Shown here: positions 1 to 64,000 of the stretch, in pieces | Layout of the letters: every line of letters begins with the position of its first letter | How positions within the stretch are numbered: the first letter of the stretch is position 1 | NCBI GenBank assembly: GCA_947498625.1 | Contig: CANMKR010000001.1 | Location: forward strand, 612,090 to 676,089 | Length of the DNA stretch: 64,000 nt | From: an uncultured Kangiella sp. | GTDB taxonomy: Bacteria; Pseudomonadota; Gammaproteobacteria; Enterobacterales; Kangiellaceae | Reading direction: 5' to 3' | Made by a program: the position numbers and the translations under genes | Notes under the pieces: model-generated | Database searches by the model: none | Told to the model about the DNA's origin: nothing | What the model saw: only the letters and a program-made list of their open reading frames with translations

Positions 1-282
1 GCTATTACCTGCATCATGAGTCGTATAGCGCACCACGCAATGACCATAGCTTACTTCTAGATCTGGATGATGCGCTTGCTTATTGGCAATCCAGGCAACA
101 GCATTTACAAATGCCATAGTATGATAATAATTCTTAAACTTAAATTTGCGCATCACGGCGCCGGCTTCAGCATCAAATTGCCATTGATCTAATTGCTCAG
201 ATAATAGTTGATCGCGACTAGTAGCATCAATTGGACTACGAGCTAAATCGTTGTGTACACATTGTTGTTCTTTTAACAGCAT
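1..282 (-). CDS. phhB: 4a-hydroxytetrahydrobiopterin dehydratase (PhhB/PCD family), 3' end outside window
   Basis: Leftward frame opening at ATG 282-280 and staying open to base 1, so only the first 94 codons are visible. The enzyme dehydrates 4a-carbinolamine to recycle the pterin cofactor of aromatic amino acid hydroxylases. Visible support: the segment VNAVAWIANKQAHHPDLEVS followed by a YGHCVVRYTTHDAG strand, matching the family's His-His-Pro active-site region. An AGGAAA ribosome-binding site lies at about 287-292 on the minus strand, which fixes the start. It is divergent from orn. The partner hydroxylase is not in view. The family call rests on motif recognition and is fairly secure. 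Confidence 0.85.
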   Translation of the reverse strand, partial: MLLKEQQCVHNDLARSPIDATSRDQLLSEQLDQWQFDAEAGAVMRKFKFKNYYHTMAFVNAVAWIANKQAHHPDLEVSYGHCVVRYTTHDAGNS

Positions 283-428
283 AATGATTTCCTATTAGCA
301 GCTTGAGCCGCCAGTAAATAGTCAACATTCAAACGAATTTGCGACTATAATAGCCTAAATCGATGCGTTATTTTAGACTTAGTATAAATATAATGAGCAT
401 AGAGCAGATAAAGAAACAGGTTGAAGAG

Positions 429-986
429 ATGAGTGATAAAAAAGGATTAGCGGATAATTTAATCTGGGTTGATCTTGAGATGACAGGTTTAGAGCCAGAT
501 CAGGATGTTGTTATTGAAATAGCTACGATTGTGACTGATAAAGATTTAAATATTTTGGCCGAAGGTCCGGTTTTGGCTATTCATCAGTCGGATGAAGTTT
601 TAGCGAATATGAATCAATGGTGTGTTGAGCAGCACGGTAAATCTGGCTTGACCGAACGGGTCAGACAAAGTGATATTGATGAAGAAACTGCCAGTCAACT
701 AACACTGGATTTTTTACGCGAGTGGGTTCCTGAAGGTAAGTCGCCCATGTGCGGCAATTCGATCTGCCAAGATCGCCGTTTTATGGTGAAACATATGCCA
801 TCACTAGAGGCATATTTTCATTATCGCCACCTTGATGTCAGTACTTTAAAGGAACTAGCAATTCGTTGGAAACCACAGATACTTAAAAACTTTACCAAGA
901 AAGCAACGCATCTTGCATTGGACGATATTCGTGAGTCGATTGCCGAATGTGCCTTTTATCGTCAGGAGTTTATTAATCTTGATTAA
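429..986 (+). CDS. orn: oligoribonuclease
   Basis: A 3'-to-5' exoribonuclease that degrades 2-5 nt RNA fragments to mononucleotides, and also pGpG. The DEDDh motif DLEMTG is at residues 16-21 from the chosen start, and later motifs include [11 protein letters not shown] and [11 protein letters not shown]. Product is 185 aa, close to the usual 181. The frame is open upstream to ATG 363 and ATG 393, but those add a non-homologous leader and lack a good RBS. ATG 429 has AGG at 418-420 and matches the family N-terminus. In E. coli orn also lies near the tsaE-amiB-mutL superoperon, but the glyVXY tRNAs, queG and nnr found between them there are absent here. Confidence 0.95.
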
Positions 987-1023
987 GCTGCGAGTCAGTT
1001 TACCTAAAATATAGTCTTAACCT

Positions 1024-1530
1024 ATGCAGCAAACGAATAGTCACAAAAGCATGCAAAAACTAGAGCTTTTCCTGGCGGATGAATCGATTACCGAGCAGTT
1101 GGGTTTGGCTTTAGCTAAGTCTTTGGATACGCCTTGTGTGATTTATCTACAAGGAGAGCTGGGAGCTGGCAAAACTACTTTAGTCAGAGGTTTATTGAAA
1201 GGACTGGGGCATAAAGGCTCTACCAAAAGTCCTACCTATACTTTAGTTGAGCCATACCAGCTAGCGGATTTAGCGGTTTATCATTTTGATTTGTATCGCT
1301 TGGCCGATCCTGAAGAGCTTGAGTTTATTGGCATTCGAGAATATCAGGAAGAGGATGCTTTGTTGATTTTTGAATGGCCTGATAAAGGTTTAGGCATGAT
1401 TCCAACAGCGGATCTCGAATTAAAATTAAGCTATTTTGAAGCTGGGCGTAAAGTGCAAATAAATGACTTAAACGCTAAATTGCCGAATAACTGGAATTTT
1501 GATGATATTTTGTGCCAAAATGATGATTAA
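1024..1530 (+). CDS. tsaE: tRNA t6A biosynthesis ATPase TsaE
   Basis: The ATPase subunit that works with TsaD and TsaB to make N6-threonylcarbamoyladenosine at position 37 of ANN-decoding tRNAs. Walker A is GELGAGKT at residues 45-52. The family signatures KSPTYTLVEPY and YHFDLYRL follow, then DPEELEFIGIREY. Length 168 aa, typical. No clear RBS precedes ATG 1024, and ATG 1051 (MQKLEL) is an equally plausible start nine codons in. It lies 35 bp upstream of amiB, and probably belongs to the same transcription unit. Confidence 0.93.
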   Translation: MQQTNSHKSMQKLELFLADESITEQLGLALAKSLDTPCVIYLQGELGAGKTTLVRGLLKGLGHKGSTKSPTYTLVEPYQLADLAVYHFDLYRLADPEELEFIGIREYQEEDALLIFEWPDKGLGMIPTADLELKLSYFEAGRKVQINDLNAKLPNNWNFDDILCQNDD

Positions 1531-1565
1531 TAATTATAGGTTAAAAACCATATAAGCGTGACAGA

Positions 1566-2942
1566 ATGACAGTGCAAGACTTGCAAACCACAGGCCGTAA
1601 TCGTCGGCTCATGACTTTTAAATCTGCCTTAATGGTATTCAGTTGTCTTATCTTTACTACTTTTGCCTTTGCAACTCATGCAGCGGTGGTCAAAAGTATG
1701 CGTTTTTGGCAGTCGCCAGAATCCACCCGCGTGGTTTTGGATTTAAGCGCTAAAGTTGAGCACAGTATCAAAATTCTTACTAACCCGCACCGAGTGGTGA
1801 TTGATATACCGGCTTCCTCGGTAGTAGTGGATTTATCAGAGTTGGAAATCAAAAGTGATCTGATAAAAAAAGTGCGTCAATCAACCCCGGTAAATCCAGG
1901 GGATTTACGCTTGGTTTTGGATTTAACTAAAGAATCAGATCCTAAGAGTTTCAGCCTAAAGCCTTATCAAGAATATGGTGATAGATTGGTTATCGACTTA
2001 TTTGATAAGAAAAAAGTCGCGGCAAAAGAAGAGTTAAAAACGGTTCCTCCAAAAGAATCTAAGCGAGATATTGTCATTGCAGTTGATGCAGGGCATGGCG
2101 GCGAAGACCCTGGTGCTTTAGGTCCAAGCGGCTCTCATGAAAAAGATATAGTATTAAAGCTAGCGAAAGATTTAGTTGCTGAAATCAATAAAGAAAAAGG
2201 CATGAAAGCGATTTTAACTCGAACCGGTGATTATTATTTACGCCATCGTAAGCGTACTGATATTGCGCGTAATCATCGTGCGGATTTGTTTGTTTCAGTA
2301 CACGCTGATGGTTTTAAAAACCCAAAAGCACGAGGCGCATCGGTTTGGATCTTAAATACTCGCGGTGTTAAATCTGAGATTGCACGTTGGATGCAGCTTC
2401 AAGAAGAAAAGTCAGAATTATTGGGTGGTGTTGATAGTAAAATTCGACTGTCGCATTATGACTCTTCAGTTAGATCGGTTTTGCTGGATTTGCAAATGGA
2501 AAATTCGATTGCCGAAAGTATGCAGATAGCACAAAAAGTGCATAAAAAAATGGGTAAAGTCGCTCCTAGAATGCACAAGCCACATGTAGAAGAAAATAAT
2601 TTGTTGGTTTTAAAAAATCCAGATATTCCATCAATACTAGTAGAGTCTGGATTTATTTCTAACCCGCAAGAAGAGAAATTATTAAAATCAAAAAAATACC
2701 GTCAAAAGTTAGCGAAAGCGGTAAAAGATGGAATCAAACAATACTTTAAAGCCAAGGCACCAGATGGAACTTTATATGCCTCTATGTATCGTCAAAGTAT
2801 CTACCGTATTCAACGCGGCGATAATTTAAGTAAAGTGGCGAGTCGTTTTGATGTTTCAGTGAAAGAGTTAAAAGTTGCCAATAATTTGAAATCCAATACG
2901 GTTCGAATTGGACAAAAATTAATTATTCCTACAGCAAACTAA
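1566..2942 (+). CDS. amiB: N-acetylmuramoyl-L-alanine amidase, AmiB type (AMIN-Amidase_3-LysM)
   Basis: Periplasmic zinc amidase that cleaves the stem peptide from MurNAc during septal splitting. Order: Sec signal peptide ending near ATHA (residue 39), AMIN domain about 42-145, a linker, Amidase_3 about 170-393, and a C-terminal LysM about 411-456. Zinc and catalytic residues are visible in DAGHGGEDPGA, HEKDI, FVSVHADGF and ILVESGF. The C-terminal LysM fits AmiB rather than AmiA or AmiC. The activator EnvC or NlpD is not in this window. ATG 1611 (MTFKSALMVF) would give a more compact signal peptide and may be the true start. Confidence 0.93.
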   Translation: MTVQDLQTTGRNRRLMTFKSALMVFSCLIFTTFAFATHAAVVKSMRFWQSPESTRVVLDLSAKVEHSIKILTNPHRVVIDIPASSVVVDLSELEIKSDLIKKVRQSTPVNPGDLRLVLDLTKESDPKSFSLKPYQEYGDRLVIDLFDKKKVAAKEELKTVPPKESKRDIVIAVDAGHGGEDPGALGPSGSHEKDIVLKLAKDLVAEINKEKGMKAILTRTGDYYLRHRKRTDIARNHRADLFVSVHADGFKNPKARGASVWILNTRGVKSEIARWMQLQEEKSELLGGVDSKIRLSHYDSSVRSVLLDLQMENSIAESMQIAQKVHKKMGKVAPRMHKPHVEENNLLVLKNPDIPSILVESGFISNPQEEKLLKSKKYRQKLAKAVKDGIKQYFKAKAPDGTLYASMYRQSIYRIQRGDNLSKVASRFDVSVKELKVANNLKSNTVRIGQKLIIPTAN

Positions 2943-2956
2943 ACTAATAATATTTC

Positions 2957-4681
2957 GTGACAATTCAAAAACTTTCCCCATTAATTGCAAACCAGATTGC
3001 TGCTGGCGAGGTGGTCGAACGGCCAGCATCTGTAGTTAAGGAACTACTCGAAAATTCTATAGATGCAGGCGCTAATCGTATCCAAATTGATTTGGAGCGT
3101 GGTGGTGTTCGACTAATAAGAACTACTGATAATGGGCATGGTATCCCCAGAGGAGAGTTAAATTTAGCTCTAGCTCGTCATGCCACCAGTAAAATATTAG
3201 AAGCAAAAGACTTAGAAGCCATTAGTACGCTAGGGTTTCGCGGCGAGGCTTTGGCTAGTATTAGTTCGGTTTCTAAGCTGACCTTAAGTTCAAAGCCTGA
3301 GTCCCAAGATATTGGCTGGTCAGCTTATACCGAAGGCCAGCAAATGGAAGTGAAATTACTGCCTCACTCGCTACCTTTTGGTTCTATCGTAGAAGTTAAA
3401 GATCTTTTCTTTAATACACCAGCAAGACAGAAATTTTTAAAAGCTGAGCGAACAGAATATATTCATGTAGAAGATGTGGTAAAAAAAATAGCTTTGGCAA
3501 ACTCCGCTGTCGCTATAACTTTAAAACATAATGGCAAAGTAACTAAGCGTATCCCCGCAGCTAACTCGGATGAGCAAATTAAGCAAAGGGTGGGCGCAAT
3601 TGTTGGGCGGCCTTTTATCCAAAAAGCACTGGTTTTAGATAGTCAGATAGACGATCTAAAGTTATCCGGCTGGTTAGGCCCAGTGGATTACCACCAAAGC
3701 TCAAGTTTAAGTCAATACTTTTTTGTTAACGGCAGGCCAGTTAGAGATCGCACTATTAGCCATGCTGTTCGCCAAGCCTATCAAGATTGGTTGCCAACAG
3801 GGCGCTCGCCAGCTTTTGTTTTATTCTTAGAGTTGCCGGCGGATAAATTAGACATTAATGTTCACCCAACCAAGCATGAAGTAAGGTTTATCGAAGGTAG
3901 GCGAGTTCATGACTACATCATTAAAGCGATCAATACTCGGCTTGAGGATTTTGCAACTTCGGATAGTTTTGGGGTGATAGCTCAAGTAACGTCAGAGCCA
4001 ATGAAACATTCGTCAATCAATGATGCGATTTACTCCAGCTATATTGAAACAAATGAAACGGGCTCGGCGAATGAAATACTGAATAATTATCGAACCGAGA
4101 AAAGTTCGTCTTTTAAGACCAGCGAAAAAAATACTTACTATCAACCTAAAAAAAATAAGTCCTCGCAACTATGGTTTGGTCAGTATTATCTTTTACCGGA
4201 AGATTCAAAAGTAAGATTGCTGGACTTGAAATCTTTTGTGATTAATCTAATTGCCACTGTCTTAAAAAAAGAGTGGCAAGATAAAAACGTTAAGACCAAA
4301 CCTATTTTGATCCCTATTCGTATACAGCTTTCAGCAGATTTGCCTGTAGAGAAAACGATCGAGACTTGCACGCAACTTGGTTTGGATGTATCGCAACTAG
4401 GTCCTGATCAATTGGTGGTTCGTAAAGTTCCTGCTTGCGTTGAGCATTGTAACTATCCTAGCTGGTTGCAAAGCGTATTTAAAAATACCGATTCACTAGA
4501 GAAGTTGCCAGAAGTCTTAATTCAAGCTTTATGTGATGCTTGGCAACCTGAAGCAAAGACTCACTGGGCAGATTACCTGCAACACAAATCCAATATTCTT
4601 GAATGGCAAAAGTCGCAATATTATTATGAAATTGCGGAAAAAAACATGGCCAGTTTTTTAGACACTTTATCCAAGAGTTAA
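2957..4681 (+). CDS. mutL: DNA mismatch repair protein MutL
   Basis: Mismatch-repair matchmaker linking MutS to downstream factors. The N-terminal GHKL ATPase (about 1-330) carries ELLENSIDAGAN, TDNGHGI, ARHATSKI and GFRGEALASIS. A variable linker of about 60 residues (Ser/Asn-rich, about 345-400) precedes the C-terminal dimerization domain. I see no DQHA-x2-E-x4-E metal motif in the C-terminal domain, so it is expected to depend on a MutH-type endonuclease as in enteric bacteria. Start is GTG 2957, 14 bp after amiB, with no strong RBS, so translational coupling is likely. Confidence 0.95.
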   Translation: MTIQKLSPLIANQIAAGEVVERPASVVKELLENSIDAGANRIQIDLERGGVRLIRTTDNGHGIPRGELNLALARHATSKILEAKDLEAISTLGFRGEALASISSVSKLTLSSKPESQDIGWSAYTEGQQMEVKLLPHSLPFGSIVEVKDLFFNTPARQKFLKAERTEYIHVEDVVKKIALANSAVAITLKHNGKVTKRIPAANSDEQIKQRVGAIVGRPFIQKALVLDSQIDDLKLSGWLGPVDYHQSSSLSQYFFVNGRPVRDRTISHAVRQAYQDWLPTGRSPAFVLFLELPADKLDINVHPTKHEVRFIEGRRVHDYIIKAINTRLEDFATSDSFGVIAQVTSEPMKHSSINDAIYSSYIETNETGSANEILNNYRTEKSSSFKTSEKNTYYQPKKNKSSQLWFGQYYLLPEDSKVRLLDLKSFVINLIATVLKKEWQDKNVKTKPILIPIRIQLSADLPVEKTIETCTQLGLDVSQLGPDQLVVRKVPACVEHCNYPSWLQSVFKNTDSLEKLPEVLIQALCDAWQPEAKTHWADYLQHKSNILEWQKSQYYYEIAEKNMASFLDTLSKS

Positions 4682-4693
4682 TGGCGATTTGCA

Positions 4694-5656
4694 GTGAATA
4701 AAATACAGGCAGAAGCAAAACCAAAAGCTATCTTTGTGATGGGGCCAACGGCTGCAGGTAAAACTGAGCTAGCGATAAAGTTGGTACAGGAACACAATTG
4801 CGAAATCATTAGTGTTGACTCGGCGATGGTCTATAAAAACTTGGATATTGGTTCTGCTAAACCTAGCCCACAAGAGTTGGCGTTAGCACCTCACCGATTG
4901 ATTGATATTTGTGATCCAAGCGAACCATATTCTGCGGCCAGATTTAGAAATGATGCTTTACAACAAATGGCCCAAATCGTTGCTAATGGAAAAATCCCAT
5001 TACTGGTCGGTGGCACTATGCTTTACTACAAAACTTTGTTAGAGGGCATGAACAATCTACCGGATTCAAATCCTGAAGTAAGGCAGAAGCTACAGCAAGA
5101 ACTCAATGAGAAAGGCCTTGCTTATATGCATCAAAAGTTAACTCTTGTGGATCCTGATTCGGCAAAGCGGATTAATCCCAATGACCCACAACGTATTTTA
5201 AGAGCCCTTGAAGTGTTTGCCATCTGTGGCAAGCCGTTAAGTCAGTTGCATGATGAACAAGAAAGTGAAGAATTTCCTTACGAAGTACTGCAAATTGGCT
5301 TGTTACCTAGTGATAGAGCGGTTTTACATCAGCGAATCGAGCAACGCTTTCATCAAATGTTGGCACAAGGACTACTGGACGAAGTGCAAAAATTATATCA
5401 GCGGGGTGATTTAAATATAGATTTGCCAGCTATTCGCTCGGTGGGTTATCGACAGATTTGGCAGTTTCTTACGGGCGAACTTAGTCAAGACGAGGCAATT
5501 GAAAGGGCTATTATCGCCACACGTCAGTTAGCTAAGCGCCAATTCACATGGCTTCGTAGCTGGTCAAACCTGACACCTTTGCAATCGGATCAAGATTTTC
5601 GAAGCCTATATAAAGCAGTTAATCAATTATTGAAAAAATTTTTACAATCTTCATAA
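4694..5656 (+). CDS. miaA: tRNA dimethylallyltransferase
   Basis: Adds the dimethylallyl group to N6 of A37 in tRNAs reading UNN codons. P-loop GPTAAGKT is at residues 17-24. Other family signatures are [30 protein letters not shown] and [11 protein letters not shown]. Length 320 aa, standard. The start is GTG 4694; the nearby ATG 4681 runs into a stop after six codons and cannot be used. Only 12 bp follow mutL, as in the classic superoperon. Confidence 0.95.
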
Positions 5657-5764
5657 GTTATTGACGGGGCTCGATTTAATATAGTGATTGATATAAACTC
5701 TTAGCTGGAGAATAAATATCCAACTTGGGACGAACCATAACAATAGGCTCAAAGAGCACTATAA

Positions 5765-6106
<342 letters not shown>

Positions 6107-6159
6107 TTTTAGATCTAAGTTTTTTAGGTTTATAACCAAAAGTTAAAGAATTCAGTAAG

Positions 6160-6192
6160 AAGCCAGTTGCTTTGCAGAAGTAACTGGCTTTC
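6160..6192 (+). terminator. intrinsic terminator-like hairpin between hfq and hflX
   Basis: Perfect 9-bp inverted repeat AAGCCAGTT (6160-6168) and AACTGGCTT (6182-6190), with a 13-nt loop. The U-tract is poor (CTTTCTAG), so termination is probably partial. Confidence 0.45.
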
Positions 6193-6246
6193 TAGTGTCT
6201 AAATTTCCTATAATTACCTGTCTTATTTTATTAATAGAGGTGACGA

Positions 6247-7551
6247 GTGTTTGATCGTCATGCTGGTGGTGAATCAGCAGTTCTAGTACACATTGATTTT
6301 CGGCAAGATCTTAGCCAAGACAAAAACCAAGAAGATTTATCGGAGTTTGTTGAGCTGGTGCGTTCGGCTGGGCTAAAGGTTTTGGATATCGTTACCGCAA
6401 AGCGAGGCTCACCCGATCCTAAGTATTTTATCGGTAGCGGGAAAATCGATGAAATCATCTCAATAAAAAATGCCACTGATGCACAACTGATAATCTTTAA
6501 TCATTCTTTGTCACCGGCTCAAGAAAGAAATATTGAAAAAGAAGTTAAGGCGAGAGTGATTAACCGGATTGGCTTGATTCTGGATATTTTTGCGCAAAGA
6601 GCTTTTACCTTTGAAGGTAAACTACAAGTAGAGCTGGCTCAATTAAAACACCTGTCTACTCGACTGGTGCGTGGTTGGACTCACCTTGAACGGCAAAAGG
6701 GCGGTATTGGTATGCGTGGTCCAGGTGAAACCCAGCTTGAGACTGATAGACGTTTACTGCGTGATAGAATTAAATATATCGAGAGGCGTCTTGATAAGGT
6801 CGGTAAGCAGCGCGAACAAGGTCGTCGTTCTCGCAAAAGAGCTAATATTAAAACCATATCTATCGTCGGTTATACCAATGCTGGTAAATCAACCTTATTT
6901 AATTTAGCCACAGACTCAGATGTCTTAGCGGAAGATAAGTTGTTTGCGACCTTGGATCCTACCTTAAGGCGTTTGTCTCTGCCTCAAGGCACCGATGTGA
7001 TTCTTGCAGATACGGTTGGGTTTATTCGTCATTTGCCGCATGATCTAGTCGCGGCTTTTAGAGCGACATTGGAAGAGTCGGTAGAAGCGAATGTCTTGCT
7101 ACATGTTATTGACGCGGCTTCTGATAGAAGGGAAGAGAATATCGAGGAAGTGTTAAAAGTGCTGAAGCAAATTGGCGCTGACGATATTCCGATGCTTCAG
7201 GTGTTTAACAAAATCGATGCCATCGAAGGTGCTGAAGCTAGAATTGATCGTGATGACACTGGAGCACCCATTCGAGTGTGGGTTTCAGCGTTAAAAGATA
7301 TTGGCATGGACTTGCTGCAAGATGCGATTGAAGAACTAGCAATGGATGAACAATTGATCGCGGATTTGAAAATTCCGCCATCAGAAGGTCGTTTACGCGG
7401 TTATTTATATGAACTCAGTGCTATAGAAGAAGAGGCTTATTCGGAGCATGGCGACTTATTGCTAAAGGTGCAATTGCCCAAAGCAGACTGGGTGCGATTG
7501 GAAAGAAAGTTAGATAAAGATTTATCTGGTTACATTTTAAATTCAGATTAA
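6247..7551 (+). CDS. hflX: ribosome-associated GTPase HflX
   Basis: GTPase that binds and splits stalled or heat-damaged 70S ribosomes. The N-terminal HflX domain includes GSGKIDEI, and the central segment has GGIGMRGPGETQLE. G1 is GYTNAGKST at about residues 206-214, G3 is DTVGF near 255, and G4 is NKID near 320. Start is GTG 6247, preceded by AGAGGTGA. Length 434 aa is normal for the family. It follows hfq across a weak terminator and precedes hflK by 96 bp. Confidence 0.95.
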   Translation: MFDRHAGGESAVLVHIDFRQDLSQDKNQEDLSEFVELVRSAGLKVLDIVTAKRGSPDPKYFIGSGKIDEIISIKNATDAQLIIFNHSLSPAQERNIEKEVKARVINRIGLILDIFAQRAFTFEGKLQVELAQLKHLSTRLVRGWTHLERQKGGIGMRGPGETQLETDRRLLRDRIKYIERRLDKVGKQREQGRRSRKRANIKTISIVGYTNAGKSTLFNLATDSDVLAEDKLFATLDPTLRRLSLPQGTDVILADTVGFIRHLPHDLVAAFRATLEESVEANVLLHVIDAASDRREENIEEVLKVLKQIGADDIPMLQVFNKIDAIEGAEARIDRDDTGAPIRVWVSALKDIGMDLLQDAIEELAMDEQLIADLKIPPSEGRLRGYLYELSAIEEEAYSEHGDLLLKVQLPKADWVRLERKLDKDLSGYILNSD

Positions 7552-7647
7552 TCGAGCTGGAAAGGGCGTTATCGCTTGAAAGCTAATAGGTGCGCCCCTA
7601 CAATAAATTAAGTTAGATTGAATATTCACTATAATTCGGAGAGTCAA

Positions 7648-8688
7648 ATGGCTTGGAATCAACCGGGCGGAGATGGTAACAACCAGGATCCGTGGGGTAA
7701 AAAACGCCCAAATAATCAAAACGATCTCGATAAGATGATCAAAGAAGCTGGCGATAAATTCGGCAAGATGTTTGGTGGCAAAGGTGGGCAAGGTGCAAAT
7801 AGCGGCAAAAGCTTTTTTGTCATTGGCTTAGTAGTTTTAGTCGCTTTTTACGTGATTAAAGGCTTTTATACCGTAAAGGAAGCGGAACAGGGAGTGATTA
7901 CTCGCTTTGGCGCTTATGACAGAACGGTAGAGCCTGGTTTGGGTTGGATGCCTTGGGGCATTGACCGCCTATATAAAGTTGACGTAAATACAGTAAAACC
8001 TGAGTATTTTTCAGGAACTATGTTGACCAGAAATAAAAACATTGTAGATGTTAAATTATCTGTCCAATATCGAGTCTCCGTACCTGAAGACTATTTGTTT
8101 AATGTGAACAAACCTGACTCGGTTTTAAAGCACGCAACAGATGCTGCACTAAGAAAAGCTGTCGGTAACTCTAATATCGATGAAGTTTTAAAGGATAATA
8201 AAACCGGCATTATGGCAATGGTGCAGGAAGAAATTAATAAAACCATTGGCCCTCTAGAGATGGGTATAACGGTGATTGAAGTTAACCTTCAAGAGTCAGA
8301 AGCACCTGCTGCAGTAAGAGAAGCTTTTGATGATGTAAACCGTTCGATTAATGATAAAAAGCGTTATGAAGAGCAAGCTCGTGCTTATGAGAATCAAGTC
8401 ATTCCAACTGCTGAAGCAGAAGCTGAAACCATGATGCAGGCTGCAGAAGCTTATCGTCAAAGAGTAATCGCTGAAGCAAAAGGTGAGGTGGCTCGTTTCG
8501 CTAAGTTATTACCAGAGTATGAGGCTGCTAAAGAAGTAACTCGCCAGCGTTTATATCTAGAGACTGTTGAGCAAGTTATGAGCAAAGTCAGTAAGGTGAT
8601 ATTAGACACCGAAGGTGGTAGTAACTTAACTTATTTGCCGTTGGATCAAATCGTGAATAAAAAGAAAAGCAATAAGGAGAGTAAATAA
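7648..8688 (+). CDS. hflK: FtsH-modulating membrane protein HflK
   Basis: SPFH/band-7 protein that, with HflC, forms the cage around the FtsH protease in the inner membrane. It has a Gly/Asn-rich cytoplasmic start (MAWNQPGGDGNN), one transmembrane segment at about 57-77, the SPFH domain, and a helical region with GEVARFAKLLPEYEAAKEV. Start ATG 7648 is set by CGGAG at 7637-7641 and by the conserved MAWNQPG. The frame could be read from TTG 7618 but that lacks support. It is 346 aa and lacks the long Ser-rich tail of E. coli HflK. Stop overlaps hflC by one base. Confidence 0.95.
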   Translation: MAWNQPGGDGNNQDPWGKKRPNNQNDLDKMIKEAGDKFGKMFGGKGGQGANSGKSFFVIGLVVLVAFYVIKGFYTVKEAEQGVITRFGAYDRTVEPGLGWMPWGIDRLYKVDVNTVKPEYFSGTMLTRNKNIVDVKLSVQYRVSVPEDYLFNVNKPDSVLKHATDAALRKAVGNSNIDEVLKDNKTGIMAMVQEEINKTIGPLEMGITVIEVNLQESEAPAAVREAFDDVNRSINDKKRYEEQARAYENQVIPTAEAEAETMMQAAEAYRQRVIAEAKGEVARFAKLLPEYEAAKEVTRQRLYLETVEQVMSKVSKVILDTEGGSNLTYLPLDQIVNKKKSNKESK

Positions 8689-9572
8689 TGAATAAGTCTC
8701 CAATTTTAGGTTTTTTGGCGCTGGTACTGATTTTTGTATTGTCTCAATCAATGTTTATCGTTAAACAGCAGCAACGTGGCTTTATTCTTGAATTTAGTAA
8801 GGTAAAAAAAGATGCTGATGGTGCTCCATCGGTATATGAGCCGGGCATACACTTTAAAATTCCTTTTATTAATAAAGCTTTAAAAATTGATGCTCGTATT
8901 CAAACATTAGATGGCGCTCCTGATCGCGTAGTGACCTCTAATAAGTTTGATTTAGAAATCGATACTTATGCCAACTGGCGAGTAAAAGATTTTGGCCAAT
9001 ATTATCTTCGTACTGGCGGTAAAGTGAATAAAGCGAATGAATTTTTAGAGCGCTTTATTGATTCTGAGCTTCGTACCCAAGTAGGTTTGCGCAATACTCA
9101 AGAAATCGTGGCAACTAAACGTGAAGAAACCATGGCAGCGATTTTAGAAGCGGTTAAGTTGAAAACACCAGAGTTTGGTATTGAGTTAGTTGATGTTCAG
9201 GTTAAGAAAGTTAACTATCCTGCTGAAATTCGTAAGAACGTTTTCGATGAGATGAAAGCTGAGCGTGATCGTTTTGCTAAGAAAAACCGTGCAGAAGGTC
9301 AAAAGACAGCCAGTATTATTCGTGCAGAAACCGATGCTAAGGCTACGATTATTATTGCTGAAGCGGAACAGCAAACTCGTGAGATCCGTGGTAATGGTGA
9401 CGCTGAAGCCGCTCGTATTTATGCGGAAACTTACAATAAGAACCCTGAGTTTTATGCCTTCTTGAGAAGTTTAGATGCTTATAAAGCTTCGTTTAATAGC
9501 TCGGATGATATTATGGTAATTAAACCCGATAGCGAGTTCTTTAAGTATTTTAAAGACGCTGACGGTAAATAA
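8688..9572 (+). CDS. hflC: FtsH-modulating membrane protein HflC
   Basis: Partner of HflK in the HflKC-FtsH complex. One N-terminal membrane segment (about residues 5-24), then the SPFH domain with the motif VKQQQRGFILEF and the helical part AEGQKTASIIRAETDAKA. ATG 8688 shares its A with the hflK stop (TAATG), so translation is coupled. Length 294 aa, normal. It ends before a strong terminator at 9589-9621. Confidence 0.95.
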   Translation: MNKSPILGFLALVLIFVLSQSMFIVKQQQRGFILEFSKVKKDADGAPSVYEPGIHFKIPFINKALKIDARIQTLDGAPDRVVTSNKFDLEIDTYANWRVKDFGQYYLRTGGKVNKANEFLERFIDSELRTQVGLRNTQEIVATKREETMAAILEAVKLKTPEFGIELVDVQVKKVNYPAEIRKNVFDEMKAERDRFAKKNRAEGQKTASIIRAETDAKATIIIAEAEQQTREIRGNGDAEAARIYAETYNKNPEFYAFLRSLDAYKASFNSSDDIMVIKPDSEFFKYFKDADGK

Positions 9573-9588
9573 GAGTTAATCGCAACGC

Positions 9589-9621
9589 AAAAAGGGACGA
9601 GCTTGGCTTGTCCCTTTTTTT
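9589..9621 (+). terminator. intrinsic terminator after hflC
   Basis: AAAAGGGACGAGC, a short TTG loop, then GCTTGTCCCTTTTTTT: a stem of about 12 bp including one G-T type pair, with a long U-tract. Confidence 0.9.
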
Positions 9622-9674
9622 GTTAGGCGACATTACTTAGGTTTTAGAAAGTATATAAATAGAGAGAATTTTAA

Positions 9675-9860
9675 ATGTCACAAGAGTGGTTAATCGCAAT
9701 GGGCTTATTTCTGGTCTTTGAAGGGCTGATGCCAGCTTTGTTTCCAAAGGTGTGGAAAAGAACCATGAGCGAAGCAATTAGAAATTCAGACAACCAATTA
9801 CGGATAATTGGAATCATCAGTATGCTGATTGGCTTGGCTTGGATTTATTGGGTGATATAG
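9675..9860 (+). CDS. DUF2065 small membrane protein (YjeT family)
   Basis: 61-aa protein with two hydrophobic helices (about 5-22 and 42-60) joined by a basic loop with WKRTMSEA. The family signature FEGLMPALFP is visible. This DUF2065 protein conventionally sits between hflC and purA, and its function is unknown. The start is ATG 9675 with AGAGAG about 11 bp upstream. The preceding terminator suggests partial uncoupling from hflKC. Confidence 0.9.
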   Translation: MSQEWLIAMGLFLVFEGLMPALFPKVWKRTMSEAIRNSDNQLRIIGIISMLIGLAWIYWVI

Positions 9861-10039
9861 CAGATCGCATGAATAGCTGGGACTAAGTACTTGATCTTGA
9901 AGTCGGCAATATTTAGCTAATGGATTAATTTGTGATAAATATCAAAAAATAGAGGATTTTCCTTGCCGTTGGCGGTAAAATGCGCGGTTTGTTGTTTTAG
10001 AAATGGTCGCAGAAATGCGAATCAGATTAACTAATTTGA

Positions 10040-11350
<1,311 letters not shown>

Positions 11351-11373
11351 TTAATATCATAATTGAGTTAGAT

Positions 11374-11400
11374 TAAAGCGACCAATAGGTCGCTTTTTTT
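11374..11400 (+). terminator. intrinsic terminator after purA
   Basis: AAAGCGACC, loop AATA, GGTCGCTTTTTTT: a 9-bp stem with a U-tract, 24 bp after the stop. Confidence 0.92.
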
Positions 11401-11420
11401 ATGTTCGAAAGAGGTTAATC

Positions 11421-11870
11421 ATGCAGTGGCAATTTGACGATTACTCAGTGGATACTGATATCGATAAATTAGATGTTGAGTGCATTCATCAGTTTCTCGA
11501 TAAAGAATCAACCTGGGCAAATGGAATTTCAAAACCGTTAGTTGAAAAATCTATTCGCAACTCGATTAATTTTGGCCTCTATAGAGATTGTCATATGGTT
11601 GGCTATGCACGAGTCATTACTGATAAAGCTACCTTTGCCAATATGGTAGATGTATTTGTGATACAAGAAGAGCAGGGCAAAGGACTAAGCCATTATTTGA
11701 TGAAAGCTATTGATACTCATCCTGACTTGCAAAACATTAGGCGCTTTACTTTGGCAACTTGGACAGCAAAGTTCTTATATGAAAAGTATGGTTTTACCGA
11801 ACTTAATAATCCATCTACTATGATGGAGCGGTACTTTCCAAATATTTACCAAGAGAATAATAATGACTAA
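11421..11870 (+). CDS. GNAT-family N-acetyltransferase
   Basis: 149-aa single-domain acetyltransferase. The acetyl-CoA pyrophosphate-binding motif A appears as EEQGKGLSHYLM near residues 94-105, followed by FLYEKYGFTEL near the C-terminus, a typical GNAT ending. The substrate cannot be told from sequence. Start ATG 11421 has GAGG about 9 bp upstream. It overlaps the next gene by 8 bp, so the two are co-translated. The pair sits behind the purA terminator, breaking the usual purA-to-rnr order. Confidence 0.85.
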   Translation: MQWQFDDYSVDTDIDKLDVECIHQFLDKESTWANGISKPLVEKSIRNSINFGLYRDCHMVGYARVITDKATFANMVDVFVIQEEQGKGLSHYLMKAIDTHPDLQNIRRFTLATWTAKFLYEKYGFTELNNPSTMMERYFPNIYQENNND

Positions 11871-12078
11871 CACGATTAAAAAAGGTATCTACCAACATTT
11901 TAAAGGACAGAAATACGAAGTTTTGGATCTAGCTACACATTCAGAAACTGGCGAGCAATATGTGGTTTATAAAGCACTTTATGGAGACTTCGGAACTTGG
12001 ATCAGGCCTTTAGATATGTTTACCGAAACCATCGAAAGGGATGAAAAAGAAATAAAGCGGTTTGAATTTATTAAATAA
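11863..12078 (+). CDS. DUF1653 protein
   Basis: 71-aa soluble protein matching the DUF1653 pattern: KKGIYQHFKGQKYEVLDLA followed by HSETGEQYVVYKALYGD and WIRPLDMFTE. Function unknown; the fold is predicted to be a small beta-barrel. It overlaps the GNAT gene by 8 bp in a different frame, which implies coupled translation. Confidence 0.85.
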   Translation: MTNTIKKGIYQHFKGQKYEVLDLATHSETGEQYVVYKALYGDFGTWIRPLDMFTETIERDEKEIKRFEFIK

Positions 12079-12186
12079 ATTCTTAATCTGATGAATAGGA
12101 ATAAGCTCGATCAGCAACTTTAGATTTTGATCTTTATTTATTTTGAGCGTATCCTAGTCAGTAGGAATAGGTAAGGAACTAGAGTC

Positions 12187-12936
12187 ATGGATGATAAGAA
12201 TTACTTTTCAAGTATTGCGCAAGAATACCAACGCAATCGCCCAATGTACCCTTCAGAAGTTTTCCAATACTTAGCTATGGTTTGTGATAATCATGAATTA
12301 GCATGGGATGTTGGCACTGGAACCGGACAAGCAGCCAGTCAATTGGCTAAGCAATTCGATAAAGTGGTGGCTACCGATGAAAGCCTTGAGCAGATTAGTC
12401 ATGCCAAACCCGAGCCAAACATTCGCTATAGAAAAGAAACAGCAGAGCAGTCCACTTTAGAAGATTGCAGCGTGGATTTAATTACTGTGGCGCAAGCATT
12501 GCATTGGTTCGATTTTGACAACTTTATGCAAGAGGTTGATAGGGTATTGAAACCTGGCGGTATATTCGCCGCTTGGTGTTATGACTTGGTGCGTATCAAC
12601 GCTAACATAGATAAGACCATTAAAGTTTTGTACGAAGATATTTTAGGAGATTATTGGTCTGAGCGTCGCCGTTGGATCGAACAAGGGTACAACAATTTCG
12701 TATTTCCTCATCAATTGTCATCAGCACCTAGCTTGAATATGGAAATCACTTGGTCGTATAAGCAATTTGCTGACTATTTAAGAACTTGGTCAGCAGTCCA
12801 AAAATACAAGGTCATGGAAGGTGAGGACCCAGTAAATCAAATTCTACAACCGCTGGAGTTTGCTTGGTGCGATACCGGTCATATGAAAAAATGTGTTTGG
12901 CCATTGCAGTTTAAAATTTTCCGCAAGCCTGTTTGA
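12187..12936 (+). CDS. class I SAM-dependent methyltransferase
   Basis: 249 aa. Motif I is DVGTGTGQAASQL at about residues 40-52, the post-I acidic residue is in VVATDES, and the Methyltransf_11-type VAQALHWFDF block lies near 100. This arrangement resembles small-molecule methyltransferases of the yeast TMT1/trans-aconitate group, but the substrate is not identifiable. ATG 12187 follows AAGGAACTAGAGTC. It stands alone between the GNAT/DUF1653 pair and rnr. Confidence 0.85.
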   Translation: MDDKNYFSSIAQEYQRNRPMYPSEVFQYLAMVCDNHELAWDVGTGTGQAASQLAKQFDKVVATDESLEQISHAKPEPNIRYRKETAEQSTLEDCSVDLITVAQALHWFDFDNFMQEVDRVLKPGGIFAAWCYDLVRINANIDKTIKVLYEDILGDYWSERRRWIEQGYNNFVFPHQLSSAPSLNMEITWSYKQFADYLRTWSAVQKYKVMEGEDPVNQILQPLEFAWCDTGHMKKCVWPLQFKIFRKPV

Positions 12937-13011
12937 AGAATTTATGTCAGCTATCGCTAATTAGCCCGCTAAACTATACAATAGGTTTAAATTTATTAAG
13001 AATTAAATCCA

Positions 13012-15465
13012 TTGCCAAAAAAGAAAAGCAAATCTCAAAGTTCAGATCCTCAAGCTAAGCTCGAAGCGCAGCGCTATCAAAATCCGATAGCTAGCCGCCA
13101 GTTTATATTACAGACTCTAGAAAAATCAGGTGAACCACTATCATTTGATGAACTAACGGCATCATTAAAAATTGAGCAATCGGAAGATAAAAGCGCACTG
13201 CATAAAAGATTGAATGCAATGGAGCGTGATGGCCAATTGATCTGTAATCGTAAGGGCGATTATTGTCTGGTAGATGCTACGGATCTTGTACGCGGAACTG
13301 TATTGGCACATCGTGATGGCTTTGGTTACCTTGAGCTTGAACAGGGTGGAGAGGACTGGTACTTATCTCCACGTGAAATGCACAATGTTTTTCATGGTGA
13401 TAAAGTCTTAGCTCGGATCAAAAAAATCAATCGCCGTGGAAAAACCGAAGGCGACATTGTTGAAATTTTAGATGGTTCTACCACCCATGTCGTGGGGCGG
13501 TTATTTGAAGAGAATGGCTTGTTTTTTGTTTCTTCAGAAGACTCAAGAATACAACATGATTTATTTGTCGATCTGAGTTCGGGCTTAAAGGCAGAAGCAG
13601 GTCAAGTGGTGGTGGCTGAAATTATTCAAAGGCCACAAAAAAATCGTCATGCTCGAGGCGCAATTACCGAAGTCTTAGGTGATTACCTATCGGCGGGCAT
13701 GGAAATTGAAATCGCTATCCGTGCACATGGTATTCCACATGAATGGCCCGAAGCTGTTAATCAAGAAGTTACTGAGTTACCGGTAGAAATTTCAAAAAAT
13801 GATTGGCAGCAAGATTCTGGCGCAAGAAAAGATCTAAGGCATTTGCCATTAGTGACTATTGATGGTGAGGATGCTCGTGATTTTGATGACGCTGTCTATT
13901 GTCGTAAAAATGCCGATGGCGGCTGGACGCTTTGGGTTGCCATTGCAGATGTCAGTCATTATGTACGTCCTGATATGGCATTAGATAATGAAGCTGTTAA
14001 TAGAGGAAATTCGGTTTATTTTCCTAATTATGTTGTACCGATGCTACCTGAATTATTATCTAATGGTCTTTGCTCATTAAACCCCAAAGTTGATCGACTG
14101 TGCATGGTTTCAGAAATGAACTTGAATGCACAAGGTCAGGTTGTTAGCTCTGAATTTTATCCGGCGGTAATGCACTCTCATGCACGCTTTACTTATACCA
14201 AAGTGTGGAGCATCTTAAGTCAAGAAGAATCAGACCATGAGGAACTTCGTAAAGAGTATGCTGACTTAGTTCCTGATTTAGAAAATTTGTATGATTTATT
14301 TAAAGCCCGTTTAGTGCTTAAAACCAAGAGAGGCGCCATAGAGTTCGAAACCACTGAAACGCAAATCATTTTTAATGAAGATCGTAAGATTGAAAAAATT
14401 GTTGGTCGAACACGTAATGATGCGCATAAAATTATCGAAGAATGTATGATTTGCGCCAATGTAGCGGCGGCGGAATTTATTCTAAAAAACAAAGTTCCTG
14501 GGATTTATCGAATTCATGAAGGGCCTTCTGAAGAACGATTAGAAAAGTTTCGAGCTTTCTTAGGTGAGTTGGGTCTATTCTTGTTCGGCGGAGAACAACC
14601 TCAACCAAAGGATTATCGAGAACTGCATAATTCAATCTCTGAAAGACCCGATTATGAGTTAATCCAATCCATGATGTTACGCTCCATGATGCAAGCGGTA
14701 TATAGCCCAGAAAATGAAGGGCACTTTGGATTAGCATTTGATTCCTATACCCACTTTACGTCTCCAATCAGGCGTTATCCTGATTTATTGGTTCATAGAA
14801 TTATCAAAAGTATCTTGGCTGATAAAGAGTCGTTAGTTGGAACTGAGTCTGGCCAGTCTTATATGGATGCTGAGTTAGTGCAAATGAGTGACCACTCCTC
14901 GATGACCGAGCGTCGAGCTGATAAAGCGACACGAGATGTGACCGACTGGTTGAAGTGTGAGTATATGCTAACCCGAGTAGGTGAGGAATATTGGGGAACC
15001 GTTTCTACTATTACGAGCTTTGGTTTATTTGTACAACTTGATGAATTGCACGTTGATGGTTTGATACATATTAGTGCACTTGATGGTGACTATTATCACT
15101 TTGATGCCGCAAAAATGCGTCTCATAGGCGAGCGTTCCAAGCAAAGTTTCAGAGTCGGTGACCGTTGCTTAATAAAAGTAAGTCGAGTTGATCTAGAAGA
15201 TAAAAAAATAGATTTTGATTTGGTGAAGCGTGAGTCTGTTAAACGTGAAGAAGTTAAAGGCTCTGAAAGACGTAAGCTATACTCTAAAGCCAAGCGTTCA
15301 GGTTCCACAGCAAAAAAAGATGAGCGCAAGGGCAGTGCTTACAGTAAATCCGCCAAAAACAAAAAGGGTGGAGCTGTTGCAAAAAAAGGCTCTAACAAAA
15401 GTGGTAATAAATCCTTTGGCAAAAATACCAAGCCAAAGCGTGGTAAAAGTGGTAAGCGCAAATAA
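13012..15465 (+). CDS. rnr: ribonuclease R
   Basis: Processive 3'-to-5' exoribonuclease able to degrade structured RNA and involved in rRNA and tmRNA quality control. Order: winged-helix N-terminus (about 25-90), cold-shock OB domains, RNB catalytic domain with DGEDARDFDDAVY near 284-296, S1 domain about 660-745, and a Lys/Ser/Gly-rich basic tail to 817. The start is TTG 13012 giving MPKKKSK; no ATG matches the family N-terminus and the RBS is weak. rlmB follows after 31 bp, the usual order. Confidence 0.94.
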   Translation: MPKKKSKSQSSDPQAKLEAQRYQNPIASRQFILQTLEKSGEPLSFDELTASLKIEQSEDKSALHKRLNAMERDGQLICNRKGDYCLVDATDLVRGTVLAHRDGFGYLELEQGGEDWYLSPREMHNVFHGDKVLARIKKINRRGKTEGDIVEILDGSTTHVVGRLFEENGLFFVSSEDSRIQHDLFVDLSSGLKAEAGQVVVAEIIQRPQKNRHARGAITEVLGDYLSAGMEIEIAIRAHGIPHEWPEAVNQEVTELPVEISKNDWQQDSGARKDLRHLPLVTIDGEDARDFDDAVYCRKNADGGWTLWVAIADVSHYVRPDMALDNEAVNRGNSVYFPNYVVPMLPELLSNGLCSLNPKVDRLCMVSEMNLNAQGQVVSSEFYPAVMHSHARFTYTKVWSILSQEESDHEELRKEYADLVPDLENLYDLFKARLVLKTKRGAIEFETTETQIIFNEDRKIEKIVGRTRNDAHKIIEECMICANVAAAEFILKNKVPGIYRIHEGPSEERLEKFRAFLGELGLFLFGGEQPQPKDYRELHNSISERPDYELIQSMMLRSMMQAVYSPENEGHFGLAFDSYTHFTSPIRRYPDLLVHRIIKSILADKESLVGTESGQSYMDAELVQMSDHSSMTERRADKATRDVTDWLKCEYMLTRVGEEYWGTVSTITSFGLFVQLDELHVDGLIHISALDGDYYHFDAAKMRLIGERSKQSFRVGDRCLIKVSRVDLEDKKIDFDLVKRESVKREEVKGSERRKLYSKAKRSGSTAKKDERKGSAYSKSAKNKKGGAVAKKGSNKSGNKSFGKNTKPKRGKSGKRK

Positions 15466-15496
15466 CTGACTCTAAAGTTTAATGGTTGAGAGATAA

Positions 15497-16234
15497 ATGT
15501 CTGAAATAGTATTTGGGATTCACGCAGTTGAAGTACTAATAAAACGAAATAGTGAATCTATTCGTCGTGTTCTAGTGCAAAATAATCGACGTGATCAACG
15601 TTTGCACAAGTTAATTAAATTAGCGCAAAGTAACAATGTTAAAATTGTTCAGAAAAGCCGTGAAGATTTAGACGAAATCACTGAGCAACGCCATCAAGGA
15701 GTGATTGCTGAGTGTGGTGAGTTGAAAAAATCTAGCTACCATGAAAAGCATATTCCTGAATTATTAGATGCCGTCGGAAACGAACCTTTTATCTTGATAT
15801 TAGATGGCGTGACGGATCCACATAATTTAGGTGCCTGTTTACGAAGCGCTGATGCCGCTGGAGTGAATATGGTAATTGCGCCAAAGGATAATGCTGCCAC
15901 CATTACGGACGTCGTTCGAAAAGTTGCTTGTGGCGCAGCAGAAGCGATTCCATTTATTACTGTGACTAACTTAGCCAGAAGCATTAAGCAGCTGCAAGAG
16001 AGAGGGATATGGGTTTACGGCGCAGCCGGAGAAGCTGAGCATGACATTTATCAAACTAAGCTTAATGGCCCTATTGCTATTGTTATGGGGGCAGAAGGTG
16101 ATGGTATGCGCCGATTAACCAAAGAAACCTGTGATCACTTGATTAAAATTCCAATGGCTGGAGAAGTGTCGAGTCTAAATGTTTCAGTTGCCACAGGAGT
16201 AACGCTCTTTGAAGTAGTCAGGCAGAGACGTTAA
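15497..16234 (+). CDS. rlmB: 23S rRNA (guanosine-2'-O-)-methyltransferase RlmB
   Basis: SpoU/TrmH-type methyltransferase that modifies G2251 of 23S rRNA. It has an N-terminal substrate-binding domain (about 1-75) and the knotted SPOUT domain with motif 1 DPHNLGACLRSADAAG, motif 2 MGAEGDGMRRLT and motif 3 IPMAGEVSSLNVSVATG. Length 245 aa. Its stop overlaps the convergent pxpC stop by four bases (TTAA), leaving no room for a separate terminator. Confidence 0.95.
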   Translation: MSEIVFGIHAVEVLIKRNSESIRRVLVQNNRRDQRLHKLIKLAQSNNVKIVQKSREDLDEITEQRHQGVIAECGELKKSSYHEKHIPELLDAVGNEPFILILDGVTDPHNLGACLRSADAAGVNMVIAPKDNAATITDVVRKVACGAAEAIPFITVTNLARSIKQLQERGIWVYGAAGEAEHDIYQTKLNGPIAIVMGAEGDGMRRLTKETCDHLIKIPMAGEVSSLNVSVATGVTLFEVVRQRR

Positions 16235-17151
16235 ATTTTTAAAAGCTTCGTCTTGCACTGATGTAAAAATATAGCCTTATCAATCGAGACTGGGTAAAAG
16301 CTAATTTTTGAGTTAGGCGCTGCTTGCCCTAACAAATGCAAATCAGTACCGATTACTTGAACTATTCTTGGGTAACCTCCTATAGTTTGCCCTTCATTTA
16401 AAGCAATAATCGGCTGACCACTCTTAGGTAACTGAATAGTTCCAAGCACTATTGGGCTACTAACCATTTCATGCTTTTCTTTTAATTCAAGATGGTCGCC
16501 ATTTAACCTTAAGCCCATTCGATTGCTGTTTGCATCAACTTTAAATGTGGATTCAAATAAAATTTGCTTAGACTTTTTAGTGAGTCGTGAGTATTCCAAT
16601 CCTTTAGTGATTCTAACTACGATATTTTTTTGATTAGGAATAACCAGTTCTTTCGCTAAGGTTCTTACTGGAATTTCGTCTATAGAATCTAAAGTCTGAA
16701 TAATGTCATCAGCCTTTAATGTTGGCGTTTGAGTTGCAGCAATTCCTGAAGTGGTATCAGAAGAGTAACTGCTCATTACTGCTTGGTAGCTCAGTTTTTC
16801 AGAGAAGGCAATATAAGCTCTTGCGCCTGAAATCAACTTGCCGAACTCTAGTCGATCACCAGGACGAACCTTATAACTGCGGTTATTACTGATGGGCATG
16901 GCATTCAATAACATTTCAAATTGAGCACCGGTTATAGCAATGGTCATACTTGATTGAAACTCAATAGTAGGGCCAATTAAATAGCTTTCTATGCAGGCTG
17001 AATGCAATGGCTTTGACACTAACCAATTAGCTAGCTTTAGATGGTAACTATCAATTGCTCCTGCTTGCGATACGCCTAGGTGCCTAAAACCAGATCTACC
17101 AAGATCTTGGATAGAGGTTTGCAATCCAGGCCTGAGTATTTTAATCGACAT
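16231..17151 (-). CDS. pxpC: 5-oxoprolinase subunit C (biotin-dependent carboxylase-like/KipA)
   Basis: One of three subunits of the prokaryotic ATP-dependent 5-oxoprolinase, which opens 5-oxoproline to glutamate. The N-terminal GLQTSIQDLGRSGFRHLGVS and GAIDSYHLKLAN are characteristic of the KipA/AHS2 family, as are NRMGLRLNG and IALNEGQTIGGYPRI. Length 306 aa, typical. It overlaps pxpB by 11 bp and is the last gene of the leftward operon. Confidence 0.92.
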   Translation of the reverse strand: MSIKILRPGLQTSIQDLGRSGFRHLGVSQAGAIDSYHLKLANWLVSKPLHSACIESYLIGPTIEFQSSMTIAITGAQFEMLLNAMPISNNRSYKVRPGDRLEFGKLISGARAYIAFSEKLSYQAVMSSYSSDTTSGIAATQTPTLKADDIIQTLDSIDEIPVRTLAKELVIPNQKNIVVRITKGLEYSRLTKKSKQILFESTFKVDANSNRMGLRLNGDHLELKEKHEMVSSPIVLGTIQLPKSGQPIIALNEGQTIGGYPRIVQVIGTDLHLLGQAAPNSKISFYPVSIDKAIFLHQCKTKLLKI

Positions 17152-17827
17152 AATCTAAATACTCATCATAACTAATAGCGTCGAACTGAATAAAATCTAA
17201 TGGGCTGGCAATAGCGGGTTGTTTATGATTGGCAGAAAAAAGGCTGATAGGTGTCTTTCCAATAATATGCCAACCACCAGGGCTCTCTATAGGATAGATG
17301 CCTGTTTGGTTACCGCCAATGGCAACAGAGCCTGCAGGTATTTTAACATCGGGTACAGGTTTTCTAGGCAAAGAAATTTTTTTATTGAGACCAGACAAAT
17401 ATAAAAAACCGGGTAGAAAACCTAGCATCTCAACTCGATAACTTGGTTTGGTATGCAGTGCAATTAATTCTTTAATGGATATGTTTTTCACTTCACAAAA
17501 AGCAGTTAAATCCTTTGCCACACGCGAATCATAACAAACAGGAATTTTTATGGTTTTGGGAGCATTGAACTTTGATGGTTCAAATTTATTAAGCCATTGT
17601 TCTAATTGCTGAATAGATGCTTGATAGTTCCAATTCAAAGGATCAAAGATTAACAAGACAGATTGGTATGCAGCAACGGATTCTGTATAACCTTGCAAGT
17701 TTAACTGAGGAATTGAAGCAATAAACGAATGTATAAATTCAGTTAGCTTTAAATTGGGTTCTTCTTCAAATTGGACTAATAAAGAGCAGTCGCTATTAAT
17801 ATGAATACTAAAATTGTGCAAAACCAT
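17141..17827 (-). CDS. pxpB: 5-oxoprolinase subunit B (KipI/AHS1)
   Basis: 228 aa. The family pattern is seen in HTKPSYRVEMLGFLPGFLYL, the PAGSVAIGGNQTGIYPIESP stretch and GGWHIIGKTP. In Bacillus the orthologue KipI also inhibits the sporulation kinase KinA, but the general role is 5-oxoproline cleavage with PxpA and PxpC. It overlaps pxpC by 11 bp and pxpA by one base, indicating tight translational coupling. Confidence 0.93.
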   Translation of the reverse strand: MVLHNFSIHINSDCSLLVQFEEEPNLKLTEFIHSFIASIPQLNLQGYTESVAAYQSVLLIFDPLNWNYQASIQQLEQWLNKFEPSKFNAPKTIKIPVCYDSRVAKDLTAFCEVKNISIKELIALHTKPSYRVEMLGFLPGFLYLSGLNKKISLPRKPVPDVKIPAGSVAIGGNQTGIYPIESPGGWHIIGKTPISLFSANHKQPAIASPLDFIQFDAISYDEYLDYVD

Positions 17828-18582
17828 TATTGAATAGAAATATTATGTTGTTTAAGTTTTACATGCAGTGCTTTAGCTATCTCAATGGCTAAAGGGTTAT
17901 CTCCGTGCAAGCATATCGACTGAGCATTAATGATTTTATGAGTATTTTCAAAAGTAATAATAGGCTTTTTTAGCACAAGATCTAAAGCTTGTTCGGTACA
18001 GGTATCGATACTAGTGTGGACTGCCATTAGATGTTCTCGACTGACTAGTGTACCGTTCTCATGATACAGCCGGTCCATAAAAGCTTCGCTAATGTATTCT
18101 ACGCCTGTGGACTTAGCTGCTTGCTCCATCTCTGAATCTGCAAGCCCCATTAGCTTAATGTCAGTTGATAAACGTGCGATTTCTTCTGCTATGACTAGAG
18201 CAAAACTCTTATCTTTAGCTGCTAAATTGTAAAGCGCGCCATGCGGCTTTATATGATTAACATCAGAAGATTCTTTATCAGCAATGCCCTTAAAAAGCTC
18301 GAGTTGTTGGCGAATGGAACCACGAAGTTCAGTATTAGAAATATCCATCACGGCCCGACCAAAGTTTTTTTTATCAGGAAAGCTAGGGTGAGCTCCAATT
18401 TTTAAGTCGTGTTTTTTAGAGTTTACTATAGAAACCTTGATACTCTCTATATTGCCAGCATGACCTCCGCAGGCGATATTGGCGGATGAAATATAGGGCA
18501 TTAATTTAGAATCGTTTTCCCAATCAGCTGCAAAAATACTTTCGCCAAGATCGCAGTTAATATCAATAGAAACTTGACTCAT
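17827..18582 (-). CDS. pxpA: 5-oxoprolinase subunit A (LamB/YcsF family)
   Basis: 251 aa. Start MSQVSIDINCDLGESIF, then SSANIACGGHAGN and IGAHPSFPDKKNFGR, VNHIKPHGALYN and EAFMDRLY, all hallmarks of the LamB/YcsF family. It abuts the upstream transporter gene with no intergenic base, so the four genes form one operon. Confidence 0.95.
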   Translation of the reverse strand: MSQVSIDINCDLGESIFAADWENDSKLMPYISSANIACGGHAGNIESIKVSIVNSKKHDLKIGAHPSFPDKKNFGRAVMDISNTELRGSIRQQLELFKGIADKESSDVNHIKPHGALYNLAAKDKSFALVIAEEIARLSTDIKLMGLADSEMEQAAKSTGVEYISEAFMDRLYHENGTLVSREHLMAVHTSIDTCTEQALDLVLKKPIITFENTHKIINAQSICLHGDNPLAIEIAKALHVKLKQHNISIQ

Positions 18583-19806
18583 TTAGAGTAATCCAAAAGC
18601 TGACATTAGGCTGCGAGCACTCAGCATGAGAGTGACTAAGATAACGATGATTCCTAAGATGTTTTGTATTAGATTATTCTTGTAACTGCCTAAGTATTTT
18701 TGATTCATAGTCCAGAGCAAGAAAATGGCGACTATAGGTAATAAAATACCGTTAGCAACTTGGGCAAACCAAATAATGTTTATCGGTTTTAAACCTGAGC
18801 TTGCGACTAGCACGCCTGCAACTAAGATAAAAATCCAAATAGCGCGAAAGCTTAAAGCTTTCAAGCCTCCACTAAAATTCAAAAGTCCAGAAAGCGCATA
18901 AGCGGTGGCCAGCGGAGCAGTTATTGCTGAAGAAATTCCGGCTGCGAATAAACCAATGGCCATTAAGTATTTAGCGGAAACACCAAACAAGGGCTCGATA
19001 CTCAGCGCTAAATCTTGTGCGCCCGATATTTCGATTTGTTTGCCAAAAAAAGCAGTGGCCGCGGTTGATACAATGGCGATGGAGATTAGTCCACCTAATG
19101 GAATTGAGATAAAAATATCTTTTCTAGCGAGAGGTAAATCACCTTCACTATTCCAGTGTTTCTTGGCACTGGCCGAATGTAAGAATAAGTTATAGGGAAC
19201 GACGGTGGTTCCGATTAAAGCAATTATGGTTAAAGTTGAGCCATCCGGCATTGAAGGTATTAATAGTCCTGCAAATAACTGTGAAAAATTTGGTGTGATA
19301 AAAACAAAACTGGTGATGAAAGCTATACTCATTAAAAGCACTAAAGTGATAATGGCTTTGCTGATTATTTGGTAACTGCCCGACCATAGCAGCACAAAAG
19401 CGGCCAGACCGATAATGATTGCGACGGGATCAAAACCTAAGCTAGTGGTTAAATTATTTTCAAAGAAAGCATTGATACCAAGAGCGGCGCCAGCAATGTT
19501 GCCACCTTCGTAGGCTGCATTGCCTACTAAAATAGCGCTGAGAACTAGTATCACTGCAACAGCTTTGGCAAAAGGATTAGAAAATTGCTCACGAATAGCT
19601 TGCCCCAGTTCTTTTCTACCAACAACTCCAAGCCTGGCAGTCATCTCCTGTAAAATCATGGTAGCAATAACTGAAAATAACAAAGCCCATAGCAATGCAA
19701 AGCCAAAATTGGCCCCGGCTTTAGTTGCCGCTGTCACAGTGCCCGGGCCTATGAAAGCTGCAGTAACTAGAGTGGCGGGGCCGAAGGTACTTTTAATCTT
19801 TGACAT
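18583..19806 (-). CDS. NRAMP-like (YcsG-type) transporter of the 5-oxoprolinase operon
   Basis: 407 aa with about 11 transmembrane helices, LeuT/APC-type fold of the NRAMP family. The canonical helix-1 DPGN motif is not present: the corresponding region reads GPGTVTAATKAGANFG. The helix-6 metal-binding MPH motif is replaced by VPYNLFLHSA. NRAMP metal selectivity depends on these residues, so manganese or iron transport is doubtful. It is the first gene of the pxp operon, as ycsG is in the Bacillus ycsF-ycsG-kip cluster, which makes uptake of the pathway substrate or an ion cofactor possible. The family call is firm; the substrate is unknown. Confidence 0.85.
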   Translation of the reverse strand: MSKIKSTFGPATLVTAAFIGPGTVTAATKAGANFGFALLWALLFSVIATMILQEMTARLGVVGRKELGQAIREQFSNPFAKAVAVILVLSAILVGNAAYEGGNIAGAALGINAFFENNLTTSLGFDPVAIIIGLAAFVLLWSGSYQIISKAIITLVLLMSIAFITSFVFITPNFSQLFAGLLIPSMPDGSTLTIIALIGTTVVPYNLFLHSASAKKHWNSEGDLPLARKDIFISIPLGGLISIAIVSTAATAFFGKQIEISGAQDLALSIEPLFGVSAKYLMAIGLFAAGISSAITAPLATAYALSGLLNFSGGLKALSFRAIWIFILVAGVLVASSGLKPINIIWFAQVANGILLPIVAIFLLWTMNQKYLGSYKNNLIQNILGIIVILVTLMLSARSLMSAFGLL

Positions 19807-19898
19807 GAGAGTTCTTATCGTAAATTCTTAGCCTAAGATAAAGAGAATCTAAACTAAGCGCAAGCCTTGAAATTTAAGGGTTTTAAAGCTTAAAAAGC

Positions 19899-19927
19899 TT
19901 GATCGAATTAGCGCAAACCCTTAAAAT
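19899..19927 (+). promoter_or_regulatory. sigma-70-type promoter for rpsF-rpsR-rplI
   Basis: TTGATC (19899-19904), a 17-bp spacer, and TAAAAT (19922-19927). The discriminator ACGCGCCC is GC-rich, as in stringently controlled ribosomal promoters. Predicted start near 19933 gives a leader of about 125 nt. Confidence 0.7.
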
Positions 19928-19934
19928 ACGCGCC

Positions 19935-19972
19935 CTTAGTCGTATTCGACCTGATAAGCGGCTAAGTTTTTT
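19935..19972 (+). terminator. terminator-like hairpin at the 5' end of the rpsF leader
   Basis: CTTAGTCG (19935-19942) pairs with CGGCTAAG (19959-19966), eight pairs with one G-U, and is followed directly by TTTTTT (19967-19972). It begins within a few bases of the predicted transcription start. It could be an attenuator, a 5'-end protection element, or the terminator of an upstream transcript. Confidence 0.5.
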
Positions 19973-20004
19973 ACAATTAGGTTTACTCCTTGCTGTTGCT
20001 AATA

Positions 20005-20045
20005 ATTGATGTAAATCAATAGGTTATCGATGGCTGGATACCGAA
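20005..20045 (+). promoter_or_regulatory. structured rpsF leader: GNRA-capped hairpin and possible S6:S18-binding segment
   Basis: ATTGAT-GTAA-ATCAAT (20005-20020) forms a perfect 6-bp stem with a GNRA loop. Its DNA form also equals the FNR consensus TTGATnnnnATCAA. Downstream, GGATACCGAAAGGAG carries a CCG next to the RBS, and a CCG bulge is the recognition element reported for S6:S18 autoregulatory leaders. The assignment to that family is tentative. Confidence 0.35.
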
Positions 20046-20057
20046 AGGAGACTTTAA

Positions 20058-20459
20058 ATGAGACACTACGAAATCGTATTCTTGGTGCACCCTGATCAAT
20101 CTGATCAAGTGCCAGGCATGATCGAACGTTACACAAAGATGATTACAGACGCTAGCGGTACTGTTCACCGTTTAGAAGACTGGGGTCGTCGTCAATTAGC
20201 ATACCCAATTTTGAAACTTCACAAAGCTCACTACGTTTTAATGAACGTTGAGACTACTGGTGACGTTATCGAAGAATTAGAAGACGCTTTCCGTTACAAC
20301 GACGCAGTTCTACGTAACATGGTTATCCGTTGTAAAGACGCGATAACTGAAGCTTCTCCAATGGCGAAAGCAGCAGACGAAGAAAAACCTTCTCGTCCAG
20401 CTCGCACTGAAGAGAAAGCGGAAGCTAAAGAAGAATCAACCGAAGCTGCGGCTGAATAA
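20058..20459 (+). CDS. rpsF: 30S ribosomal protein S6
   Basis: Start [20 protein letters not shown], then [12 protein letters not shown] and HYVLMNVE, are diagnostic. S6 binds the central domain of 16S rRNA as a heterodimer with S18. The Glu/Lys/Ala-rich tail (about residues 108-133) resembles the variable, glutamylated tail of enteric S6. A strong AAGGAG RBS precedes ATG 20058. The priB gene, present between rpsF and rpsR in enterics, is absent. Confidence 0.97.
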
Positions 20460-20472
20460 TAGGAGAATTATC

Positions 20473-20700
20473 ATGGCTCGTTTTAATCGTCGTCGTAAAT
20501 TCTGCCGTTTCACTGCAGATGGCGTAACTGAGATCGATTACAAAGATACAGCAACGTTAAAGAACTATATTACTGAAACCGGTAAAATCGTTCCTAGCCG
20601 TATCACTGGTACTAGCGCAAAATATCAACGTCAATTGGCGTCTGCTGTTAAACGCGCTCGTTATATCGCTTTATTACCTTACACTGATAGCCACGAATAA
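20473..20700 (+). CDS. rpsR: 30S ribosomal protein S18
   Basis: 75 aa, basic. [39 protein letters not shown] and [18 protein letters not shown] match S18. It follows rpsF by 13 bp with its own AGGAG. It pairs with S6 on the platform of the small subunit. Confidence 0.97.
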
Positions 20701-20726
20701 GCGGCTTTTTTAAGAGGAAATTGATA

Positions 20727-21179
20727 ATGAACGTCATTCTACTTGAAAAAATCCGTAACCTTGGTGATTTGGGTGAGCAAGTTTCTGTAGCAGCTGGCTA
20801 TGGTCGTAACTTCTTAATCCCACAAGGTAAAGCGGTACCTGCTACTGAAGCAAATGTTAAACACTTTGAAGAGCGTCGTGCTGAGTTAGAAGCGAAAGCT
20901 GCTGACGAATTAGCAACTGCTCAAGCTCGTGCTGAAAAACTAGCTGAATTAACTGTTACTATCCCTGCTAACGCTGGTGATGAAGGCAAGTTATTCGGTT
21001 CTGTTGGCACAGCAGATATCGCAGCTGCGGTAACTGAAGCTGGTGTTGAATTAGTGAAAAAAGAAGTTCGTATGCCTGAGGGCGCAATTCGTTCAATCGG
21101 CGAATTCGATATCGTTGTGAGTCTTCACACTGATGTTGATGCAACGGTTAAAGTTAACGTTGTTGCAGAAGACGAATAA
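20727..21179 (+). CDS. rplI: 50S ribosomal protein L9
   Basis: 150 aa. N-domain [20 protein letters not shown] and [13 protein letters not shown], a long connecting helix (about 45-78), and a C-domain with [15 protein letters not shown] 20727 follows AGAGGAAATTGATA. The frame extends two codons up to TTG 20721, but the RBS and family N-terminus support the ATG. Last gene of the operon. Confidence 0.97.
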
Positions 21180-21199
21180 TTCTTTTACTAAAGAATGAA

Positions 21200-21226
21200 G
21201 AAGGCGCCTATTTGGCGCCTTTTTTA
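21200..21226 (+). terminator. intrinsic terminator after rplI
   Basis: AAGGCGCC, loop TATTT, GGCGCCTTTTTT. The 8-bp GC-rich stem has a U-tract on the plus strand and AAGAAG on the other side. The tail touches the stop of the convergent gene at 21224, so it may work weakly in both directions. Confidence 0.93.
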
Positions 21227-22246
21227 TGTCTGGTTGATGGTGTCATTGATAGCTTTGATTAGTAGCTGGGGATTATCGATACCCAAATAAACTTTCTTCT
21301 TACAAGTAAATCCGAAAGCTGTTTGTAATTTGGTATCGGGTTTTAGCAGTATGCAAACATTAGGCGGGCCGAATTGGCAAAATCTAATGCTCGTTTTTGA
21401 GCGCTTAACTGGTTTATTATGCGATGATACAGATTCTATTTTACTTAGAGGTAGTCGAGTATTACCCCAAACTCCGTATCGAATAATTAACTCGTCTTGA
21501 GATAAAGAAAGTGGTCTTATTAATGTTGCTTTATAATCAGCATACATAAATATTAAGCCATATGCAGTTAGACCACTAATCCAATAAGCTGCTGTTGGTG
21601 ACCATGCAAAGTGCAGTATGAGGTGAACAATCGGTAATTCAAATAGAATGATAAATATAAAACCTTGCTGATTGGATGCATTGCCATTGTGATTTGAATA
21701 ACTAAAGTGCTGTTTACCTTCAAATTCAAAGGTTTTTCTCCTAGAAAATAGTGCATACAACCAGATACGGGCTTCTAACAAATATAGCTCTATAAGTCTT
21801 GACGAAAGTCTCTTCGCTTTTAAGAAATTTGAAATAACTTGCTCTAAATTATTAGTTTGATTGGTGGCTTGTTTTACTATATGAATTAGACTAGCTACTA
21901 AGCTAATTTCAATTAGAACAATGGCACCTATGATAATAAATCTTAGGTACTCTAAATAAGGCCAAAGAGTTTTCAAACTTTCAGGAATAATAAAACTGCC
22001 TACTAATACCCCAAATGCAAATAGTACCGAAGACTTAACAAATAGCTGTTTTATTGTGGGTCTAAAGAGCATCCAATAAATGAGGGGAATGGTTATTAAA
22101 AGATCAATTAATAACGGCCATTCGGCAGAACCCTGAGCATCACTAATTAAACTATTATCTTGATTAAAAACAACATAATGTGCTGCAAACAAAGTGAATA
22201 AGAACAGCAAGAAAATTGGCTTTTTGTATTGTAGTATCTGATTCAT
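21224..22246 (-). CDS. multi-pass membrane protein of unknown function
   Basis: 340 aa, not recognised. Hydrophobic helices lie at about 8-25, 44-62, 68-88, 99-125, 195-215 and 220-240. The last ~80 residues are soluble and read like a PH-type beta domain (ELIIRYGVWGNTRLPLSKIESV, split here as a strand-rich stretch), similar in style to bacterial PH-domain membrane proteins. It is the last gene of a leftward trio, four bases after the 143-aa membrane gene. No conserved catalytic motif was seen. Confidence 0.6.
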   Translation of the reverse strand: MNQILQYKKPIFLLFLFTLFAAHYVVFNQDNSLISDAQGSAEWPLLIDLLITIPLIYWMLFRPTIKQLFVKSSVLFAFGVLVGSFIIPESLKTLWPYLEYLRFIIIGAIVLIEISLVASLIHIVKQATNQTNNLEQVISNFLKAKRLSSRLIELYLLEARIWLYALFSRRKTFEFEGKQHFSYSNHNGNASNQQGFIFIILFELPIVHLILHFAWSPTAAYWISGLTAYGLIFMYADYKATLIRPLSLSQDELIIRYGVWGNTRLPLSKIESVSSHNKPVKRSKTSIRFCQFGPPNVCILLKPDTKLQTAFGFTCKKKVYLGIDNPQLLIKAINDTINQT

Positions 22247-22250
22247 AAGG

Positions 22251-22682
22251 CTATTTAAAGTACTTTTTTGTGAATGCTAGAGGTAATAATAAAAAGAGCA
22301 TAACAAGCCCATTAAGATACAGATGCGCTTGTATATTGAAATAAAGCGAGTAAGAAGTATCTAAAATTCCCCATACCAGAATAGCGACTATCAGAAACCA
22401 CCAATCTTTTTGTTTCAATGATTCAAAGGCTTTGGATACGGCAAAATAAAACAATAATCCCCAGCTGGCTAGGGTAGGCCCAAAGATTCCAATTAAAAAG
22501 CGTAACGACTCTGAGTTTGAGTCCGGAAATTGCAGTGCTATTTGGGCAAAGTATGAATCGCTCCATTGGCTAAATACTAAGAACGGGAGTAGCAAGCCGC
22601 CAATCATATGGATGACGGATAAGGTTTTAAGCCATTTTTCTGCAAGAGCGGGTTTAATCATACGGTTTCTTAAGTTAGTCAA
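22251..22682 (-). CDS. small four-helix membrane protein of unknown function
   Basis: 143 aa with four predicted helices at about 20-40, 60-82, 92-112 and 116-136, and a basic C-terminus (TKKYFK). Not assigned to a family. Its start overlaps the end of the DCC-family gene by 8 bp, and the next gene starts 4 bp after its stop, so it is translationally linked to both. Confidence 0.65.
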   Translation of the reverse strand: MTNLRNRMIKPALAEKWLKTLSVIHMIGGLLLPFLVFSQWSDSYFAQIALQFPDSNSESLRFLIGIFGPTLASWGLLFYFAVSKAFESLKQKDWWFLIVAILVWGILDTSYSLYFNIQAHLYLNGLVMLFLLLPLAFTKKYFK

Positions 22683-23082
22683 TAAAGCGTTGCTGTATTT
22701 CTTTAGTGGGTATCATACAAAAATTATGACGACCAAAGATCTTGTAGCGATTCAGTGCAACTCGATCATATAACCAGTCACGCATTGCTAAGGGGATCAC
22801 TCTTAATAGATTGAGCATAGGCCAAGGGTTTTTGAGGTGTTTGGTGATATTAAAAAAGGCCTCTGATTTATAGATAGGATGACCATCTTTGATGAGAACC
22901 ATGGTTTCAAATGCTTGGGTATCTAATCCAAAGCTTTCCAGAAACTGTTGCCCTTTAGGCGATTGAACGGAGCAAAATTTAAATTGCTGATGGATATCTC
23001 GTTGAATAACAAATGGCACCCAAGCAGAGCAGAGTTTGCATTCACTATCGAAGAGAATAATGCGCTCTTTAATATTTATCAC
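22675..23082 (-). CDS. DCC-family thiol-disulfide oxidoreductase-like protein (DUF393)
   Basis: 135 aa. IILFDSECKLCSAWVPFVI carries the CxxC-type pair of the DCC family, here ECKLC in place of the namesake DxxCxxC start, and the downstream FCSVQS, ALNRYKIFGRHNFC and MIPTKE are also usual. The fold is thioredoxin-like and the substrate is unknown. The start is GTG 23082. It is first in the leftward trio with two membrane proteins, so a role in membrane or envelope redox is possible. Confidence 0.8.
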   Translation of the reverse strand: MINIKERIILFDSECKLCSAWVPFVIQRDIHQQFKFCSVQSPKGQQFLESFGLDTQAFETMVLIKDGHPIYKSEAFFNITKHLKNPWPMLNLLRVIPLAMRDWLYDRVALNRYKIFGRHNFCMIPTKEIQQRFID

Positions 23083-23145
23083 CTAAGCTTCAGGTCTTTA
23101 TACTCATTATCACATATCTGCGGGTTAAATACAGTTATTCAATAA

Positions 23146-23154
23146 TTATCCACA
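23146..23154 (+). promoter_or_regulatory. DnaA box upstream of dnaB
   Basis: TTATCCACA is a perfect match to the high-affinity DnaA consensus. A degenerate copy TTATTCAAT lies one base upstream (23136-23144). The box sits in the gap between the divergent DCC gene and dnaB, about 130 bp before the dnaB start. Confidence 0.6.
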
Positions 23155-23282
23155 AGCATTTACACAGACTTGTTCGCTTGATGAAAAGGGCTTTGAGTGT
23201 CAGAATATCCGTTGAAATTTTTATAGGTACTTTAAATCATAGGTACACAAACCATAGTTTACTTCCAAAGAATAAATACAAG

Positions 23283-24671
23283 ATGCTAGCAGCCCAATAC
23301 ACAGATAATAAAATCAAAGACTTAAAAGTTCCTCCTCATTCTATCGAAGCCGAGCAATCAGTGCTGGGCGGCGTGATGCTGGATAATGAGATGTGGGAGA
23401 TGGTTTCAGAAGTCTTGTTGGCTACTGATTTTTATGTGAAAAACCATCGCGAAGTGTTCAAAGCGATGGAATCCTTGGCAAATGTGGGTCAGCCAATGGA
23501 CGTGATCACGGTTTCTGAATTTATTGAGAAGCAGGGTGAAGCTGATATCGGCTTACCGTTTGTAGGTGAGTTGGCTCAGAACACCCCGAGTGTGGCAAAC
23601 ATTCGAGCCTATGCAGAAATTGTTCGTGAAAAAGCAGTTACTCGGCAGTTGATTTCTGCAACCAATGAAATTGCGGATGCTAGTTTTAATCCAGAAGGCC
23701 GATCGCTTTCTGAATTATTGGATTATGCTGAGAAAAAAGTTTTTGCGATTGCGGAATCTCGAGAAACGGATAATGAAGGCCCGACAGGTGTTGAAGAAAT
23801 CCTAAAATCGACCATTCATCGGATTGAAGAGATCCAAAAGAATAAAGGCGGCATTACGGGTATTTCAACCGGCTTTACCGATTTGGACGGCATGACTTCA
23901 GGTTTGCAGCCAGCGGATTTAGTGATTGTTGCAGCGCGCCCTTCGATGGGTAAAACCACTTTTGCCATGAACTTAGTAGAGCATGCGGCTTTAAACAGTG
24001 AACTGCCGGTGTTGGTTTTCAGCTTAGAGATGCCCAGTGAATCTATCATCATGCGTTCGATTTCGTCGTTAGGCGGTATTGAGCAAAATAAAATCCGTTC
24101 GGGACAAATTAAAGAGCAAGCCGACTGGGATAAGTTTAACAGCGGAACTTTACAGTTAAAGAACCATACTAAATTATTTATTGACGATACTGCGGGTATT
24201 TCACCAGCTGAGATGCGCTCACGGGCTCGCCGAGTCTATCGTGAGCAAGGTGGTATGGCCTTAATCATGGTGGACTATTTACAGTTGATGCAGGTGCCAG
24301 GTTATGGTGAGAACCGTACCCAAGAGGTCAGTGAAATCTCGCGTTCATTGAAAGCCCTGGCCAAAGAATTGAATTGCCCAGTGATTGCTTTATCACAACT
24401 TAACCGTGCTTTAGAGCAACGTTCTGATCGTCGTCCTGTGATGGCGGATTTGCGTGAATCTGGTGCGATTGAGCAGGATGCTGATGTGATTATGTTTATT
24501 TACCGCGACGAAGTTTACAATAAAGATTCTGAAGAAAACAAAGGGCGCGCAGAAATTATTATCGGTAAGCAACGTAATGGCCCTATTGGTAAAATAGAAC
24601 TGGCCTTCCGCGGGGAAGTTTGTCGTTTTGATAATATAGCCCACCAAGATTACGAAGCCATGGGCTATTAA
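23283..24671 (+). CDS. dnaB: replicative DNA helicase DnaB
   Basis: Hexameric 5'-to-3' fork helicase. N-terminal domain begins LKVPPHSIEAEQSVLGG; Walker A is ARPSMGKTT near residues 219-227; Walker B region is ALIMVDYLQLM; arginine-finger region GKQRNGPIG. From ATG 23283 the product is 462 aa, close to the usual length. The frame is open back to ATG 23178 but the extra 35 residues (basic, hydrophobic) have no family counterpart. It is 14 bp upstream of alr, the same pairing as in E. coli. Confidence 0.96.
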   Translation: MLAAQYTDNKIKDLKVPPHSIEAEQSVLGGVMLDNEMWEMVSEVLLATDFYVKNHREVFKAMESLANVGQPMDVITVSEFIEKQGEADIGLPFVGELAQNTPSVANIRAYAEIVREKAVTRQLISATNEIADASFNPEGRSLSELLDYAEKKVFAIAESRETDNEGPTGVEEILKSTIHRIEEIQKNKGGITGISTGFTDLDGMTSGLQPADLVIVAARPSMGKTTFAMNLVEHAALNSELPVLVFSLEMPSESIIMRSISSLGGIEQNKIRSGQIKEQADWDKFNSGTLQLKNHTKLFIDDTAGISPAEMRSRARRVYREQGGMALIMVDYLQLMQVPGYGENRTQEVSEISRSLKALAKELNCPVIALSQLNRALEQRSDRRPVMADLRESGAIEQDADVIMFIYRDEVYNKDSEENKGRAEIIIGKQRNGPIGKIELAFRGEVCRFDNIAHQDYEAMGY

Positions 24672-24685
24672 AAGGAGCCATAATC

Positions 24686-25774
24686 ATGCGCTCCACTAAG
24701 GCTGTTATTGACCTAGCCGCACTCAAACATAATTTCAAAACCGTTAAAGCCATTGCTAATAACAGTAAAGTTATGGCTGTGGTTAAAGCGAATGGTTATG
24801 GTCATGGCTTGGTTGAAATTGCCTCAGCTCTGCCTGAAGCAGATATGTTTGCCGTTGCTACTTTAGAAGAGGCTTTATCGCTTCGCAAAGCTGATATTAA
24901 GCAAGCTATTTTATTACTGGAAGGTTTTTTTGAGTTAGAAGAGTTGCCGATCATTCAGCAGCAAAATCTGCAATTGGTGTTACATCACCAAAGCCAAATT
25001 GACTTGATAAAAGCCTACCAAGAGTCTGCCCAAATCAATACGCCGATTAAGGTTTGGATGAAGTGCGATTCAGGTATGTTCCGGTTGGGTTTCGCATTGG
25101 ATCAGGTTGAATCAGCACATAGGCAGTTGAGTCAATTAAATATCGTTGAACAACCTGTAAAATTAATGTCGCATTTTTCAAGCGCGGACTCCGATCAAAA
25201 TTTTTCTGAAGAACAAATCGAAAAATTTACCAATGCAACTAAAGAAATGCTTGGTCAACGTTCTATGGCAAATTCAGCAGGGATTTTGGCGCATAAACAA
25301 GCACATTGGGATTGGGTGCGACCGGGTCTATTAATATATGGCGCATCACCCATGCCTTATACTCTCGGCTCGGATTATGACTTACAGCCAGTCATGTCCT
25401 TAGAGTCGCAACTTATGGCTATAAAACCTATAACTAAGGGTGAGTCAGTTGGTTACGGCCGCCATTGGTTTGCAGACCAAAATACCAATATTGGATTAGT
25501 GGCCATCGGTTATGGTGACGGTTATCCGCGTCATGCAAAAAATGGCACGCCAGTTTGGATCAATGGCCGCGAAGTGCCTTTAGTCGGTCGAGTATCAATG
25601 GACATGCTAGCAGTGGATTTAGGTTCAGACGCTCAAGACTCTGTTGGTGATAGGGTGGTGCTTTGGGGAAAAGAATTACCGATGGAAAAAGTTGCGCCGC
25701 ATGCTGACACCATTGCTTATACTCTTTGTTGTGGTGTTACTCGTAGAGTGAAATTTGAATATATAAATGGTTAA
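24686..25774 (+). CDS. alr: alanine racemase
   Basis: PLP enzyme making D-alanine for peptidoglycan. The PLP-lysine is K34 in MAVVKANGYGHG. GYGDGYPR and the catalytic-tyrosine-side motif VPLVGRVSMDMLAVD are present, as is WVRPGLLIYGASP. Length 362 aa, normal. ATG 24686 has AAAGGAGCC upstream. The stop overlaps the yjbQ start by 8 bp. Confidence 0.96.
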   Translation: MRSTKAVIDLAALKHNFKTVKAIANNSKVMAVVKANGYGHGLVEIASALPEADMFAVATLEEALSLRKADIKQAILLLEGFFELEELPIIQQQNLQLVLHHQSQIDLIKAYQESAQINTPIKVWMKCDSGMFRLGFALDQVESAHRQLSQLNIVEQPVKLMSHFSSADSDQNFSEEQIEKFTNATKEMLGQRSMANSAGILAHKQAHWDWVRPGLLIYGASPMPYTLGSDYDLQPVMSLESQLMAIKPITKGESVGYGRHWFADQNTNIGLVAIGYGDGYPRHAKNGTPVWINGREVPLVGRVSMDMLAVDLGSDAQDSVGDRVVLWGKELPMEKVAPHADTIAYTLCCGVTRRVKFEYING

Positions 25775-26180
25775 TCACAATACAATTGCAGTTCAAACCA
25801 ATGGCCAAAAGCTTTACGAATTTACCGATAAAGTTCTAGCCTTGGTCAATATATCGAATACTAACAGTGGCCTATGTAATCTTTTTATCCAACACACTTC
25901 TTGTAGTTTAATTATTCAAGAAAATGCTGATCCGAGCGCTAAACGGGATCTTGAAAATTGGATGAATCGGCAAGTGCCTGAAAATGATTCCTTGTATACT
26001 CATACTTTTGAAGGGGCTGATGATATGCCTGCTCATATCAAGTCAATCTTAACGGCGACTAATTTGAGTATCCCCATTATTGAAGGGCGATTAGCGCTTG
26101 GGACTTGGCAGGGGATTTACCTCTGGGAGCATCGGCATTCCAACCATAATAGAAATATTATTGTTACTATTACAGAATAA
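25767..26180 (+). CDS. yjbQ: YjbQ/UPF0047 family protein
   Basis: 137 aa. The family markers are CNLFIQHTSCSLIIQENADP, HIKSILTATNLSIPI and LGTWQGIYLWEHR, with conserved His and Glu that form a metal/phosphate site. E. coli YjbQ shows weak thiamin-phosphate synthase activity, but the physiological role is unsettled. It overlaps alr by 8 bp and so is translated from the same message. Confidence 0.9.
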   Translation: MVNHNTIAVQTNGQKLYEFTDKVLALVNISNTNSGLCNLFIQHTSCSLIIQENADPSAKRDLENWMNRQVPENDSLYTHTFEGADDMPAHIKSILTATNLSIPIIEGRLALGTWQGIYLWEHRHSNHNRNIIVTITE

Positions 26181-26186
26181 AAACAT

Positions 26187-26909
26187 ATGAAAATGCATCG
26201 TTTTTTTAGGAAGTTTCATCGTTGGTTAGGTTTGCTGATTGGATTACAAGTCGTGCTTTGGTTGTCTGGCGGTTTGGTCATGAGTTTCTTTGATATTGAC
26301 CAAGTCAGAGGGGCGCACAATGCTGCTAAGCCACAAGTTATCACGATTGATAATAGTGTGGCTTTCGACAGTTCTCAGTTGATCGCTTCATTACCCTTTA
26401 AGGCTTCCAAGATCGAGCTAACCCGCTGGCAGGGGAAGTTAGTTTGGAAAGCTAGCGGCGATAATAGAGTACAAATTGTGGATGCCCAAAGTGGCCAAGT
26501 CTTATCTCCGTTTGGACAAACCGTGAGTGAGCAAGTTGCATTGGCTGACTTTATTGGTGATGGTCAGTTAGTATCGTCAGAGTTACAAACAGAAACTCAT
26601 TACGAAATCCGTGGCAGAAAATTACCCTTATGGCGGATGCAGTTTAATGACGCGGATAATACGCGTATCTATGTTTCGCAAGAAACTGGCGAGGTGGTAG
26701 CTCGTCGCAATGATTCTTGGCGGATATTTGACTTTTTCTGGATGCTGCACATTATGGACTATCAAGATAGGGACGATTTTAATCACCCGCTTCTTATTAT
26801 AGCGGCTTTGCTAGGTGTCTTATTTAGTTTGAGTGGGGTTTACCTTGTCGTTAAAACCATCTTTTTAAGAAGAGCAGAACGTGCCAAAAGAACCGCAAAA
26901 AAAGCCTAA
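26187..26909 (+). CDS. PepSY-domain membrane protein
   Basis: 240 aa. N-terminal FHRWLGLLIGLQVVLWLSGG is the typical first helix of PepSY-associated TM proteins. A periplasmic part includes THYEIRGRKLPLWRMQFNDA and YVSQETGEVVARR, and a second helix (about 205-227) ends in a basic tail. Such proteins are often linked to ferric reductases or heme uptake, but no such partner is here. It starts 6 bp after yjbQ. The 3' end contains the start of a 37-codon ORF in another frame. Confidence 0.85.
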   Translation: MKMHRFFRKFHRWLGLLIGLQVVLWLSGGLVMSFFDIDQVRGAHNAAKPQVITIDNSVAFDSSQLIASLPFKASKIELTRWQGKLVWKASGDNRVQIVDAQSGQVLSPFGQTVSEQVALADFIGDGQLVSSELQTETHYEIRGRKLPLWRMQFNDADNTRIYVSQETGEVVARRNDSWRIFDFFWMLHIMDYQDRDDFNHPLLIIAALLGVLFSLSGVYLVVKTIFLRRAERAKRTAKKA

Positions 26910-26994
26910 TATTCATGTAGGTATTTGGATAACAGTCGGTATTTTTATTGGCTATTGGGCTTTTAAGTTATTGATATTTAAATACTTAATTTAG
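26881..26994 (+). CDS. candidate 37-aa single-helix membrane protein overlapping the PepSY gene
   Basis: GTG 26881 opens a 37-codon frame that overlaps the PepSY gene by 29 bp and then runs 85 bp past it to TAG 26992-26994. The product has a polar, basic start (PKEPQKKPNIHVG), one hydrophobic stretch IWITVGIFIGYWAFKLLIF, and a short basic end. A purine-rich AAGAAGAG lies 7 bp upstream. Positive charge before a clean helix is the usual look of small inner-membrane proteins. It could be a chance frame in AT-rich DNA. Confidence 0.45.
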   Translation: MPKEPQKKPNIHVGIWITVGIFIGYWAFKLLIFKYLI

Positions 26995-27052
26995 CGGGCA
27001 ATATTTTAAGTCTTAAAATACATAAAATATTACAGTTATTGTGATTTTCTTG

Positions 27053-27080
27053 CTTGCCAGTTTTAACCTTGCCCCCATAT
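27053..27080 (+). promoter_or_regulatory. sigma-32 (RpoH) heat-shock promoter of htpX
   Basis: CTTGCCA (27053-27059), a 13-bp spacer, and CCCCATAT (27073-27080). The -10 element matches the consensus CCCCATnT fully and the -35 matches CTTGAAA at five of seven positions. It lies 44 bp before htpX, a known heat-shock gene in E. coli. Confidence 0.65.
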
Positions 27081-27123
27081 AGTAGTGGTATATAACCTTT
27101 AGATTATTGAGCGTGGAGAAAAT

Positions 27124-28026
27124 ATGTTACGCGTAGGTTTGTTTTTATTAACTAACTTCTTAGTTTTAATTTTGGCTGGCTTTATTATGAACGCCTTGGG
27201 CGTTGAGCAAGTCTTATCGCAAAATGGTTCCAGTTTAAACTTAACCAGTTTATTAATATTCTGTGCTTTATTTGGCATGATTGGCTCTTTGATATCTTTA
27301 TTCATATCAAAATGGATGGCCAAGCGAAGTATGGGTGTCCATATTATTGCTCCAGATAAGCCTCAGTCTGAGCGTGAACAATGGTTAATTGATACGGTCA
27401 CCAGTTTAGCGCACGATGCTAAAATTGGTATGCCGGAAGTGGGTATTTTTCCCTCTGAACAATCCAATGCTTTTGCAACAGGTTGGAACAAGAATAATGC
27501 CCTTGTAGCCGTCAGTGAAGGCTTGATGCACAGAATGGACAGAAATGAAGTTCGCGCAGTGTTAGCGCACGAAGTAGGCCATGTTGCCAATGGCGATATG
27601 ATCACTTTGACTTTGATCCAAGGCATAGTGAATACCTTTGTGATGTTCTTTGCTCGGATCGTTGGTCATGTTGTTGATAAAGTCGTGCTTAAAAATGAAC
27701 GCGGTTACGGCATTGGCTATTATGTTTCAGTGATGATTGCCCAAGTCGTCTTTTCTATTTTGGCCAGCATCGTAGTGATGTGGTTTTCACGTAAGCGTGA
27801 GTTTAGAGCAGATGAAGCTGGAGCTCAATTAGCTGGAACAGGAGCTATGATTTCAGCTTTAGAAAAGCTCAAGGCTGAATATGATATGCCTTCGGATATG
27901 GGCGAAACCTTTACTGCCTTTGGTTTGAAAAATGGTAAAACAGGTTCTTTCCAAGAAAAGTTTGGTCATTTGTTCATGTCCCATCCGCCATTGGATGAGC
28001 GTATAGAAGCGCTTAGAAATTTCTAA
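27124..28026 (+). CDS. htpX: membrane metalloprotease HtpX
   Basis: Zinc endopeptidase of the inner membrane in M48, which helps remove misfolded membrane proteins together with FtsH. Two N-terminal helices (about 5-22 and 37-58), then the zinc motif HEVGH at about 149-153, two more helices, and the third ligand in EFRADEAGA. Length 300 aa. GTGGAG lies 8 bp before ATG 27124. It is a single-gene unit, with a sigma-32-like promoter before and a strong terminator after. Confidence 0.96.
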   Translation: MLRVGLFLLTNFLVLILAGFIMNALGVEQVLSQNGSSLNLTSLLIFCALFGMIGSLISLFISKWMAKRSMGVHIIAPDKPQSEREQWLIDTVTSLAHDAKIGMPEVGIFPSEQSNAFATGWNKNNALVAVSEGLMHRMDRNEVRAVLAHEVGHVANGDMITLTLIQGIVNTFVMFFARIVGHVVDKVVLKNERGYGIGYYVSVMIAQVVFSILASIVVMWFSRKREFRADEAGAQLAGTGAMISALEKLKAEYDMPSDMGETFTAFGLKNGKTGSFQEKFGHLFMSHPPLDERIEALRNF

Positions 28027-28033
28027 TAAAGTT

Positions 28034-28060
28034 AAAGCGGGCATAGCCCGCTTTTTTTTA
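28034..28060 (+). terminator. intrinsic terminator after htpX
   Basis: AAAGCGGGC, loop ATA, GCCCGCTTTTTTTT: a 9-bp stem and a long U-tract. Confidence 0.94.
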
Positions 28061-28118
28061 TTTTTGGAGTTAAGTTAAGACTTAGGTAAAATGGCTTAAA
28101 CCATTAATGGAGCTTCCC

Positions 28119-28955
28119 TTGAAACTGCTTAACAGAATATTGTTAGTATCCCTTTGCTTTTTCGCAACGCCAGCGGAGTCTGCTGTTGAGCCGCAACAAG
28201 AACCTGAATACCTTTGGCAAAAAGATTTAACTTTAAAGAAAAATCCGGCTGGGCAGTTGCAGTACTTTAATCAAGAGCAAAAACCATTGGATGGTTATTT
28301 TCAAATTCAATTAGACAATGGTTATATTCAAGCAACTTTCTCACGTGGATTTTTTAATGGGCAATTTAAGCAGGTGGATAATAATCGGCTTAAATACTTG
28401 ATCGATTATTGTGACTCTAAACCTTGCGGTTCTTACAAAAGTTATTTTTCGGATGGCAAGATCGCAAAGCATAAAAATTATAACAAGTGGAGTCAACTTG
28501 AGGGATTAGTAAGAACCTACAGTCCCGAAGACGGACGCTTGCTAAGAAAAACCAGCTATCTTAAGGGAGTTAAAAATGGGGTGGAAGTTGTCTATTTCCC
28601 TAGTGGGCTTGAATCTGTGCAGACCCGTACAAATTATGAGCTGGGGGTTAAGCATGGTGAGCAAACTCAATATTTTCAAGAAGGTGGTTTAGAAGTTCGA
28701 CAAAATTTTCTAAATGATAAGTTGCATGGCATTCACGTAAAACTCAACCCCAGCGGTGAAAAGATATTTGAAGTAAATTATGCTGATGGTAACTATCATG
28801 GAACTGCGAACATGTTTATGGATGGAAAATTGTGGATAAAAAAGCACTACCAACAAGGTCAGTTGCATGGAAAGTGGATTGAGTACGATCTTGAACAGAA
28901 AGGGATCACTAAGCAAGTAAAGTATTTTGAAAATGATCAGGAAATCGAACAGTAA
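28119..28955 (+). CDS. MORN-repeat (YwqK-like) exported protein
   Basis: 278 aa. The Sec signal peptide LLNRILLVSLCFFATPAESA follows a TTG start at 28119. GGAG lies 6 bp before that TTG, whereas ATG 28107 overlaps the GGAG and would add MELP in front of the signal; I therefore prefer TTG 28119. The mature part has several repeats of about 22 residues such as GYIQATFSRGFFNGQF, LKGVKNGVEVVYF and LGVKHGEQTQYF, the MORN_2 pattern of YwqK-type proteins. Two cysteines (in CDSKPC) may form a disulfide. Function unknown. Confidence 0.75.
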   Translation: MKLLNRILLVSLCFFATPAESAVEPQQEPEYLWQKDLTLKKNPAGQLQYFNQEQKPLDGYFQIQLDNGYIQATFSRGFFNGQFKQVDNNRLKYLIDYCDSKPCGSYKSYFSDGKIAKHKNYNKWSQLEGLVRTYSPEDGRLLRKTSYLKGVKNGVEVVYFPSGLESVQTRTNYELGVKHGEQTQYFQEGGLEVRQNFLNDKLHGIHVKLNPSGEKIFEVNYADGNYHGTANMFMDGKLWIKKHYQQGQLHGKWIEYDLEQKGITKQVKYFENDQEIEQ

Positions 28956-28991
28956 AAGTCATAACGCCAAGAAAAAATAATAGGTCATTCT

Positions 28992-29969
28992 TTGAAAAAT
29001 AATAAATCACTGAATCGCAAGATTTGTATTGCTCCAATGCTAGATTGGACTGATCGCCATCAAAGGCGCTTTATGCGCATCATTACAAAACACGCAGTCC
29101 TTTATACCGAAATGATTACCACTGGCGCAATTTTGCACGGCGATAAAGATGGTCATTTAAAGTTTAATTCGGAAGAGCACCCTGTAGCGATCCAACTAGG
29201 AGGTAGCAACCCGAAGGACTTAGCGCAATGCGCTAAGATTTGTGAGGACTACGGCTATGATGAAATTAATTTAAATGTGGGTTGCCCAAGTGATCGTGTT
29301 CAGAACGGACGTTTTGGTGCTTGCTTGATGGCTGAGCCCGAATTAGTTGCTGAGTGTATGGATGCGATGGCGAATGTGGTTTCGATTCCTACTACCGTTA
29401 AGAGTCGCATTGGTATTGATGAGCTAGATTCTTACGAGCATCTTCATCATTTTATTAACACCGTACAACAAGCTGGTGTTAGAACCTTTATTATTCATGC
29501 GCGAAAAGCTTGGCTATCTGGTTTAAGCCCAAAACAAAACCGCGAAATACCGCCCTTAAGGTACGATGTCGCATATCAAGTAAAAAAAGATTTTCCCGAA
29601 TTAGAAATAATTTTAAATGGGGGTGTTACAGACTTGGATCAGGCGCAAGAGCATATGCGCCAGCTTGACGGGGTCATGATTGGGCGGGAGGCTTATCATA
29701 ATCCTTACCACTTGATTGACACAGATAGCAGGTTTTACTCAGATCAGACTCCAGTTTTAACGAGACAAGAAGTCGCTCAAGAGTTTATTCAATATGTGCA
29801 AGCTCAACTCGATCAAGATGTCTATCTTGGGCATATGAGCAGACACATTTTAGGACTATTTCATGCCCAACCAAAAGGCAAGCTCTGGCGCAGACACCTG
29901 AGTGAAAATGCCTATAAACAAGGAGCTGGAACAGAAGTTATTCAAAAAGCATTAGAGTTATTTGAATGA
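28992..29969 (+). CDS. dusA: tRNA-dihydrouridine(20/20a) synthase DusA
   Basis: FMN-dependent reductase that makes dihydrouridine at tRNA positions 20 and 20a. FMN-site signatures: IAPMLDWTDRHQRRFMR, INLNVGCPSDRVQNGRFGAC with the catalytic Cys, and ILNGGVTD. GLFHAQPKGKLWRRHLSE is typical of DusA rather than DusB or DusC. Length 325 aa. The start is TTG 28992 with AGGTCATTCTT upstream. Its stop overlaps the next gene by 4 bp (ATGA). Confidence 0.94.
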   Translation: MKNNKSLNRKICIAPMLDWTDRHQRRFMRIITKHAVLYTEMITTGAILHGDKDGHLKFNSEEHPVAIQLGGSNPKDLAQCAKICEDYGYDEINLNVGCPSDRVQNGRFGACLMAEPELVAECMDAMANVVSIPTTVKSRIGIDELDSYEHLHHFINTVQQAGVRTFIIHARKAWLSGLSPKQNREIPPLRYDVAYQVKKDFPELEIILNGGVTDLDQAQEHMRQLDGVMIGREAYHNPYHLIDTDSRFYSDQTPVLTRQEVAQEFIQYVQAQLDQDVYLGHMSRHILGLFHAQPKGKLWRRHLSENAYKQGAGTEVIQKALELFE

Positions 29970-30931
29970 AAAAAGCAATACTTATAATCAGCACTATTAC
30001 GTTATTAATAATCATTTGGAAGTTAACATGGCCGCCATCATTTAAGGAACAATTGCAGGCAGAAACACCTAAAAATCTAAATGTTCAAACAGACGCAAAT
30101 TATAAAGATAAAGAGAGCTTGCAGGGGTTTTTAGATACAAAAGACGCTGGTTTATTTAATAATAAATTCGTTATAGCAAAAAGTTGTGATGAGCTTACAG
30201 CTATGTGCCCCGAATGCAGGTCCCAATGGGATAACTTCATAGATGAAGGGATAAACTTTGGCTTGGAGGCTGCACTTGCTGGACCTTACTCACAAATGAC
30301 ATCTAGGCAAAGAGAAACTCTTGCAATTAATCATGATCGAGAGGGAATGTATTTTCATGGAACTAATTTAGTTTGGCAAGGAGTAGTTGGGGTCAATTAC
30401 TTTTACAATGAAGATATTGAGCCAAGACCAAGCAATGACTCACTTAAAGGAAGAGAAATTAATTTAGAGCTTGTGAATACAGGGATCGATTATCTTTATC
30501 GTTCGGCGATTCAAGGTAAGTATCTGGCATGGAATGAAATACAAAACGCTTACAATATGTCTTTGAATAAACACTACAGTAAAGGAATTTATAAGCTAGC
30601 AGATATCAAAAAATTACAAGCCAATCAATTAGCAGTTGTTAAAGTGGTTAGGACTATTTTCACGGATAATCCCGCTGCTTTGAAGGTCTACTATAGTGGC
30701 TTAAGGGCTCCGGACGATTTAAAGAAGTGGTTTCCGAACTTATCTGAAGAAAATATAAGTATAGAAAAACAATCAATTGAATCAATGTCTGATGAATTAG
30801 CGGATGGTTATTTTAAAAGGTGGGAAACTGATAGGTTGTTTCTTGGAGAGGATGTTCATCCAGTAATCGTTTCTAACGATTTCGTTGCTTTCTCAAAGAA
30901 AGCAGAGCAATTATGCCTCGATTACCGATGA
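29966..30931 (+). CDS. membrane-anchored protein of unknown function, first of a tandem pair
   Basis: 321 aa, no family recognised. The N-terminus has a helix (ILIISTITLLIIIW) that serves as a signal anchor, so the rest is probably periplasmic. Mature part is helical and charged, has four cysteines (CDELTAMCPEC and a C-terminal CLDYR), and ends with RLFLGEDVHP. The motif RxFLGxDVHP recurs at the same place in the next gene, so the two are diverged paralogues. ATG overlaps the dusA stop by 4 bp. The internal architecture recalls Sel1-less domain proteins, but I cannot place it. Confidence 0.75.
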   Translation: MKKAILIISTITLLIIIWKLTWPPSFKEQLQAETPKNLNVQTDANYKDKESLQGFLDTKDAGLFNNKFVIAKSCDELTAMCPECRSQWDNFIDEGINFGLEAALAGPYSQMTSRQRETLAINHDREGMYFHGTNLVWQGVVGVNYFYNEDIEPRPSNDSLKGREINLELVNTGIDYLYRSAIQGKYLAWNEIQNAYNMSLNKHYSKGIYKLADIKKLQANQLAVVKVVRTIFTDNPAALKVYYSGLRAPDDLKKWFPNLSEENISIEKQSIESMSDELADGYFKRWETDRLFLGEDVHPVIVSNDFVAFSKKAEQLCLDYR

Positions 30932-30955
30932 ATATTTTTAGTTTATAGGAATTAA

Positions 30956-31945
30956 ATGCTGAAGAGAATCATAAGTATTATTATAGTTATTCTGTTAGCA
31001 ACAATATTTTGATTTGGAAAAGAGAAACGGGTTCATAAACCAAATAAACAGCTTGTTGTATCTGAGATTACAGACAATGCTGTAGCAAAAACTAAGCGTA
31101 AGGCTGAAAAAGTAAATCAAACGCCTTTGGCTGTTGAGGTAACAAAGACTCAGCCTTCCGAGCAAAAAATGACTTCTCATGAAGTCTGTAATCAATTTGT
31201 GGTTGAACATTCCGAAGAAGAGTCTGCAATAAGGACTATTGTGGCTGATATTTATATGAGCGCTGAAGATGCTAGCGATACTAGTGTGTTTGCCAATATG
31301 GATACTGTCAGTTTAACGGCATTAGCAAACGGTGGCGATAAAGATGCGCTATTCTTTTTGGGTGATGGAAAAAGTCAGGATGCAATCTTTGGTAAAAATT
31401 GGTATGGACCGAAAGAACAGCGTTTAAATCCAAGTCAAGACGAAATCAAGCGACATAAAGTAGAACTTGGGAAGTTAAAACAAGGTGCAGGCTTGCTTTT
31501 TGAATCGGGTATTCGTGGGAAAATTGGCGCTTTTGTGAATTTGAAAACAAATAACTCGATGGCTGCTAGGCAGCTAATTCAAACCCAACCGGAATTAGAG
31601 TTTGAAATTAAAGATAAATTGTCAAATATGTTAGCTTTTAATCAATTATTGGTATTTATTCATAAGGCCGATCAAGAATTTCAATTGATGTTTTCTGGCT
31701 CGGCTAGTGACTATGATTACTCGGAACTTAAAAGGCATTTCAATAATTGGAAAGCTGATTTATCTAGTGAAGAGTTTAATACTGAGATAGAAAAGCTTGA
31801 ACGGGTAGCTTTTAAAAAATTTAAGCAGTTTAAGGTCAAGTGGACTTCTGAAAGGGAGTTTTTAGGTTTGGACGTTCATCCTAAGCTGTTAACGCCAGAG
31901 TTAAATAGATATTTGATACAAAAATCTAATTTATGTTCTAACTAA
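30956..31945 (+). pseudogene. second tandem paralogue, reading frame broken by an in-frame TGA
   Basis: A good start exists at ATG 30956 with TAGGA six bases upstream. It encodes LKRIISIIIVILLATIF, a signal-anchor helix like that of the preceding paralogue, then TGA at 31010-31012, then the same frame continues for 311 codons to 31945. TGA is one base from TGG (Trp), and the upstream paralogue has Trp at the end of the same helix. The likely reading is a recent nonsense mutation or a sequencing error. Code 4 and selenocysteine are unsupported. Confidence 0.6.
31127..31945 (+). CDS. surviving open frame of the second paralogue
   Basis: Uninterrupted frame downstream of the TGA. Opening codons available are TTG 31127 and ATG 31172; neither has a convincing RBS. 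If translated it would lack its membrane anchor and stay cytoplasmic. The product is helical and charged, contains TIVADIYMSAEDASDTS and ends with SEREFLGLDVHPKLL, matching the upstream paralogue's C-terminus. No known family. Confidence 0.5.
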   Translation: MAVEVTKTQPSEQKMTSHEVCNQFVVEHSEEESAIRTIVADIYMSAEDASDTSVFANMDTVSLTALANGGDKDALFFLGDGKSQDAIFGKNWYGPKEQRLNPSQDEIKRHKVELGKLKQGAGLLFESGIRGKIGAFVNLKTNNSMAARQLIQTQPELEFEIKDKLSNMLAFNQLLVFIHKADQEFQLMFSGSASDYDYSELKRHFNNWKADLSSEEFNTEIEKLERVAFKKFKQFKVKWTSEREFLGLDVHPKLLTPELNRYLIQKSNLCSN

Positions 31946-31962
31946 AATGTTACAAGGTATTA

Positions 31963-31990
31963 ATTCAAAGCTTTTGCTAAGCCTTTGAAT
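31963..31990 (+). repeat. inverted repeat after the paralogue pair
   Basis: ATTCAAAG (31963-31970) and CTTTGAAT (31983-31990), perfect 8-bp arms with a 12-bp centre. There is no U-tract on either strand, so it is not a normal terminator. Nothing else is recognisable in 31946-32125. Confidence 0.4.
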
Positions 31991-32125
31991 ATTAAGCCAT
32001 TATAACAACTGATTGTTTTTCTTTGCTGCATTCTTCCGTAATCCTCTCCGCTAGCGCTTTTTCTGCATTTGCAAGGTCTTAACTCATTGTTTTAGAATGA
32101 TTTTGAACAGATGGAGATGAAGCAT

Positions 32126-32662
32126 ATGAAATTTTTAAAGTGGTTCTTGATTGTTTTAGTCAGCTTAGTGGTTGTTTTGGCGGTAATAGGGTTTTTCTTG
32201 CCAAAGAGTGTTGAGGTACAGCGTTCTATAGTTATCGGCAGCAATAAAGACTCTGTTTTTACGTCGATTAATAGTATGCAGCGATTTAATGAATGGTCAC
32301 CTTGGTATGTAATGGATCCTAATGCTAAATATGAGTATTCAGGTCCAACTGATGGCGAAGGTAATAAAATGTCTTGGGATAGCCAAGATCCCAATTTAGG
32401 GAAAGGGACTCTAGAAATTATTGAGTCGCAATATCCTAGTATGATTAAAACAGAATTGTTTTTTGGAGATGACCCAAATCCTGGCTACGCAGTTTTTGAT
32501 ATTGAAGAAATCACCTATACTCAAACTCGAGTAACTTGGACCTTCAGCGCGGATTTTGGCAATAATATCATAGGGCGTTATATGGGTTTGATGATGGATG
32601 GTATGATTGGACCAACCTATGAAGATGGTTTACGTAACCTAAAAAATAAATTAGAAAAATAG
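32126..32662 (+). CDS. SRPBCC-fold (polyketide cyclase-like) protein with membrane anchor
   Basis: 178 aa. One N-terminal helix (about 5-25, FLIVLVSLVVVLAVIGFF) and a lipid/ligand-binding START-like domain with VQRSIVIGSNKDSVFTSINS, FNEWSPWYVMDP and VTWTFSADFG, the usual pattern of SRPBCC proteins. GGAG at 32113-32116 is placed nine bases before ATG 32126 and would overlap a start at 32111, so ATG 32126 is chosen. Ligand unknown. It is a single-gene unit ending in a strong terminator. Confidence 0.8.
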   Translation: MKFLKWFLIVLVSLVVVLAVIGFFLPKSVEVQRSIVIGSNKDSVFTSINSMQRFNEWSPWYVMDPNAKYEYSGPTDGEGNKMSWDSQDPNLGKGTLEIIESQYPSMIKTELFFGDDPNPGYAVFDIEEITYTQTRVTWTFSADFGNNIIGRYMGLMMDGMIGPTYEDGLRNLKNKLEK

Positions 32663-32677
32663 TTAATGATTCAATAG

Positions 32678-32708
32678 CAAAGGCCACCATTGGTGGCTTT
32701 TATTTTTT
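32678..32708 (+). terminator. intrinsic terminator after the SRPBCC gene
   Basis: AAAGGCCACC, short loop, GGTGGCTTTTATTTTTT: stem of 7-8 bp and U-rich tail. Confidence 0.85.
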
Positions 32709-32798
32709 GACAATTTGTACTTGTGCACGTTTTTATCATTTTGAATGAGTACAATCGTCGTGTATCAATAGTGCAGATAATTTTAAGTGGGAAAATGT

Positions 32799-35687
32799 AT
32801 GAAAAAACAAGATTCGAAGAATAAATTGCCAAAGTTGGCGGCCTTAGCCGTAGCTTCGGCTTTAACAGGGCTAGTCGCATGCTCTTCAGCTCCAGAGGCC
32901 GAGTATGGCTCAGAACTATTACAAGATATACAGCTTGTTGAAGAAGTATCTAAGTCGGGCAACGAAATCGTTATTCCCTATAAGAAGTTTGTACTTGAAA
33001 ATGGTTTAACCGTTATCTTGCATGAAGATAATAGTGATCCATTAGTTCATGTAGACGTAACTTATCATGTGGGCTCAGGTCGTGAAGACATAGGCAAGTC
33101 AGGCTTTGCTCATTTCTTTGAGCATATGATGTTCCAAGGTTCTGAAAATGTCGCTGATGAAGAGCATTTCAAAATTATTACTGAAGCAGGCGGTACTTTA
33201 AACGGTACAACCAACAGTGATAGAACTAACTATTTCGAAACAGTTCCATCGAATCAATTAGAAAAAATGCTGTGGTTAGAAGCCGACCGTATGGGTTTCT
33301 TGTTAGATGCAGTAACTCAAGAAAAGTTTGAAGTTCAGCGTGAGACAGTTAAAAACGAAAGAGGTCAGAGAGTTGATAACCGTCCTTATGGTCGTTTGAA
33401 CGAGCGTGTTTCGCAAGCACTATACCCTGAAGGTCACCCTTATTCATGGCCTGTAATTGGCTTTATGGAAGATTTAAATCGAGCGGATTTAAATGATCTA
33501 AAGAAATTCTTTTTACGCTGGTATGGGCCTAACAACGCCACTTTAACCATTGGCGGTAAGTTTGATCAAACAGAAACCTTGGCTTGGGTAAACAAGTATT
33601 TCGGCTCTATTCCTCGAGGCCCTGAAGTAAGCGATCCTGCGCCAATGCCAGTAACCTTGGATAAAGATCGTTATATTTCTATGGAAGACAATGTGTCTTT
33701 GCCATTGATTTACATGGCGTTCCCAACTACTTATGGCAGAAGCGATGATGAGGCTGCATTAGACGTCTTGTCTTCTATTATTGGTCAAGGCCGTACTTCT
33801 TTGTTCTATAAGAACCTGGATAAACAAGGCTTAACGGTTCAGTCTGGCGTAAGTCACCCATGCTCAGAGTTAGCTTGCCAATTCACTATGTATGCCCTGC
33901 CAAATCCAGCAAAACGTAAATCGTTAGCAGATTTAGAAAAGATTATGCGTGATACTTTTACTGAGTTTGAGCAACGTGGCGTAGAGGAAGATGATTTAGA
34001 GCGCGTTAAAGCCGGTATGAAATCCCAAACCATTTACGGTTTACAAAGTGTATCAGGTAAAGTTTCGCAATTAGCTGCCAATGAAACATTCGAAGGCAAC
34101 CCGAATCGGATCGCTATCGACTTAGCTCGTTATCAAAATGTTACTGCAGAAGATGTTATGCGTGTTTATAACAAGTACATCAAAAATAAATCTTCAGTGA
34201 TCATGAGCATAGTACCTAAAGGTCAAAAGCAGCTGATCGCGAAGAAAGACACTTTCCAAATCAAAGATAGAACTATTCCTAAATCAAATGATGATTCAGG
34301 CTTAGCCCTACGTATCGCTAAAGATAATTTTGATAGAAGCATTAAGCCAGCTTCAGGTGAGAATCCATCGATTAGTTTACCTTCTGTTTGGCGTTCAGAG
34401 TTAGCCAATGGCATTGAAGTGTTAGGTGCTAATAATAGCGAAACACCGACAACCGCGATTAGCTTTAGAATAGAAAATGGCCATCGTAACGACCCATTAG
34501 CAAAAGTTGGCCTAGCGTCAATGACTGCATCGATGATGAATGAAGCTACTGAAAGTTACTCTAGTGAAGACTTAAGTAACATGCTGCAAAAACTGGGTAG
34601 TTCAATTAGCTTTTCAGCAGGCGAAAACTACACCACTATGACGATATCTTCTTTAACTGAGAATTTAGATCGTACCTTGTGGATTGCTTCGGAAAAATTA
34701 TTCACGCCGAAGTTCGATGAGAAAGATTTCAAGCGTATTAAAGATCAAGCTGTAGAAGGTATTAAATTCTCGCAAAAGCAAGCAGCAACGGTAGCATCTA
34801 ATGTTTATAACAAATTGCTTTATGGTGAAAATGCTATTGCTGAACCAACGGGTGGTACATTGGCATCGCTTGCAAATATTAGTTTGGATGACGTTAAGAA
34901 CTTCTATAAAACTCAGTACTCTCCGGCCGTTTCTAATGTGGTGGTGGTATCTGATTTATCAGAAAGTGCGGTTATTAATAAATTAAAGCGTTTCTCGTCT
35001 TGGAAAGGTGGTGAGGTTACTAAAGCAGCTTTAAACGACTTCCCTACACTGAAGAAAGCAATTTACTTGGTCGATAAACCAGGTGCGGCTCAGTCTGAAA
35101 TCCGTATTGGTAAGCGTGCTTTACCTTATGATGCAGATGGCGAGTATTATCGTGTGGGCTTAATGAACTACAACTTAGGCGGTGCTTTTAATTCGCGTAT
35201 CAACATTAACTTACGTGAAGATAAAGGCTATACCTACGGTGCACGTTCAAGATTCTCAGGTTCAAAAGACTATGGCTCTTATACGGCAAGCGCGGGTGTT
35301 CGTTCAGATGCAACCGATAAATCTTTGATTGAATTCTTTAAAGAAATTGATTTGTATCAAGCATCTGGCATGACTGCTGAAGAACTTGAGTTTATGAAAA
35401 ATTCTCTTGGTCAAAGTGATGCACGTCGTTATGAAACGCCGTCACAAAAACTAGGCTTACTTTCAAGAATTCTTAGTTACGATTTAGATGATGATTACAT
35501 CGAAGATCAAAATGAAATACTTGAAGATATTGAGTTGTATGAGCTTAACGATTTGGCTAAACAGTATTTGGTAAGAGATGAAATGATTGTCGTGGTTGTT
35601 GGCGATAAGAAGTCTATCCTACCTGGTTTAAAGCAATTAGGTTATGAGATTGTTGAACTTGATGCCAGTGGGCAGCCAGTTAAATAA
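32799..35687 (+). CDS. M16-family zinc peptidase, lipoprotein
   Basis: 962 aa. Type II signal peptide with lipobox LVAC near residue 30, so the protein is anchored in the envelope. Two M16 halves: the first has the inverted zinc motif HFFEH at about 105-109 and the second-site Glu in ETVKNERG; the second half (about 510-930) has lost the motif but carries the R/Y region RINLREDKGYTYGARS. Such proteins resemble the pitrilysin/insulinase group in a single chain. ATG 32799 is preferred over GTG 32787 because the signal then starts with MKKQ. A terminator follows. Confidence 0.92.
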   Translation: MKKQDSKNKLPKLAALAVASALTGLVACSSAPEAEYGSELLQDIQLVEEVSKSGNEIVIPYKKFVLENGLTVILHEDNSDPLVHVDVTYHVGSGREDIGKSGFAHFFEHMMFQGSENVADEEHFKIITEAGGTLNGTTNSDRTNYFETVPSNQLEKMLWLEADRMGFLLDAVTQEKFEVQRETVKNERGQRVDNRPYGRLNERVSQALYPEGHPYSWPVIGFMEDLNRADLNDLKKFFLRWYGPNNATLTIGGKFDQTETLAWVNKYFGSIPRGPEVSDPAPMPVTLDKDRYISMEDNVSLPLIYMAFPTTYGRSDDEAALDVLSSIIGQGRTSLFYKNLDKQGLTVQSGVSHPCSELACQFTMYALPNPAKRKSLADLEKIMRDTFTEFEQRGVEEDDLERVKAGMKSQTIYGLQSVSGKVSQLAANETFEGNPNRIAIDLARYQNVTAEDVMRVYNKYIKNKSSVIMSIVPKGQKQLIAKKDTFQIKDRTIPKSNDDSGLALRIAKDNFDRSIKPASGENPSISLPSVWRSELANGIEVLGANNSETPTTAISFRIENGHRNDPLAKVGLASMTASMMNEATESYSSEDLSNMLQKLGSSISFSAGENYTTMTISSLTENLDRTLWIASEKLFTPKFDEKDFKRIKDQAVEGIKFSQKQAATVASNVYNKLLYGENAIAEPTGGTLASLANISLDDVKNFYKTQYSPAVSNVVVVSDLSESAVINKLKRFSSWKGGEVTKAALNDFPTLKKAIYLVDKPGAAQSEIRIGKRALPYDADGEYYRVGLMNYNLGGAFNSRININLREDKGYTYGARSRFSGSKDYGSYTASAGVRSDATDKSLIEFFKEIDLYQASGMTAEELEFMKNSLGQSDARRYETPSQKLGLLSRILSYDLDDDYIEDQNEILEDIELYELNDLAKQYLVRDEMIVVVVGDKKSILPGLKQLGYEIVELDASGQPVK

Positions 35688-35706
35688 TAATTTACCTAGA
35701 TTAGAT

Positions 35707-35732
35707 CAAAGGGGCTTTTAGCCCCTTTTTTT
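35707..35732 (+). terminator. intrinsic terminator after the M16 peptidase
   Basis: AAAGGGGCT, loop of about 2-3 bases, AGCCCCTTTTTTT. Confidence 0.92.
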
Positions 35733-35814
35733 GATGGTGCTAGATAAGACTTAAATATAAAAGGTATATATTTTCTGCTACACTTTGAGCAGAGAAAAAG
35801 GAGAGAGATAAGCA

Positions 35815-36858
35815 ATGTATCGAATAAACTTAGTGGCAATACTATTAGGCTTAATGGCAGGACCATTGGTTGCATCAGAAAATCTTAATCAATGTATTGC
35901 AACCAAGGTTTTGACAGAAGATGAAAGTACCACTATTGGCCAATTGAAAACTTTATGTGAGCAAGAGTTACAGGCTGAAAAAGATGAGCTTGCAACTCAA
36001 GGAAAAAAAGAAATAAATTCCACGAAAGAAAGCCAAAACTCTACATTAGTTAAAAACCGTTTACGTCAAGAATATCGAGCTCGCAAAAATCGTTTTGCTA
36101 TATTGCCTCATAAACCTAATTATCTATTACCATTGACCTTCAATAATACGCCTAATAATGAAGGCTTTGATCTGGCTGGCGATGAACGTGAAATTGATAA
36201 TGTTGAAATTAAATTTCAAGTCAGTTTTAAAGCACCTTTTTGGGAAGCTCCATTTGGCAGGAATAGCGCATTATTTTTTGCCTATACCGGGCAGTCTTAC
36301 TGGCAAGCCTATAACTCAGAGGTTTCAAGCCCTTTTAGGGAAACCAATCATCAGCCAGAAATTTTTGCTGCCTGGTCTACGGACTGGGAAGTTTTAGGTT
36401 GGCAAGTACCAACTTTTTCGGTGGGCGTGGAACATCAATCGAATGGTCGCAGCGGATTAAGTTCGCGAAGCTGGAATCGCCTTTACACAGAATGGGCTTT
36501 TGAGAAAGATCGTTGGGTATTGGCTTTTAAGCCCTGGTGGAGAATTCCTGAAAAACAAAAAGAAAACCCGCTAGATCCGGAAGGTGATGATAATCCGGAC
36601 ATTGATGATTTTATGGGTTATTTTGAACTGCAAACTCGCTATCAATGGGATGATCATAATTTTGGAATTTTACTGCGAAATAATTTACGCAGTGAAAACC
36701 GCGGAGCTGTTCAGTTGGATTGGACTTTCCCACTTGATGAGAAAGGAAAGTTAAGAGGTTATGTACAATACTTTAATGGTTATGGTGAGAGTTTAATCGA
36801 TTATAACCGTCGCACTAATCGTTTAGGCGTTGGCTTTGTATTAACTGATTGGTTATAA
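35815..36858 (+). CDS. pldA: outer membrane phospholipase A (OMPLA)
   Basis: Calcium-dependent outer-membrane phospholipase. Signal peptide to about residue 20, a charged helical linker (about 40-90), then the beta-barrel. The catalytic triad region is EHQSNGRSG (His-Ser near 206-208) followed by SRSWNRLYTEW, whose Asn completes the triad. YTGQSYWQ and NLRSENRGA match OMPLA barrel strands, and the last residue pattern is hydrophobic. It is convergent with the LCAT-like lipase gene and overlaps it by 6 bp. Confidence 0.93.
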   Translation: MYRINLVAILLGLMAGPLVASENLNQCIATKVLTEDESTTIGQLKTLCEQELQAEKDELATQGKKEINSTKESQNSTLVKNRLRQEYRARKNRFAILPHKPNYLLPLTFNNTPNNEGFDLAGDEREIDNVEIKFQVSFKAPFWEAPFGRNSALFFAYTGQSYWQAYNSEVSSPFRETNHQPEIFAAWSTDWEVLGWQVPTFSVGVEHQSNGRSGLSSRSWNRLYTEWAFEKDRWVLAFKPWWRIPEKQKENPLDPEGDDNPDIDDFMGYFELQTRYQWDDHNFGILLRNNLRSENRGAVQLDWTFPLDEKGKLRGYVQYFNGYGESLIDYNRRTNRLGVGFVLTDWL

Positions 36859-38304
36859 ATCTCGACTTAATAAAACGTGTAGAAGATTATCCTGAAAATT
36901 AATGTTCGATGTTAACTGGTTATGTTTTTCACATAAAAAGAAGGAATAATCTAGCGGGAAAAAGCTATATTTATGTCGCGGTACTGAAGGATCTAGTGAG
37001 TGTCTCGCTAATAAGGATGCCTTAGTAACTGTGCCATCGCCAGGCTCTAACATTAACAGATCATAGTCTACTCCTGCTACTTTTCTACTTATTTGATGTG
37101 GTTTCATTCTCAGTTCAGAACCTTTATTGGTTTCTTCAACTACAACTCTTGCAGGTGTTAAATGACAGTCACCGCCAAAGGCGATCAGGGTGACATCAGT
37201 TTTTGGGTAAGGAACTGTCAATGCCCACACAAACCTTCTAGCTCTTTCTAGGTGCTTTTCGAAAAAATCCGCGAGTAAGTCATAATAGTCTTGGCCCTTT
37301 GTACTTATAATTTTTTTCTTTACCATAGGATCAAATATAGACCATTGAAAGTGTTTCCAAATCTCAACATCAAATTGATCTCTAGCTAAAGCATTACCAT
37401 CAGGCTTAATAATCCAGTGATTTAAAGTGTGCGGAAACAGTTGATACATGGAAGGCATGGTTGCCAAAGTTTCAGGTTCAATTTTACTAAAAACCAAAGG
37501 TAAACCTTCAATTAAAGTATTAATTGCATCAATTGAACCAAAATTTGGTGTCCCCAGCATAATGACCCTTCGTAAATTTTTAGCTCCTGTTAAGTTTGTT
37601 TTGAGTTCATTAGTATCTAATACATCGAGTTTCCCATAACGTAAATAGTATCGGCTAATTAACCCCCCCATACTATGAGCGATTATGTCAACTTTAAGAT
37701 TTGGGTCATTATAGTCTATTTTTATTTGTTCAATTAACTGATCTAACTTTTGCACCGTTTTGACGTTATCTTGTCGCCAATCGTAAGCAAATAAATAATA
37801 TTTACGTCTATTGGTTTGAGCGGTACCTGCGGTGGCTTTTTGAAATCCAGCATAGTTTTCTAAGACCTCTATAAGGTTTTGATAAAAATCTCTTCCGGCG
37901 ACTCTATCAGTGACTGAATAAGGATTTTGTTTTTCGGTAACGGCCTCAAGTGTTTGAGGATTGATATCCACTGTTAATTCTTGATAATTATGTGTTAGTA
38001 ATTGCCAGTAACTCTTGGGCCATATCTCTTCAGAAGTGTTTTTGTTTTCTAGCTTGCTACCTGTTATACCTGGGATAAAAATGATAGGCGGTTGATTTTC
38101 ATAAGCGATAGAGGTGCTGTGCAACCTTTTTAAATCAGGCTTATAACTGGTGTTACAGCTAAGATTCAAGAGAGCTAAACAAAAAACAAAAAGCAACTTT
38201 ATACCTTTATAAGGAATTTGGAGGCGTTCAATAAGTTTAGGAATAATTTCTGTGCACTTTTTATTATCAACAAACACTTGTGATTTCGAACTACTTAAAG
38301 CCAT
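36853..38304 (-). CDS. LCAT-like alpha/beta-hydrolase lipase or acyltransferase
   Basis: 483 aa. IIFIPGITGSKLEN is the start of an alpha/beta fold as in lecithin:cholesterol acyltransferase, and IAHSMGGLISRYYLRYG has the nucleophile elbow near residue 208. LGTPNFGS follows. A hydrophobic stretch ending LLNLSC suggests a lipoprotein, which would favour a start closer to residue 36, for example TTG within IKLLFVF. The annotated ATG 38304 gives an odd 35-residue leader. Head-on with pldA, so the two act on similar lipids but are separately transcribed. Confidence 0.82.
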   Translation of the reverse strand: MALSSSKSQVFVDNKKCTEIIPKLIERLQIPYKGIKLLFVFCLALLNLSCNTSYKPDLKRLHSTSIAYENQPPIIFIPGITGSKLENKNTSEEIWPKSYWQLLTHNYQELTVDINPQTLEAVTEKQNPYSVTDRVAGRDFYQNLIEVLENYAGFQKATAGTAQTNRRKYYLFAYDWRQDNVKTVQKLDQLIEQIKIDYNDPNLKVDIIAHSMGGLISRYYLRYGKLDVLDTNELKTNLTGAKNLRRVIMLGTPNFGSIDAINTLIEGLPLVFSKIEPETLATMPSMYQLFPHTLNHWIIKPDGNALARDQFDVEIWKHFQWSIFDPMVKKKIISTKGQDYYDLLADFFEKHLERARRFVWALTVPYPKTDVTLIAFGGDCHLTPARVVVEETNKGSELRMKPHQISRKVAGVDYDLLMLEPGDGTVTKASLLARHSLDPSVPRHKYSFFPLDYSFFLCEKHNQLTSNINFQDNLLHVLLSRDL

Positions 38305-38433
38305 AACTAGAGCCTCATGTGCTATAAATAACGACTAATGATAAACTGTAACAATAATAGATAATAATACTCTACACTCAAAGACGGTTTTATGTAAACT
38401 ACGCATAGAGTAGTAATAAATTTAGGAGTCGTT

Positions 38434-39345
38434 ATGTTTAAAAGAAATATCATCGCGTTAGCGGTAACTCTAACTACAACATTATCAATAGCAATAGCCC
38501 CAGCAGTGAAATCTCATGCTGAAGAAAGACCTGAAGTTGAGATTAAAAGCCAAAAGTTAACGGACGGTATTTATGTGCTTTTTGGTAGAGGCGGTAACAT
38601 TGGCTTGTCTGTAGGGGAAGATGGCGCTTATATCATAGACGATCAGTTCGCCCCCTTAAGTGAAAAAATAAACTCTGCAATTGATAAAATCACTAAGACG
38701 CCTGTAAAATTTGTGGTTAATACTCACTGGCACTTTGACCATACCGGCGGTAACGAAAACTTTGGAAAAGAAGGTGCTGTGATCGTAGCTCATGAAAACG
38801 TGCACAAAAGAATGAGTACCCGTCAAGAAATGAAAGCCTTTAATCGAGTGGTAGAAGCTGCACCTAAAGTCGCTCAGCCAAGCGTGACTTATCAAAAAGA
38901 GATGAGCTTGAAATTAAATAATGACAAGATGCGCATAGTGCATGTTGCTAATGCTCATACCGATGGCGACTCTTTAATTTACTTTGAAGAAGATAATGTA
39001 TTACACATGGGCGACTGCTATTTCAAAATTGGCTACCCATTTATCGATTTAGGTTCAGGTGGTTCGATTGATGGTTATATTAATGCGTTAGAAACGGGCT
39101 TAGCTTTATCCAATGATAAAACTCAAATTATCCCGGGCCATGGTCCAATGGCTAATAAATCTGAGCTGGCAGCTTATACCAAAATGCTAAAAGATATCCG
39201 TAAAAACGTAGCCGAATTAAAAGCAGATGGGAAATCATTAGAAGCGACTATCGCTGCTAAGCCTAGTGCTAAGTATGATGCAAAAAATGGTGTGGCTTTT
39301 ATTAAACCAGAACAAATTGTAACGGCAATTTATAATAGTCTTTAA
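38434..39345 (+). CDS. MBL-fold metallo-hydrolase, exported
   Basis: 303 aa with a Sec signal peptide ending near KSHA (residue 28). Zinc ligands: NTHWHFDHTGG (HxHxDH motif), NAHTDGDS, MGDCYF and PGHGP. The overall form resembles quinoprotein-relay-type MBL proteins with one metal-binding domain. AGGAG precedes ATG 38434. It overlaps the convergent FAH gene by four bases (TTAA). Substrate unknown. Confidence 0.88.
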   Translation: MFKRNIIALAVTLTTTLSIAIAPAVKSHAEERPEVEIKSQKLTDGIYVLFGRGGNIGLSVGEDGAYIIDDQFAPLSEKINSAIDKITKTPVKFVVNTHWHFDHTGGNENFGKEGAVIVAHENVHKRMSTRQEMKAFNRVVEAAPKVAQPSVTYQKEMSLKLNNDKMRIVHVANAHTDGDSLIYFEEDNVLHMGDCYFKIGYPFIDLGSGGSIDGYINALETGLALSNDKTQIIPGHGPMANKSELAAYTKMLKDIRKNVAELKADGKSLEATIAAKPSAKYDAKNGVAFIKPEQIVTAIYNSL

Positions 39346-40055
39346 TCAACCGTAAAATTTAAATTAAGGTCAAGTCTGGTCGCATTCAAAGAGGTATTGT
39401 TTTTTGCATTGAGAGCGGCTCTAACGGTTTGGCCTTTTTTTATTTCGCCAACGCCACTGGGTGTTCCTGAAAAAATTAAATCTCCAGGTTTTAGTTCAAC
39501 GTGCTTTGAAACCTCGACAATGATTTCTGGGATGGACCAAATCATTTGATTAAGATTGCCTTCCTGGCGTAATTCATTATTAACCGATAATTCGATAGTG
39601 CCTTCTTTTAGCTTTCCAATGTTCTTAAAAGGAATGAGAGAGCTTATAGGCGCCGACTGATCAAAACCTTTGGCTAAATCCCAAGGCCGTGATTTCTTTT
39701 TATACTCAGTTTGCAAGTCGCGTTTAGTTAAATCTATTCCTAACGCATAGCCAAAGACATGCTCCCAAGCGTTTGATAATTCAATGTCAAAACCTGTGTT
39801 AGCAATAGCAATCACTAGCTCTACTTCATAATGCAATTCATTGGTCATGCTTGGGTATGTGATTCTTGCGGGATTTATTACTAGCGCGTCAGCGGGTTTG
39901 GTAAAGAAGAAAGGTGCCTCCCGTTCACAGTGCCCCATCTCAATAGCATGCTCAGCATAGTTTCGACCTACACAATATATTCTTCTAACAGGAAAGTTTT
40001 CTTGCGAATCACTTATCGGAATTGTAGTTATTAAGGGTTCAAAAGCGTAGCTCAT
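39342..40055 (-). CDS. fumarylacetoacetate hydrolase family protein
   Basis: 237 aa. RRIYCVGRNYAEHAIEMGH, PFFFTKPADALV, LHYEVELVIAI, GIDLTKRDLQ and LKPGDLIFSGTPSGVG match the FAH family with its Glu-Glu-Asp metal site. This size and arrangement are like fumarylpyruvate hydrolase or acylpyruvases, but no gentisate-pathway partners are in view. No operon neighbour on this strand. Confidence 0.88.
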   Translation of the reverse strand: MSYAFEPLITTIPISDSQENFPVRRIYCVGRNYAEHAIEMGHCEREAPFFFTKPADALVINPARITYPSMTNELHYEVELVIAIANTGFDIELSNAWEHVFGYALGIDLTKRDLQTEYKKKSRPWDLAKGFDQSAPISSLIPFKNIGKLKEGTIELSVNNELRQEGNLNQMIWSIPEIIVEVSKHVELKPGDLIFSGTPSGVGEIKKGQTVRAALNAKNNTSLNATRLDLNLNFTVD

Positions 40056-40128
40056 TAGACTTTTCTAGTGCTTAGATTCGATTATTAGTACAATATCGAC
40101 TTTATATCTCAATAACAAGTTAGCCATA

Positions 40129-40611
40129 ATGAGAAGCACTATGATGCTCAATAAATTGTTCAAGTCATCTTTATCTGTAACATTTCTTTTCTTGCTGGTA
40201 GCTTGCGAAGAGCCGAATACTGGTGTTAACGAGCTCCGTATCTACGAACATGACGGTATTCAAATTATTAACCCATGGTTACGTAAAATGCCTGATGGAG
40301 TTTCCAATACCGCTGGTTTTATGCGGATAAAGAATCAAACGGGAAAAGCTTTGATTTTAGAGGATGTATCGCTTGATTGGGCTCATATGGGCATGATCCA
40401 TGAATCTAAAGTAGTCGATGGAATGGCTAAAATGATTCATCAAGATGCATTAACCATCAGTGATACAGTTGAGTTTGCTCCAGGTGGACTGCATATTATG
40501 GTTATGGGGATGGATGGACCGCTTGATGACAAGCAAACCTATAATATTCATTTACACTTTTCAGGGCGTGAACCACTTGCAGTAGCCTTCCAAGTAGGCG
40601 AACCTAAATAG
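40129..40611 (+). CDS. PCu(A)C-family copper chaperone lipoprotein
   Basis: 160 aa. A lipobox LVAC near residue 25 gives a lipoprotein. The copper-binding Met/His set is seen in LDWAHMGMIHES, MAKMIHQ and FAPGGLHIMVMGM, as in periplasmic chaperones that load Cu into cytochrome oxidase CuA. Some of the usual spacing differs, so metal binding is inferred. ATG 40129, 40141 and 40144 are all possible starts. It is followed after 23 bp by the DUF2333 gene. Confidence 0.88.
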   Translation: MRSTMMLNKLFKSSLSVTFLFLLVACEEPNTGVNELRIYEHDGIQIINPWLRKMPDGVSNTAGFMRIKNQTGKALILEDVSLDWAHMGMIHESKVVDGMAKMIHQDALTISDTVEFAPGGLHIMVMGMDGPLDDKQTYNIHLHFSGREPLAVAFQVGEPK

Positions 40612-40634
40612 AAGAACGGTAGATTATTAAAACT

Positions 40635-41627
40635 ATGGACAATACACAAAAGAGTCGAAAATTTAGCGCCATATTAGTTACCATTATTGTCATCTTGCTG
40701 GTGATGATTGTTTTAGCTTTTATATGGAGCAATGAGCCAGACCCAATTGATCCGGTATCTATTAGACAATCGTATCCAGCTGGAGAACCTCCCATCGGCT
40801 ATCTAACAGTTGAGGCAACGGCGAAAGTTGCTGAAAGTTTGTTGGATAAAAGTGGCGGTTTTTTGAGTAACGATATTTTGCCGCCAAGCGTTTTTATGGA
40901 CAATATGCCAAGCTACGAGTTTGGCGCTTTGGTACAAGTTCGAGATATGGTCACTGTTTTACGGGATGATATAAGCCGAGCACAATCCCAATCTACAGAG
41001 AATCTGTCCTTAAGAAACGCGTTAGAACGTTTTAACATTGCTCACACTAAGTGGATCTTTCCAAGAGCAGAAGGGCAGTATCGAGAGGGGATTCAACATT
41101 TGCGCGAATATCGTGATGAACTAACCGATAGCCAAATAACTAATACTCAATTCTTTGCTCGTGCCGATAATCTTCGTTCCTGGTTATATTTTGTCAGTAA
41201 ACGTTTAGGATCTTTATCGCAACGCTTGAGTGCTAGTGTAGGACGAACTCGCATCAATACTGATTTGGCTGGTGATAAATCCGCTCAACAATCTACCAAT
41301 ACGGGACAGCTAATAGAAGTTAAAACGCCATGGCTTGAGATTGATGATATCTTTTGGGAAGCTCGCGGCTCTACCTGGGCTATTGTGCAAATGATGAAAG
41401 CAGTAGAGCAAGATTTTGACTCAGTGATTAAAGATAAAAATGCTTTAGCCAGTTTCCGACAAATTATTTTAGAACTAGAAGCGACTCAAGATCCTATGTG
41501 GAGTCCAATGGTAGTCAATGGTCGCGAGTTTGGCTTTGTGGCCAATCATTCGCTAGTCATGTCTTCTTATATTTCAAGAGCTAACGCCGCCATAATCGAT
41601 TTGGTCGATTTATTAAGAAGAGGATAG
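40635..41627 (+). CDS. DUF2333 family protein
   Basis: 330 aa with one N-terminal helix (about 12-33) and a large periplasmic helical domain. The pattern ILPPSVFMDNMPSYEFGALV, WLEIDDIFWEARGSTWAIV and QDPMWSPMVVNGREFGF fits DUF2333, a proteobacterial family with no known function. Placed 23 bp after the PCu(A)C gene and ended by a strong terminator, so the two probably share a message. Confidence 0.82.
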   Translation: MDNTQKSRKFSAILVTIIVILLVMIVLAFIWSNEPDPIDPVSIRQSYPAGEPPIGYLTVEATAKVAESLLDKSGGFLSNDILPPSVFMDNMPSYEFGALVQVRDMVTVLRDDISRAQSQSTENLSLRNALERFNIAHTKWIFPRAEGQYREGIQHLREYRDELTDSQITNTQFFARADNLRSWLYFVSKRLGSLSQRLSASVGRTRINTDLAGDKSAQQSTNTGQLIEVKTPWLEIDDIFWEARGSTWAIVQMMKAVEQDFDSVIKDKNALASFRQIILELEATQDPMWSPMVVNGREFGFVANHSLVMSSYISRANAAIIDLVDLLRRG

Positions 41628-41639
41628 ATACTTAAAATT

Positions 41640-41667
41640 AAGCCCCGTATGACGGGGCTTTTTTTAA
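41640..41667 (+). terminator. intrinsic terminator after the DUF2333 gene
   Basis: AAGCCCCGT, loop of about 3 bases, ACGGGGCTTTTTTT. Confidence 0.94.
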
Positions 41668-41724
41668 ACTAAACCTTTTTGTTATATTGAGCATCTAATC
41701 ATAAACACTCAATTACTTTAGCCT

Positions 41725-42294
41725 TTGAATCAGCCAGTGAGTAAGCCTAGCGAGCAGGGAATCATTAATAGCGACGACTTTGACGAGTCATCGTCAGTTA
41801 AGATGGCTATGGCTGGTGATTTGAGTGCTTTTGAGGAACTTTATCGTCAGTACTACAAGCAAATCTATTTGCTTTGCTTGCGAATGACGGGGCGTAAAGA
41901 ACTAGCGGAAGACCATAGCCAAGAGGCTTTTATCAAAGCTTGGCAGGCGCTGGCAAAGTTTCAAGGTAAAAGTAAGTTTAGTAGCTGGTTGTATCGGATT
42001 GCGGTGAATGTAGTTTTAGGGCATCAACGCAAATATCAATATGAAGTTTTGGCTGATCAAGACTGGCAGCAAGCCTTTGAGGATGAGTTTGCGGTTTCTC
42101 ATAACCCGCAACAAATGGATCTGGAAAAGGCCATAGGGAATTTACCCATGCAGGCGAAAAATGTTTTAATCTTGCATGATTTGATGGGTATGACCCATAA
42201 AGAAATTGGAATCTCGTTGGATATCGCTGTTGGTACCTGCAAAGCGCATTTAAATCGTGCACGAACCTTAGTTAGAGAGCAGCTGGTTAGCTAG
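41725..42294 (+). CDS. ECF-type RNA polymerase sigma factor
   Basis: 189 aa. Region 2 is visible as FEELYRQYYKQIYLLCLRM, then AEDHSQEAFIKAWQALAKF and SSWLYRIAVNVVLGH; region 4 as AKNVLILHDLMGMTHKEIG and AVGTCKAHLNRARTLVREQL. The start is TTG 41725, with GTG 41737 and ATG 41803 also possible. It is followed 28 bp later by a membrane protein that looks like its anti-sigma factor. The regulon cannot be told. Confidence 0.88.
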   Translation: MNQPVSKPSEQGIINSDDFDESSSVKMAMAGDLSAFEELYRQYYKQIYLLCLRMTGRKELAEDHSQEAFIKAWQALAKFQGKSKFSSWLYRIAVNVVLGHQRKYQYEVLADQDWQQAFEDEFAVSHNPQQMDLEKAIGNLPMQAKNVLILHDLMGMTHKEIGISLDIAVGTCKAHLNRARTLVREQLVS

Positions 42295-42322
42295 AAAGTA
42301 AACAGTTTAGTAGTGAATCATT

Positions 42323-42826
42323 ATGAATGAAAAAGAGTTGATTAAGCAGTTACAGAATTTGCCAAATGAAGTTGAGGCAAAAGACCAATGGGCGCAAATT
42401 AAGCAAGCTATTGAAGCTAATGCCGATGAATCAAATTTGAGCGCTAGTCAAACGATTGACAATAAAGCCGTAAAGCGTCGCTGGTTCTATCCTGTTTCAA
42501 TAGCCGCCTCTATTTTTGCTGTGGCTTTTTTGGTGATGTTGGTTCCTCAGGATTCTTCTGAAGTAGAGTTTGCTTTTGCCCAAGATAAAGTTTTGCAGAG
42601 CTTACAAGAGGCTAATAATCAGTATTACTCTGCTCTTGGAGATGTTTTGCGTAATCGAGCATCGGCTATGCCAAATGGTTTACAGATTACCTTAAAAGAT
42701 TTGCGCGAAGCGCAAGCGAGCTATCGCTTAGAGCTTACTGAAAACCCAAACAATACCGATCTATATCGTAAATTGATTAAAACTTATCAAACCGAACGGG
42801 AGCTTTTAAGAAATTTAGTGAGCTAA
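42323..42826 (+). CDS. probable anti-sigma factor for the preceding ECF sigma
   Basis: 167 aa. Cytoplasmic N-terminus (1-50), one helix at about 53-74 (VSIAASIFAVAFLVMLV), then a periplasmic helical domain rich in Gln, Leu and Arg. No canonical zinc-binding anti-sigma His-x3-Cys-x2-Cys motif is present. The assignment rests on topology and on its place right after an ECF sigma gene. It ends in a strong terminator that the convergent ppa gene shares. Confidence 0.7.
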   Translation: MNEKELIKQLQNLPNEVEAKDQWAQIKQAIEANADESNLSASQTIDNKAVKRRWFYPVSIAASIFAVAFLVMLVPQDSSEVEFAFAQDKVLQSLQEANNQYYSALGDVLRNRASAMPNGLQITLKDLREAQASYRLELTENPNNTDLYRKLIKTYQTERELLRNLVS

Positions 42827-42839
42827 TGTTAAGATGAAA

Positions 42840-42870
42840 TAAAAAGGCAGCCAATCGGCTGCCTTTTTTA
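42840..42870 (+). terminator. bidirectional terminator between the anti-sigma gene and ppa
   Basis: AAAAAGGCAGCC, loop AATC, GGCTGCCTTTTTT. A-tract on one side and T-tract on the other make it functional on both strands for convergent genes. Confidence 0.93.
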
Positions 42871-42893
42871 ATGCTAAAACCTGCTAGTAAAAA

Positions 42894-43424
42894 TTAGCCT
42901 TTTTCGTAAGCAGCAATGCTATCTAAGATTTCTTTTTTCGCTGACTCAGAACCTTCCCAGCCTGCAATCTTAACCCATTTGCCTGGCTCAAGATCTTTGT
43001 AATGCTCAAAGAAATGTTGGATTTGATTAAGCAATAATTCCGGTAACTCCTGAACTTCATGGATACCCTGATACATGGTGCTTAATTTACCTGTTGGGAT
43101 GGCAACGATTTTAGCATCTTCACCTGACTCATCAGTCATCTTCAATACGCCAATTGGGCGGCAAGGAATAACGCAGCCAGCAATCAATGGGAAAGGCGTT
43201 GGCACTAATACGTCCACCGGGTCGCCGTCAGCCGATAAAGTGTGATTAACATACCCGTAGTTAGTTGGGTAATGCATACAAGTTGCCATAAAGCGATCAA
43301 CGAACATGGCACCAGTTTCTTTGTCTACTTCATATTTGATTGGATCGCTGTGCGCAGGGATCTCAATAATTACGTTAATCTCTTCTGGAGCATTTTTGCC
43401 CGCCGATACATTGTCCAAGCTCAT
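42894..43424 (-). CDS. ppa: inorganic pyrophosphatase (family I, soluble)
   Basis: Hydrolyses PPi to two phosphates. 176 aa. Signature [10 protein letters not shown] with the metal Asp residues, [18 protein letters not shown], and MYPTNYGY-like [12 protein letters not shown] are all present. The gene is divergent from the pumping pyrophosphatase. A minus-strand TATAAT lies at 43465-43470 followed by a GC-rich discriminator. Confidence 0.96.
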
Positions 43425-43524
43425 GGGATTACCTTTTCATTCGTGGGGTATAGAAACGGCGCGCATTATACAACTGTTTAAATCGAAAAAACACTGCTTA
43501 AACTCTAAACTTTTTGCATAAAAA

Positions 43525-43553
43525 TTGTACATTTTGGATAAGTTTGTTAGATT
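43525..43553 (+). promoter_or_regulatory. possible promoter for hppA
   Basis: TTGTAC (43525-43530), a 17-bp spacer, TAGATT (43548-43553). Both hexamers are partial matches. About 54 bp of leader would precede the ATG. Confidence 0.4.
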
Positions 43554-43613
43554 GGATTCGCAATAATCAAAAATCATTTAATAATCAAATAGATAGTGAA
43601 CAATGGGGATCGT

Positions 43614-45620
43614 ATGAAAGAATCTATGTTAGAGAATCTTGCGCTGCCGCCAATTCTTGGTTTGGTAGGTCTAGTGTTTGCATTTGTGATTTATATGCTG
43701 GTAAAAAAATACCCTGAGGGGGAGTCAGCCATTAAGAAAATCGCCGATCAAATTCATTTAGGTGCAATGGTATTCATGAAACGTGAATACACTATGCTAG
43801 CCGCGTTTGTGGCGGTTTTAGTAGCATTGGTTTGGTGGCAACTGGGAAGCAAGACAGCCATAGCGGTGATTGCTGGCGCCTTGTCATCGTCAATCGCTGG
43901 CTGGTTAGGCATGTATGCAGCAACTAAAGCAAATGTGAGAACCGCAACTGCAGCGCAAAAAGAAGGTGCAGCAGCGGCCTTATCCGTTGCCTTTTTTGGT
44001 GGCTCTATCATGGGCTTATGCGTTGCTGCTCTAGGTCTTATTGGTTTAGGAGGCCTATTCTGGTATTTCAACCCAGCTGCGGATGTTAGTGCTGTTCATG
44101 CGCTTGAAGGTTTTGGCATGGGCGCATCCTGTGTTGCTTTATTCTCTCGTGTGGGTGGCGGTATTTTCACCAAGTCGGCGGATGTTGGTGCTGACTTAGT
44201 GGGTAAAATTGAAGCTGGTATTCCAGAAGATGATCCGCGTAATCCTGGCGTTATTGCTGATAACGTGGGTGATAATGTTGGTGATGTCGCTGGTATGGGT
44301 TCCGATATTTTTGAATCCTATTGTGGTTCTATGATTGCATCAATTGCCATTGCTGCCACTTTAACCGGTTTAGATTACCAAGCTGCTTTAATGTCTTTCC
44401 CATTATTACTAGCCTCGGTGGGGATGGTTGCTTCTATCGTTATGATTATCGTGGTACGACTATTTTCAAGCTCGGCTCCAGCGACAGCCTTAAGAATTGG
44501 CACCATGGGCGCGCCAGTTATATTTATTGCTGCAGCCTATTGGTTAGCAGTTCAACTAGAGATCCCTACCAATTATTGGTGGGCAGTAGTTGCTGGAGCA
44601 GTGGGTGGTGTGGCCATTGGTTTAATCACTGAGTACTACACAGGCTCAACACCGGTTAAGAAAATCGCTAAGTCAGGCGAAACCGGCTCGGCGACTGTCA
44701 TGATTACAGGTTTATCCGTAGGGATGCAATCTGTGGTGATTCCAATCTTTGTGTTGTGCGGAATTATTTATGCTTCGACTGAATTAGCAGGCCTGTACGG
44801 TGTTGGTATTGCCGCGGTAGGCATGTTGTCTACAGTTGGTATTACTATGGCGATTGATGCTTACGGTCCTGTTGCTGATAACGCTGGTGGTATCGCGGAA
44901 ATGGGTGGTATGGGTAAAGAAGTTCGCGAAATTACCGATTCACTTGATGAGCTTGGCAATACCACTGCAGCCATTGGTAAAGGGTTTGCGATTGGCGCGG
45001 CTGCGCTTGCAGCTTTGGCAATTATCGCGGCATTTATTAAATCGGCTGGCATTAACCCAGCAGATATTAATTTATCCAATCCAACGGTCATAGTGGGCAT
45101 GCTGATTGGTGGTACTATTCCATTTCTGATTGCGTCTATCACCATGACTGCAGTTGGTGATGCGGCTTTTGATATGATTAACGAAATTCGTCGTCAATTT
45201 AAGGAAATTCCAGGCTTGTTAGAAGGTAAAGCCGAGCCGGATACCGCTAAGTGTGTGGATATTGCCACTACAGCAGCCTTAAAGCGTATGTTACTTCCGG
45301 GCGTTATCGCCGTTTCGGCACCAGTTATTGTAGGTATGTCGCCATTAGGCGCGATTGGTTTAGCGGGAATGTTAGCCGGTGCTTTATTAGGATGTGTCTT
45401 GATGGCATTGATGATGGCTAACGCTGGTGGTGCTTGGGATAACGCGAAAAAGTACGTTGAAAAAGGCAACTTTGGTGGCAAAGGCTCGGATGCTCATAGC
45501 GCCACTGTGGTTGGTGATACGGTAGGCGATCCTTTCAAAGATACTTCGGGTCCATCGATGAACATCTTAATAAATGTTATGGCGATTGTATCCTTGGTGA
45601 TAGCGCCACTATTGAGATAA
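43614..45620 (+). CDS. hppA: K+-dependent ion-translocating membrane pyrophosphatase
   Basis: About 16-helix membrane protein (668 aa) that couples PPi hydrolysis to H+ and/or Na+ export. The PPi-binding loop GIPEDDPRNPG and DNVGDNVGDVAGMGSD is present, and so is the C-terminal loop GDTVGDPFKDTSGPS. GNTTAAIGKG has Ala where K+-independent enzymes have Lys, which points to the K+-dependent class. GGGGAT sits 5 bp before ATG 43614, so that start is chosen over GTG 43596. H+ versus Na+ specificity is not decided here. Confidence 0.95.
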   Translation: MKESMLENLALPPILGLVGLVFAFVIYMLVKKYPEGESAIKKIADQIHLGAMVFMKREYTMLAAFVAVLVALVWWQLGSKTAIAVIAGALSSSIAGWLGMYAATKANVRTATAAQKEGAAAALSVAFFGGSIMGLCVAALGLIGLGGLFWYFNPAADVSAVHALEGFGMGASCVALFSRVGGGIFTKSADVGADLVGKIEAGIPEDDPRNPGVIADNVGDNVGDVAGMGSDIFESYCGSMIASIAIAATLTGLDYQAALMSFPLLLASVGMVASIVMIIVVRLFSSSAPATALRIGTMGAPVIFIAAAYWLAVQLEIPTNYWWAVVAGAVGGVAIGLITEYYTGSTPVKKIAKSGETGSATVMITGLSVGMQSVVIPIFVLCGIIYASTELAGLYGVGIAAVGMLSTVGITMAIDAYGPVADNAGGIAEMGGMGKEVREITDSLDELGNTTAAIGKGFAIGAAALAALAIIAAFIKSAGINPADINLSNPTVIVGMLIGGTIPFLIASITMTAVGDAAFDMINEIRRQFKEIPGLLEGKAEPDTAKCVDIATTAALKRMLLPGVIAVSAPVIVGMSPLGAIGLAGMLAGALLGCVLMALMMANAGGAWDNAKKYVEKGNFGGKGSDAHSATVVGDTVGDPFKDTSGPSMNILINVMAIVSLVIAPLLR

Positions 45621-45682
45621 GTTTTTGGCGAAGTTACTGTACTAAACATTGAAGATGGTTTAGAAACAGTAAAACTTTTGAT

Positions 45683-45711
45683 AAAGTGCGGCTTATAGTC
45701 GCACTTTTTTT
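45683..45711 (+). terminator. intrinsic terminator after hppA
   Basis: AAAGTGCG, 8-nt loop, CGCACTTTTTTT. Confidence 0.85.
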
Positions 45712-45758
45712 ATAGCTGCAATATATAACTCTAAATTCTAAAATCAATAAAGGATAAA

Positions 45759-47177
45759 ATGGACTGTAAATATCACGATAATAAAAAAGCTAATTGGCAT
45801 TGCACTAACTGTGACATTTCATTTTGTATGGACTGTGTTGAGCTTGAGACGAGAGCGGTAGCACCGCGCTGTATTTTATGCAGAACTCATATCTCTCGAT
45901 TAACTATTAGCGATCAAGTGGAGCCTTTTTGGAATCGGCTCAATCATTTTAATGCCTATCCGTTTCAAGCTGGAGCAAAGTCGTTTTTAATTTTTTACTC
46001 AATTGCCGCTTTGGTATTAGGCTTTTTGATAGATGTTATACCCTTGCCCTTGATAGGTTTGGTGTTAAGACTCACTCTGTTTGCCATTTTAGTCAGTTAT
46101 GTTTTTTCAGTCTTAAGTCGCACGGCTAAAGGTAACTTTGCTGCTCCAAAATATGATCAAACCATTACTTACGATTCTGATGGAATGACGGTTAAAGTTA
46201 TTGTTCTTTTTATTATCCTATTCTTGCTAGGAGTTGGGATAGTGAGTTCTTCGGGCGGTACTGGCTTGGTAATTTATCAAGCGGCAATAGCATTTTTTAT
46301 GCCATCCATTTTAGTGACTCTTGGCATGAGTAAGCATTTATCGAGCGCACTCAATCCTCGGCATATGATTGGAACCATCGTTAGTATCGGTTTTCCATAT
46401 TTGATTTTGGTTGGCTTTGCCGCCTTGATAAATTTTAGTTTGTCTTTTGCTACTGGCTTTATTGATACTTGGCTACCTGATCCAATTGTTTATTTCGTTT
46501 CAAAAACCATTGAGGCATTTTTCTATATCATTTTGTTCAATATGCTCGGTTATGTAGTCTATCAGTATCATGCAGAATTAGGTTATGGGGTAGATGTTGA
46601 GCAGTTAGCCACCAATGAAAATATTCAAATGAAGCCTGAGCTCAGAGCGCTGGCCCATGCCGATGTCTACATCCAAGAAGCTCGCTATGACGATGCTAGA
46701 GATCAGCTTTATAAGGCAGGTCAGTCGGTTAAACATCAAGAAGAGGCTTACTCAAAATTAATCAAGTTGCACATAGCTACCAAGAATGATTCTGAAATGC
46801 TAAACGCAGCCAGATTATATTTTGAAAACCCAGAGTTACATTTGTATGGATTTAATGCTTGGCAAACATACCAACAAATCAAAAAAATAGAACCCCGCTA
46901 TAGACCTGCTAATGTGAATGGTCGTTTGGTGTTGATAAAGCAAATTCGTAATAAAGCTTTAAGGTCAGAATTAATTTATCTGACGGAAGATCTTGAACAA
47001 AAGTTTGCTCATGATCCTGTGTTACCCGAAGCATTGCTAGCAGAAGTAAAATTTTATATCGATGTTGAACACGATGATGCCACTGGTTTGAGCAAGCTAC
47101 AGGGTTTGCTGGATAATTATCCCAAAGGCAAACATCGTTTAGAATCTGAAGAATTATTAAAAGCTTTACAACACTAA
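45759..47177 (+). CDS. B-box-type zinc finger / multi-helix membrane / helical-repeat protein
   Basis: 472 aa. Residues 1-45 contain CxxH/Cx2C/Cx2C-like ligands (CKYHDNKKANWHCTNCDISF and CMDCVE, then CILC), as in B-box zinc fingers. Then about six helices (about 75-300) similar in style to DUF4013 proteins, and a C-terminal soluble part (about 310-470) made of paired helices such as YIQEARYDDARDQLYKAG, likely tetratricopeptide-like. Function is unknown. It is tail-to-tail with the rhomboid gene, one base between stops, and stands alone behind the hppA terminator. Confidence 0.75.
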   Translation: MDCKYHDNKKANWHCTNCDISFCMDCVELETRAVAPRCILCRTHISRLTISDQVEPFWNRLNHFNAYPFQAGAKSFLIFYSIAALVLGFLIDVIPLPLIGLVLRLTLFAILVSYVFSVLSRTAKGNFAAPKYDQTITYDSDGMTVKVIVLFIILFLLGVGIVSSSGGTGLVIYQAAIAFFMPSILVTLGMSKHLSSALNPRHMIGTIVSIGFPYLILVGFAALINFSLSFATGFIDTWLPDPIVYFVSKTIEAFFYIILFNMLGYVVYQYHAELGYGVDVEQLATNENIQMKPELRALAHADVYIQEARYDDARDQLYKAGQSVKHQEEAYSKLIKLHIATKNDSEMLNAARLYFENPELHLYGFNAWQTYQQIKKIEPRYRPANVNGRLVLIKQIRNKALRSELIYLTEDLEQKFAHDPVLPEALLAEVKFYIDVEHDDATGLSKLQGLLDNYPKGKHRLESEELLKALQH

Positions 47178-47178
47178 A

Positions 47179-48690
47179 CTAATGATTGGCCTCAAGCTCT
47201 CGCTTTGCTTCTTGACCAGCAAAGCTATCAGTAAAGTTTTGACTTAAGTAAGTTAAAACTTTGTGTTTGCTATTCCAATCCCCAGTTTTCTCAATGGCAA
47301 AAGCAAAATGGAGCAATAGATTTGGCAACTCTTGATGCTCCTTGTGATGCTTAATCAGGTGATTAATGACATTTCTGATAAGCTTTGGCTGTTTTCGCTT
47401 CAGACAATTTTGGCAATAAAGCATTAGAGTTTCAGCTTGATAGGCGTTGAAGTGTCCTAGATGAGCTTTGATATCCTCTAGGGCAGTATCAGCTAAAGCC
47501 TCAAAACTAGAATTGCTGTTCATGCGATTTATAATAGAACTGACCAGTTCACTGTAAATACTGGACGCTGGGTTATCTTTTTCTAAACTATAAAGAGCTT
47601 TGTAATAGCTGGCATTGCTAGGCTCATTGCTGATCAGTTGTTGGTAGTAGTCTTTAGCCAAATCAAATTCTAAATCTTTTACCGCTTGCTTGGCTTTGTT
47701 AAGCAATTGTTGTCGAGAGTTCGACTGATCTGCGGTTTGTATTAAAGTCTCAGTTCCAGAATGTGCAGAATTATTACCAGAATTTGCTGGTGAGGTACGG
47801 GCGGAATCTATTTGGCTTTTTGATGTATTCGATGTCGCTATCTTTAATAGTAAAACAATCACTACACCAGCAACTAGACCGCCGAAGTGCGCCATATAAG
47901 CAACGCCATCATTATTAGGCGCTTGAACCAATTCCTTTAATAGCCAATAAATGAGCACTAGAAAAGCAGGCAGTCGAATGTAATTAAAATAAACAAAAAT
48001 CCAAAATAAATAACGAATTCTTTTGATGCCATAATAGCCCGCAAAACCACCCATAAGTCCAGATATGGCCCCAGAGGCGCCAACCAAGGGAATAAACTTA
48101 TCATCGGAGGTATAGGCAAAAAAAACGACCGCTACGAGACCTGATGCGAAGTATGTAAATAACATTTTAAGGCGACCGAACACTAACTCTAAGTTATAAC
48201 CAAATAGAAATAGGAAAATCATATTGCCAAGCAAGTGATAAATATCGCCATGCATAAACATATGACTCAAGGCAGTAAACCAGCTAGGTTCAGAAGGGTA
48301 GTAGGAGTATTGGTAGGTAGAGGTTTTGGCAATTTTATCGTTAACTTTTATACGTTTTTGCAACCAGTCATTGCCTAAGTTTTGTTCTTTAATGTAATTG
48401 GTAAAACGCTTGTCAAATAGGATAATGCTGATTAATTCTCGCTCGCTCAGATTATTGCTCTTCATCTCTTGATAAATATTGGAGCGATAACGTTCGCTAT
48501 AAGATTTAAAGAGTGGCTTTTCAACAGCCAGTAATTCGTTTTGCGAATAATGGTATAGCGCTTGGTTGTAAAGCTTTTGATCTTTTCCTTGTAAGATTGA
48601 AAATGCCAATAGGTTAAGGATGATCAAAATAAAAGTTAACCAAGGAAGATTGTTTTTGTTAAAGCCGTTTTCTGCAGGTATTAAAAGCAT
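47179..48690 (-). CDS. rhomboid-family intramembrane serine protease with C-terminal helical repeats
   Basis: 503 aa. Six-helix rhomboid core: HLLGNMIFLFLFG, catalytic Ser in GASGAISG near residue 202, and catalytic His in AHFGGLVAG near 265. An extra N-terminal part (1-130) contains a helix and a long charged segment. After a Ser/Asn-rich linker (about 300-325) a cytosolic TPR-like tail follows. Its start shares one base with the GNAT stop (TGATG). Substrates unknown; the tail suggests recruitment of partners. Confidence 0.9.
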   Translation of the reverse strand: MLLIPAENGFNKNNLPWLTFILIILNLLAFSILQGKDQKLYNQALYHYSQNELLAVEKPLFKSYSERYRSNIYQEMKSNNLSERELISIILFDKRFTNYIKEQNLGNDWLQKRIKVNDKIAKTSTYQYSYYPSEPSWFTALSHMFMHGDIYHLLGNMIFLFLFGYNLELVFGRLKMLFTYFASGLVAVVFFAYTSDDKFIPLVGASGAISGLMGGFAGYYGIKRIRYLFWIFVYFNYIRLPAFLVLIYWLLKELVQAPNNDGVAYMAHFGGLVAGVVIVLLLKIATSNTSKSQIDSARTSPANSGNNSAHSGTETLIQTADQSNSRQQLLNKAKQAVKDLEFDLAKDYYQQLISNEPSNASYYKALYSLEKDNPASSIYSELVSSIINRMNSNSSFEALADTALEDIKAHLGHFNAYQAETLMLYCQNCLKRKQPKLIRNVINHLIKHHKEHQELPNLLLHFAFAIEKTGDWNSKHKVLTYLSQNFTDSFAGQEAKRELEANH

Positions 48691-49298
48691 CAGTTGTTCT
48701 TATTGTTTGTGTATTGTGAGAGTTTAAATTCTAAGTGTTTTTTTACCGTAAGCCATTCGTGATTCAAAATGGAGAATACCACTGTGTCGCGATATGAACC
48801 GTCAGCTTGAATAATATGTTGTCTCAATACGCCATCTTGCTTGGCGCCTAATCTGGCTATGGCCTTTCTAGAGGCATGATTATGCCAATGAGTTCTGAAT
48901 TCTACGGCAATGCAGTCTAACGCTTCAAAAGCATACTGCAACAATAACAATTTGCATAAACTATTGGTGGCGGTTCTTTGATAGCTTTTGGCATACCAAG
49001 TGTAACCAATTTCAAGTCGCCTATTTTTAGCATCTAAATTGCAAAAGCGAGTTGAACCAATGGCTTTATTGGTCTTTAAGTCAATTACTGCAAACACCAG
49101 CTGGTTGCCGTCATTAACATTGGCTATGGCTTCTTTGATATAGGATTTAACATCCTCATGAGCCGGAATACTAGTGAACCAAAGTTTCCGTAGTTCGCCA
49201 TCTGCAGTTGCAGTTTGTAAATCTTCTAAGTGTGAAATTTCAATCGGTACTAGACGAACAGATTGTTTTTCGAGGCTTATTGGTTTGAGCCAGTTCAT
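48690..49298 (-). CDS. RimJ/RimL-type GNAT acetyltransferase
   Basis: 202 aa. The core has EIGYTWYAKSYQRTATNSLC, VEFRTHWHNHASRKAIARLGA and GVLRQHIIQADGSYRDTVVF, typical of the RimL/ribosomal-protein-alanine type. Substrate uncertain. It is translated just before the rhomboid gene with a one-base overlap, so the two form an operon. Confidence 0.85.
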   Translation of the reverse strand: MNWLKPISLEKQSVRLVPIEISHLEDLQTATADGELRKLWFTSIPAHEDVKSYIKEAIANVNDGNQLVFAVIDLKTNKAIGSTRFCNLDAKNRRLEIGYTWYAKSYQRTATNSLCKLLLLQYAFEALDCIAVEFRTHWHNHASRKAIARLGAKQDGVLRQHIIQADGSYRDTVVFSILNHEWLTVKKHLEFKLSQYTNNKNN

Positions 49299-49422
49299 CG
49301 CGCAGTTTATTAGTCTTCAATGGTTAGACTTTACTAAGCGTGCATCGCAGTTTCAACAAAATTAACCCTTTATTGTTAATTCAGCGTTTATAGCAATGAG
49401 ACTAATGCAGAGGTAGATAAAA

Positions 49423-50046
49423 ATGAAGAAACTAATCTATGCCGCTACTGCTTGCTTGATAACTTTAGCATTGCTGTTATTAATGACCAGCTTAATAGCC
49501 CAGCCGCAAGCGCCTATGCCTAAAGTTAAGAAGGCAAAACCTGCGCCACAAGTGCTACCGCCTGAAAAAGATCCAATGCCACAAGAGAAAGTGCCAATGG
49601 TAATACCGAGTATTTCCGTTTTACCTTCGATAGATGCCAATGAGGATATCCAAGTTGAGTTAAAAGACATGCTAAATCTAGAAGATGTAGAGTTTTCTCC
49701 AGTTCAAACAGATTTCATTGGACAAATTAATGCTCCGAACTCTCCTGATTTAGGTTTGGTGGAAATGGATCAAGAAGCCATACCATTAATGCAAACTGCG
49801 CCTGCATATCCTGTGGATGCCTTAACGCAAGGCATTGAAGGCTGGGTGAAGTTAACTTTTGATGTGGATGCGGCTGGCTTTGCAAAAAAAATAAAAGTAG
49901 TTTCTGCTAGTCATAGAAAAATTTTTGATAGAGAAGCTAAGCAGGCATTAAAGAAGTGGAAATTCAAACCTGGCAAACGAGACGGTATTAATACAGGTTT
50001 AGATAATCAATCTGTCACCATGCAATTCAATCTAACTGATAACTAA
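49423..50046 (+). CDS. TonB-family energy transducer
   Basis: 207 aa. N-terminal helix (about 8-27), a Pro/Lys-rich spacer (about 30-65, PAPQVLPPEKDPMPQEKVPM), and a TonB C-terminal domain (about 125-205) with PAYPVDALTQGIEGWVKLTF and ALKKWKFKPG. Such proteins pass proton-motive-force energy to outer-membrane receptors. No ExbB, ExbD or receptor gene lies nearby, so its receptor is unknown. A strong terminator follows. Confidence 0.88.
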   Translation: MKKLIYAATACLITLALLLLMTSLIAQPQAPMPKVKKAKPAPQVLPPEKDPMPQEKVPMVIPSISVLPSIDANEDIQVELKDMLNLEDVEFSPVQTDFIGQINAPNSPDLGLVEMDQEAIPLMQTAPAYPVDALTQGIEGWVKLTFDVDAAGFAKKIKVVSASHRKIFDREAKQALKKWKFKPGKRDGINTGLDNQSVTMQFNLTDN

Positions 50047-50058
50047 GCTTACCCAACC

Positions 50059-50100
50059 CAGCAGTTCTAAGATCTAATTAACAGAACTGCTGTTTTTTTT
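50059..50100 (+). terminator. intrinsic terminator after the TonB gene
   Basis: Perfect 10-bp stem CAGCAGTTCT (50059-50068) and AGAACTGCTG (50083-50092), followed by TTTTTTTT. It also lies just before the convergent hydrolase stop. Confidence 0.93.
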
Positions 50101-50103
50101 GAA

Positions 50104-50772
50104 TTAATTGATAAAAGACCCGATGATTTCTGCACACTCTTTAGCTTTAGCTTGTGCTACTAAATGAGTTGAGTCTAACTGCAAGACTTCTAGTTGAGTA
50201 AAAACCTTTTGGTAAGATTCTAAGTTTTTGGCCGGTACTAACCAATCTTTCGCGCCTTGGATATAAAGAGTAGGAACAGAAACTTTATTGGTAGGAAGTT
50301 TCAAGCTTCTCATATCCGCTATTCTTGAAGCTAATTGCTCAGTGGTAACGTCTTGCATGGCTTGCTTGAACAACAGGATCAGCTCATCGGTTGCATCCTT
50401 GCCATATAAGACATGACCTAAAATACTTTTCGGCAGCAAAGGTTTTCTTAATAATCCCATCGAAAGGTATTTTTCGAGCTCGGTGAATTTAGATGGGTTT
50501 TCTAAAAAACTGGCAATAATCACCAGCTTTTCAATCTCTAAATTTCCACGTAAGGCTAGCTCGGTTGCAATATGACCAGAGTAAGATTCAGCAATCAGAA
50601 CCACTCCATCATTAGAATATTGCTGTTCCAAATTCTCGATATAAGCCAGTTTATCTTTATGCGGGTTTAAGGGTTCAATAGAGCTGTCAAAGCCTTTACT
50701 GGTTAGATATCGGCTTAATGGTTGATATAAAAAGCCTGAGCCATCCATGCCAGGCATTAAAACTAAAGTCAT
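50104..50772 (-). CDS. alpha/beta-fold hydrolase
   Basis: 222 aa. LVLMPGMDGSGFLYQPL is the oxyanion region, AESYSGH the nucleophile elbow (Ser63), GAKDWLVP holds the acid and STHLV the His. It is related to acyl-protein thioesterase and carboxylesterase families, but the substrate is unclear. It starts 3 bp after the AraC-family gene and is co-transcribed. Confidence 0.85.
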   Translation of the reverse strand: MTLVLMPGMDGSGFLYQPLSRYLTSKGFDSSIEPLNPHKDKLAYIENLEQQYSNDGVVLIAESYSGHIATELALRGNLEIEKLVIIASFLENPSKFTELEKYLSMGLLRKPLLPKSILGHVLYGKDATDELILLFKQAMQDVTTEQLASRIADMRSLKLPTNKVSVPTLYIQGAKDWLVPAKNLESYQKVFTQLEVLQLDSTHLVAQAKAKECAEIIGSFIN

Positions 50773-50775
50773 AAG

Positions 50776-51639
50776 TTACTCTATCGGAAGATATATTTCG
50801 GTAATTAAATCGGATTCTTTGACTTCTGGGAAGAAGTTTTTATATTCAAAGAAACAAGGGAAATCCCTTAAGCTTTCTCCACTAGTTGATAACCAGTCTT
50901 GATAGAGGAAGTATATCTTTTTATCCATCTGATCGTGTGAGCCTCTATGGGTGATTTTAGCGCAACGTCCGGCAGGGATAACAGAATTATACACTCCCTG
51001 CGGGTTATCTTTGATAGGTTGAGTAATAGAGCCGCAAATATCAAACATAAAGTCTTCAGCCGCTACGGTTTGAGGATCATGGTAAGCTAAACCAAAGGTT
51101 CTTGAGCTAGTTATTGGTGAATAATCGGTAGATTTTCGCCACTCGATAAATTTTGCAACGCTGTGATTTAGTTTTGCAGGCGCACCTCTATGCTCTAACA
51201 AAGCAACTGGTTGCTCTGAAAACTGTATAATATCTACTTGAATGTCTTGCATGGAAACTCCTTGATTTAATTGGTTTCTAGTATGCCAATCTTCCCATTT
51301 TGGATTTGCGCGAAATGTTTTGGGCGTCTGTCCAAATACCTTTTTAAAAGAGCGATTAAAAGCTTCATGAGATTCGAATCCGGCCTCTAAAGCTATATCA
51401 ATGATTTTTTGGTCTGGATGAAATGCTAATTTATAAGATGCTCTTTTTAATTTCAGTCGTTGCGTAAACCGATAAACAGTTAAACCAGTGTAAGCAGAAA
51501 ACACACGACTAAAGTGATATTTCGATAGCTTTGAAATTACACTAAGTTTATCTAGCGAAAGTATGCCTTCTATTTCTGAGTCTAAATGAATATAAATATA
51601 TTCTATAACGGTATTAATTTGATCTTGATGTTTATCCAT
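50776..51639 (-). CDS. AraC-family transcriptional regulator with GyrI-like effector domain
   Basis: 287 aa. HTH domain at 8-105 with two helix-turn-helix units (HFSRVFSAYTGLTVYRFTQR and GFESHEAFNRSFKKVFGQTP) and a C-terminal GyrI/SoxS-type ligand-binding domain (about 130-285) with GAPAKLNHSV-type and PAGRCAKITHRGS segments. Such proteins sense drugs or small hydrophobic molecules. It probably regulates the hydrolase gene and itself. No operator was identified. Confidence 0.88.
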   Translation of the reverse strand: MDKHQDQINTVIEYIYIHLDSEIEGILSLDKLSVISKLSKYHFSRVFSAYTGLTVYRFTQRLKLKRASYKLAFHPDQKIIDIALEAGFESHEAFNRSFKKVFGQTPKTFRANPKWEDWHTRNQLNQGVSMQDIQVDIIQFSEQPVALLEHRGAPAKLNHSVAKFIEWRKSTDYSPITSSRTFGLAYHDPQTVAAEDFMFDICGSITQPIKDNPQGVYNSVIPAGRCAKITHRGSHDQMDKKIYFLYQDWLSTSGESLRDFPCFFEYKNFFPEVKESDLITEIYLPIE

Positions 51640-51740
51640 GGGTGTTATTGACTATGCGTTGTAAAAAATCATCGACCAAGAGATGTTAATAAAACTATTA
51701 ATACTATTCTTGATTGAAATTGCTAAAGAATAAATTAATT

Positions 51741-51763
51741 AAAAAAGCCCTCAAGAGAGGGCT
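51741..51763 (-). terminator. intrinsic terminator for the phosphofructokinase gene (minus strand)
   Basis: On the minus strand AGCCCTC, loop, GAGGGCTTTTTT. The T-tract lies at 51739-51746 read leftwards. Confidence 0.88.
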
Positions 51764-51767
51764 GTAT

Positions 51768-53033
51768 TTAGATTTTAAATTTCTTTTTGAGCTTTTTCTT
51801 TACTAGCTCGTTTTTAAGCTCAACATACTGAGGCAAACCATTTTTATAAGGTGGGTAGGACTCGCCTTGAATCAATGGTTGTAGATACTCACGACATTCT
51901 TCAGTGATGCTATAGCCATCACGAGAGATATATTTACGAGGCATCATTTTTTCAACGTTGGCCACATCGGCTAATTTTGCTTCACCAACTTTCCATGAAT
52001 ATTTCTTAGTATTCTTACGGACAATAGTCGGCATCACAGCATTTTTTCCTGCATCTGCAAATTCAACGGCTGCTTGGCCCATAGCGTATGCCTGCTCAAC
52101 ATCAGTAGCTGAGGCAATATGGCGTGCTGCGCGTTGCAAGTAATCTGACACTGCCCAGTGGTATTTGTAACCTAGCTCCTCTTTGATCATTTGCGCTACT
52201 ACCGGCGCAACACCGCCTAATTGTTTATGACCAAAAGAATCAACGGTTCCAGCATCGGCTAAGAAGGTACCATCTTTATAGGCGGTACCTTCGGAAACCA
52301 CGATGGCGCAGTAACCAAATTTCTTAACACTGCGATTAACTTTTTTCAGGAATTTTTCTTTGTTGAAAGCAATTTCCGGGAACAAAATAATGTGCGGCGC
52401 ATCGCCTTCTTTTTCACAAGCCAGGCCACCTGCCGCAGCAATCCAGCCAGCGTGACGCCCCATGACTTCCATTACAAAAACTTTAGTCGAGCTTTCTGCC
52501 ATCGACTTTACGTCAAAGGCTGCTTCTCGAATAGAAACGGCAACGTATTTTGCTACCGAGCCAAAGCCAGGACAGTTATCGGTGATGGGTAAATCGTTAT
52601 CAACGGTTTTAGGAATTCCGATACAGGTAATCGGATAACCCATAGTTTCGCTCAGCTGAGAAACCTTGTGTGCCGTGTCTTGTGAATCGCCGCCGCCATT
52701 GTAAAAGAAGTAGCGAATGTCATGGGCTTTAAAGACTTCAATTAATCGTTCATATTCGGCTTTATTTTCTTCAATGCTTTTTAGTTTATAGCGGCAAGAA
52801 CCAAAGGCGCCAGATGGTGTGTGTGTTAAACCAGCGATATCTTTTTTAGACTCTTTGCTGGTATCGATAAGCTCTTCACGCAATGCGCCAATAATACCAT
52901 TACGACCGGCATAAACCTTCTTGATATTTTTAGATTTACGAGCAGTTTCGATAACGCCAGCGGCTGTTGCATTAATTACTGCCGTCACGCCGCCTGATTG
53001 AGCGTAAAATGCGTTGTATTTTTTCTTCGCCAT
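51768..53033 (-). CDS. pfp: pyrophosphate-dependent 6-phosphofructokinase
   Basis: 421 aa. FYNGGGDSQDTA and PKTVDNDLPIT are the substrate and phosphoryl-donor motifs; Lys in PKTVDND replaces the Gly of ATP-dependent enzymes (PGTIDND) and is the mark of PPi use. MEVMGRHAGW is the fructose 6-phosphate site. The reaction is reversible, so it can serve glycolysis or gluconeogenesis. It is divergent from mpl and stands alone, with a terminator after it. ATP versus PPi choice follows from motif only. Confidence 0.88.
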   Translation of the reverse strand: MAKKKYNAFYAQSGGVTAVINATAAGVIETARKSKNIKKVYAGRNGIIGALREELIDTSKESKKDIAGLTHTPSGAFGSCRYKLKSIEENKAEYERLIEVFKAHDIRYFFYNGGGDSQDTAHKVSQLSETMGYPITCIGIPKTVDNDLPITDNCPGFGSVAKYVAVSIREAAFDVKSMAESSTKVFVMEVMGRHAGWIAAAGGLACEKEGDAPHIILFPEIAFNKEKFLKKVNRSVKKFGYCAIVVSEGTAYKDGTFLADAGTVDSFGHKQLGGVAPVVAQMIKEELGYKYHWAVSDYLQRAARHIASATDVEQAYAMGQAAVEFADAGKNAVMPTIVRKNTKKYSWKVGEAKLADVANVEKMMPRKYISRDGYSITEECREYLQPLIQGESYPPYKNGLPQYVELKNELVKKKLKKKFKI

Positions 53034-53089
53034 TTCAGATTCCTAAGAAGTTAGCTAAGTATTGAAATTAAGGCGATTCTACATTATTT

Positions 53090-53146
53090 CATCTTTTCTC
53101 GCTTGAAAAGATGACGAAAAAACTGGCTTAGCTTATGATTAAGCTA
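53090..53146. repeat. two inverted repeats in the pfp-mpl intergenic region
   Basis: CATCTTTTC (53090-53098) pairs with GAAAAGATG (53105-53113), perfect 9-bp arms. TAGCTTA (53129-53135) pairs with TAAGCTA (53140-53146), perfect 7-bp arms with a 4-bp gap. Both lie in the 143-bp gap between divergent genes; they could be operators or RNA hairpins. No U-tract follows either of them. Confidence 0.4.
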
Positions 53147-53176
53147 GGATTTCATTAAAACTTCATAATAATAAGT

Positions 53177-54529
53177 ATGCACATTCATATTTTGGGAATT
53201 TGTGGCACCTTTATGGGCGGTATCGCCTTGCTGGCCAAGCAAAAAGGCATTTCGGTCAGCGGAAGTGATCAAAACGTTTACCCACCGATGAGCACCCAGC
53301 TTGAAGAGCAGGGGATTGAACTGATTCAAGGATTTGATCCTAAACAAATTCCTGAGAAAACCGACTGTGTGATAATTGGTAACGCCATGTCTCGCGGTAA
53401 TCCTTCGGTTGAATATGTGTTGGAGCAAGGGCTTAACTATCGTTCAGGACCACAATGGTTGTGCGAGAATATCCTTAAAGATAAATGGGTTTTAGCTGCC
53501 GCTGGAACTCATGGCAAAACCACAACCGCCAGTATGCTCGCTTGGATTCTAGAGTATTCGAATTTGCAGCCTGGTTTTTTAATCGGTGGTATTCCTGAAA
53601 ATTTTGGTCTGTCGGCACGCTTGACCGAATCCCCCTTTTTCGTGGTAGAAGCGGATGAGTACGATACGGCATTTTTTGATAAACGTTCTAAATTTGTCCA
53701 TTACCGCCCGCGAACTTTTATTATGAACAATTTAGAGTTTGATCATGCGGATATTTTTGAAGACTTAGCGGCGATCCAAAAGCAGTTTCATCATGCCATA
53801 AGAATTGTTCCGGCAAATGGCTTAGTCATTTATCCTGAGATTGAAAGTAATTTACAGCAGGTGATTGAGCAAGGCCTATGGTCTGCCTCAGAATTAACTC
53901 AATCTTCACAAGGCTGGTCTTATGCTTTAAAAGCTGACGATGCGAGCCATTTCGAGGTGTATTTCAAAGGCCAACTGCAAGGCAACGTTAATTGGGACTT
54001 GATTGGATTGCATAATGCCAATAATGCGCTTTCAGCGATAGCAGCTGCGCGTCATGCAGGAGTTCCATCGAAGCATTGCTGTGATGCACTCAATGAGTTT
54101 CAAAACGTTAAAAGACGGATGGAGTTTAAAGGTGAGGCTAGCGGAGTTGAAGTTTATGATGACTTTGCTCATCACCCTACGGCGATTGAGACAACTTTAG
54201 AAGGTTTCAGGGCAAAAGTAGATGGTGCAAAAATTATAGCGATTGTGGATTTACGTTCGGCCACTATGCGTTCTGGTATTCATCAGAATGTTTTACTCAG
54301 TTCATTAATTGGTGCCGATAGAGTTATTATTCATAAGCCGGGCGATTTTGAGTGGGATTTTCCACAGTCTGAAAAAGAAAAACTGAGTGAGTTATCCATT
54401 TTGCCGGATGTTGATTCAATTCTTAAGGAAGTAAAATCCGTGGTAGAATCAGGGGATAAAATTTTAGTGATGTCGAATGGCGGCTTTGGTGGAATTCATC
54501 AAAAATTGTTAGATAGTTTGGCGAAGTAA
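53177..54529 (+). CDS. mpl: UDP-N-acetylmuramate:L-alanyl-gamma-D-glutamyl-meso-diaminopimelate ligase
   Basis: Murein peptide recycling ligase that reattaches the tripeptide to UDP-MurNAc. Start MHIHILGICGTFMGGIALL is diagnostic of Mpl. P-loop AGTHGKTTTASML lies near 111-117, and EADEYDTAFFDKRSKF and YDDFAHHPTAIETTL follow. Length 450 aa. It is divergent from pfp and precedes ubiX by 76 bp. Confidence 0.95.
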   Translation: MHIHILGICGTFMGGIALLAKQKGISVSGSDQNVYPPMSTQLEEQGIELIQGFDPKQIPEKTDCVIIGNAMSRGNPSVEYVLEQGLNYRSGPQWLCENILKDKWVLAAAGTHGKTTTASMLAWILEYSNLQPGFLIGGIPENFGLSARLTESPFFVVEADEYDTAFFDKRSKFVHYRPRTFIMNNLEFDHADIFEDLAAIQKQFHHAIRIVPANGLVIYPEIESNLQQVIEQGLWSASELTQSSQGWSYALKADDASHFEVYFKGQLQGNVNWDLIGLHNANNALSAIAAARHAGVPSKHCCDALNEFQNVKRRMEFKGEASGVEVYDDFAHHPTAIETTLEGFRAKVDGAKIIAIVDLRSATMRSGIHQNVLLSSLIGADRVIIHKPGDFEWDFPQSEKEKLSELSILPDVDSILKEVKSVVESGDKILVMSNGGFGGIHQKLLDSLAK

Positions 54530-54605
54530 TTTTTTAGGTAACCCTTAAGCAGCTATCACTAATTCTACTTAAACAATAGACCTCTAGATAATTTTCGGAA
54601 AATTT

Positions 54606-55223
54606 ATGAGTCAAACAAAAGCGATAACTTTAGCTATAACCGGAGCCTCTGGAGCACCATATGCTCTTAGATTACTGCAACAGCTAGTTAATCATTATCA
54701 GCATTGCTATTTAATGTTATCTAGCGCTGCACGTGTAGTATTGGCGACAGAGTGCGATATACAAGTCAATAAAGCCCCAAGCGTAGTAGAAAAAGAGTTA
54801 ACCAAGCAATTAAATTTGCCAGAAGGTTTTATTAAAGCTTTTTCAACCGATAACTGGATGTCTCCAGTAGCTAGTGGCTCAAGCGCACCCAAGCAAATGA
54901 TAATTTGCCCTTGTTCTACAGGCACTTTAAGTGCAATTGCAACTGGGGCTTCGGATAATCTCATAGAACGTGCAGCAGATGTGGTTTTAAAAGAGCGAGG
55001 TCAATTATTATTGGTACCTCGCGAAACGCCTTATAATACGATTCACTTGCAAAATATGACGCGCCTGTCTGAAGTTGGTGCGACTATTTTGCCGGCATCG
55101 CCAGGTTTTTATAATCAACCCAGTTCGATTGATGATTTAGTCGATTTTATTGTGGCGAGAATTTTAGACCATTTGGAACTCGATCATAAACTGGGTCATC
55201 GTTGGGGTTACAGCGGTAATTAA
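54606..55223 (+). CDS. ubiX: flavin prenyltransferase UbiX
   Basis: Makes prenylated FMN, the cofactor of the ubiquinone decarboxylase Ubi[20 protein letters not shown] at the start, [20 protein letters not shown] and [20 protein letters not shown] are diagnostic. 205 aa. ubiD itself is not in the window. 60 bp separate it from the ABC transporter. Confidence 0.95.
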
Positions 55224-55283
55224 GCCTTAGTAATTTATTTTTAGTAATCCATTATAAAGTAGTAAAAGTACAAAAGGATAACA

Positions 55284-56231
55284 ATGAGCAAAGCATTATC
55301 TATTTCCAATTTATCCAAGACTTATGCCAGTGGCACTCAAGCCCTTAAAGGCATCGACTTAGAAGTTGAACAGGGCGATTTTTTTGCATTACTGGGGCCT
55401 AATGGCGCCGGTAAGTCGACCGCTATTGGCGTTATTAGTTCGCTGGTGAATAAGTCCGCAGGCAAGGTCAGTGTGTTTGGACATGACATTGATACGGACT
55501 TAACTGCTGCTAAGCAAAACTTGGGATTAGTACCTCAAGAATTTAATTTCAACATGTTTGAGGGTGTAGAGCAGATCGTCTTACAGCAAGCAGGTTATTA
55601 TGGTATCAGTCGCAAAGAAGCGAAGAAAAGAGCACAGCCATTGCTGGAAGAATTAGGTTTATGGGACAAACGCAAAAGTGCTTCACGTGAACTTTCTGGC
55701 GGTATGAAACGCCGCTTGATGATTGCGAGAGGGTTAATCCATAGTCCAAAACTATTGATTTTAGATGAGCCTACTGCTGGTGTTGACATTGAGCTGCGAC
55801 GCTCAATGTGGGACTTTATGCAGCGTTTGAATGAGCAGGGTACGACAATTGTGTTGACCACTCATTACCTTGAAGAAGCCGAGAGCTTATGCCGCAATAT
55901 TGCCATTATCAGTCAGGGAGAAATTGTGCAAAATACGGACATGAAATCCTTATTGGCACAATTGGATATGGAAACCTTTGTCTTAGATACGCAAGGTTTA
56001 CCTGAACAGCTTCCCGCTAATACGGGTTACGAATTACGTAAGCGCGATGAGACCACCTTGGAGGTTGATGTGAAAAAAGGGGCTGGTATCAATGGTGTTT
56101 TTTCAGCCTTATCACAAGAGAATATCAATGTTTTAAGTATGCGCAATAAAGCTAATCGTTTAGAAGAGTTGTTTGTGCGAATGGTCGAAAATGGCGATAA
56201 AGCCAATTCGGCAAAAGGAGCAGGAGAATAA
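55284..56231 (+). CDS. ABC transporter ATP-binding protein (YadG-like)
   Basis: 315 aa. Walker A GPNGAGKST at about 39-47, Q-loop in LGLVPQEFNFNMF, signature LSGGMKRR near 138-145, Walker B LLILDEPTAGVD. A C-terminal regulatory part (about 225-315) is present as in YadG. It is followed after 2 bp by the ABC-2 permease gene, so they form one exporter. Substrate is not known. Confidence 0.93.
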   Translation: MSKALSISNLSKTYASGTQALKGIDLEVEQGDFFALLGPNGAGKSTAIGVISSLVNKSAGKVSVFGHDIDTDLTAAKQNLGLVPQEFNFNMFEGVEQIVLQQAGYYGISRKEAKKRAQPLLEELGLWDKRKSASRELSGGMKRRLMIARGLIHSPKLLILDEPTAGVDIELRRSMWDFMQRLNEQGTTIVLTTHYLEEAESLCRNIAIISQGEIVQNTDMKSLLAQLDMETFVLDTQGLPEQLPANTGYELRKRDETTLEVDVKKGAGINGVFSALSQENINVLSMRNKANRLEELFVRMVENGDKANSAKGAGE

Positions 56232-56233
56232 TA

Positions 56234-57031
56234 ATGCAAAATATCAATACCACTCCTATCCAAGGCTCAAACTGGGTAGCGTTTCAGACGATTATTCTAA
56301 AAGAAATCACTCGGTTTATGCGTATTTGGGTACAAACTATTTTGCCACCAGCTATCACCATGAGTTTGTATTTTGTGATTTTTGGTAATCTGATTGGTTC
56401 TCGAGTTGGGACAATGGATGGACTTCCTTATATGGAGTTTATCGTCCCTGGTTTAATTATGATGTCAGTGATCACCAACTCTTACTCAAATGTGGTCTCC
56501 TCTTTCTTTAGCGCTAAGTATCAACGCTCGATTGAAGAAATGATGATTTCGCCTGTCCCTAACTGGATCATTTTAGCGGGCTTTGTCGGTGGTGGCGTGT
56601 TAAGAGGCTTGCTCACGGGCTTCATTGTGACTCTGGTTTCATTATTTTTTATCGATAATATTGAAATTCATAATGTTGTAGTTTTGATCAGTGTAGTCAT
56701 TCTAACTTCCATTTTATTTGCTATGGCGGGTTTCCTTAACGCTTTATTTGCACGTTCTTTTGATGATATATCGATAATCCCCACCTTTGTATTAACGCCA
56801 TTAACCTACCTTGGCGGTGTTTTTTATTCGATAAAATTACTGCCAGATTTTTGGCAAGGTGTATCGCAAGCCAATCCAATCATTTATATGGTGAATGCCT
56901 TCCGTTATGGTTTTTTAGGTAAATCGGATATCTCCATCGAGGTTGCATTCGGCCTAATCATGGTCTTCATAGTGATTTTAGCGAGCATTTGTTTGTATCT
57001 ATTGCATAAAGGAAAAGGGTTAAGATCCTAG
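56234..57031 (+). CDS. ABC-2 type permease (YadH-like)
   Basis: 265 aa with six helices. LKEITRFMRIWVQTILPPAI, MSLYFVIFGNLIGSRVG and MMISPVPNWIILAGFVGGG match the ABC-2 family of drug or polysaccharide exporters. It starts 2 bp after the ATPase gene and ends directly before the LON-domain gene. The ubiX-linked order is known in other gammaproteobacteria. Confidence 0.92.
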   Translation: MQNINTTPIQGSNWVAFQTIILKEITRFMRIWVQTILPPAITMSLYFVIFGNLIGSRVGTMDGLPYMEFIVPGLIMMSVITNSYSNVVSSFFSAKYQRSIEEMMISPVPNWIILAGFVGGGVLRGLLTGFIVTLVSLFFIDNIEIHNVVVLISVVILTSILFAMAGFLNALFARSFDDISIIPTFVLTPLTYLGGVFYSIKLLPDFWQGVSQANPIIYMVNAFRYGFLGKSDISIEVAFGLIMVFIVILASICLYLLHKGKGLRS

Positions 57032-57622
57032 ATGGATTTTAGCAGCAACCGCGTTATTCCAATTTTCCCGCTCTCTCGAGTGGTTTTCCCTGATAGCCTG
57101 CTGAGATTGCAAATATTTGAGCAGCGCTATCTGCAAATGGTTTCAGAACAATTATCGAAAGGCGAAGGCTTTGGCGTTTGCCTGATAAAGAAAGGTAATG
57201 AAGCAGGTATCCCGGCAACGCCTTTTACCATTGGTACTTATGTAGAAATCATAGATTTTGATCAAACTGAGAAAGGACTTTTAAAAATCGTTTGTTTGGG
57301 GCAACGCAGTTTCCAAATTAACAGTCTTGAAACCTTAGATTCTAATTTACTGACTGCAAATGTCTCTTGGCTTGATCCCATCGATGAGAAGCAAGTGCTT
57401 GATGAGCAGGCTGAGTTAGTTAATTTATTGTCCGACTTATCAGAGCATCCGCAGGTAGAAATCATTGAGGATGAACAAAAGTGGAGCCAGCTGGGTTTTG
57501 TTATGGACCGTTTAACTGAATTTATGCCAATCTCAGAACGACAAAAACAATCCATTCTTGAAACAACCGATATTGAACTTAGACAGGCAATCTTGTTTCA
57601 GATGCTAAATTGGATACGTTAA
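57032..57622 (+). CDS. LON substrate-binding-domain protein
   Basis: 196 aa made up of a single LON N-terminal-like domain without ATPase or protease parts. VIPIFPLSRVVFPDSLLRLQIFEQRYLQMV and GFGVCLIKKG are characteristic. Its role as a free domain is unknown. ATG directly follows the permease stop, so it is the third gene of the operon. No clear terminator follows on the plus strand. Confidence 0.88.
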   Translation: MDFSSNRVIPIFPLSRVVFPDSLLRLQIFEQRYLQMVSEQLSKGEGFGVCLIKKGNEAGIPATPFTIGTYVEIIDFDQTEKGLLKIVCLGQRSFQINSLETLDSNLLTANVSWLDPIDEKQVLDEQAELVNLLSDLSEHPQVEIIEDEQKWSQLGFVMDRLTEFMPISERQKQSILETTDIELRQAILFQMLNWIR

Positions 57623-57671
57623 AAATAGCCTCCTTAGGTCAGCTTGGTAAGTTAAGAGCTTTATTTTGGAC

Positions 57672-57779
57672 AAAAAAATGCCCATCATTTGATGGGCAAA
57701 TGGCTTGCGCATTGATTGGCTAACTTTGAGCGGGTAGATGCCCTCGGTTAGCCGGGGATAGTCTGCACTTAGGAGTGCC
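57672..57779 (-). ncRNA. candidate small RNA on the minus strand
   Basis: In a 343-bp gap between two stops, the minus strand carries an ordered set: promoter (57782-57810), then a hairpin with arms GCACT/AGTGC around loop CCTA (57765-57778), a second stem GGCTAAC/GTTAGCC (57718-57724 with 57747-57753) capped by a smaller hairpin, a single-stranded linker, and a terminator GCCCATC-AAAT-GATGGGC followed by seven T (57680-57697, T-tract 57672-57678). About 107 nt. Unpaired stretches are C-rich (CTCCT, TATCCCC, CTACCCG), which suits pairing to ribosome-binding sites. The Rfam family is not recognised. hfq is in this window. Confidence 0.6.
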
Positions 57780-57781
57780 TA

Positions 57782-57810
57782 CATATAGATATAAGCATAA
57801 AGTGTGCCAA
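57782..57810 (-). promoter_or_regulatory. promoter of the candidate small RNA
   Basis: On the minus strand TTGGCA (57805-57810), a 17-bp spacer and TATATG (57782-57787), so transcription would begin near 57775-57779. The -35 has five of six consensus bases and the spacing is ideal; the -10 has four or so. Confidence 0.6.
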
Positions 57811-57920
57811 AAGATTTAAGTGATTGAATTTTAAGGACTTATTTATTTTATATCGTGATAAACATTTATTTCTTAATCGAACTGTAAATAATTTAAACAG
57901 TTCTATAAAACGCTAAACAA

Positions 57921-57947
57921 TAAAAAAGGGTGCTAAGAGCACCCTTT
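57921..57947 (-). terminator. intrinsic terminator for fabV (minus strand)
   Basis: On the minus strand AAAGGGTGCT, loop CTT, AGCACCCTTT then TTTA. It separates fabV from the small RNA further left. Confidence 0.88.
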
Positions 57948-57965
57948 GATAGTTTTAACTGCGAG

Positions 57966-59147
57966 TTAAATTCTAGGGTCTAAATCTTCTTCGTAATCAA
58001 CGCCATCGACTTCAAAGCCAAATAGCTTAAAGAATTCATGCTTATAGCCATGATAATCTGAGATATCTGAAATGTTTTCGGTGGAAGCTTTATCCCAAAG
58101 AGCTTCAACTTTATCCTGGATAGAATCATCTAACTCTTTTAAGTCCAAACGATAACGACGGGTATCATCATATACAGCTTCGCCATTGATCATTTGATCA
58201 TGAATAAGTCCTTTAATCTGCTCAACTGGATTTTCATGTACTCCAGCTTCTTTCATGACCTTGTATAACAAAGAAATGTAAAGCGGCATCACTGGAATCG
58301 CTGAGCTCGCTTGGGTTACCACGGCTTTTAAAACCGCAACATTTGCTGAGCCGTTGTATTTGCTTTGCAGGTTTTCATGAATTGCGTGAGAGGCTCTATC
58401 CAAATCTTCTTTAGCCTTACCAATAGTGGCATGACCATAGATTGGCCAAGTGAGCTTTTTGCCAATGTAGGTGTAAGCGACGGTATTAACACCTTCAGCA
58501 AGCACTCCTGCATTTTCTAGGGCATTCATCCATAATTCCCAATCTTCGCCACCCATAACCTTAATGGTGTTTTGGATATCATCGTCATTGGCTGGCTCAA
58601 TAGTGACATCATGAACTTCACCTTTGTCGGTATTTAATGTTTTACAAGTAACCGTGTCACCAATCGGTTTAAGTACCGACTTATAGACATCACCAGTATC
58701 AGGATCTTGGCGACGGGGCGAAGCTAATGAATAAACCACTAGATCGATTTTACCCATTTCTTCTTGAATGATTTTAATAGCATCTTCTTTGGCTTGATGA
58801 GAAAAAGCATCGCCATTGATGCTTTTATGCCAAACCCCAGCTTTATCTGCGGCGATCTCAAAGCCACGATTGTTATACCAACCGGCCGTGCCAGTTTTAC
58901 GTTCAGAAGCTTCTTTTTCAAAGAATAGACCTAGGGTCTTGGCGCCATAACCAAAGGCAGAAACGAGGCGAGAAGCCAAGCCATAACCGGTTGATGAGCC
59001 GATGACTAAAACATTTTTAGGCGCATTAGCAGGTACATCGGTAATTTCTTGCTTGATGTAATCGATCTGCTCTTGAACATGAGCTATACAACCTTTTGGG
59101 TGAGAAGCGGTACAAATAAAGCCGCGAACTTTTGGTTTTATTACCAT
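57966..59147 (-). CDS. fabV: trans-2-enoyl-ACP/CoA reductase FabV
   Basis: NADH-dependent enoyl reductase of the last step in fatty acid elongation. 393 aa from ATG 59147, which has TTGGAG six bases upstream. IGSSTGYGLASRLVSAFGYG is the NAD-binding Rossmann motif, and the FFEKEASERKTGTAGWYNN and AYTYIGKKLTWPIY (Tyr-x8-Lys type active site) segments are typical. The TTG 59159 start would place the RBS inside the gene. FabV enzymes tolerate triclosan. It is divergent from the O-antigen-ligase-like gene. Confidence 0.94.
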   Translation of the reverse strand: MVIKPKVRGFICTASHPKGCIAHVQEQIDYIKQEITDVPANAPKNVLVIGSSTGYGLASRLVSAFGYGAKTLGLFFEKEASERKTGTAGWYNNRGFEIAADKAGVWHKSINGDAFSHQAKEDAIKIIQEEMGKIDLVVYSLASPRRQDPDTGDVYKSVLKPIGDTVTCKTLNTDKGEVHDVTIEPANDDDIQNTIKVMGGEDWELWMNALENAGVLAEGVNTVAYTYIGKKLTWPIYGHATIGKAKEDLDRASHAIHENLQSKYNGSANVAVLKAVVTQASSAIPVMPLYISLLYKVMKEAGVHENPVEQIKGLIHDQMINGEAVYDDTRRYRLDLKELDDSIQDKVEALWDKASTENISDISDYHGYKHEFFKLFGFEVDGVDYEEDLDPRI

Positions 59148-59262
59148 GAGATTCTCCAAATACTGGAAACTGCTTTTAAAATTGGCGCTATTGTAACCCT
59201 TTTCTCTAGCAAAGAGGTACTACCATTGGTAGCATTAAGCAAAAGTTAGATTGCTTAATACT

Positions 59263-61101
59263 ATGCTAAAAACTTCAAAAACAAGACAAACAGAAAAGTT
59301 TTTTGATTATTTCATTATATTATTAGCGGCCACTCCATTTTTGGCGCTGATCATCACATCAAAAAAGATCTATCCTGCTGAGATGTTGATGAAATTAATT
59401 TTTCTGTTAATCGCTGCGGGTGGTTTGATTGCTTATCTAGTAAGCAAGCGAAAATTCACTCTTAATAAGATACCCTTGCTCAGCATTCCTATGCTTGGGC
59501 TAATGGGACTAACGCTTATTGGTCTATTATGGACGCATAACTATTTTGAATTAGTCATGAATAACTTTCACTGGCTAGCAGCTTTATGTTTAGCGTTGCT
59601 GTTATGGCAATGGGATTACAGCCAAGCGTCAGTGGAACGTTGGTTGAATGTACTTGTGATCAGTGCAACTCTTACTGCGGCTATCGGGATTATTCAGCAT
59701 TTATTTGAATTTTCTGAAATTAAGCAGGGCGCGAAGCCAGCATCTGTTTTCTTCAATCGAAATATGGCCACGCAGTTTGTGATGGCCATTCTTCCTATGA
59801 CATTAGTCCGTTTTTGGAATTACGAATTAAAAGATAGTAAAGCTTTGTTAGCCAATAGCATTGCTTTTTGCTTTATGCTTACCTATATCGCCTATACTCA
59901 AACTCGAGCAGCATGGCTGACGTTAATTATAATTATAGTTGCTGTCATAATCGCTATTGGAATTTTTTCCTCCTACCGACAATCATTAAGTCATTTAAAA
60001 AAACCGTATTTGTTATCAAGCTTACTAGCAACTTTAGTGTTAGTGCATTTCAATGCTGAAGGTTTTCATTGGTTCTTTAAAGCGGTATTTGATGAAGCCA
60101 ATCAAATTACTGAGGCGGTGAGTTTAGAAAATAAAGGTGAAGCTCGTTATAAACTCTTTATTAATTCATTGCATATGGCAAAAGAAAATTGGCTTACCGG
60201 AGTTGGTCCTGGTCAATGGAGCGTATTTTACGGCGACTACATGAATAGCATTGTCGTTGATGATCATATTAATTACCAAGTCCGTGCTTCAAAAGTCCAC
60301 AATGCTTACATTCAGATCATGGCCGAATACGGCATTTTGGGATTAGCTCTTGTGGTCTTTGGATTGGCATCATTAGTAATTTCGGCCTGGAGTTTGCTGA
60401 AAAATACATTCAATTATACCAATCTTGGGCTTGTTTTAAGTGTCTTGGCGATTCTCACTCAAGCAAACCTTAGCTTTAGTATGCATTTAGCAATGCCAGT
60501 TATGCTATTGGTATTTAGTTTGGTCATTATTACTAAGCAGTTAACCAATAATAAAAACTTCACATTACCAATCAATAAAAATATTGTTTTAGTCATTGCT
60601 TCAGTATTAACACTGGCTGTAGGCTTTTTTGTGGTTAATGCATATACCGCTAGATTAGATTATGTGGACTCAAGAATTTTCTTGAGAGATAAGAACTTTG
60701 CTGGAGCATACCAAGCAGCAAGCAAAGCTATTGAAAGAAACCCTTACCATAAAAATGCTCATGTGATCCTATTTAATTCTGCAATAGAATTGGATAAAGC
60801 AGCTGAGGTTAGCGACAAACTTGAAATAGCATTGAAAAAATATCCATTTGCTCAAGAATTACTTTTCCCTGCTGCTCAACTGACTAAAGTGACCAAAAGT
60901 CATGAAAAAGATATCGAATATAACCAAAGGCTAGTCAATTTATTTCCTTACGATGCTGTAACCGTAAAACGATTAGGCGATGCGTATCGCAGGGCGGAGG
61001 ATAAAGCTAATATGAAGCTTTATTATCAACAAGCAGTGGATTTAGATGAAACTTTAAAAGAACACTCGACCATTAAGCGATTTTTATACAACCAAAAATA
61101 A
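59263..61101 (+). CDS. O-antigen ligase/Wzy-like membrane protein with C-terminal TPR-like tail
   Basis: 612 aa with about 12 helices. The central YTQTRAAWLTLII and following periplasmic loop (with VGPGQWSVFYGDYM and KVHNAYIQIMAEYGILGLA) match the Wzy_C/O-antigen ligase family. From about residue 470 a soluble part of helical repeats follows (FAGAYQAASKAIERNPYHKNAH). ATG 59263 is preferred over TTG 59251, but neither has a strong RBS. Relatives act in O-antigen joining or pilin glycosylation. The acceptor is unknown and no glycosyltransferase genes are in view. Confidence 0.83.
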   Translation: MLKTSKTRQTEKFFDYFIILLAATPFLALIITSKKIYPAEMLMKLIFLLIAAGGLIAYLVSKRKFTLNKIPLLSIPMLGLMGLTLIGLLWTHNYFELVMNNFHWLAALCLALLLWQWDYSQASVERWLNVLVISATLTAAIGIIQHLFEFSEIKQGAKPASVFFNRNMATQFVMAILPMTLVRFWNYELKDSKALLANSIAFCFMLTYIAYTQTRAAWLTLIIIIVAVIIAIGIFSSYRQSLSHLKKPYLLSSLLATLVLVHFNAEGFHWFFKAVFDEANQITEAVSLENKGEARYKLFINSLHMAKENWLTGVGPGQWSVFYGDYMNSIVVDDHINYQVRASKVHNAYIQIMAEYGILGLALVVFGLASLVISAWSLLKNTFNYTNLGLVLSVLAILTQANLSFSMHLAMPVMLLVFSLVIITKQLTNNKNFTLPINKNIVLVIASVLTLAVGFFVVNAYTARLDYVDSRIFLRDKNFAGAYQAASKAIERNPYHKNAHVILFNSAIELDKAAEVSDKLEIALKKYPFAQELLFPAAQLTKVTKSHEKDIEYNQRLVNLFPYDAVTVKRLGDAYRRAEDKANMKLYYQQAVDLDETLKEHSTIKRFLYNQK

Positions 61102-61106
61102 TAACC

Positions 61107-62840
61107 ATGAAGAAAAAAACGGATAAAAAAGGCTTGGGCTGTTTAGTCATTTTTGGCGGCATATTTTTATTAGCGGGTATTGGAGCTTTTCTGATGCAGG
61201 CTGCTCCACTATATCATTCATTGCTGGCTAATGATTGGCAGCCAGTTAATGCAAAAATCATCAGTGTTAAGCAAACGAGCTCTAACTCAAGCGAAGGTGG
61301 CACCACTTATGGCGTAAAAGGATCTTTTAGTTATCAATATGAAGGAAGAAGTTATACCTCGTCAAAACTAAATTTTTCTTCAGGCACTGACAATATAGGC
61401 GATTACCAAAAAGATTTTTATCAACGTTTAAGAAGCGCCCAAAGAAATGATCGCTCTGTTACCGCTTTTGTGAACCCTAATAATCCATCAGAAGCTGTCA
61501 TCGATAAAGGTATTCGTTGGGGAATGTTGGGCTTTGGCTCTATTTTTCTATTGGTTTTTGGCGGCGCAGGTGGAGGCATTATTTTTGCTGGATTCTGGGG
61601 ACAGCGTAAGAATAAAGAAGAAGAAAAGTTACAAGCCGAATTTCAAGATAAGCCATGGTTGTGGCGTGAAGAATGGCAACAAGAATTCTTCACCGCAAAT
61701 TCAAAAGGTAGCTACATAGCTATCGCCATATTTGCAGCTTTCTGGAATTTAATCTCTTTCCCCATAGCGATAATGGCTTTACCAGACATTATTAAAAAAG
61801 GGGAGTATGTAGGCTTATTTGTTCTATTATTCCCATTGGTTGGAATATTTATGGCTGGATGGGCTATAGCGCTTTATCGAAGACACAAGCGTTACGGTGG
61901 CATTAAACTCTATGTAGATGATCAGCGAATTAAAATTGGTGATATAAATCGTGGTTATTTTCAATTACCTCCATTGCAACTGAATAACTCCGAAGCGATT
62001 ATCAGTCTTAAATCTATTCATAAATATGAATCAGGAACGGGCAAAGATCGTTCTACTAGAGAAAAAATATTGTGGGAAGACACTCAAAGAGTGGATATTT
62101 TTTCTTCAGAATCTAGATTTGAGTTTAATGTACCTTCGAGTCTGAAAGAAACCGATGCTTCAAATTCAAGATCGCAATATCTATGGCGAATATCTATAGA
62201 CTCCAAACAGAAAGGCCCGGATCTAAAGTTAGACTTTGAAGTGCCTGCATTTAAATTGTCCAAAGAAGAGCAGTTAGAAAAAGAAATGGAAGAAACGGAT
62301 TTATTTACCGCAGACTCCTCTCCGTCTTTTGCCAGTCGAGTAAGCGAAAGGGGTGACTGGACCAAAATTGGCGTTATCCAGTCTTATTCTAATCAAGGCG
62401 TAGAATACTTATTCCCAAGAATGAACACCTTGCTATGGTCAATAATGTCACTAATTGGCTGGGTATTTGTAGCAGTGGGTATCGGTGTTTATATGCACGG
62501 AGCACCAGTATTATTCCTCATCATATTTGGACTGTTGGGTGGACTCTTTGGGGTTTTAGGGATGAGATCAGCTTTATTTAAAAGCCGAGTATATGTCGAT
62601 GGTTCGAATCTATATTATCAAATCGGGCACATTACTTTTGGTGAAACAAAAAGCATTCCCAAAGAAAATATAAGAAAATTCGATACCATTTCGCTGACCA
62701 GTTCAGGCAACACCAAGTATTACAATATATTGGTTCATACTAATGATGGAAGAAAACACACCATTGCCAAGAACTTAAAAGTTAAAGGTGATATCGAGGC
62801 GTTTATCACCAAGCTAAAAGACGAACTGAATTATATGTAA
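61107..62840 (+). CDS. DUF3592 multi-pass membrane protein
   Basis: 577 aa. Helix at about 10-28, then a DUF3592 domain (about 35-140) with DWQPVNAKIISVKQTSSNSS and AFVNPNNPSEAVIDKGIRW, helices at about 140-165, 200-225 and 235-255, a large beta-rich region, and two helices near 445-485. No function known for DUF3592. It starts 5 bp after the Wzy-like gene and so belongs to its operon. Confidence 0.8.
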   Translation: MKKKTDKKGLGCLVIFGGIFLLAGIGAFLMQAAPLYHSLLANDWQPVNAKIISVKQTSSNSSEGGTTYGVKGSFSYQYEGRSYTSSKLNFSSGTDNIGDYQKDFYQRLRSAQRNDRSVTAFVNPNNPSEAVIDKGIRWGMLGFGSIFLLVFGGAGGGIIFAGFWGQRKNKEEEKLQAEFQDKPWLWREEWQQEFFTANSKGSYIAIAIFAAFWNLISFPIAIMALPDIIKKGEYVGLFVLLFPLVGIFMAGWAIALYRRHKRYGGIKLYVDDQRIKIGDINRGYFQLPPLQLNNSEAIISLKSIHKYESGTGKDRSTREKILWEDTQRVDIFSSESRFEFNVPSSLKETDASNSRSQYLWRISIDSKQKGPDLKLDFEVPAFKLSKEEQLEKEMEETDLFTADSSPSFASRVSERGDWTKIGVIQSYSNQGVEYLFPRMNTLLWSIMSLIGWVFVAVGIGVYMHGAPVLFLIIFGLLGGLFGVLGMRSALFKSRVYVDGSNLYYQIGHITFGETKSIPKENIRKFDTISLTSSGNTKYYNILVHTNDGRKHTIAKNLKVKGDIEAFITKLKDELNYM

Positions 62841-62862
62841 AAAAGACGCCCTTAGGGCGTCG
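62838..62862 (-). terminator. intrinsic terminator for the beta-propeller gene (minus strand)
   Basis: On the minus strand GACGCCC, loop TAA, GGGCGTCTTTTTT. The A/T tail on that side overlaps the end of the DUF3592 gene. Confidence 0.88.
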
Positions 62863-62890
62863 AAAGGAGTTAAGTCTTTAGGTTGATGGT

Positions 62891-64000
62891 TTAATTATGG
62901 TTTGCAAGTAGTCGTTCTCTAAAAATAAACACCAGCAAAAGCAGTGAAAACATTGTAATAGGACCGCCCCCACTCGAACCTGATGGCGCTGGAGCCGGGG
63001 GAGGAGGGGTTGACCCAGATACCACCAGTTCGTACGATTGTACAACTGTTGACAGGGAATCATTAAGAGAAGCTGTCACCGTATAGGTTTGTCCTGAATC
63101 ATTCGCCGAGGGCGTTCCAGAAATAGTATCGGTGCCGTCAAAAGCCAACCATGCAGGTAGGTCACTAAATTCTAAAGTTAAAGCATCGTTGTTAGGGTCT
63201 TCAAAAGTGTATTGGTAGCTATATGCACTATCTTGAGAGGCGCTTGTGATAGGAGTACTAGTAAAGTAAGGGGCAATTTGATCAACTTGAGGGTCTGCGA
63301 ATAACGCTCGTCTGACATGATTTTGTGTAGCGAAATAAATACTATTACCATCTTCTGCTACAGCTAATCCGATTGCGGGGTCCATGCTTGCAATATCTAG
63401 AGTACCATCCTGAAAACCATTATTGGAAGCATTCACTACAAATATGTGATTACCATCTAAGTCAACTTCAATAATCTGTCCTTGATTGATTACGGTTGCG
63501 AAAAGCTTGTTATTAAATTCATCAAATTGGATATAGCCAAAACCTTCTAGTCCAGTTGAAGAGAATAAACTAATATCTCCACTAGGGCTGACTTTATATA
63601 TATCTCCACTTCCATAACTAGTGACATATACATTGTTGTCACTATCAATACAAAGACTAGACACACTGGATAACTGATTGATGGAAGCAAAACTTTCTGA
63701 GGTGCCATCTGGTGTAACTTTAGTTACTGTAGTTGTCCCAGCGAAGTTACTAACATATAAGTTCCCTAAGTCATCCCAATCTAAAGCTATAGGTTCTCTT
63801 ATTCCGGAACTAAACGTTTCTATTTGCCCATTAACAACTGTGACGACTTCACCAATATTATACATGGCAACTAGCATATTACCTGCGTTATCAAATCTTA
63901 TACCTGCAGGTCCGTTGTTATTTGCTGTTAACACTATTGACACCTCTCCATTAGGAGTGATTCTATAAATAACCCCAGTGTTATAGTTAGAGCTATATAG
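62891..64000 (-). CDS. secreted beta-propeller/Ig-domain protein with GlyGly-CTERM tail, 5' end outside window
   Basis: At least 369 codons; the frame is open to base 64000, and the apparent GTG at 63943 is an internal Val. N-terminal visible part has NHL/SMP-30-like propeller blades (GNLYVSNFAGTTTVTKVTPDG, split by several similar motifs). Then a putative Ig domain (about 85 residues) with LPAWLAFDGTDTISGTPSAND, as in the He_PIG family. The C-terminus has a Gly-Gly motif, SGGGPITMFSLLLLVFIF, then a basic end, which is the GlyGly-CTERM sorting signal cleaved by rhombosortase. A terminator follows. Confidence 0.78.
   Translation of the reverse strand, partial: LYSSNYNTGVIYRITPNGEVSIVLTANNNGPAGIRFDNAGNMLVAMYNIGEVVTVVNGQIETFSSGIREPIALDWDDLGNLYVSNFAGTTTVTKVTPDGTSESFASINQLSSVSSLCIDSDNNVYVTSYGSGDIYKVSPSGDISLFSSTGLEGFGYIQFDEFNNKLFATVINQGQIIEVDLDGNHIFVVNASNNGFQDGTLDIASMDPAIGLAVAEDGNSIYFATQNHVRRALFADPQVDQIAPYFTSTPITSASQDSAYSYQYTFEDPNNDALTLEFSDLPAWLAFDGTDTISGTPSANDSGQTYTVTASLNDSLSTVVQSYELVVSGSTPPPPAPAPSGSSGGGPITMFSLLLLVFIFRERLLANHN

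Follow-up and report, generated by a model that had tools for sequence, protein, structure and literature searches.

Regulatory RNAs driven by sigma54 are, to our knowledge, known from few systems. The promoters of this sigma factor feature the -24/-12 consensus GG-N10-GC. The CrcZ family of Pseudomonas consists of small RNAs driven by sigma54 and the enhancer-binding protein (bEBP) system CbrA-CbrB. GlmY and GlmZ of Enterobacteria are sigma54-linked small RNAs as well, belong to the bEBP two-component system GlrK-GlrR, and are associated with RapZ. The link between GlmY and RapZ is also given in PMC7073468. The Qrr sRNAs of Vibrio are transcribed from a sigma54 promoter under the NtrC-type regulators LuxO and SypG, as stated in PMC10162802.

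For PEP-CTERM genes, PMC1569441 (2006) describes a promoter element that consists of a 17-nt motif ending in TTTACA (motif 1), a spacer with a mean of 62.8 (32-92), and a sigma54 motif with the consensus GG-N10-GC. The element was assigned to the regulator PrsR, named there, on the basis of its phylogenetic profile; the signal of the PrsK-PrsR system was not known in that paper. Finally, bEBPs lacking the sigma54-contact motif GAFTGA—NtrC of R. capsulatus, NtrC of Caulobacter, and VspR—have been reported to be active with sigma70 (PMC10274813).

The locus described here lies in a stretch of 64,000 nucleotides, hereafter the window, of a 2.32 Mb genome of the genus Kangiella and features a predicted small RNA. 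Like the Qrr sRNAs, it combines a sigma54-type promoter with a predicted NtrC-type regulator; it differs by having PrsR instead of LuxO, by the absence of Qrr among the listed Rfam matches, and by being found only in Kangiella. The sigma54 link and control by a bEBP two-component system are shared with GlmY/GlmZ, from which it is set apart by the lack of an Rfam match and by another site and regulator. CrcZ, likewise a sigma54/bEBP-driven small RNA, is longer; the Kangiella sRNA has no Rfam match to it and no decoy motifs by eye. With the published PEP-CTERM element it has in common the 17-nt motif 1 ending in TTTACA, the sigma54 box, and the presence of PrsR and PrsK. However, the Kangiella element precedes an RNA gene in genomes without an exosortase over the cut-off, whereas the element of PMC1569441 drives PEP-CTERM protein genes.

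The sRNA is, as far as can be judged, previously undescribed, with a promoter that resembles the switch of surface-sorting (PEP-CTERM) genes: the literature matches listed for PrsR/PrsK/RpoN/PEP-CTERM, for exosortase with small RNA, and for Kangiella with Hfq contain no description of it, and no sigma54-driven regulatory RNA under PrsR is among the matches listed. The reading that we hold with good confidence is that of a Kangiella-specific sRNA transcribed by sigma54-RNA polymerase under active PrsK-PrsR and acting most likely in trans by Hfq-dependent base pairing, with a housekeeping sigma factor probably taking over in a clade that lacks rpoN.

The small RNA and its locus

The features of the locus are, in the order of the window:

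57032..57622, plus strand: gene of a LON substrate-binding-domain protein (flank), adjoining the sRNA at 20 of 20 loci
57672..57782, minus strand: predicted small RNA of about 111 nt, 3' end from the U-tract and 5' end placed by the sigma54 spacing; in 20 of 20 Kangiella genomes
57672..57698, minus strand: intrinsic terminator, stem plus U7, at a terminator-like site (57698-57679)
57700..57717, minus strand: core AAUCAAUGCGCAAGCCAU, the likely seed, with UCAAUGCGCAAGCCA invariant across all 20 genomes
57718..57753, minus strand: stem-loop 2 with an inner stem and a C-rich loop (CUACCC), from fold and covariation
57754..57760, minus strand: single-stranded C-rich linker UAUCCCC, kept in 10 of 12 sigma54-type genomes
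57761..57782, minus strand: stem-loop 1, from fold and covariation
57793..57810, minus strand: predicted sigma54 promoter TTGGCACACTTTATGCTT (-24/-12, GG-N10-GC), at the locus in 12 of 12 rpoN-bearing and 0 of 8 rpoN-less Kangiella
57817..57829, minus strand: IHF-like site ATTCAATCACTTA, one mismatch to WATCAANNNNTTR
57883..57899, minus strand: predicted PrsR site (motif 1) TGTTTAAATTATTTACA, 17 nt, ending in TTTACA
57925..57947, minus strand: predicted fabV terminator, upstream of the sRNA
57966..59159, minus strand: fabV (flank), adjoining the sRNA at 20 of 20 loci

The gene at 57966-59159 is presumably fabV; the name of the LON-domain gene, and in part that of fabV, was taken over from an earlier, sequence-only reading of this DNA. 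That reading had proposed an independent minus-strand sRNA in the gap between the two genes, and this proposal is now well supported, because the sRNA is present in 20 of 20 genomes, has covarying stems, carries its own predicted promoter and terminator, and is inverted in 5 of the 20. The fabV terminator that had been placed just upstream on the same strand is predicted as well (57947-57925).

The sRNA is positioned between the fabV and LON-domain genes in all 20 Kangiella genomes, with lengths of 101-131 nt in the other genomes by the same rules. At 15 loci, it is oriented along the fabV strand and at five (L015, L016, L017, L020, and L021) along the LON strand; in the latter, promoter, core, and terminator stay together. 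Since the unit is inverted in place, the sRNA is regarded as autonomous. A nucleotide search of 61 genomes matched it in all 19 further Kangiella genomes; the best match in the 41 non-Kangiella genomes was a 24-nt piece of the terminator (E 5.9e-4), and the matches beyond the genus were judged to be chance. Scanning one genome per species with the core pattern—a set that possibly did not include the record of the window itself—yielded 13 loci, 12 in Kangiella and one in Kangiellaceae. A covariance model of core and terminator scores 61.7-74.9 bits in all 20 Kangiella genomes. In 20 other genomes of the family, its best match has 29.3 bits (G020) and was rejected as a homologue of the sRNA, the sequence being without the core; the remaining matches beyond Kangiella reach at most 27.4 bits and cover in some cases only the terminator and in others the whole model. 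In agreement with the sequence-only reading, which could name no known sRNA family, no Rfam family reaches the gathering cut-off in the window or in the loci of six relatives. The weak match to Ysr49 (20.9 bits at a cut-off of 95) is treated as chance, and Qrr, GlmY, GlmZ, and CrcZ are absent among the 10 Rfam matches up to E 10.

The minus strand folds with -39.1 kcal/mol (z -4.14), a value that 0 of 200 shuffles equal, and, together with the terminator-like site, this bears out the earlier description of a minus-strand element that closes with a hairpin followed by seven T. Of the three stem-loops proposed in addition to that hairpin, the structure retains two—the second with an inner stem. 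In the subgroup of the window, 98.7% of the cells are paired over 26 pairs, a structure derived from the same six sequences on which the covariation was scored. Eight of the 26 pairs are changed on both sides, compared with an average of 4.4 in shuffles (1 of 500 as high) and 0-1 for slid partners; compensatory changes of this kind are what a comparison of relatives had been suggested to look for. Within stem-loop 2, where 100% of the cells of the six sequences are paired, both partners have changed in 3 of 7 outer and 3 of 4 inner pairs. Further pair types, one of five covariation measures, are not more frequent than in shuffles (12 vs 13.1). In the terminator stem, a comparison of 12 distinct sequences reveals a single pair with both partners altered, which by itself is weak support.

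The sequence TCAATGCGCAAGCCA occurs at all 20 Kangiella loci. The most conserved stretch between the stems is the 15-nt core and not the C-rich stretches emphasized by the sequence-only reading; of these, UAUCCCC is kept as listed above and CUACCC in 6 of 6 genomes of the window's subgroup (0 of 6 other sigma54-type genomes), and CTCCT falls into an unconserved loop. The mean unpaired probability of the core is 0.63 in the RNA of the window and ranges from 0.41 to 0.77 in the 12 sigma54-type RNAs vs 0.23 to 0.57 in the eight rpoN-less ones. A small ORF starting from the AUG in the core was considered and rejected: it has no evident ribosome-binding site, and its codon third positions are invariant by inspection, which favours an RNA function. 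At three rpoN-less loci (L181, L182, and L184), a terminator hairpin GGCUUGC-ACAUU-GCAAGCC lies upstream of an ORF, and the GCAAGCC is common to the core of the sRNA.

The promoter and its predicted activator

The rpoN gene (PF04552) is found in 12 of the 20 Kangiella genomes, the eight others including one that is 55% complete (G002). The box TTGGCACNNTTTATGCTT (GG-N10-GC) is kept in the same 12 genomes, in one of them as CTGGCAC, and in 0 of the 8 others. The hexamers TTGGCA and TATATG read earlier as the promoter are indeed present 17 bp apart, but their interpretation as a sigma70 promoter fails: a sigma70 scan of 57500-58100 yields no site, and TATATG is not conserved among the Kangiella loci. 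Because of this empty scan, the unconserved TATATG, and the box kept in 12 rpoN-bearing genomes, the predicted promoter of the sRNA is of the sigma54 and not of the sigma70 type. At the scale of whole genomes, the exact box was matched in 11 of the 12 rpoN-bearing genomes and in none of the 8 rpoN-less ones; each of the 11 carries one copy at the sRNA, and G000 has an additional copy. The eight form a single clade (LON-domain protein tree, split 0.997); thus, the association of rpoN and box counts as one evolutionary event and not as 20 independent observations. Transcription would start at approximately 57782, 12-13 nt past the -12 GC, rather than at 57775-57779 as proposed before.

Upstream of the sRNA, all 20 Kangiella genomes carry a 17-nt site ending in TTTACA. 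In 12 of 12 rpoN-bearing genomes, it lies 72-73 nt before the sigma54 box, within the published 32-92 nt; in 8 of 8 rpoN-less genomes, the box is missing. IHF has the consensus WATCAANNNNTTR. A site of this kind precedes the box by exactly 19 nt in 12 of 12 sigma54-type genomes—five perfect and seven, including the window, with one mismatch—although at one mismatch 58-91 of 500 shuffled regions match as well.

A search of 295 relatives for the composite element matched 46 genomes, compared with four matches in all for a reversed control pattern. Each rpoN-bearing Kangiella genome has exactly one element (12 of 12), which is located at the sRNA, and the rpoN-less ones have none (0 of 8). Outside Kangiella, 45 elements are distributed over 34 genomes, and 27 of them were examined. 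By eye, 20 of the 27 precede proteins with PEP-CTERM-like ends; among the other seven are L269, a flagellin-like gene (L276), and some that lack an end of this type. Of 18 of the 27 proteins that were scanned (17 of the 20 and L269), 13 exceed the cut-off of TIGR02595, and L248 that of a different PEP-CTERM model. G024, a genome of another genus in the family of Kangiella, carries five elements, four of them before PEP-CTERM-like proteins. The PEP-CTERM promoter of L275 features TGTCAAAATATTTTACA at 73 nt, near-identical to TGTCAAAATCTTTTACA of Kangiella at 74 nt by the same count. The sRNA gene itself is not a PEP-CTERM protein gene; it encodes a structured RNA, with no protein gene directly downstream. 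In none of the 20 Kangiella genomes does an exosortase exceed the cut-off; weak partial matches occur in 12 of the 20, for 11 of these 12 in frames of at least 600 residues.

PrsR of G000 is encoded outside the window at ~C1:91249-92613 and scores 688.1 bits with TIGR02915 (cut-off 502.6). PrsK, of 486 aa, follows at ~C1:92632-94092, also outside the window, with 366.2 bits for TIGR02916 (cut-off 300). This PrsK (L065 4633-6093) covers only positions 263-678 of the 679 of the model, its N-terminal sensor part being much shorter. Of the 20 Kangiella genomes, 19 yielded a PrsR; the exception is G002, among whose compared loci there was none.

Taken together, these elements suggest the following course of events. 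Upon activation of the PrsK-PrsR two-component system, PrsR, an NtrC-type enhancer-binding protein, would bind the 17-bp site, from which the -24/-12 box lies 72-73 bp downstream, and a DNA bend at the IHF-like site would bring it to the sigma54 polymerase. A structured RNA of ~111 nt would then be made, stopping at the intrinsic terminator.

PrsR-like boxes of the form TGTCANNNTNNTTTACA number 67 in the 20 Kangiella genomes, compared with 10 for the reversed pattern. Eleven of the 67 are located at the sRNA, and none of the others forms a sigma54 composite. Some of these others recur, for example, a triple-box cluster and the TGTCAGTATTTTTTACA sites. Because of the surplus boxes without a sigma54 composite, further targets of PrsR may exist, or the motif may also serve a different regulator; at the stringency searched, the sRNA is claimed to be the only predicted PrsR target of the sigma54-composite type. 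The cluster consists of three TGTCA-N6-TTTACA boxes within 100 bp (L229 and L219 1501-1594, also G013 and G019) and in L229 and L219 stands, without a sigma54 composite, upstream of a 431-residue minus-strand frame.

Function of the RNA and alternative readings

By default, the RNA is assigned a base-pairing role that would depend on Hfq: it most likely acts in trans, pairing via the invariant core and the C-rich stretches. Its U7 terminator tail is of the kind present in Hfq-dependent trans-acting sRNAs. The hfq gene, earlier described as nearby, is part of the window (5783-6106) but lies ~52 kb away and is not linked to the locus. A search of the 20 genomes (13-mer, at most one mismatch) revealed no perfect antisense site to the core that is conserved. 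Of the 18 stretches around recurring or own-genome core matches, most fall within ORFs or on their opposite strand, one set represents a different terminator, and none resembles a shared 5' leader. When 61 crudely defined gene starts of the window were scanned for duplexes, the best p was ~0.009, the level expected by chance for 61.

An RNA that serves as a protein decoy—a sponge of Hfq, RapZ, or a CsrA-like protein, as are CrcZ and GlmY—in place of a base-pairing regulator is considered unlikely. CrcZ and GlmY are sigma54-linked RNAs of other bacteria, rpoN lies in an operon with a rapZ-like gene, and the rpoN-less RNAs have a partly paired core, all of which would suit a decoy. However, the most conserved part of the RNA is a 15-nt sequence that is mostly open in the sigma54-type folds and seed-like, and by-eye inspection of the sequences reveals no repeated protein-binding motif. 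That the unit has no gene product at all, being a set of conserved terminator and promoter fragments or the mRNA end of fabV or of the LON gene, is hardly credible: the region does hold two terminators, yet fabV carries its own upstream of the sRNA, the internal stems covary, and in 5 of 20 genomes promoter, core, and terminator are inverted together relative to the neighbours.

Regarding the control of the RNA, little speaks for constitutive transcription by sigma70 from the two hexamers, or for sigma70 transcription under another factor, and this reading is given very low credence. Both hexamers are present in the window, and the RNA of the eight rpoN-less genomes, if made, cannot depend on sigma54; against this stand the empty scan and the conservation of GG-N10-GC instead of TATATG, as well as the loss of the box in exactly those genomes without rpoN. 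A sigma54 promoter answering to a different activator is somewhat easier to envisage but still improbable. The candidates are a second enhancer-binding protein, from a HAMP kinase/regulator pair on contig 2 of G000, or some other regulator that recognizes TGTCA-N6-TTTACA. The second bEBP of G000 does contain GAFTGA, with sigma54-like boxes at C2:492532 and C2:495304, and TGTCA-N6-TTTACA sites exist elsewhere without a sigma54 composite. Yet no TTTACA is found within ~240 nt upstream of the box at C2:495304, PrsR is present in 19 of 20 genomes, including seven rpoN-less ones in which its DNA-binding end has hardly changed, and in other genera PEP-CTERM genes are preceded by this composite. Control of a base-pairing sRNA by PrsR and sigma54 is the preferred reading.

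The second sigma54 system of G000 (contig 2, 492532-495400; L064 and L062) comprises a HAMP histidine kinase and a bEBP with GAFTGA. A sigma54-like box with one mismatch precedes the kinase gene, and the exact TTGGCACACTTTTTGCTT precedes the gene of a 209-aa protein, for which there is no NCBIfam match.

The rpoN-less clade

In the eight rpoN-less genomes, the sRNA and the PrsR site are kept and the sigma54 box is absent; the site lies 83-84 nt before a conserved TAATCTA. The sigma54-contact motif GAFTGA is present in PrsR of 12 of 12 rpoN-bearing genomes and of 0 of 7 rpoN-less ones. Receiver and C-terminal helix-turn-helix of the rpoN-less PrsR are similar to nearly identical, and in the one genome scored the protein is still over the equivalog cut-off of TIGR02915 (616.5 vs 502.6). 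It thus resembles the GAFTGA-less bEBPs mentioned above in being NtrC-type without the sigma54-contact motif; it differs in that the regulator is PrsR and in that the change coincides with the absence of both rpoN and the sigma54 box of the target.

In these species, the switch and its regulator seem to have been altered in concert: PrsR would have lost its sigma54-contact motif while keeping receiver and DNA-binding ends, and the RNA would have retained the PrsR site next to an altered promoter. A sigma70 scan of two rpoN-less loci (L009 and L011) shows no site at the expected place; a weak, activator-dependent promoter is therefore assumed. With other GAFTGA-less bEBPs reported to act at sigma70 promoters (PMC10274813), PrsR probably still controls the RNA together with a housekeeping sigma factor. 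On balance, we lean slightly toward a wider scenario, in which PrsK-PrsR was taken over in Kangiella for a regulatory RNA, as its sole sigma54-type target, after loss of the exosortase; following loss of rpoN in one lineage, promoter and AAA+ domain of PrsR would have changed together, with the circuit continuing on sigma70.

The 20 genomes constitute a natural before-and-after series, with an enhancer-binding protein, its site, and one sigma54-type target in the presence and absence of sigma54. The survival of an enhancer-dependent circuit after loss of its sigma factor becomes directly testable in this series—a natural test of rewired gene control—and PrsK-PrsR gains a simple RNA readout.

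Further sequence features accompany these loci. At the rpoN-less loci L009-L014, L018, and L019, a block like AATGCAGATGTGATTTT...AAGTCA directly upstream of the PrsR box is perhaps a further regulatory site. Between the PrsR box and the promoter, GTTAACATT is common to the rpoN-less clade and the K. aquimarina group despite their different promoters. In rpoN-bearing genomes, L055, L056, L057, L059, and L149 feature a further NtrC-like protein with an altered GAFTGA motif, which reads GAFTNA in four cases and is lost in one.
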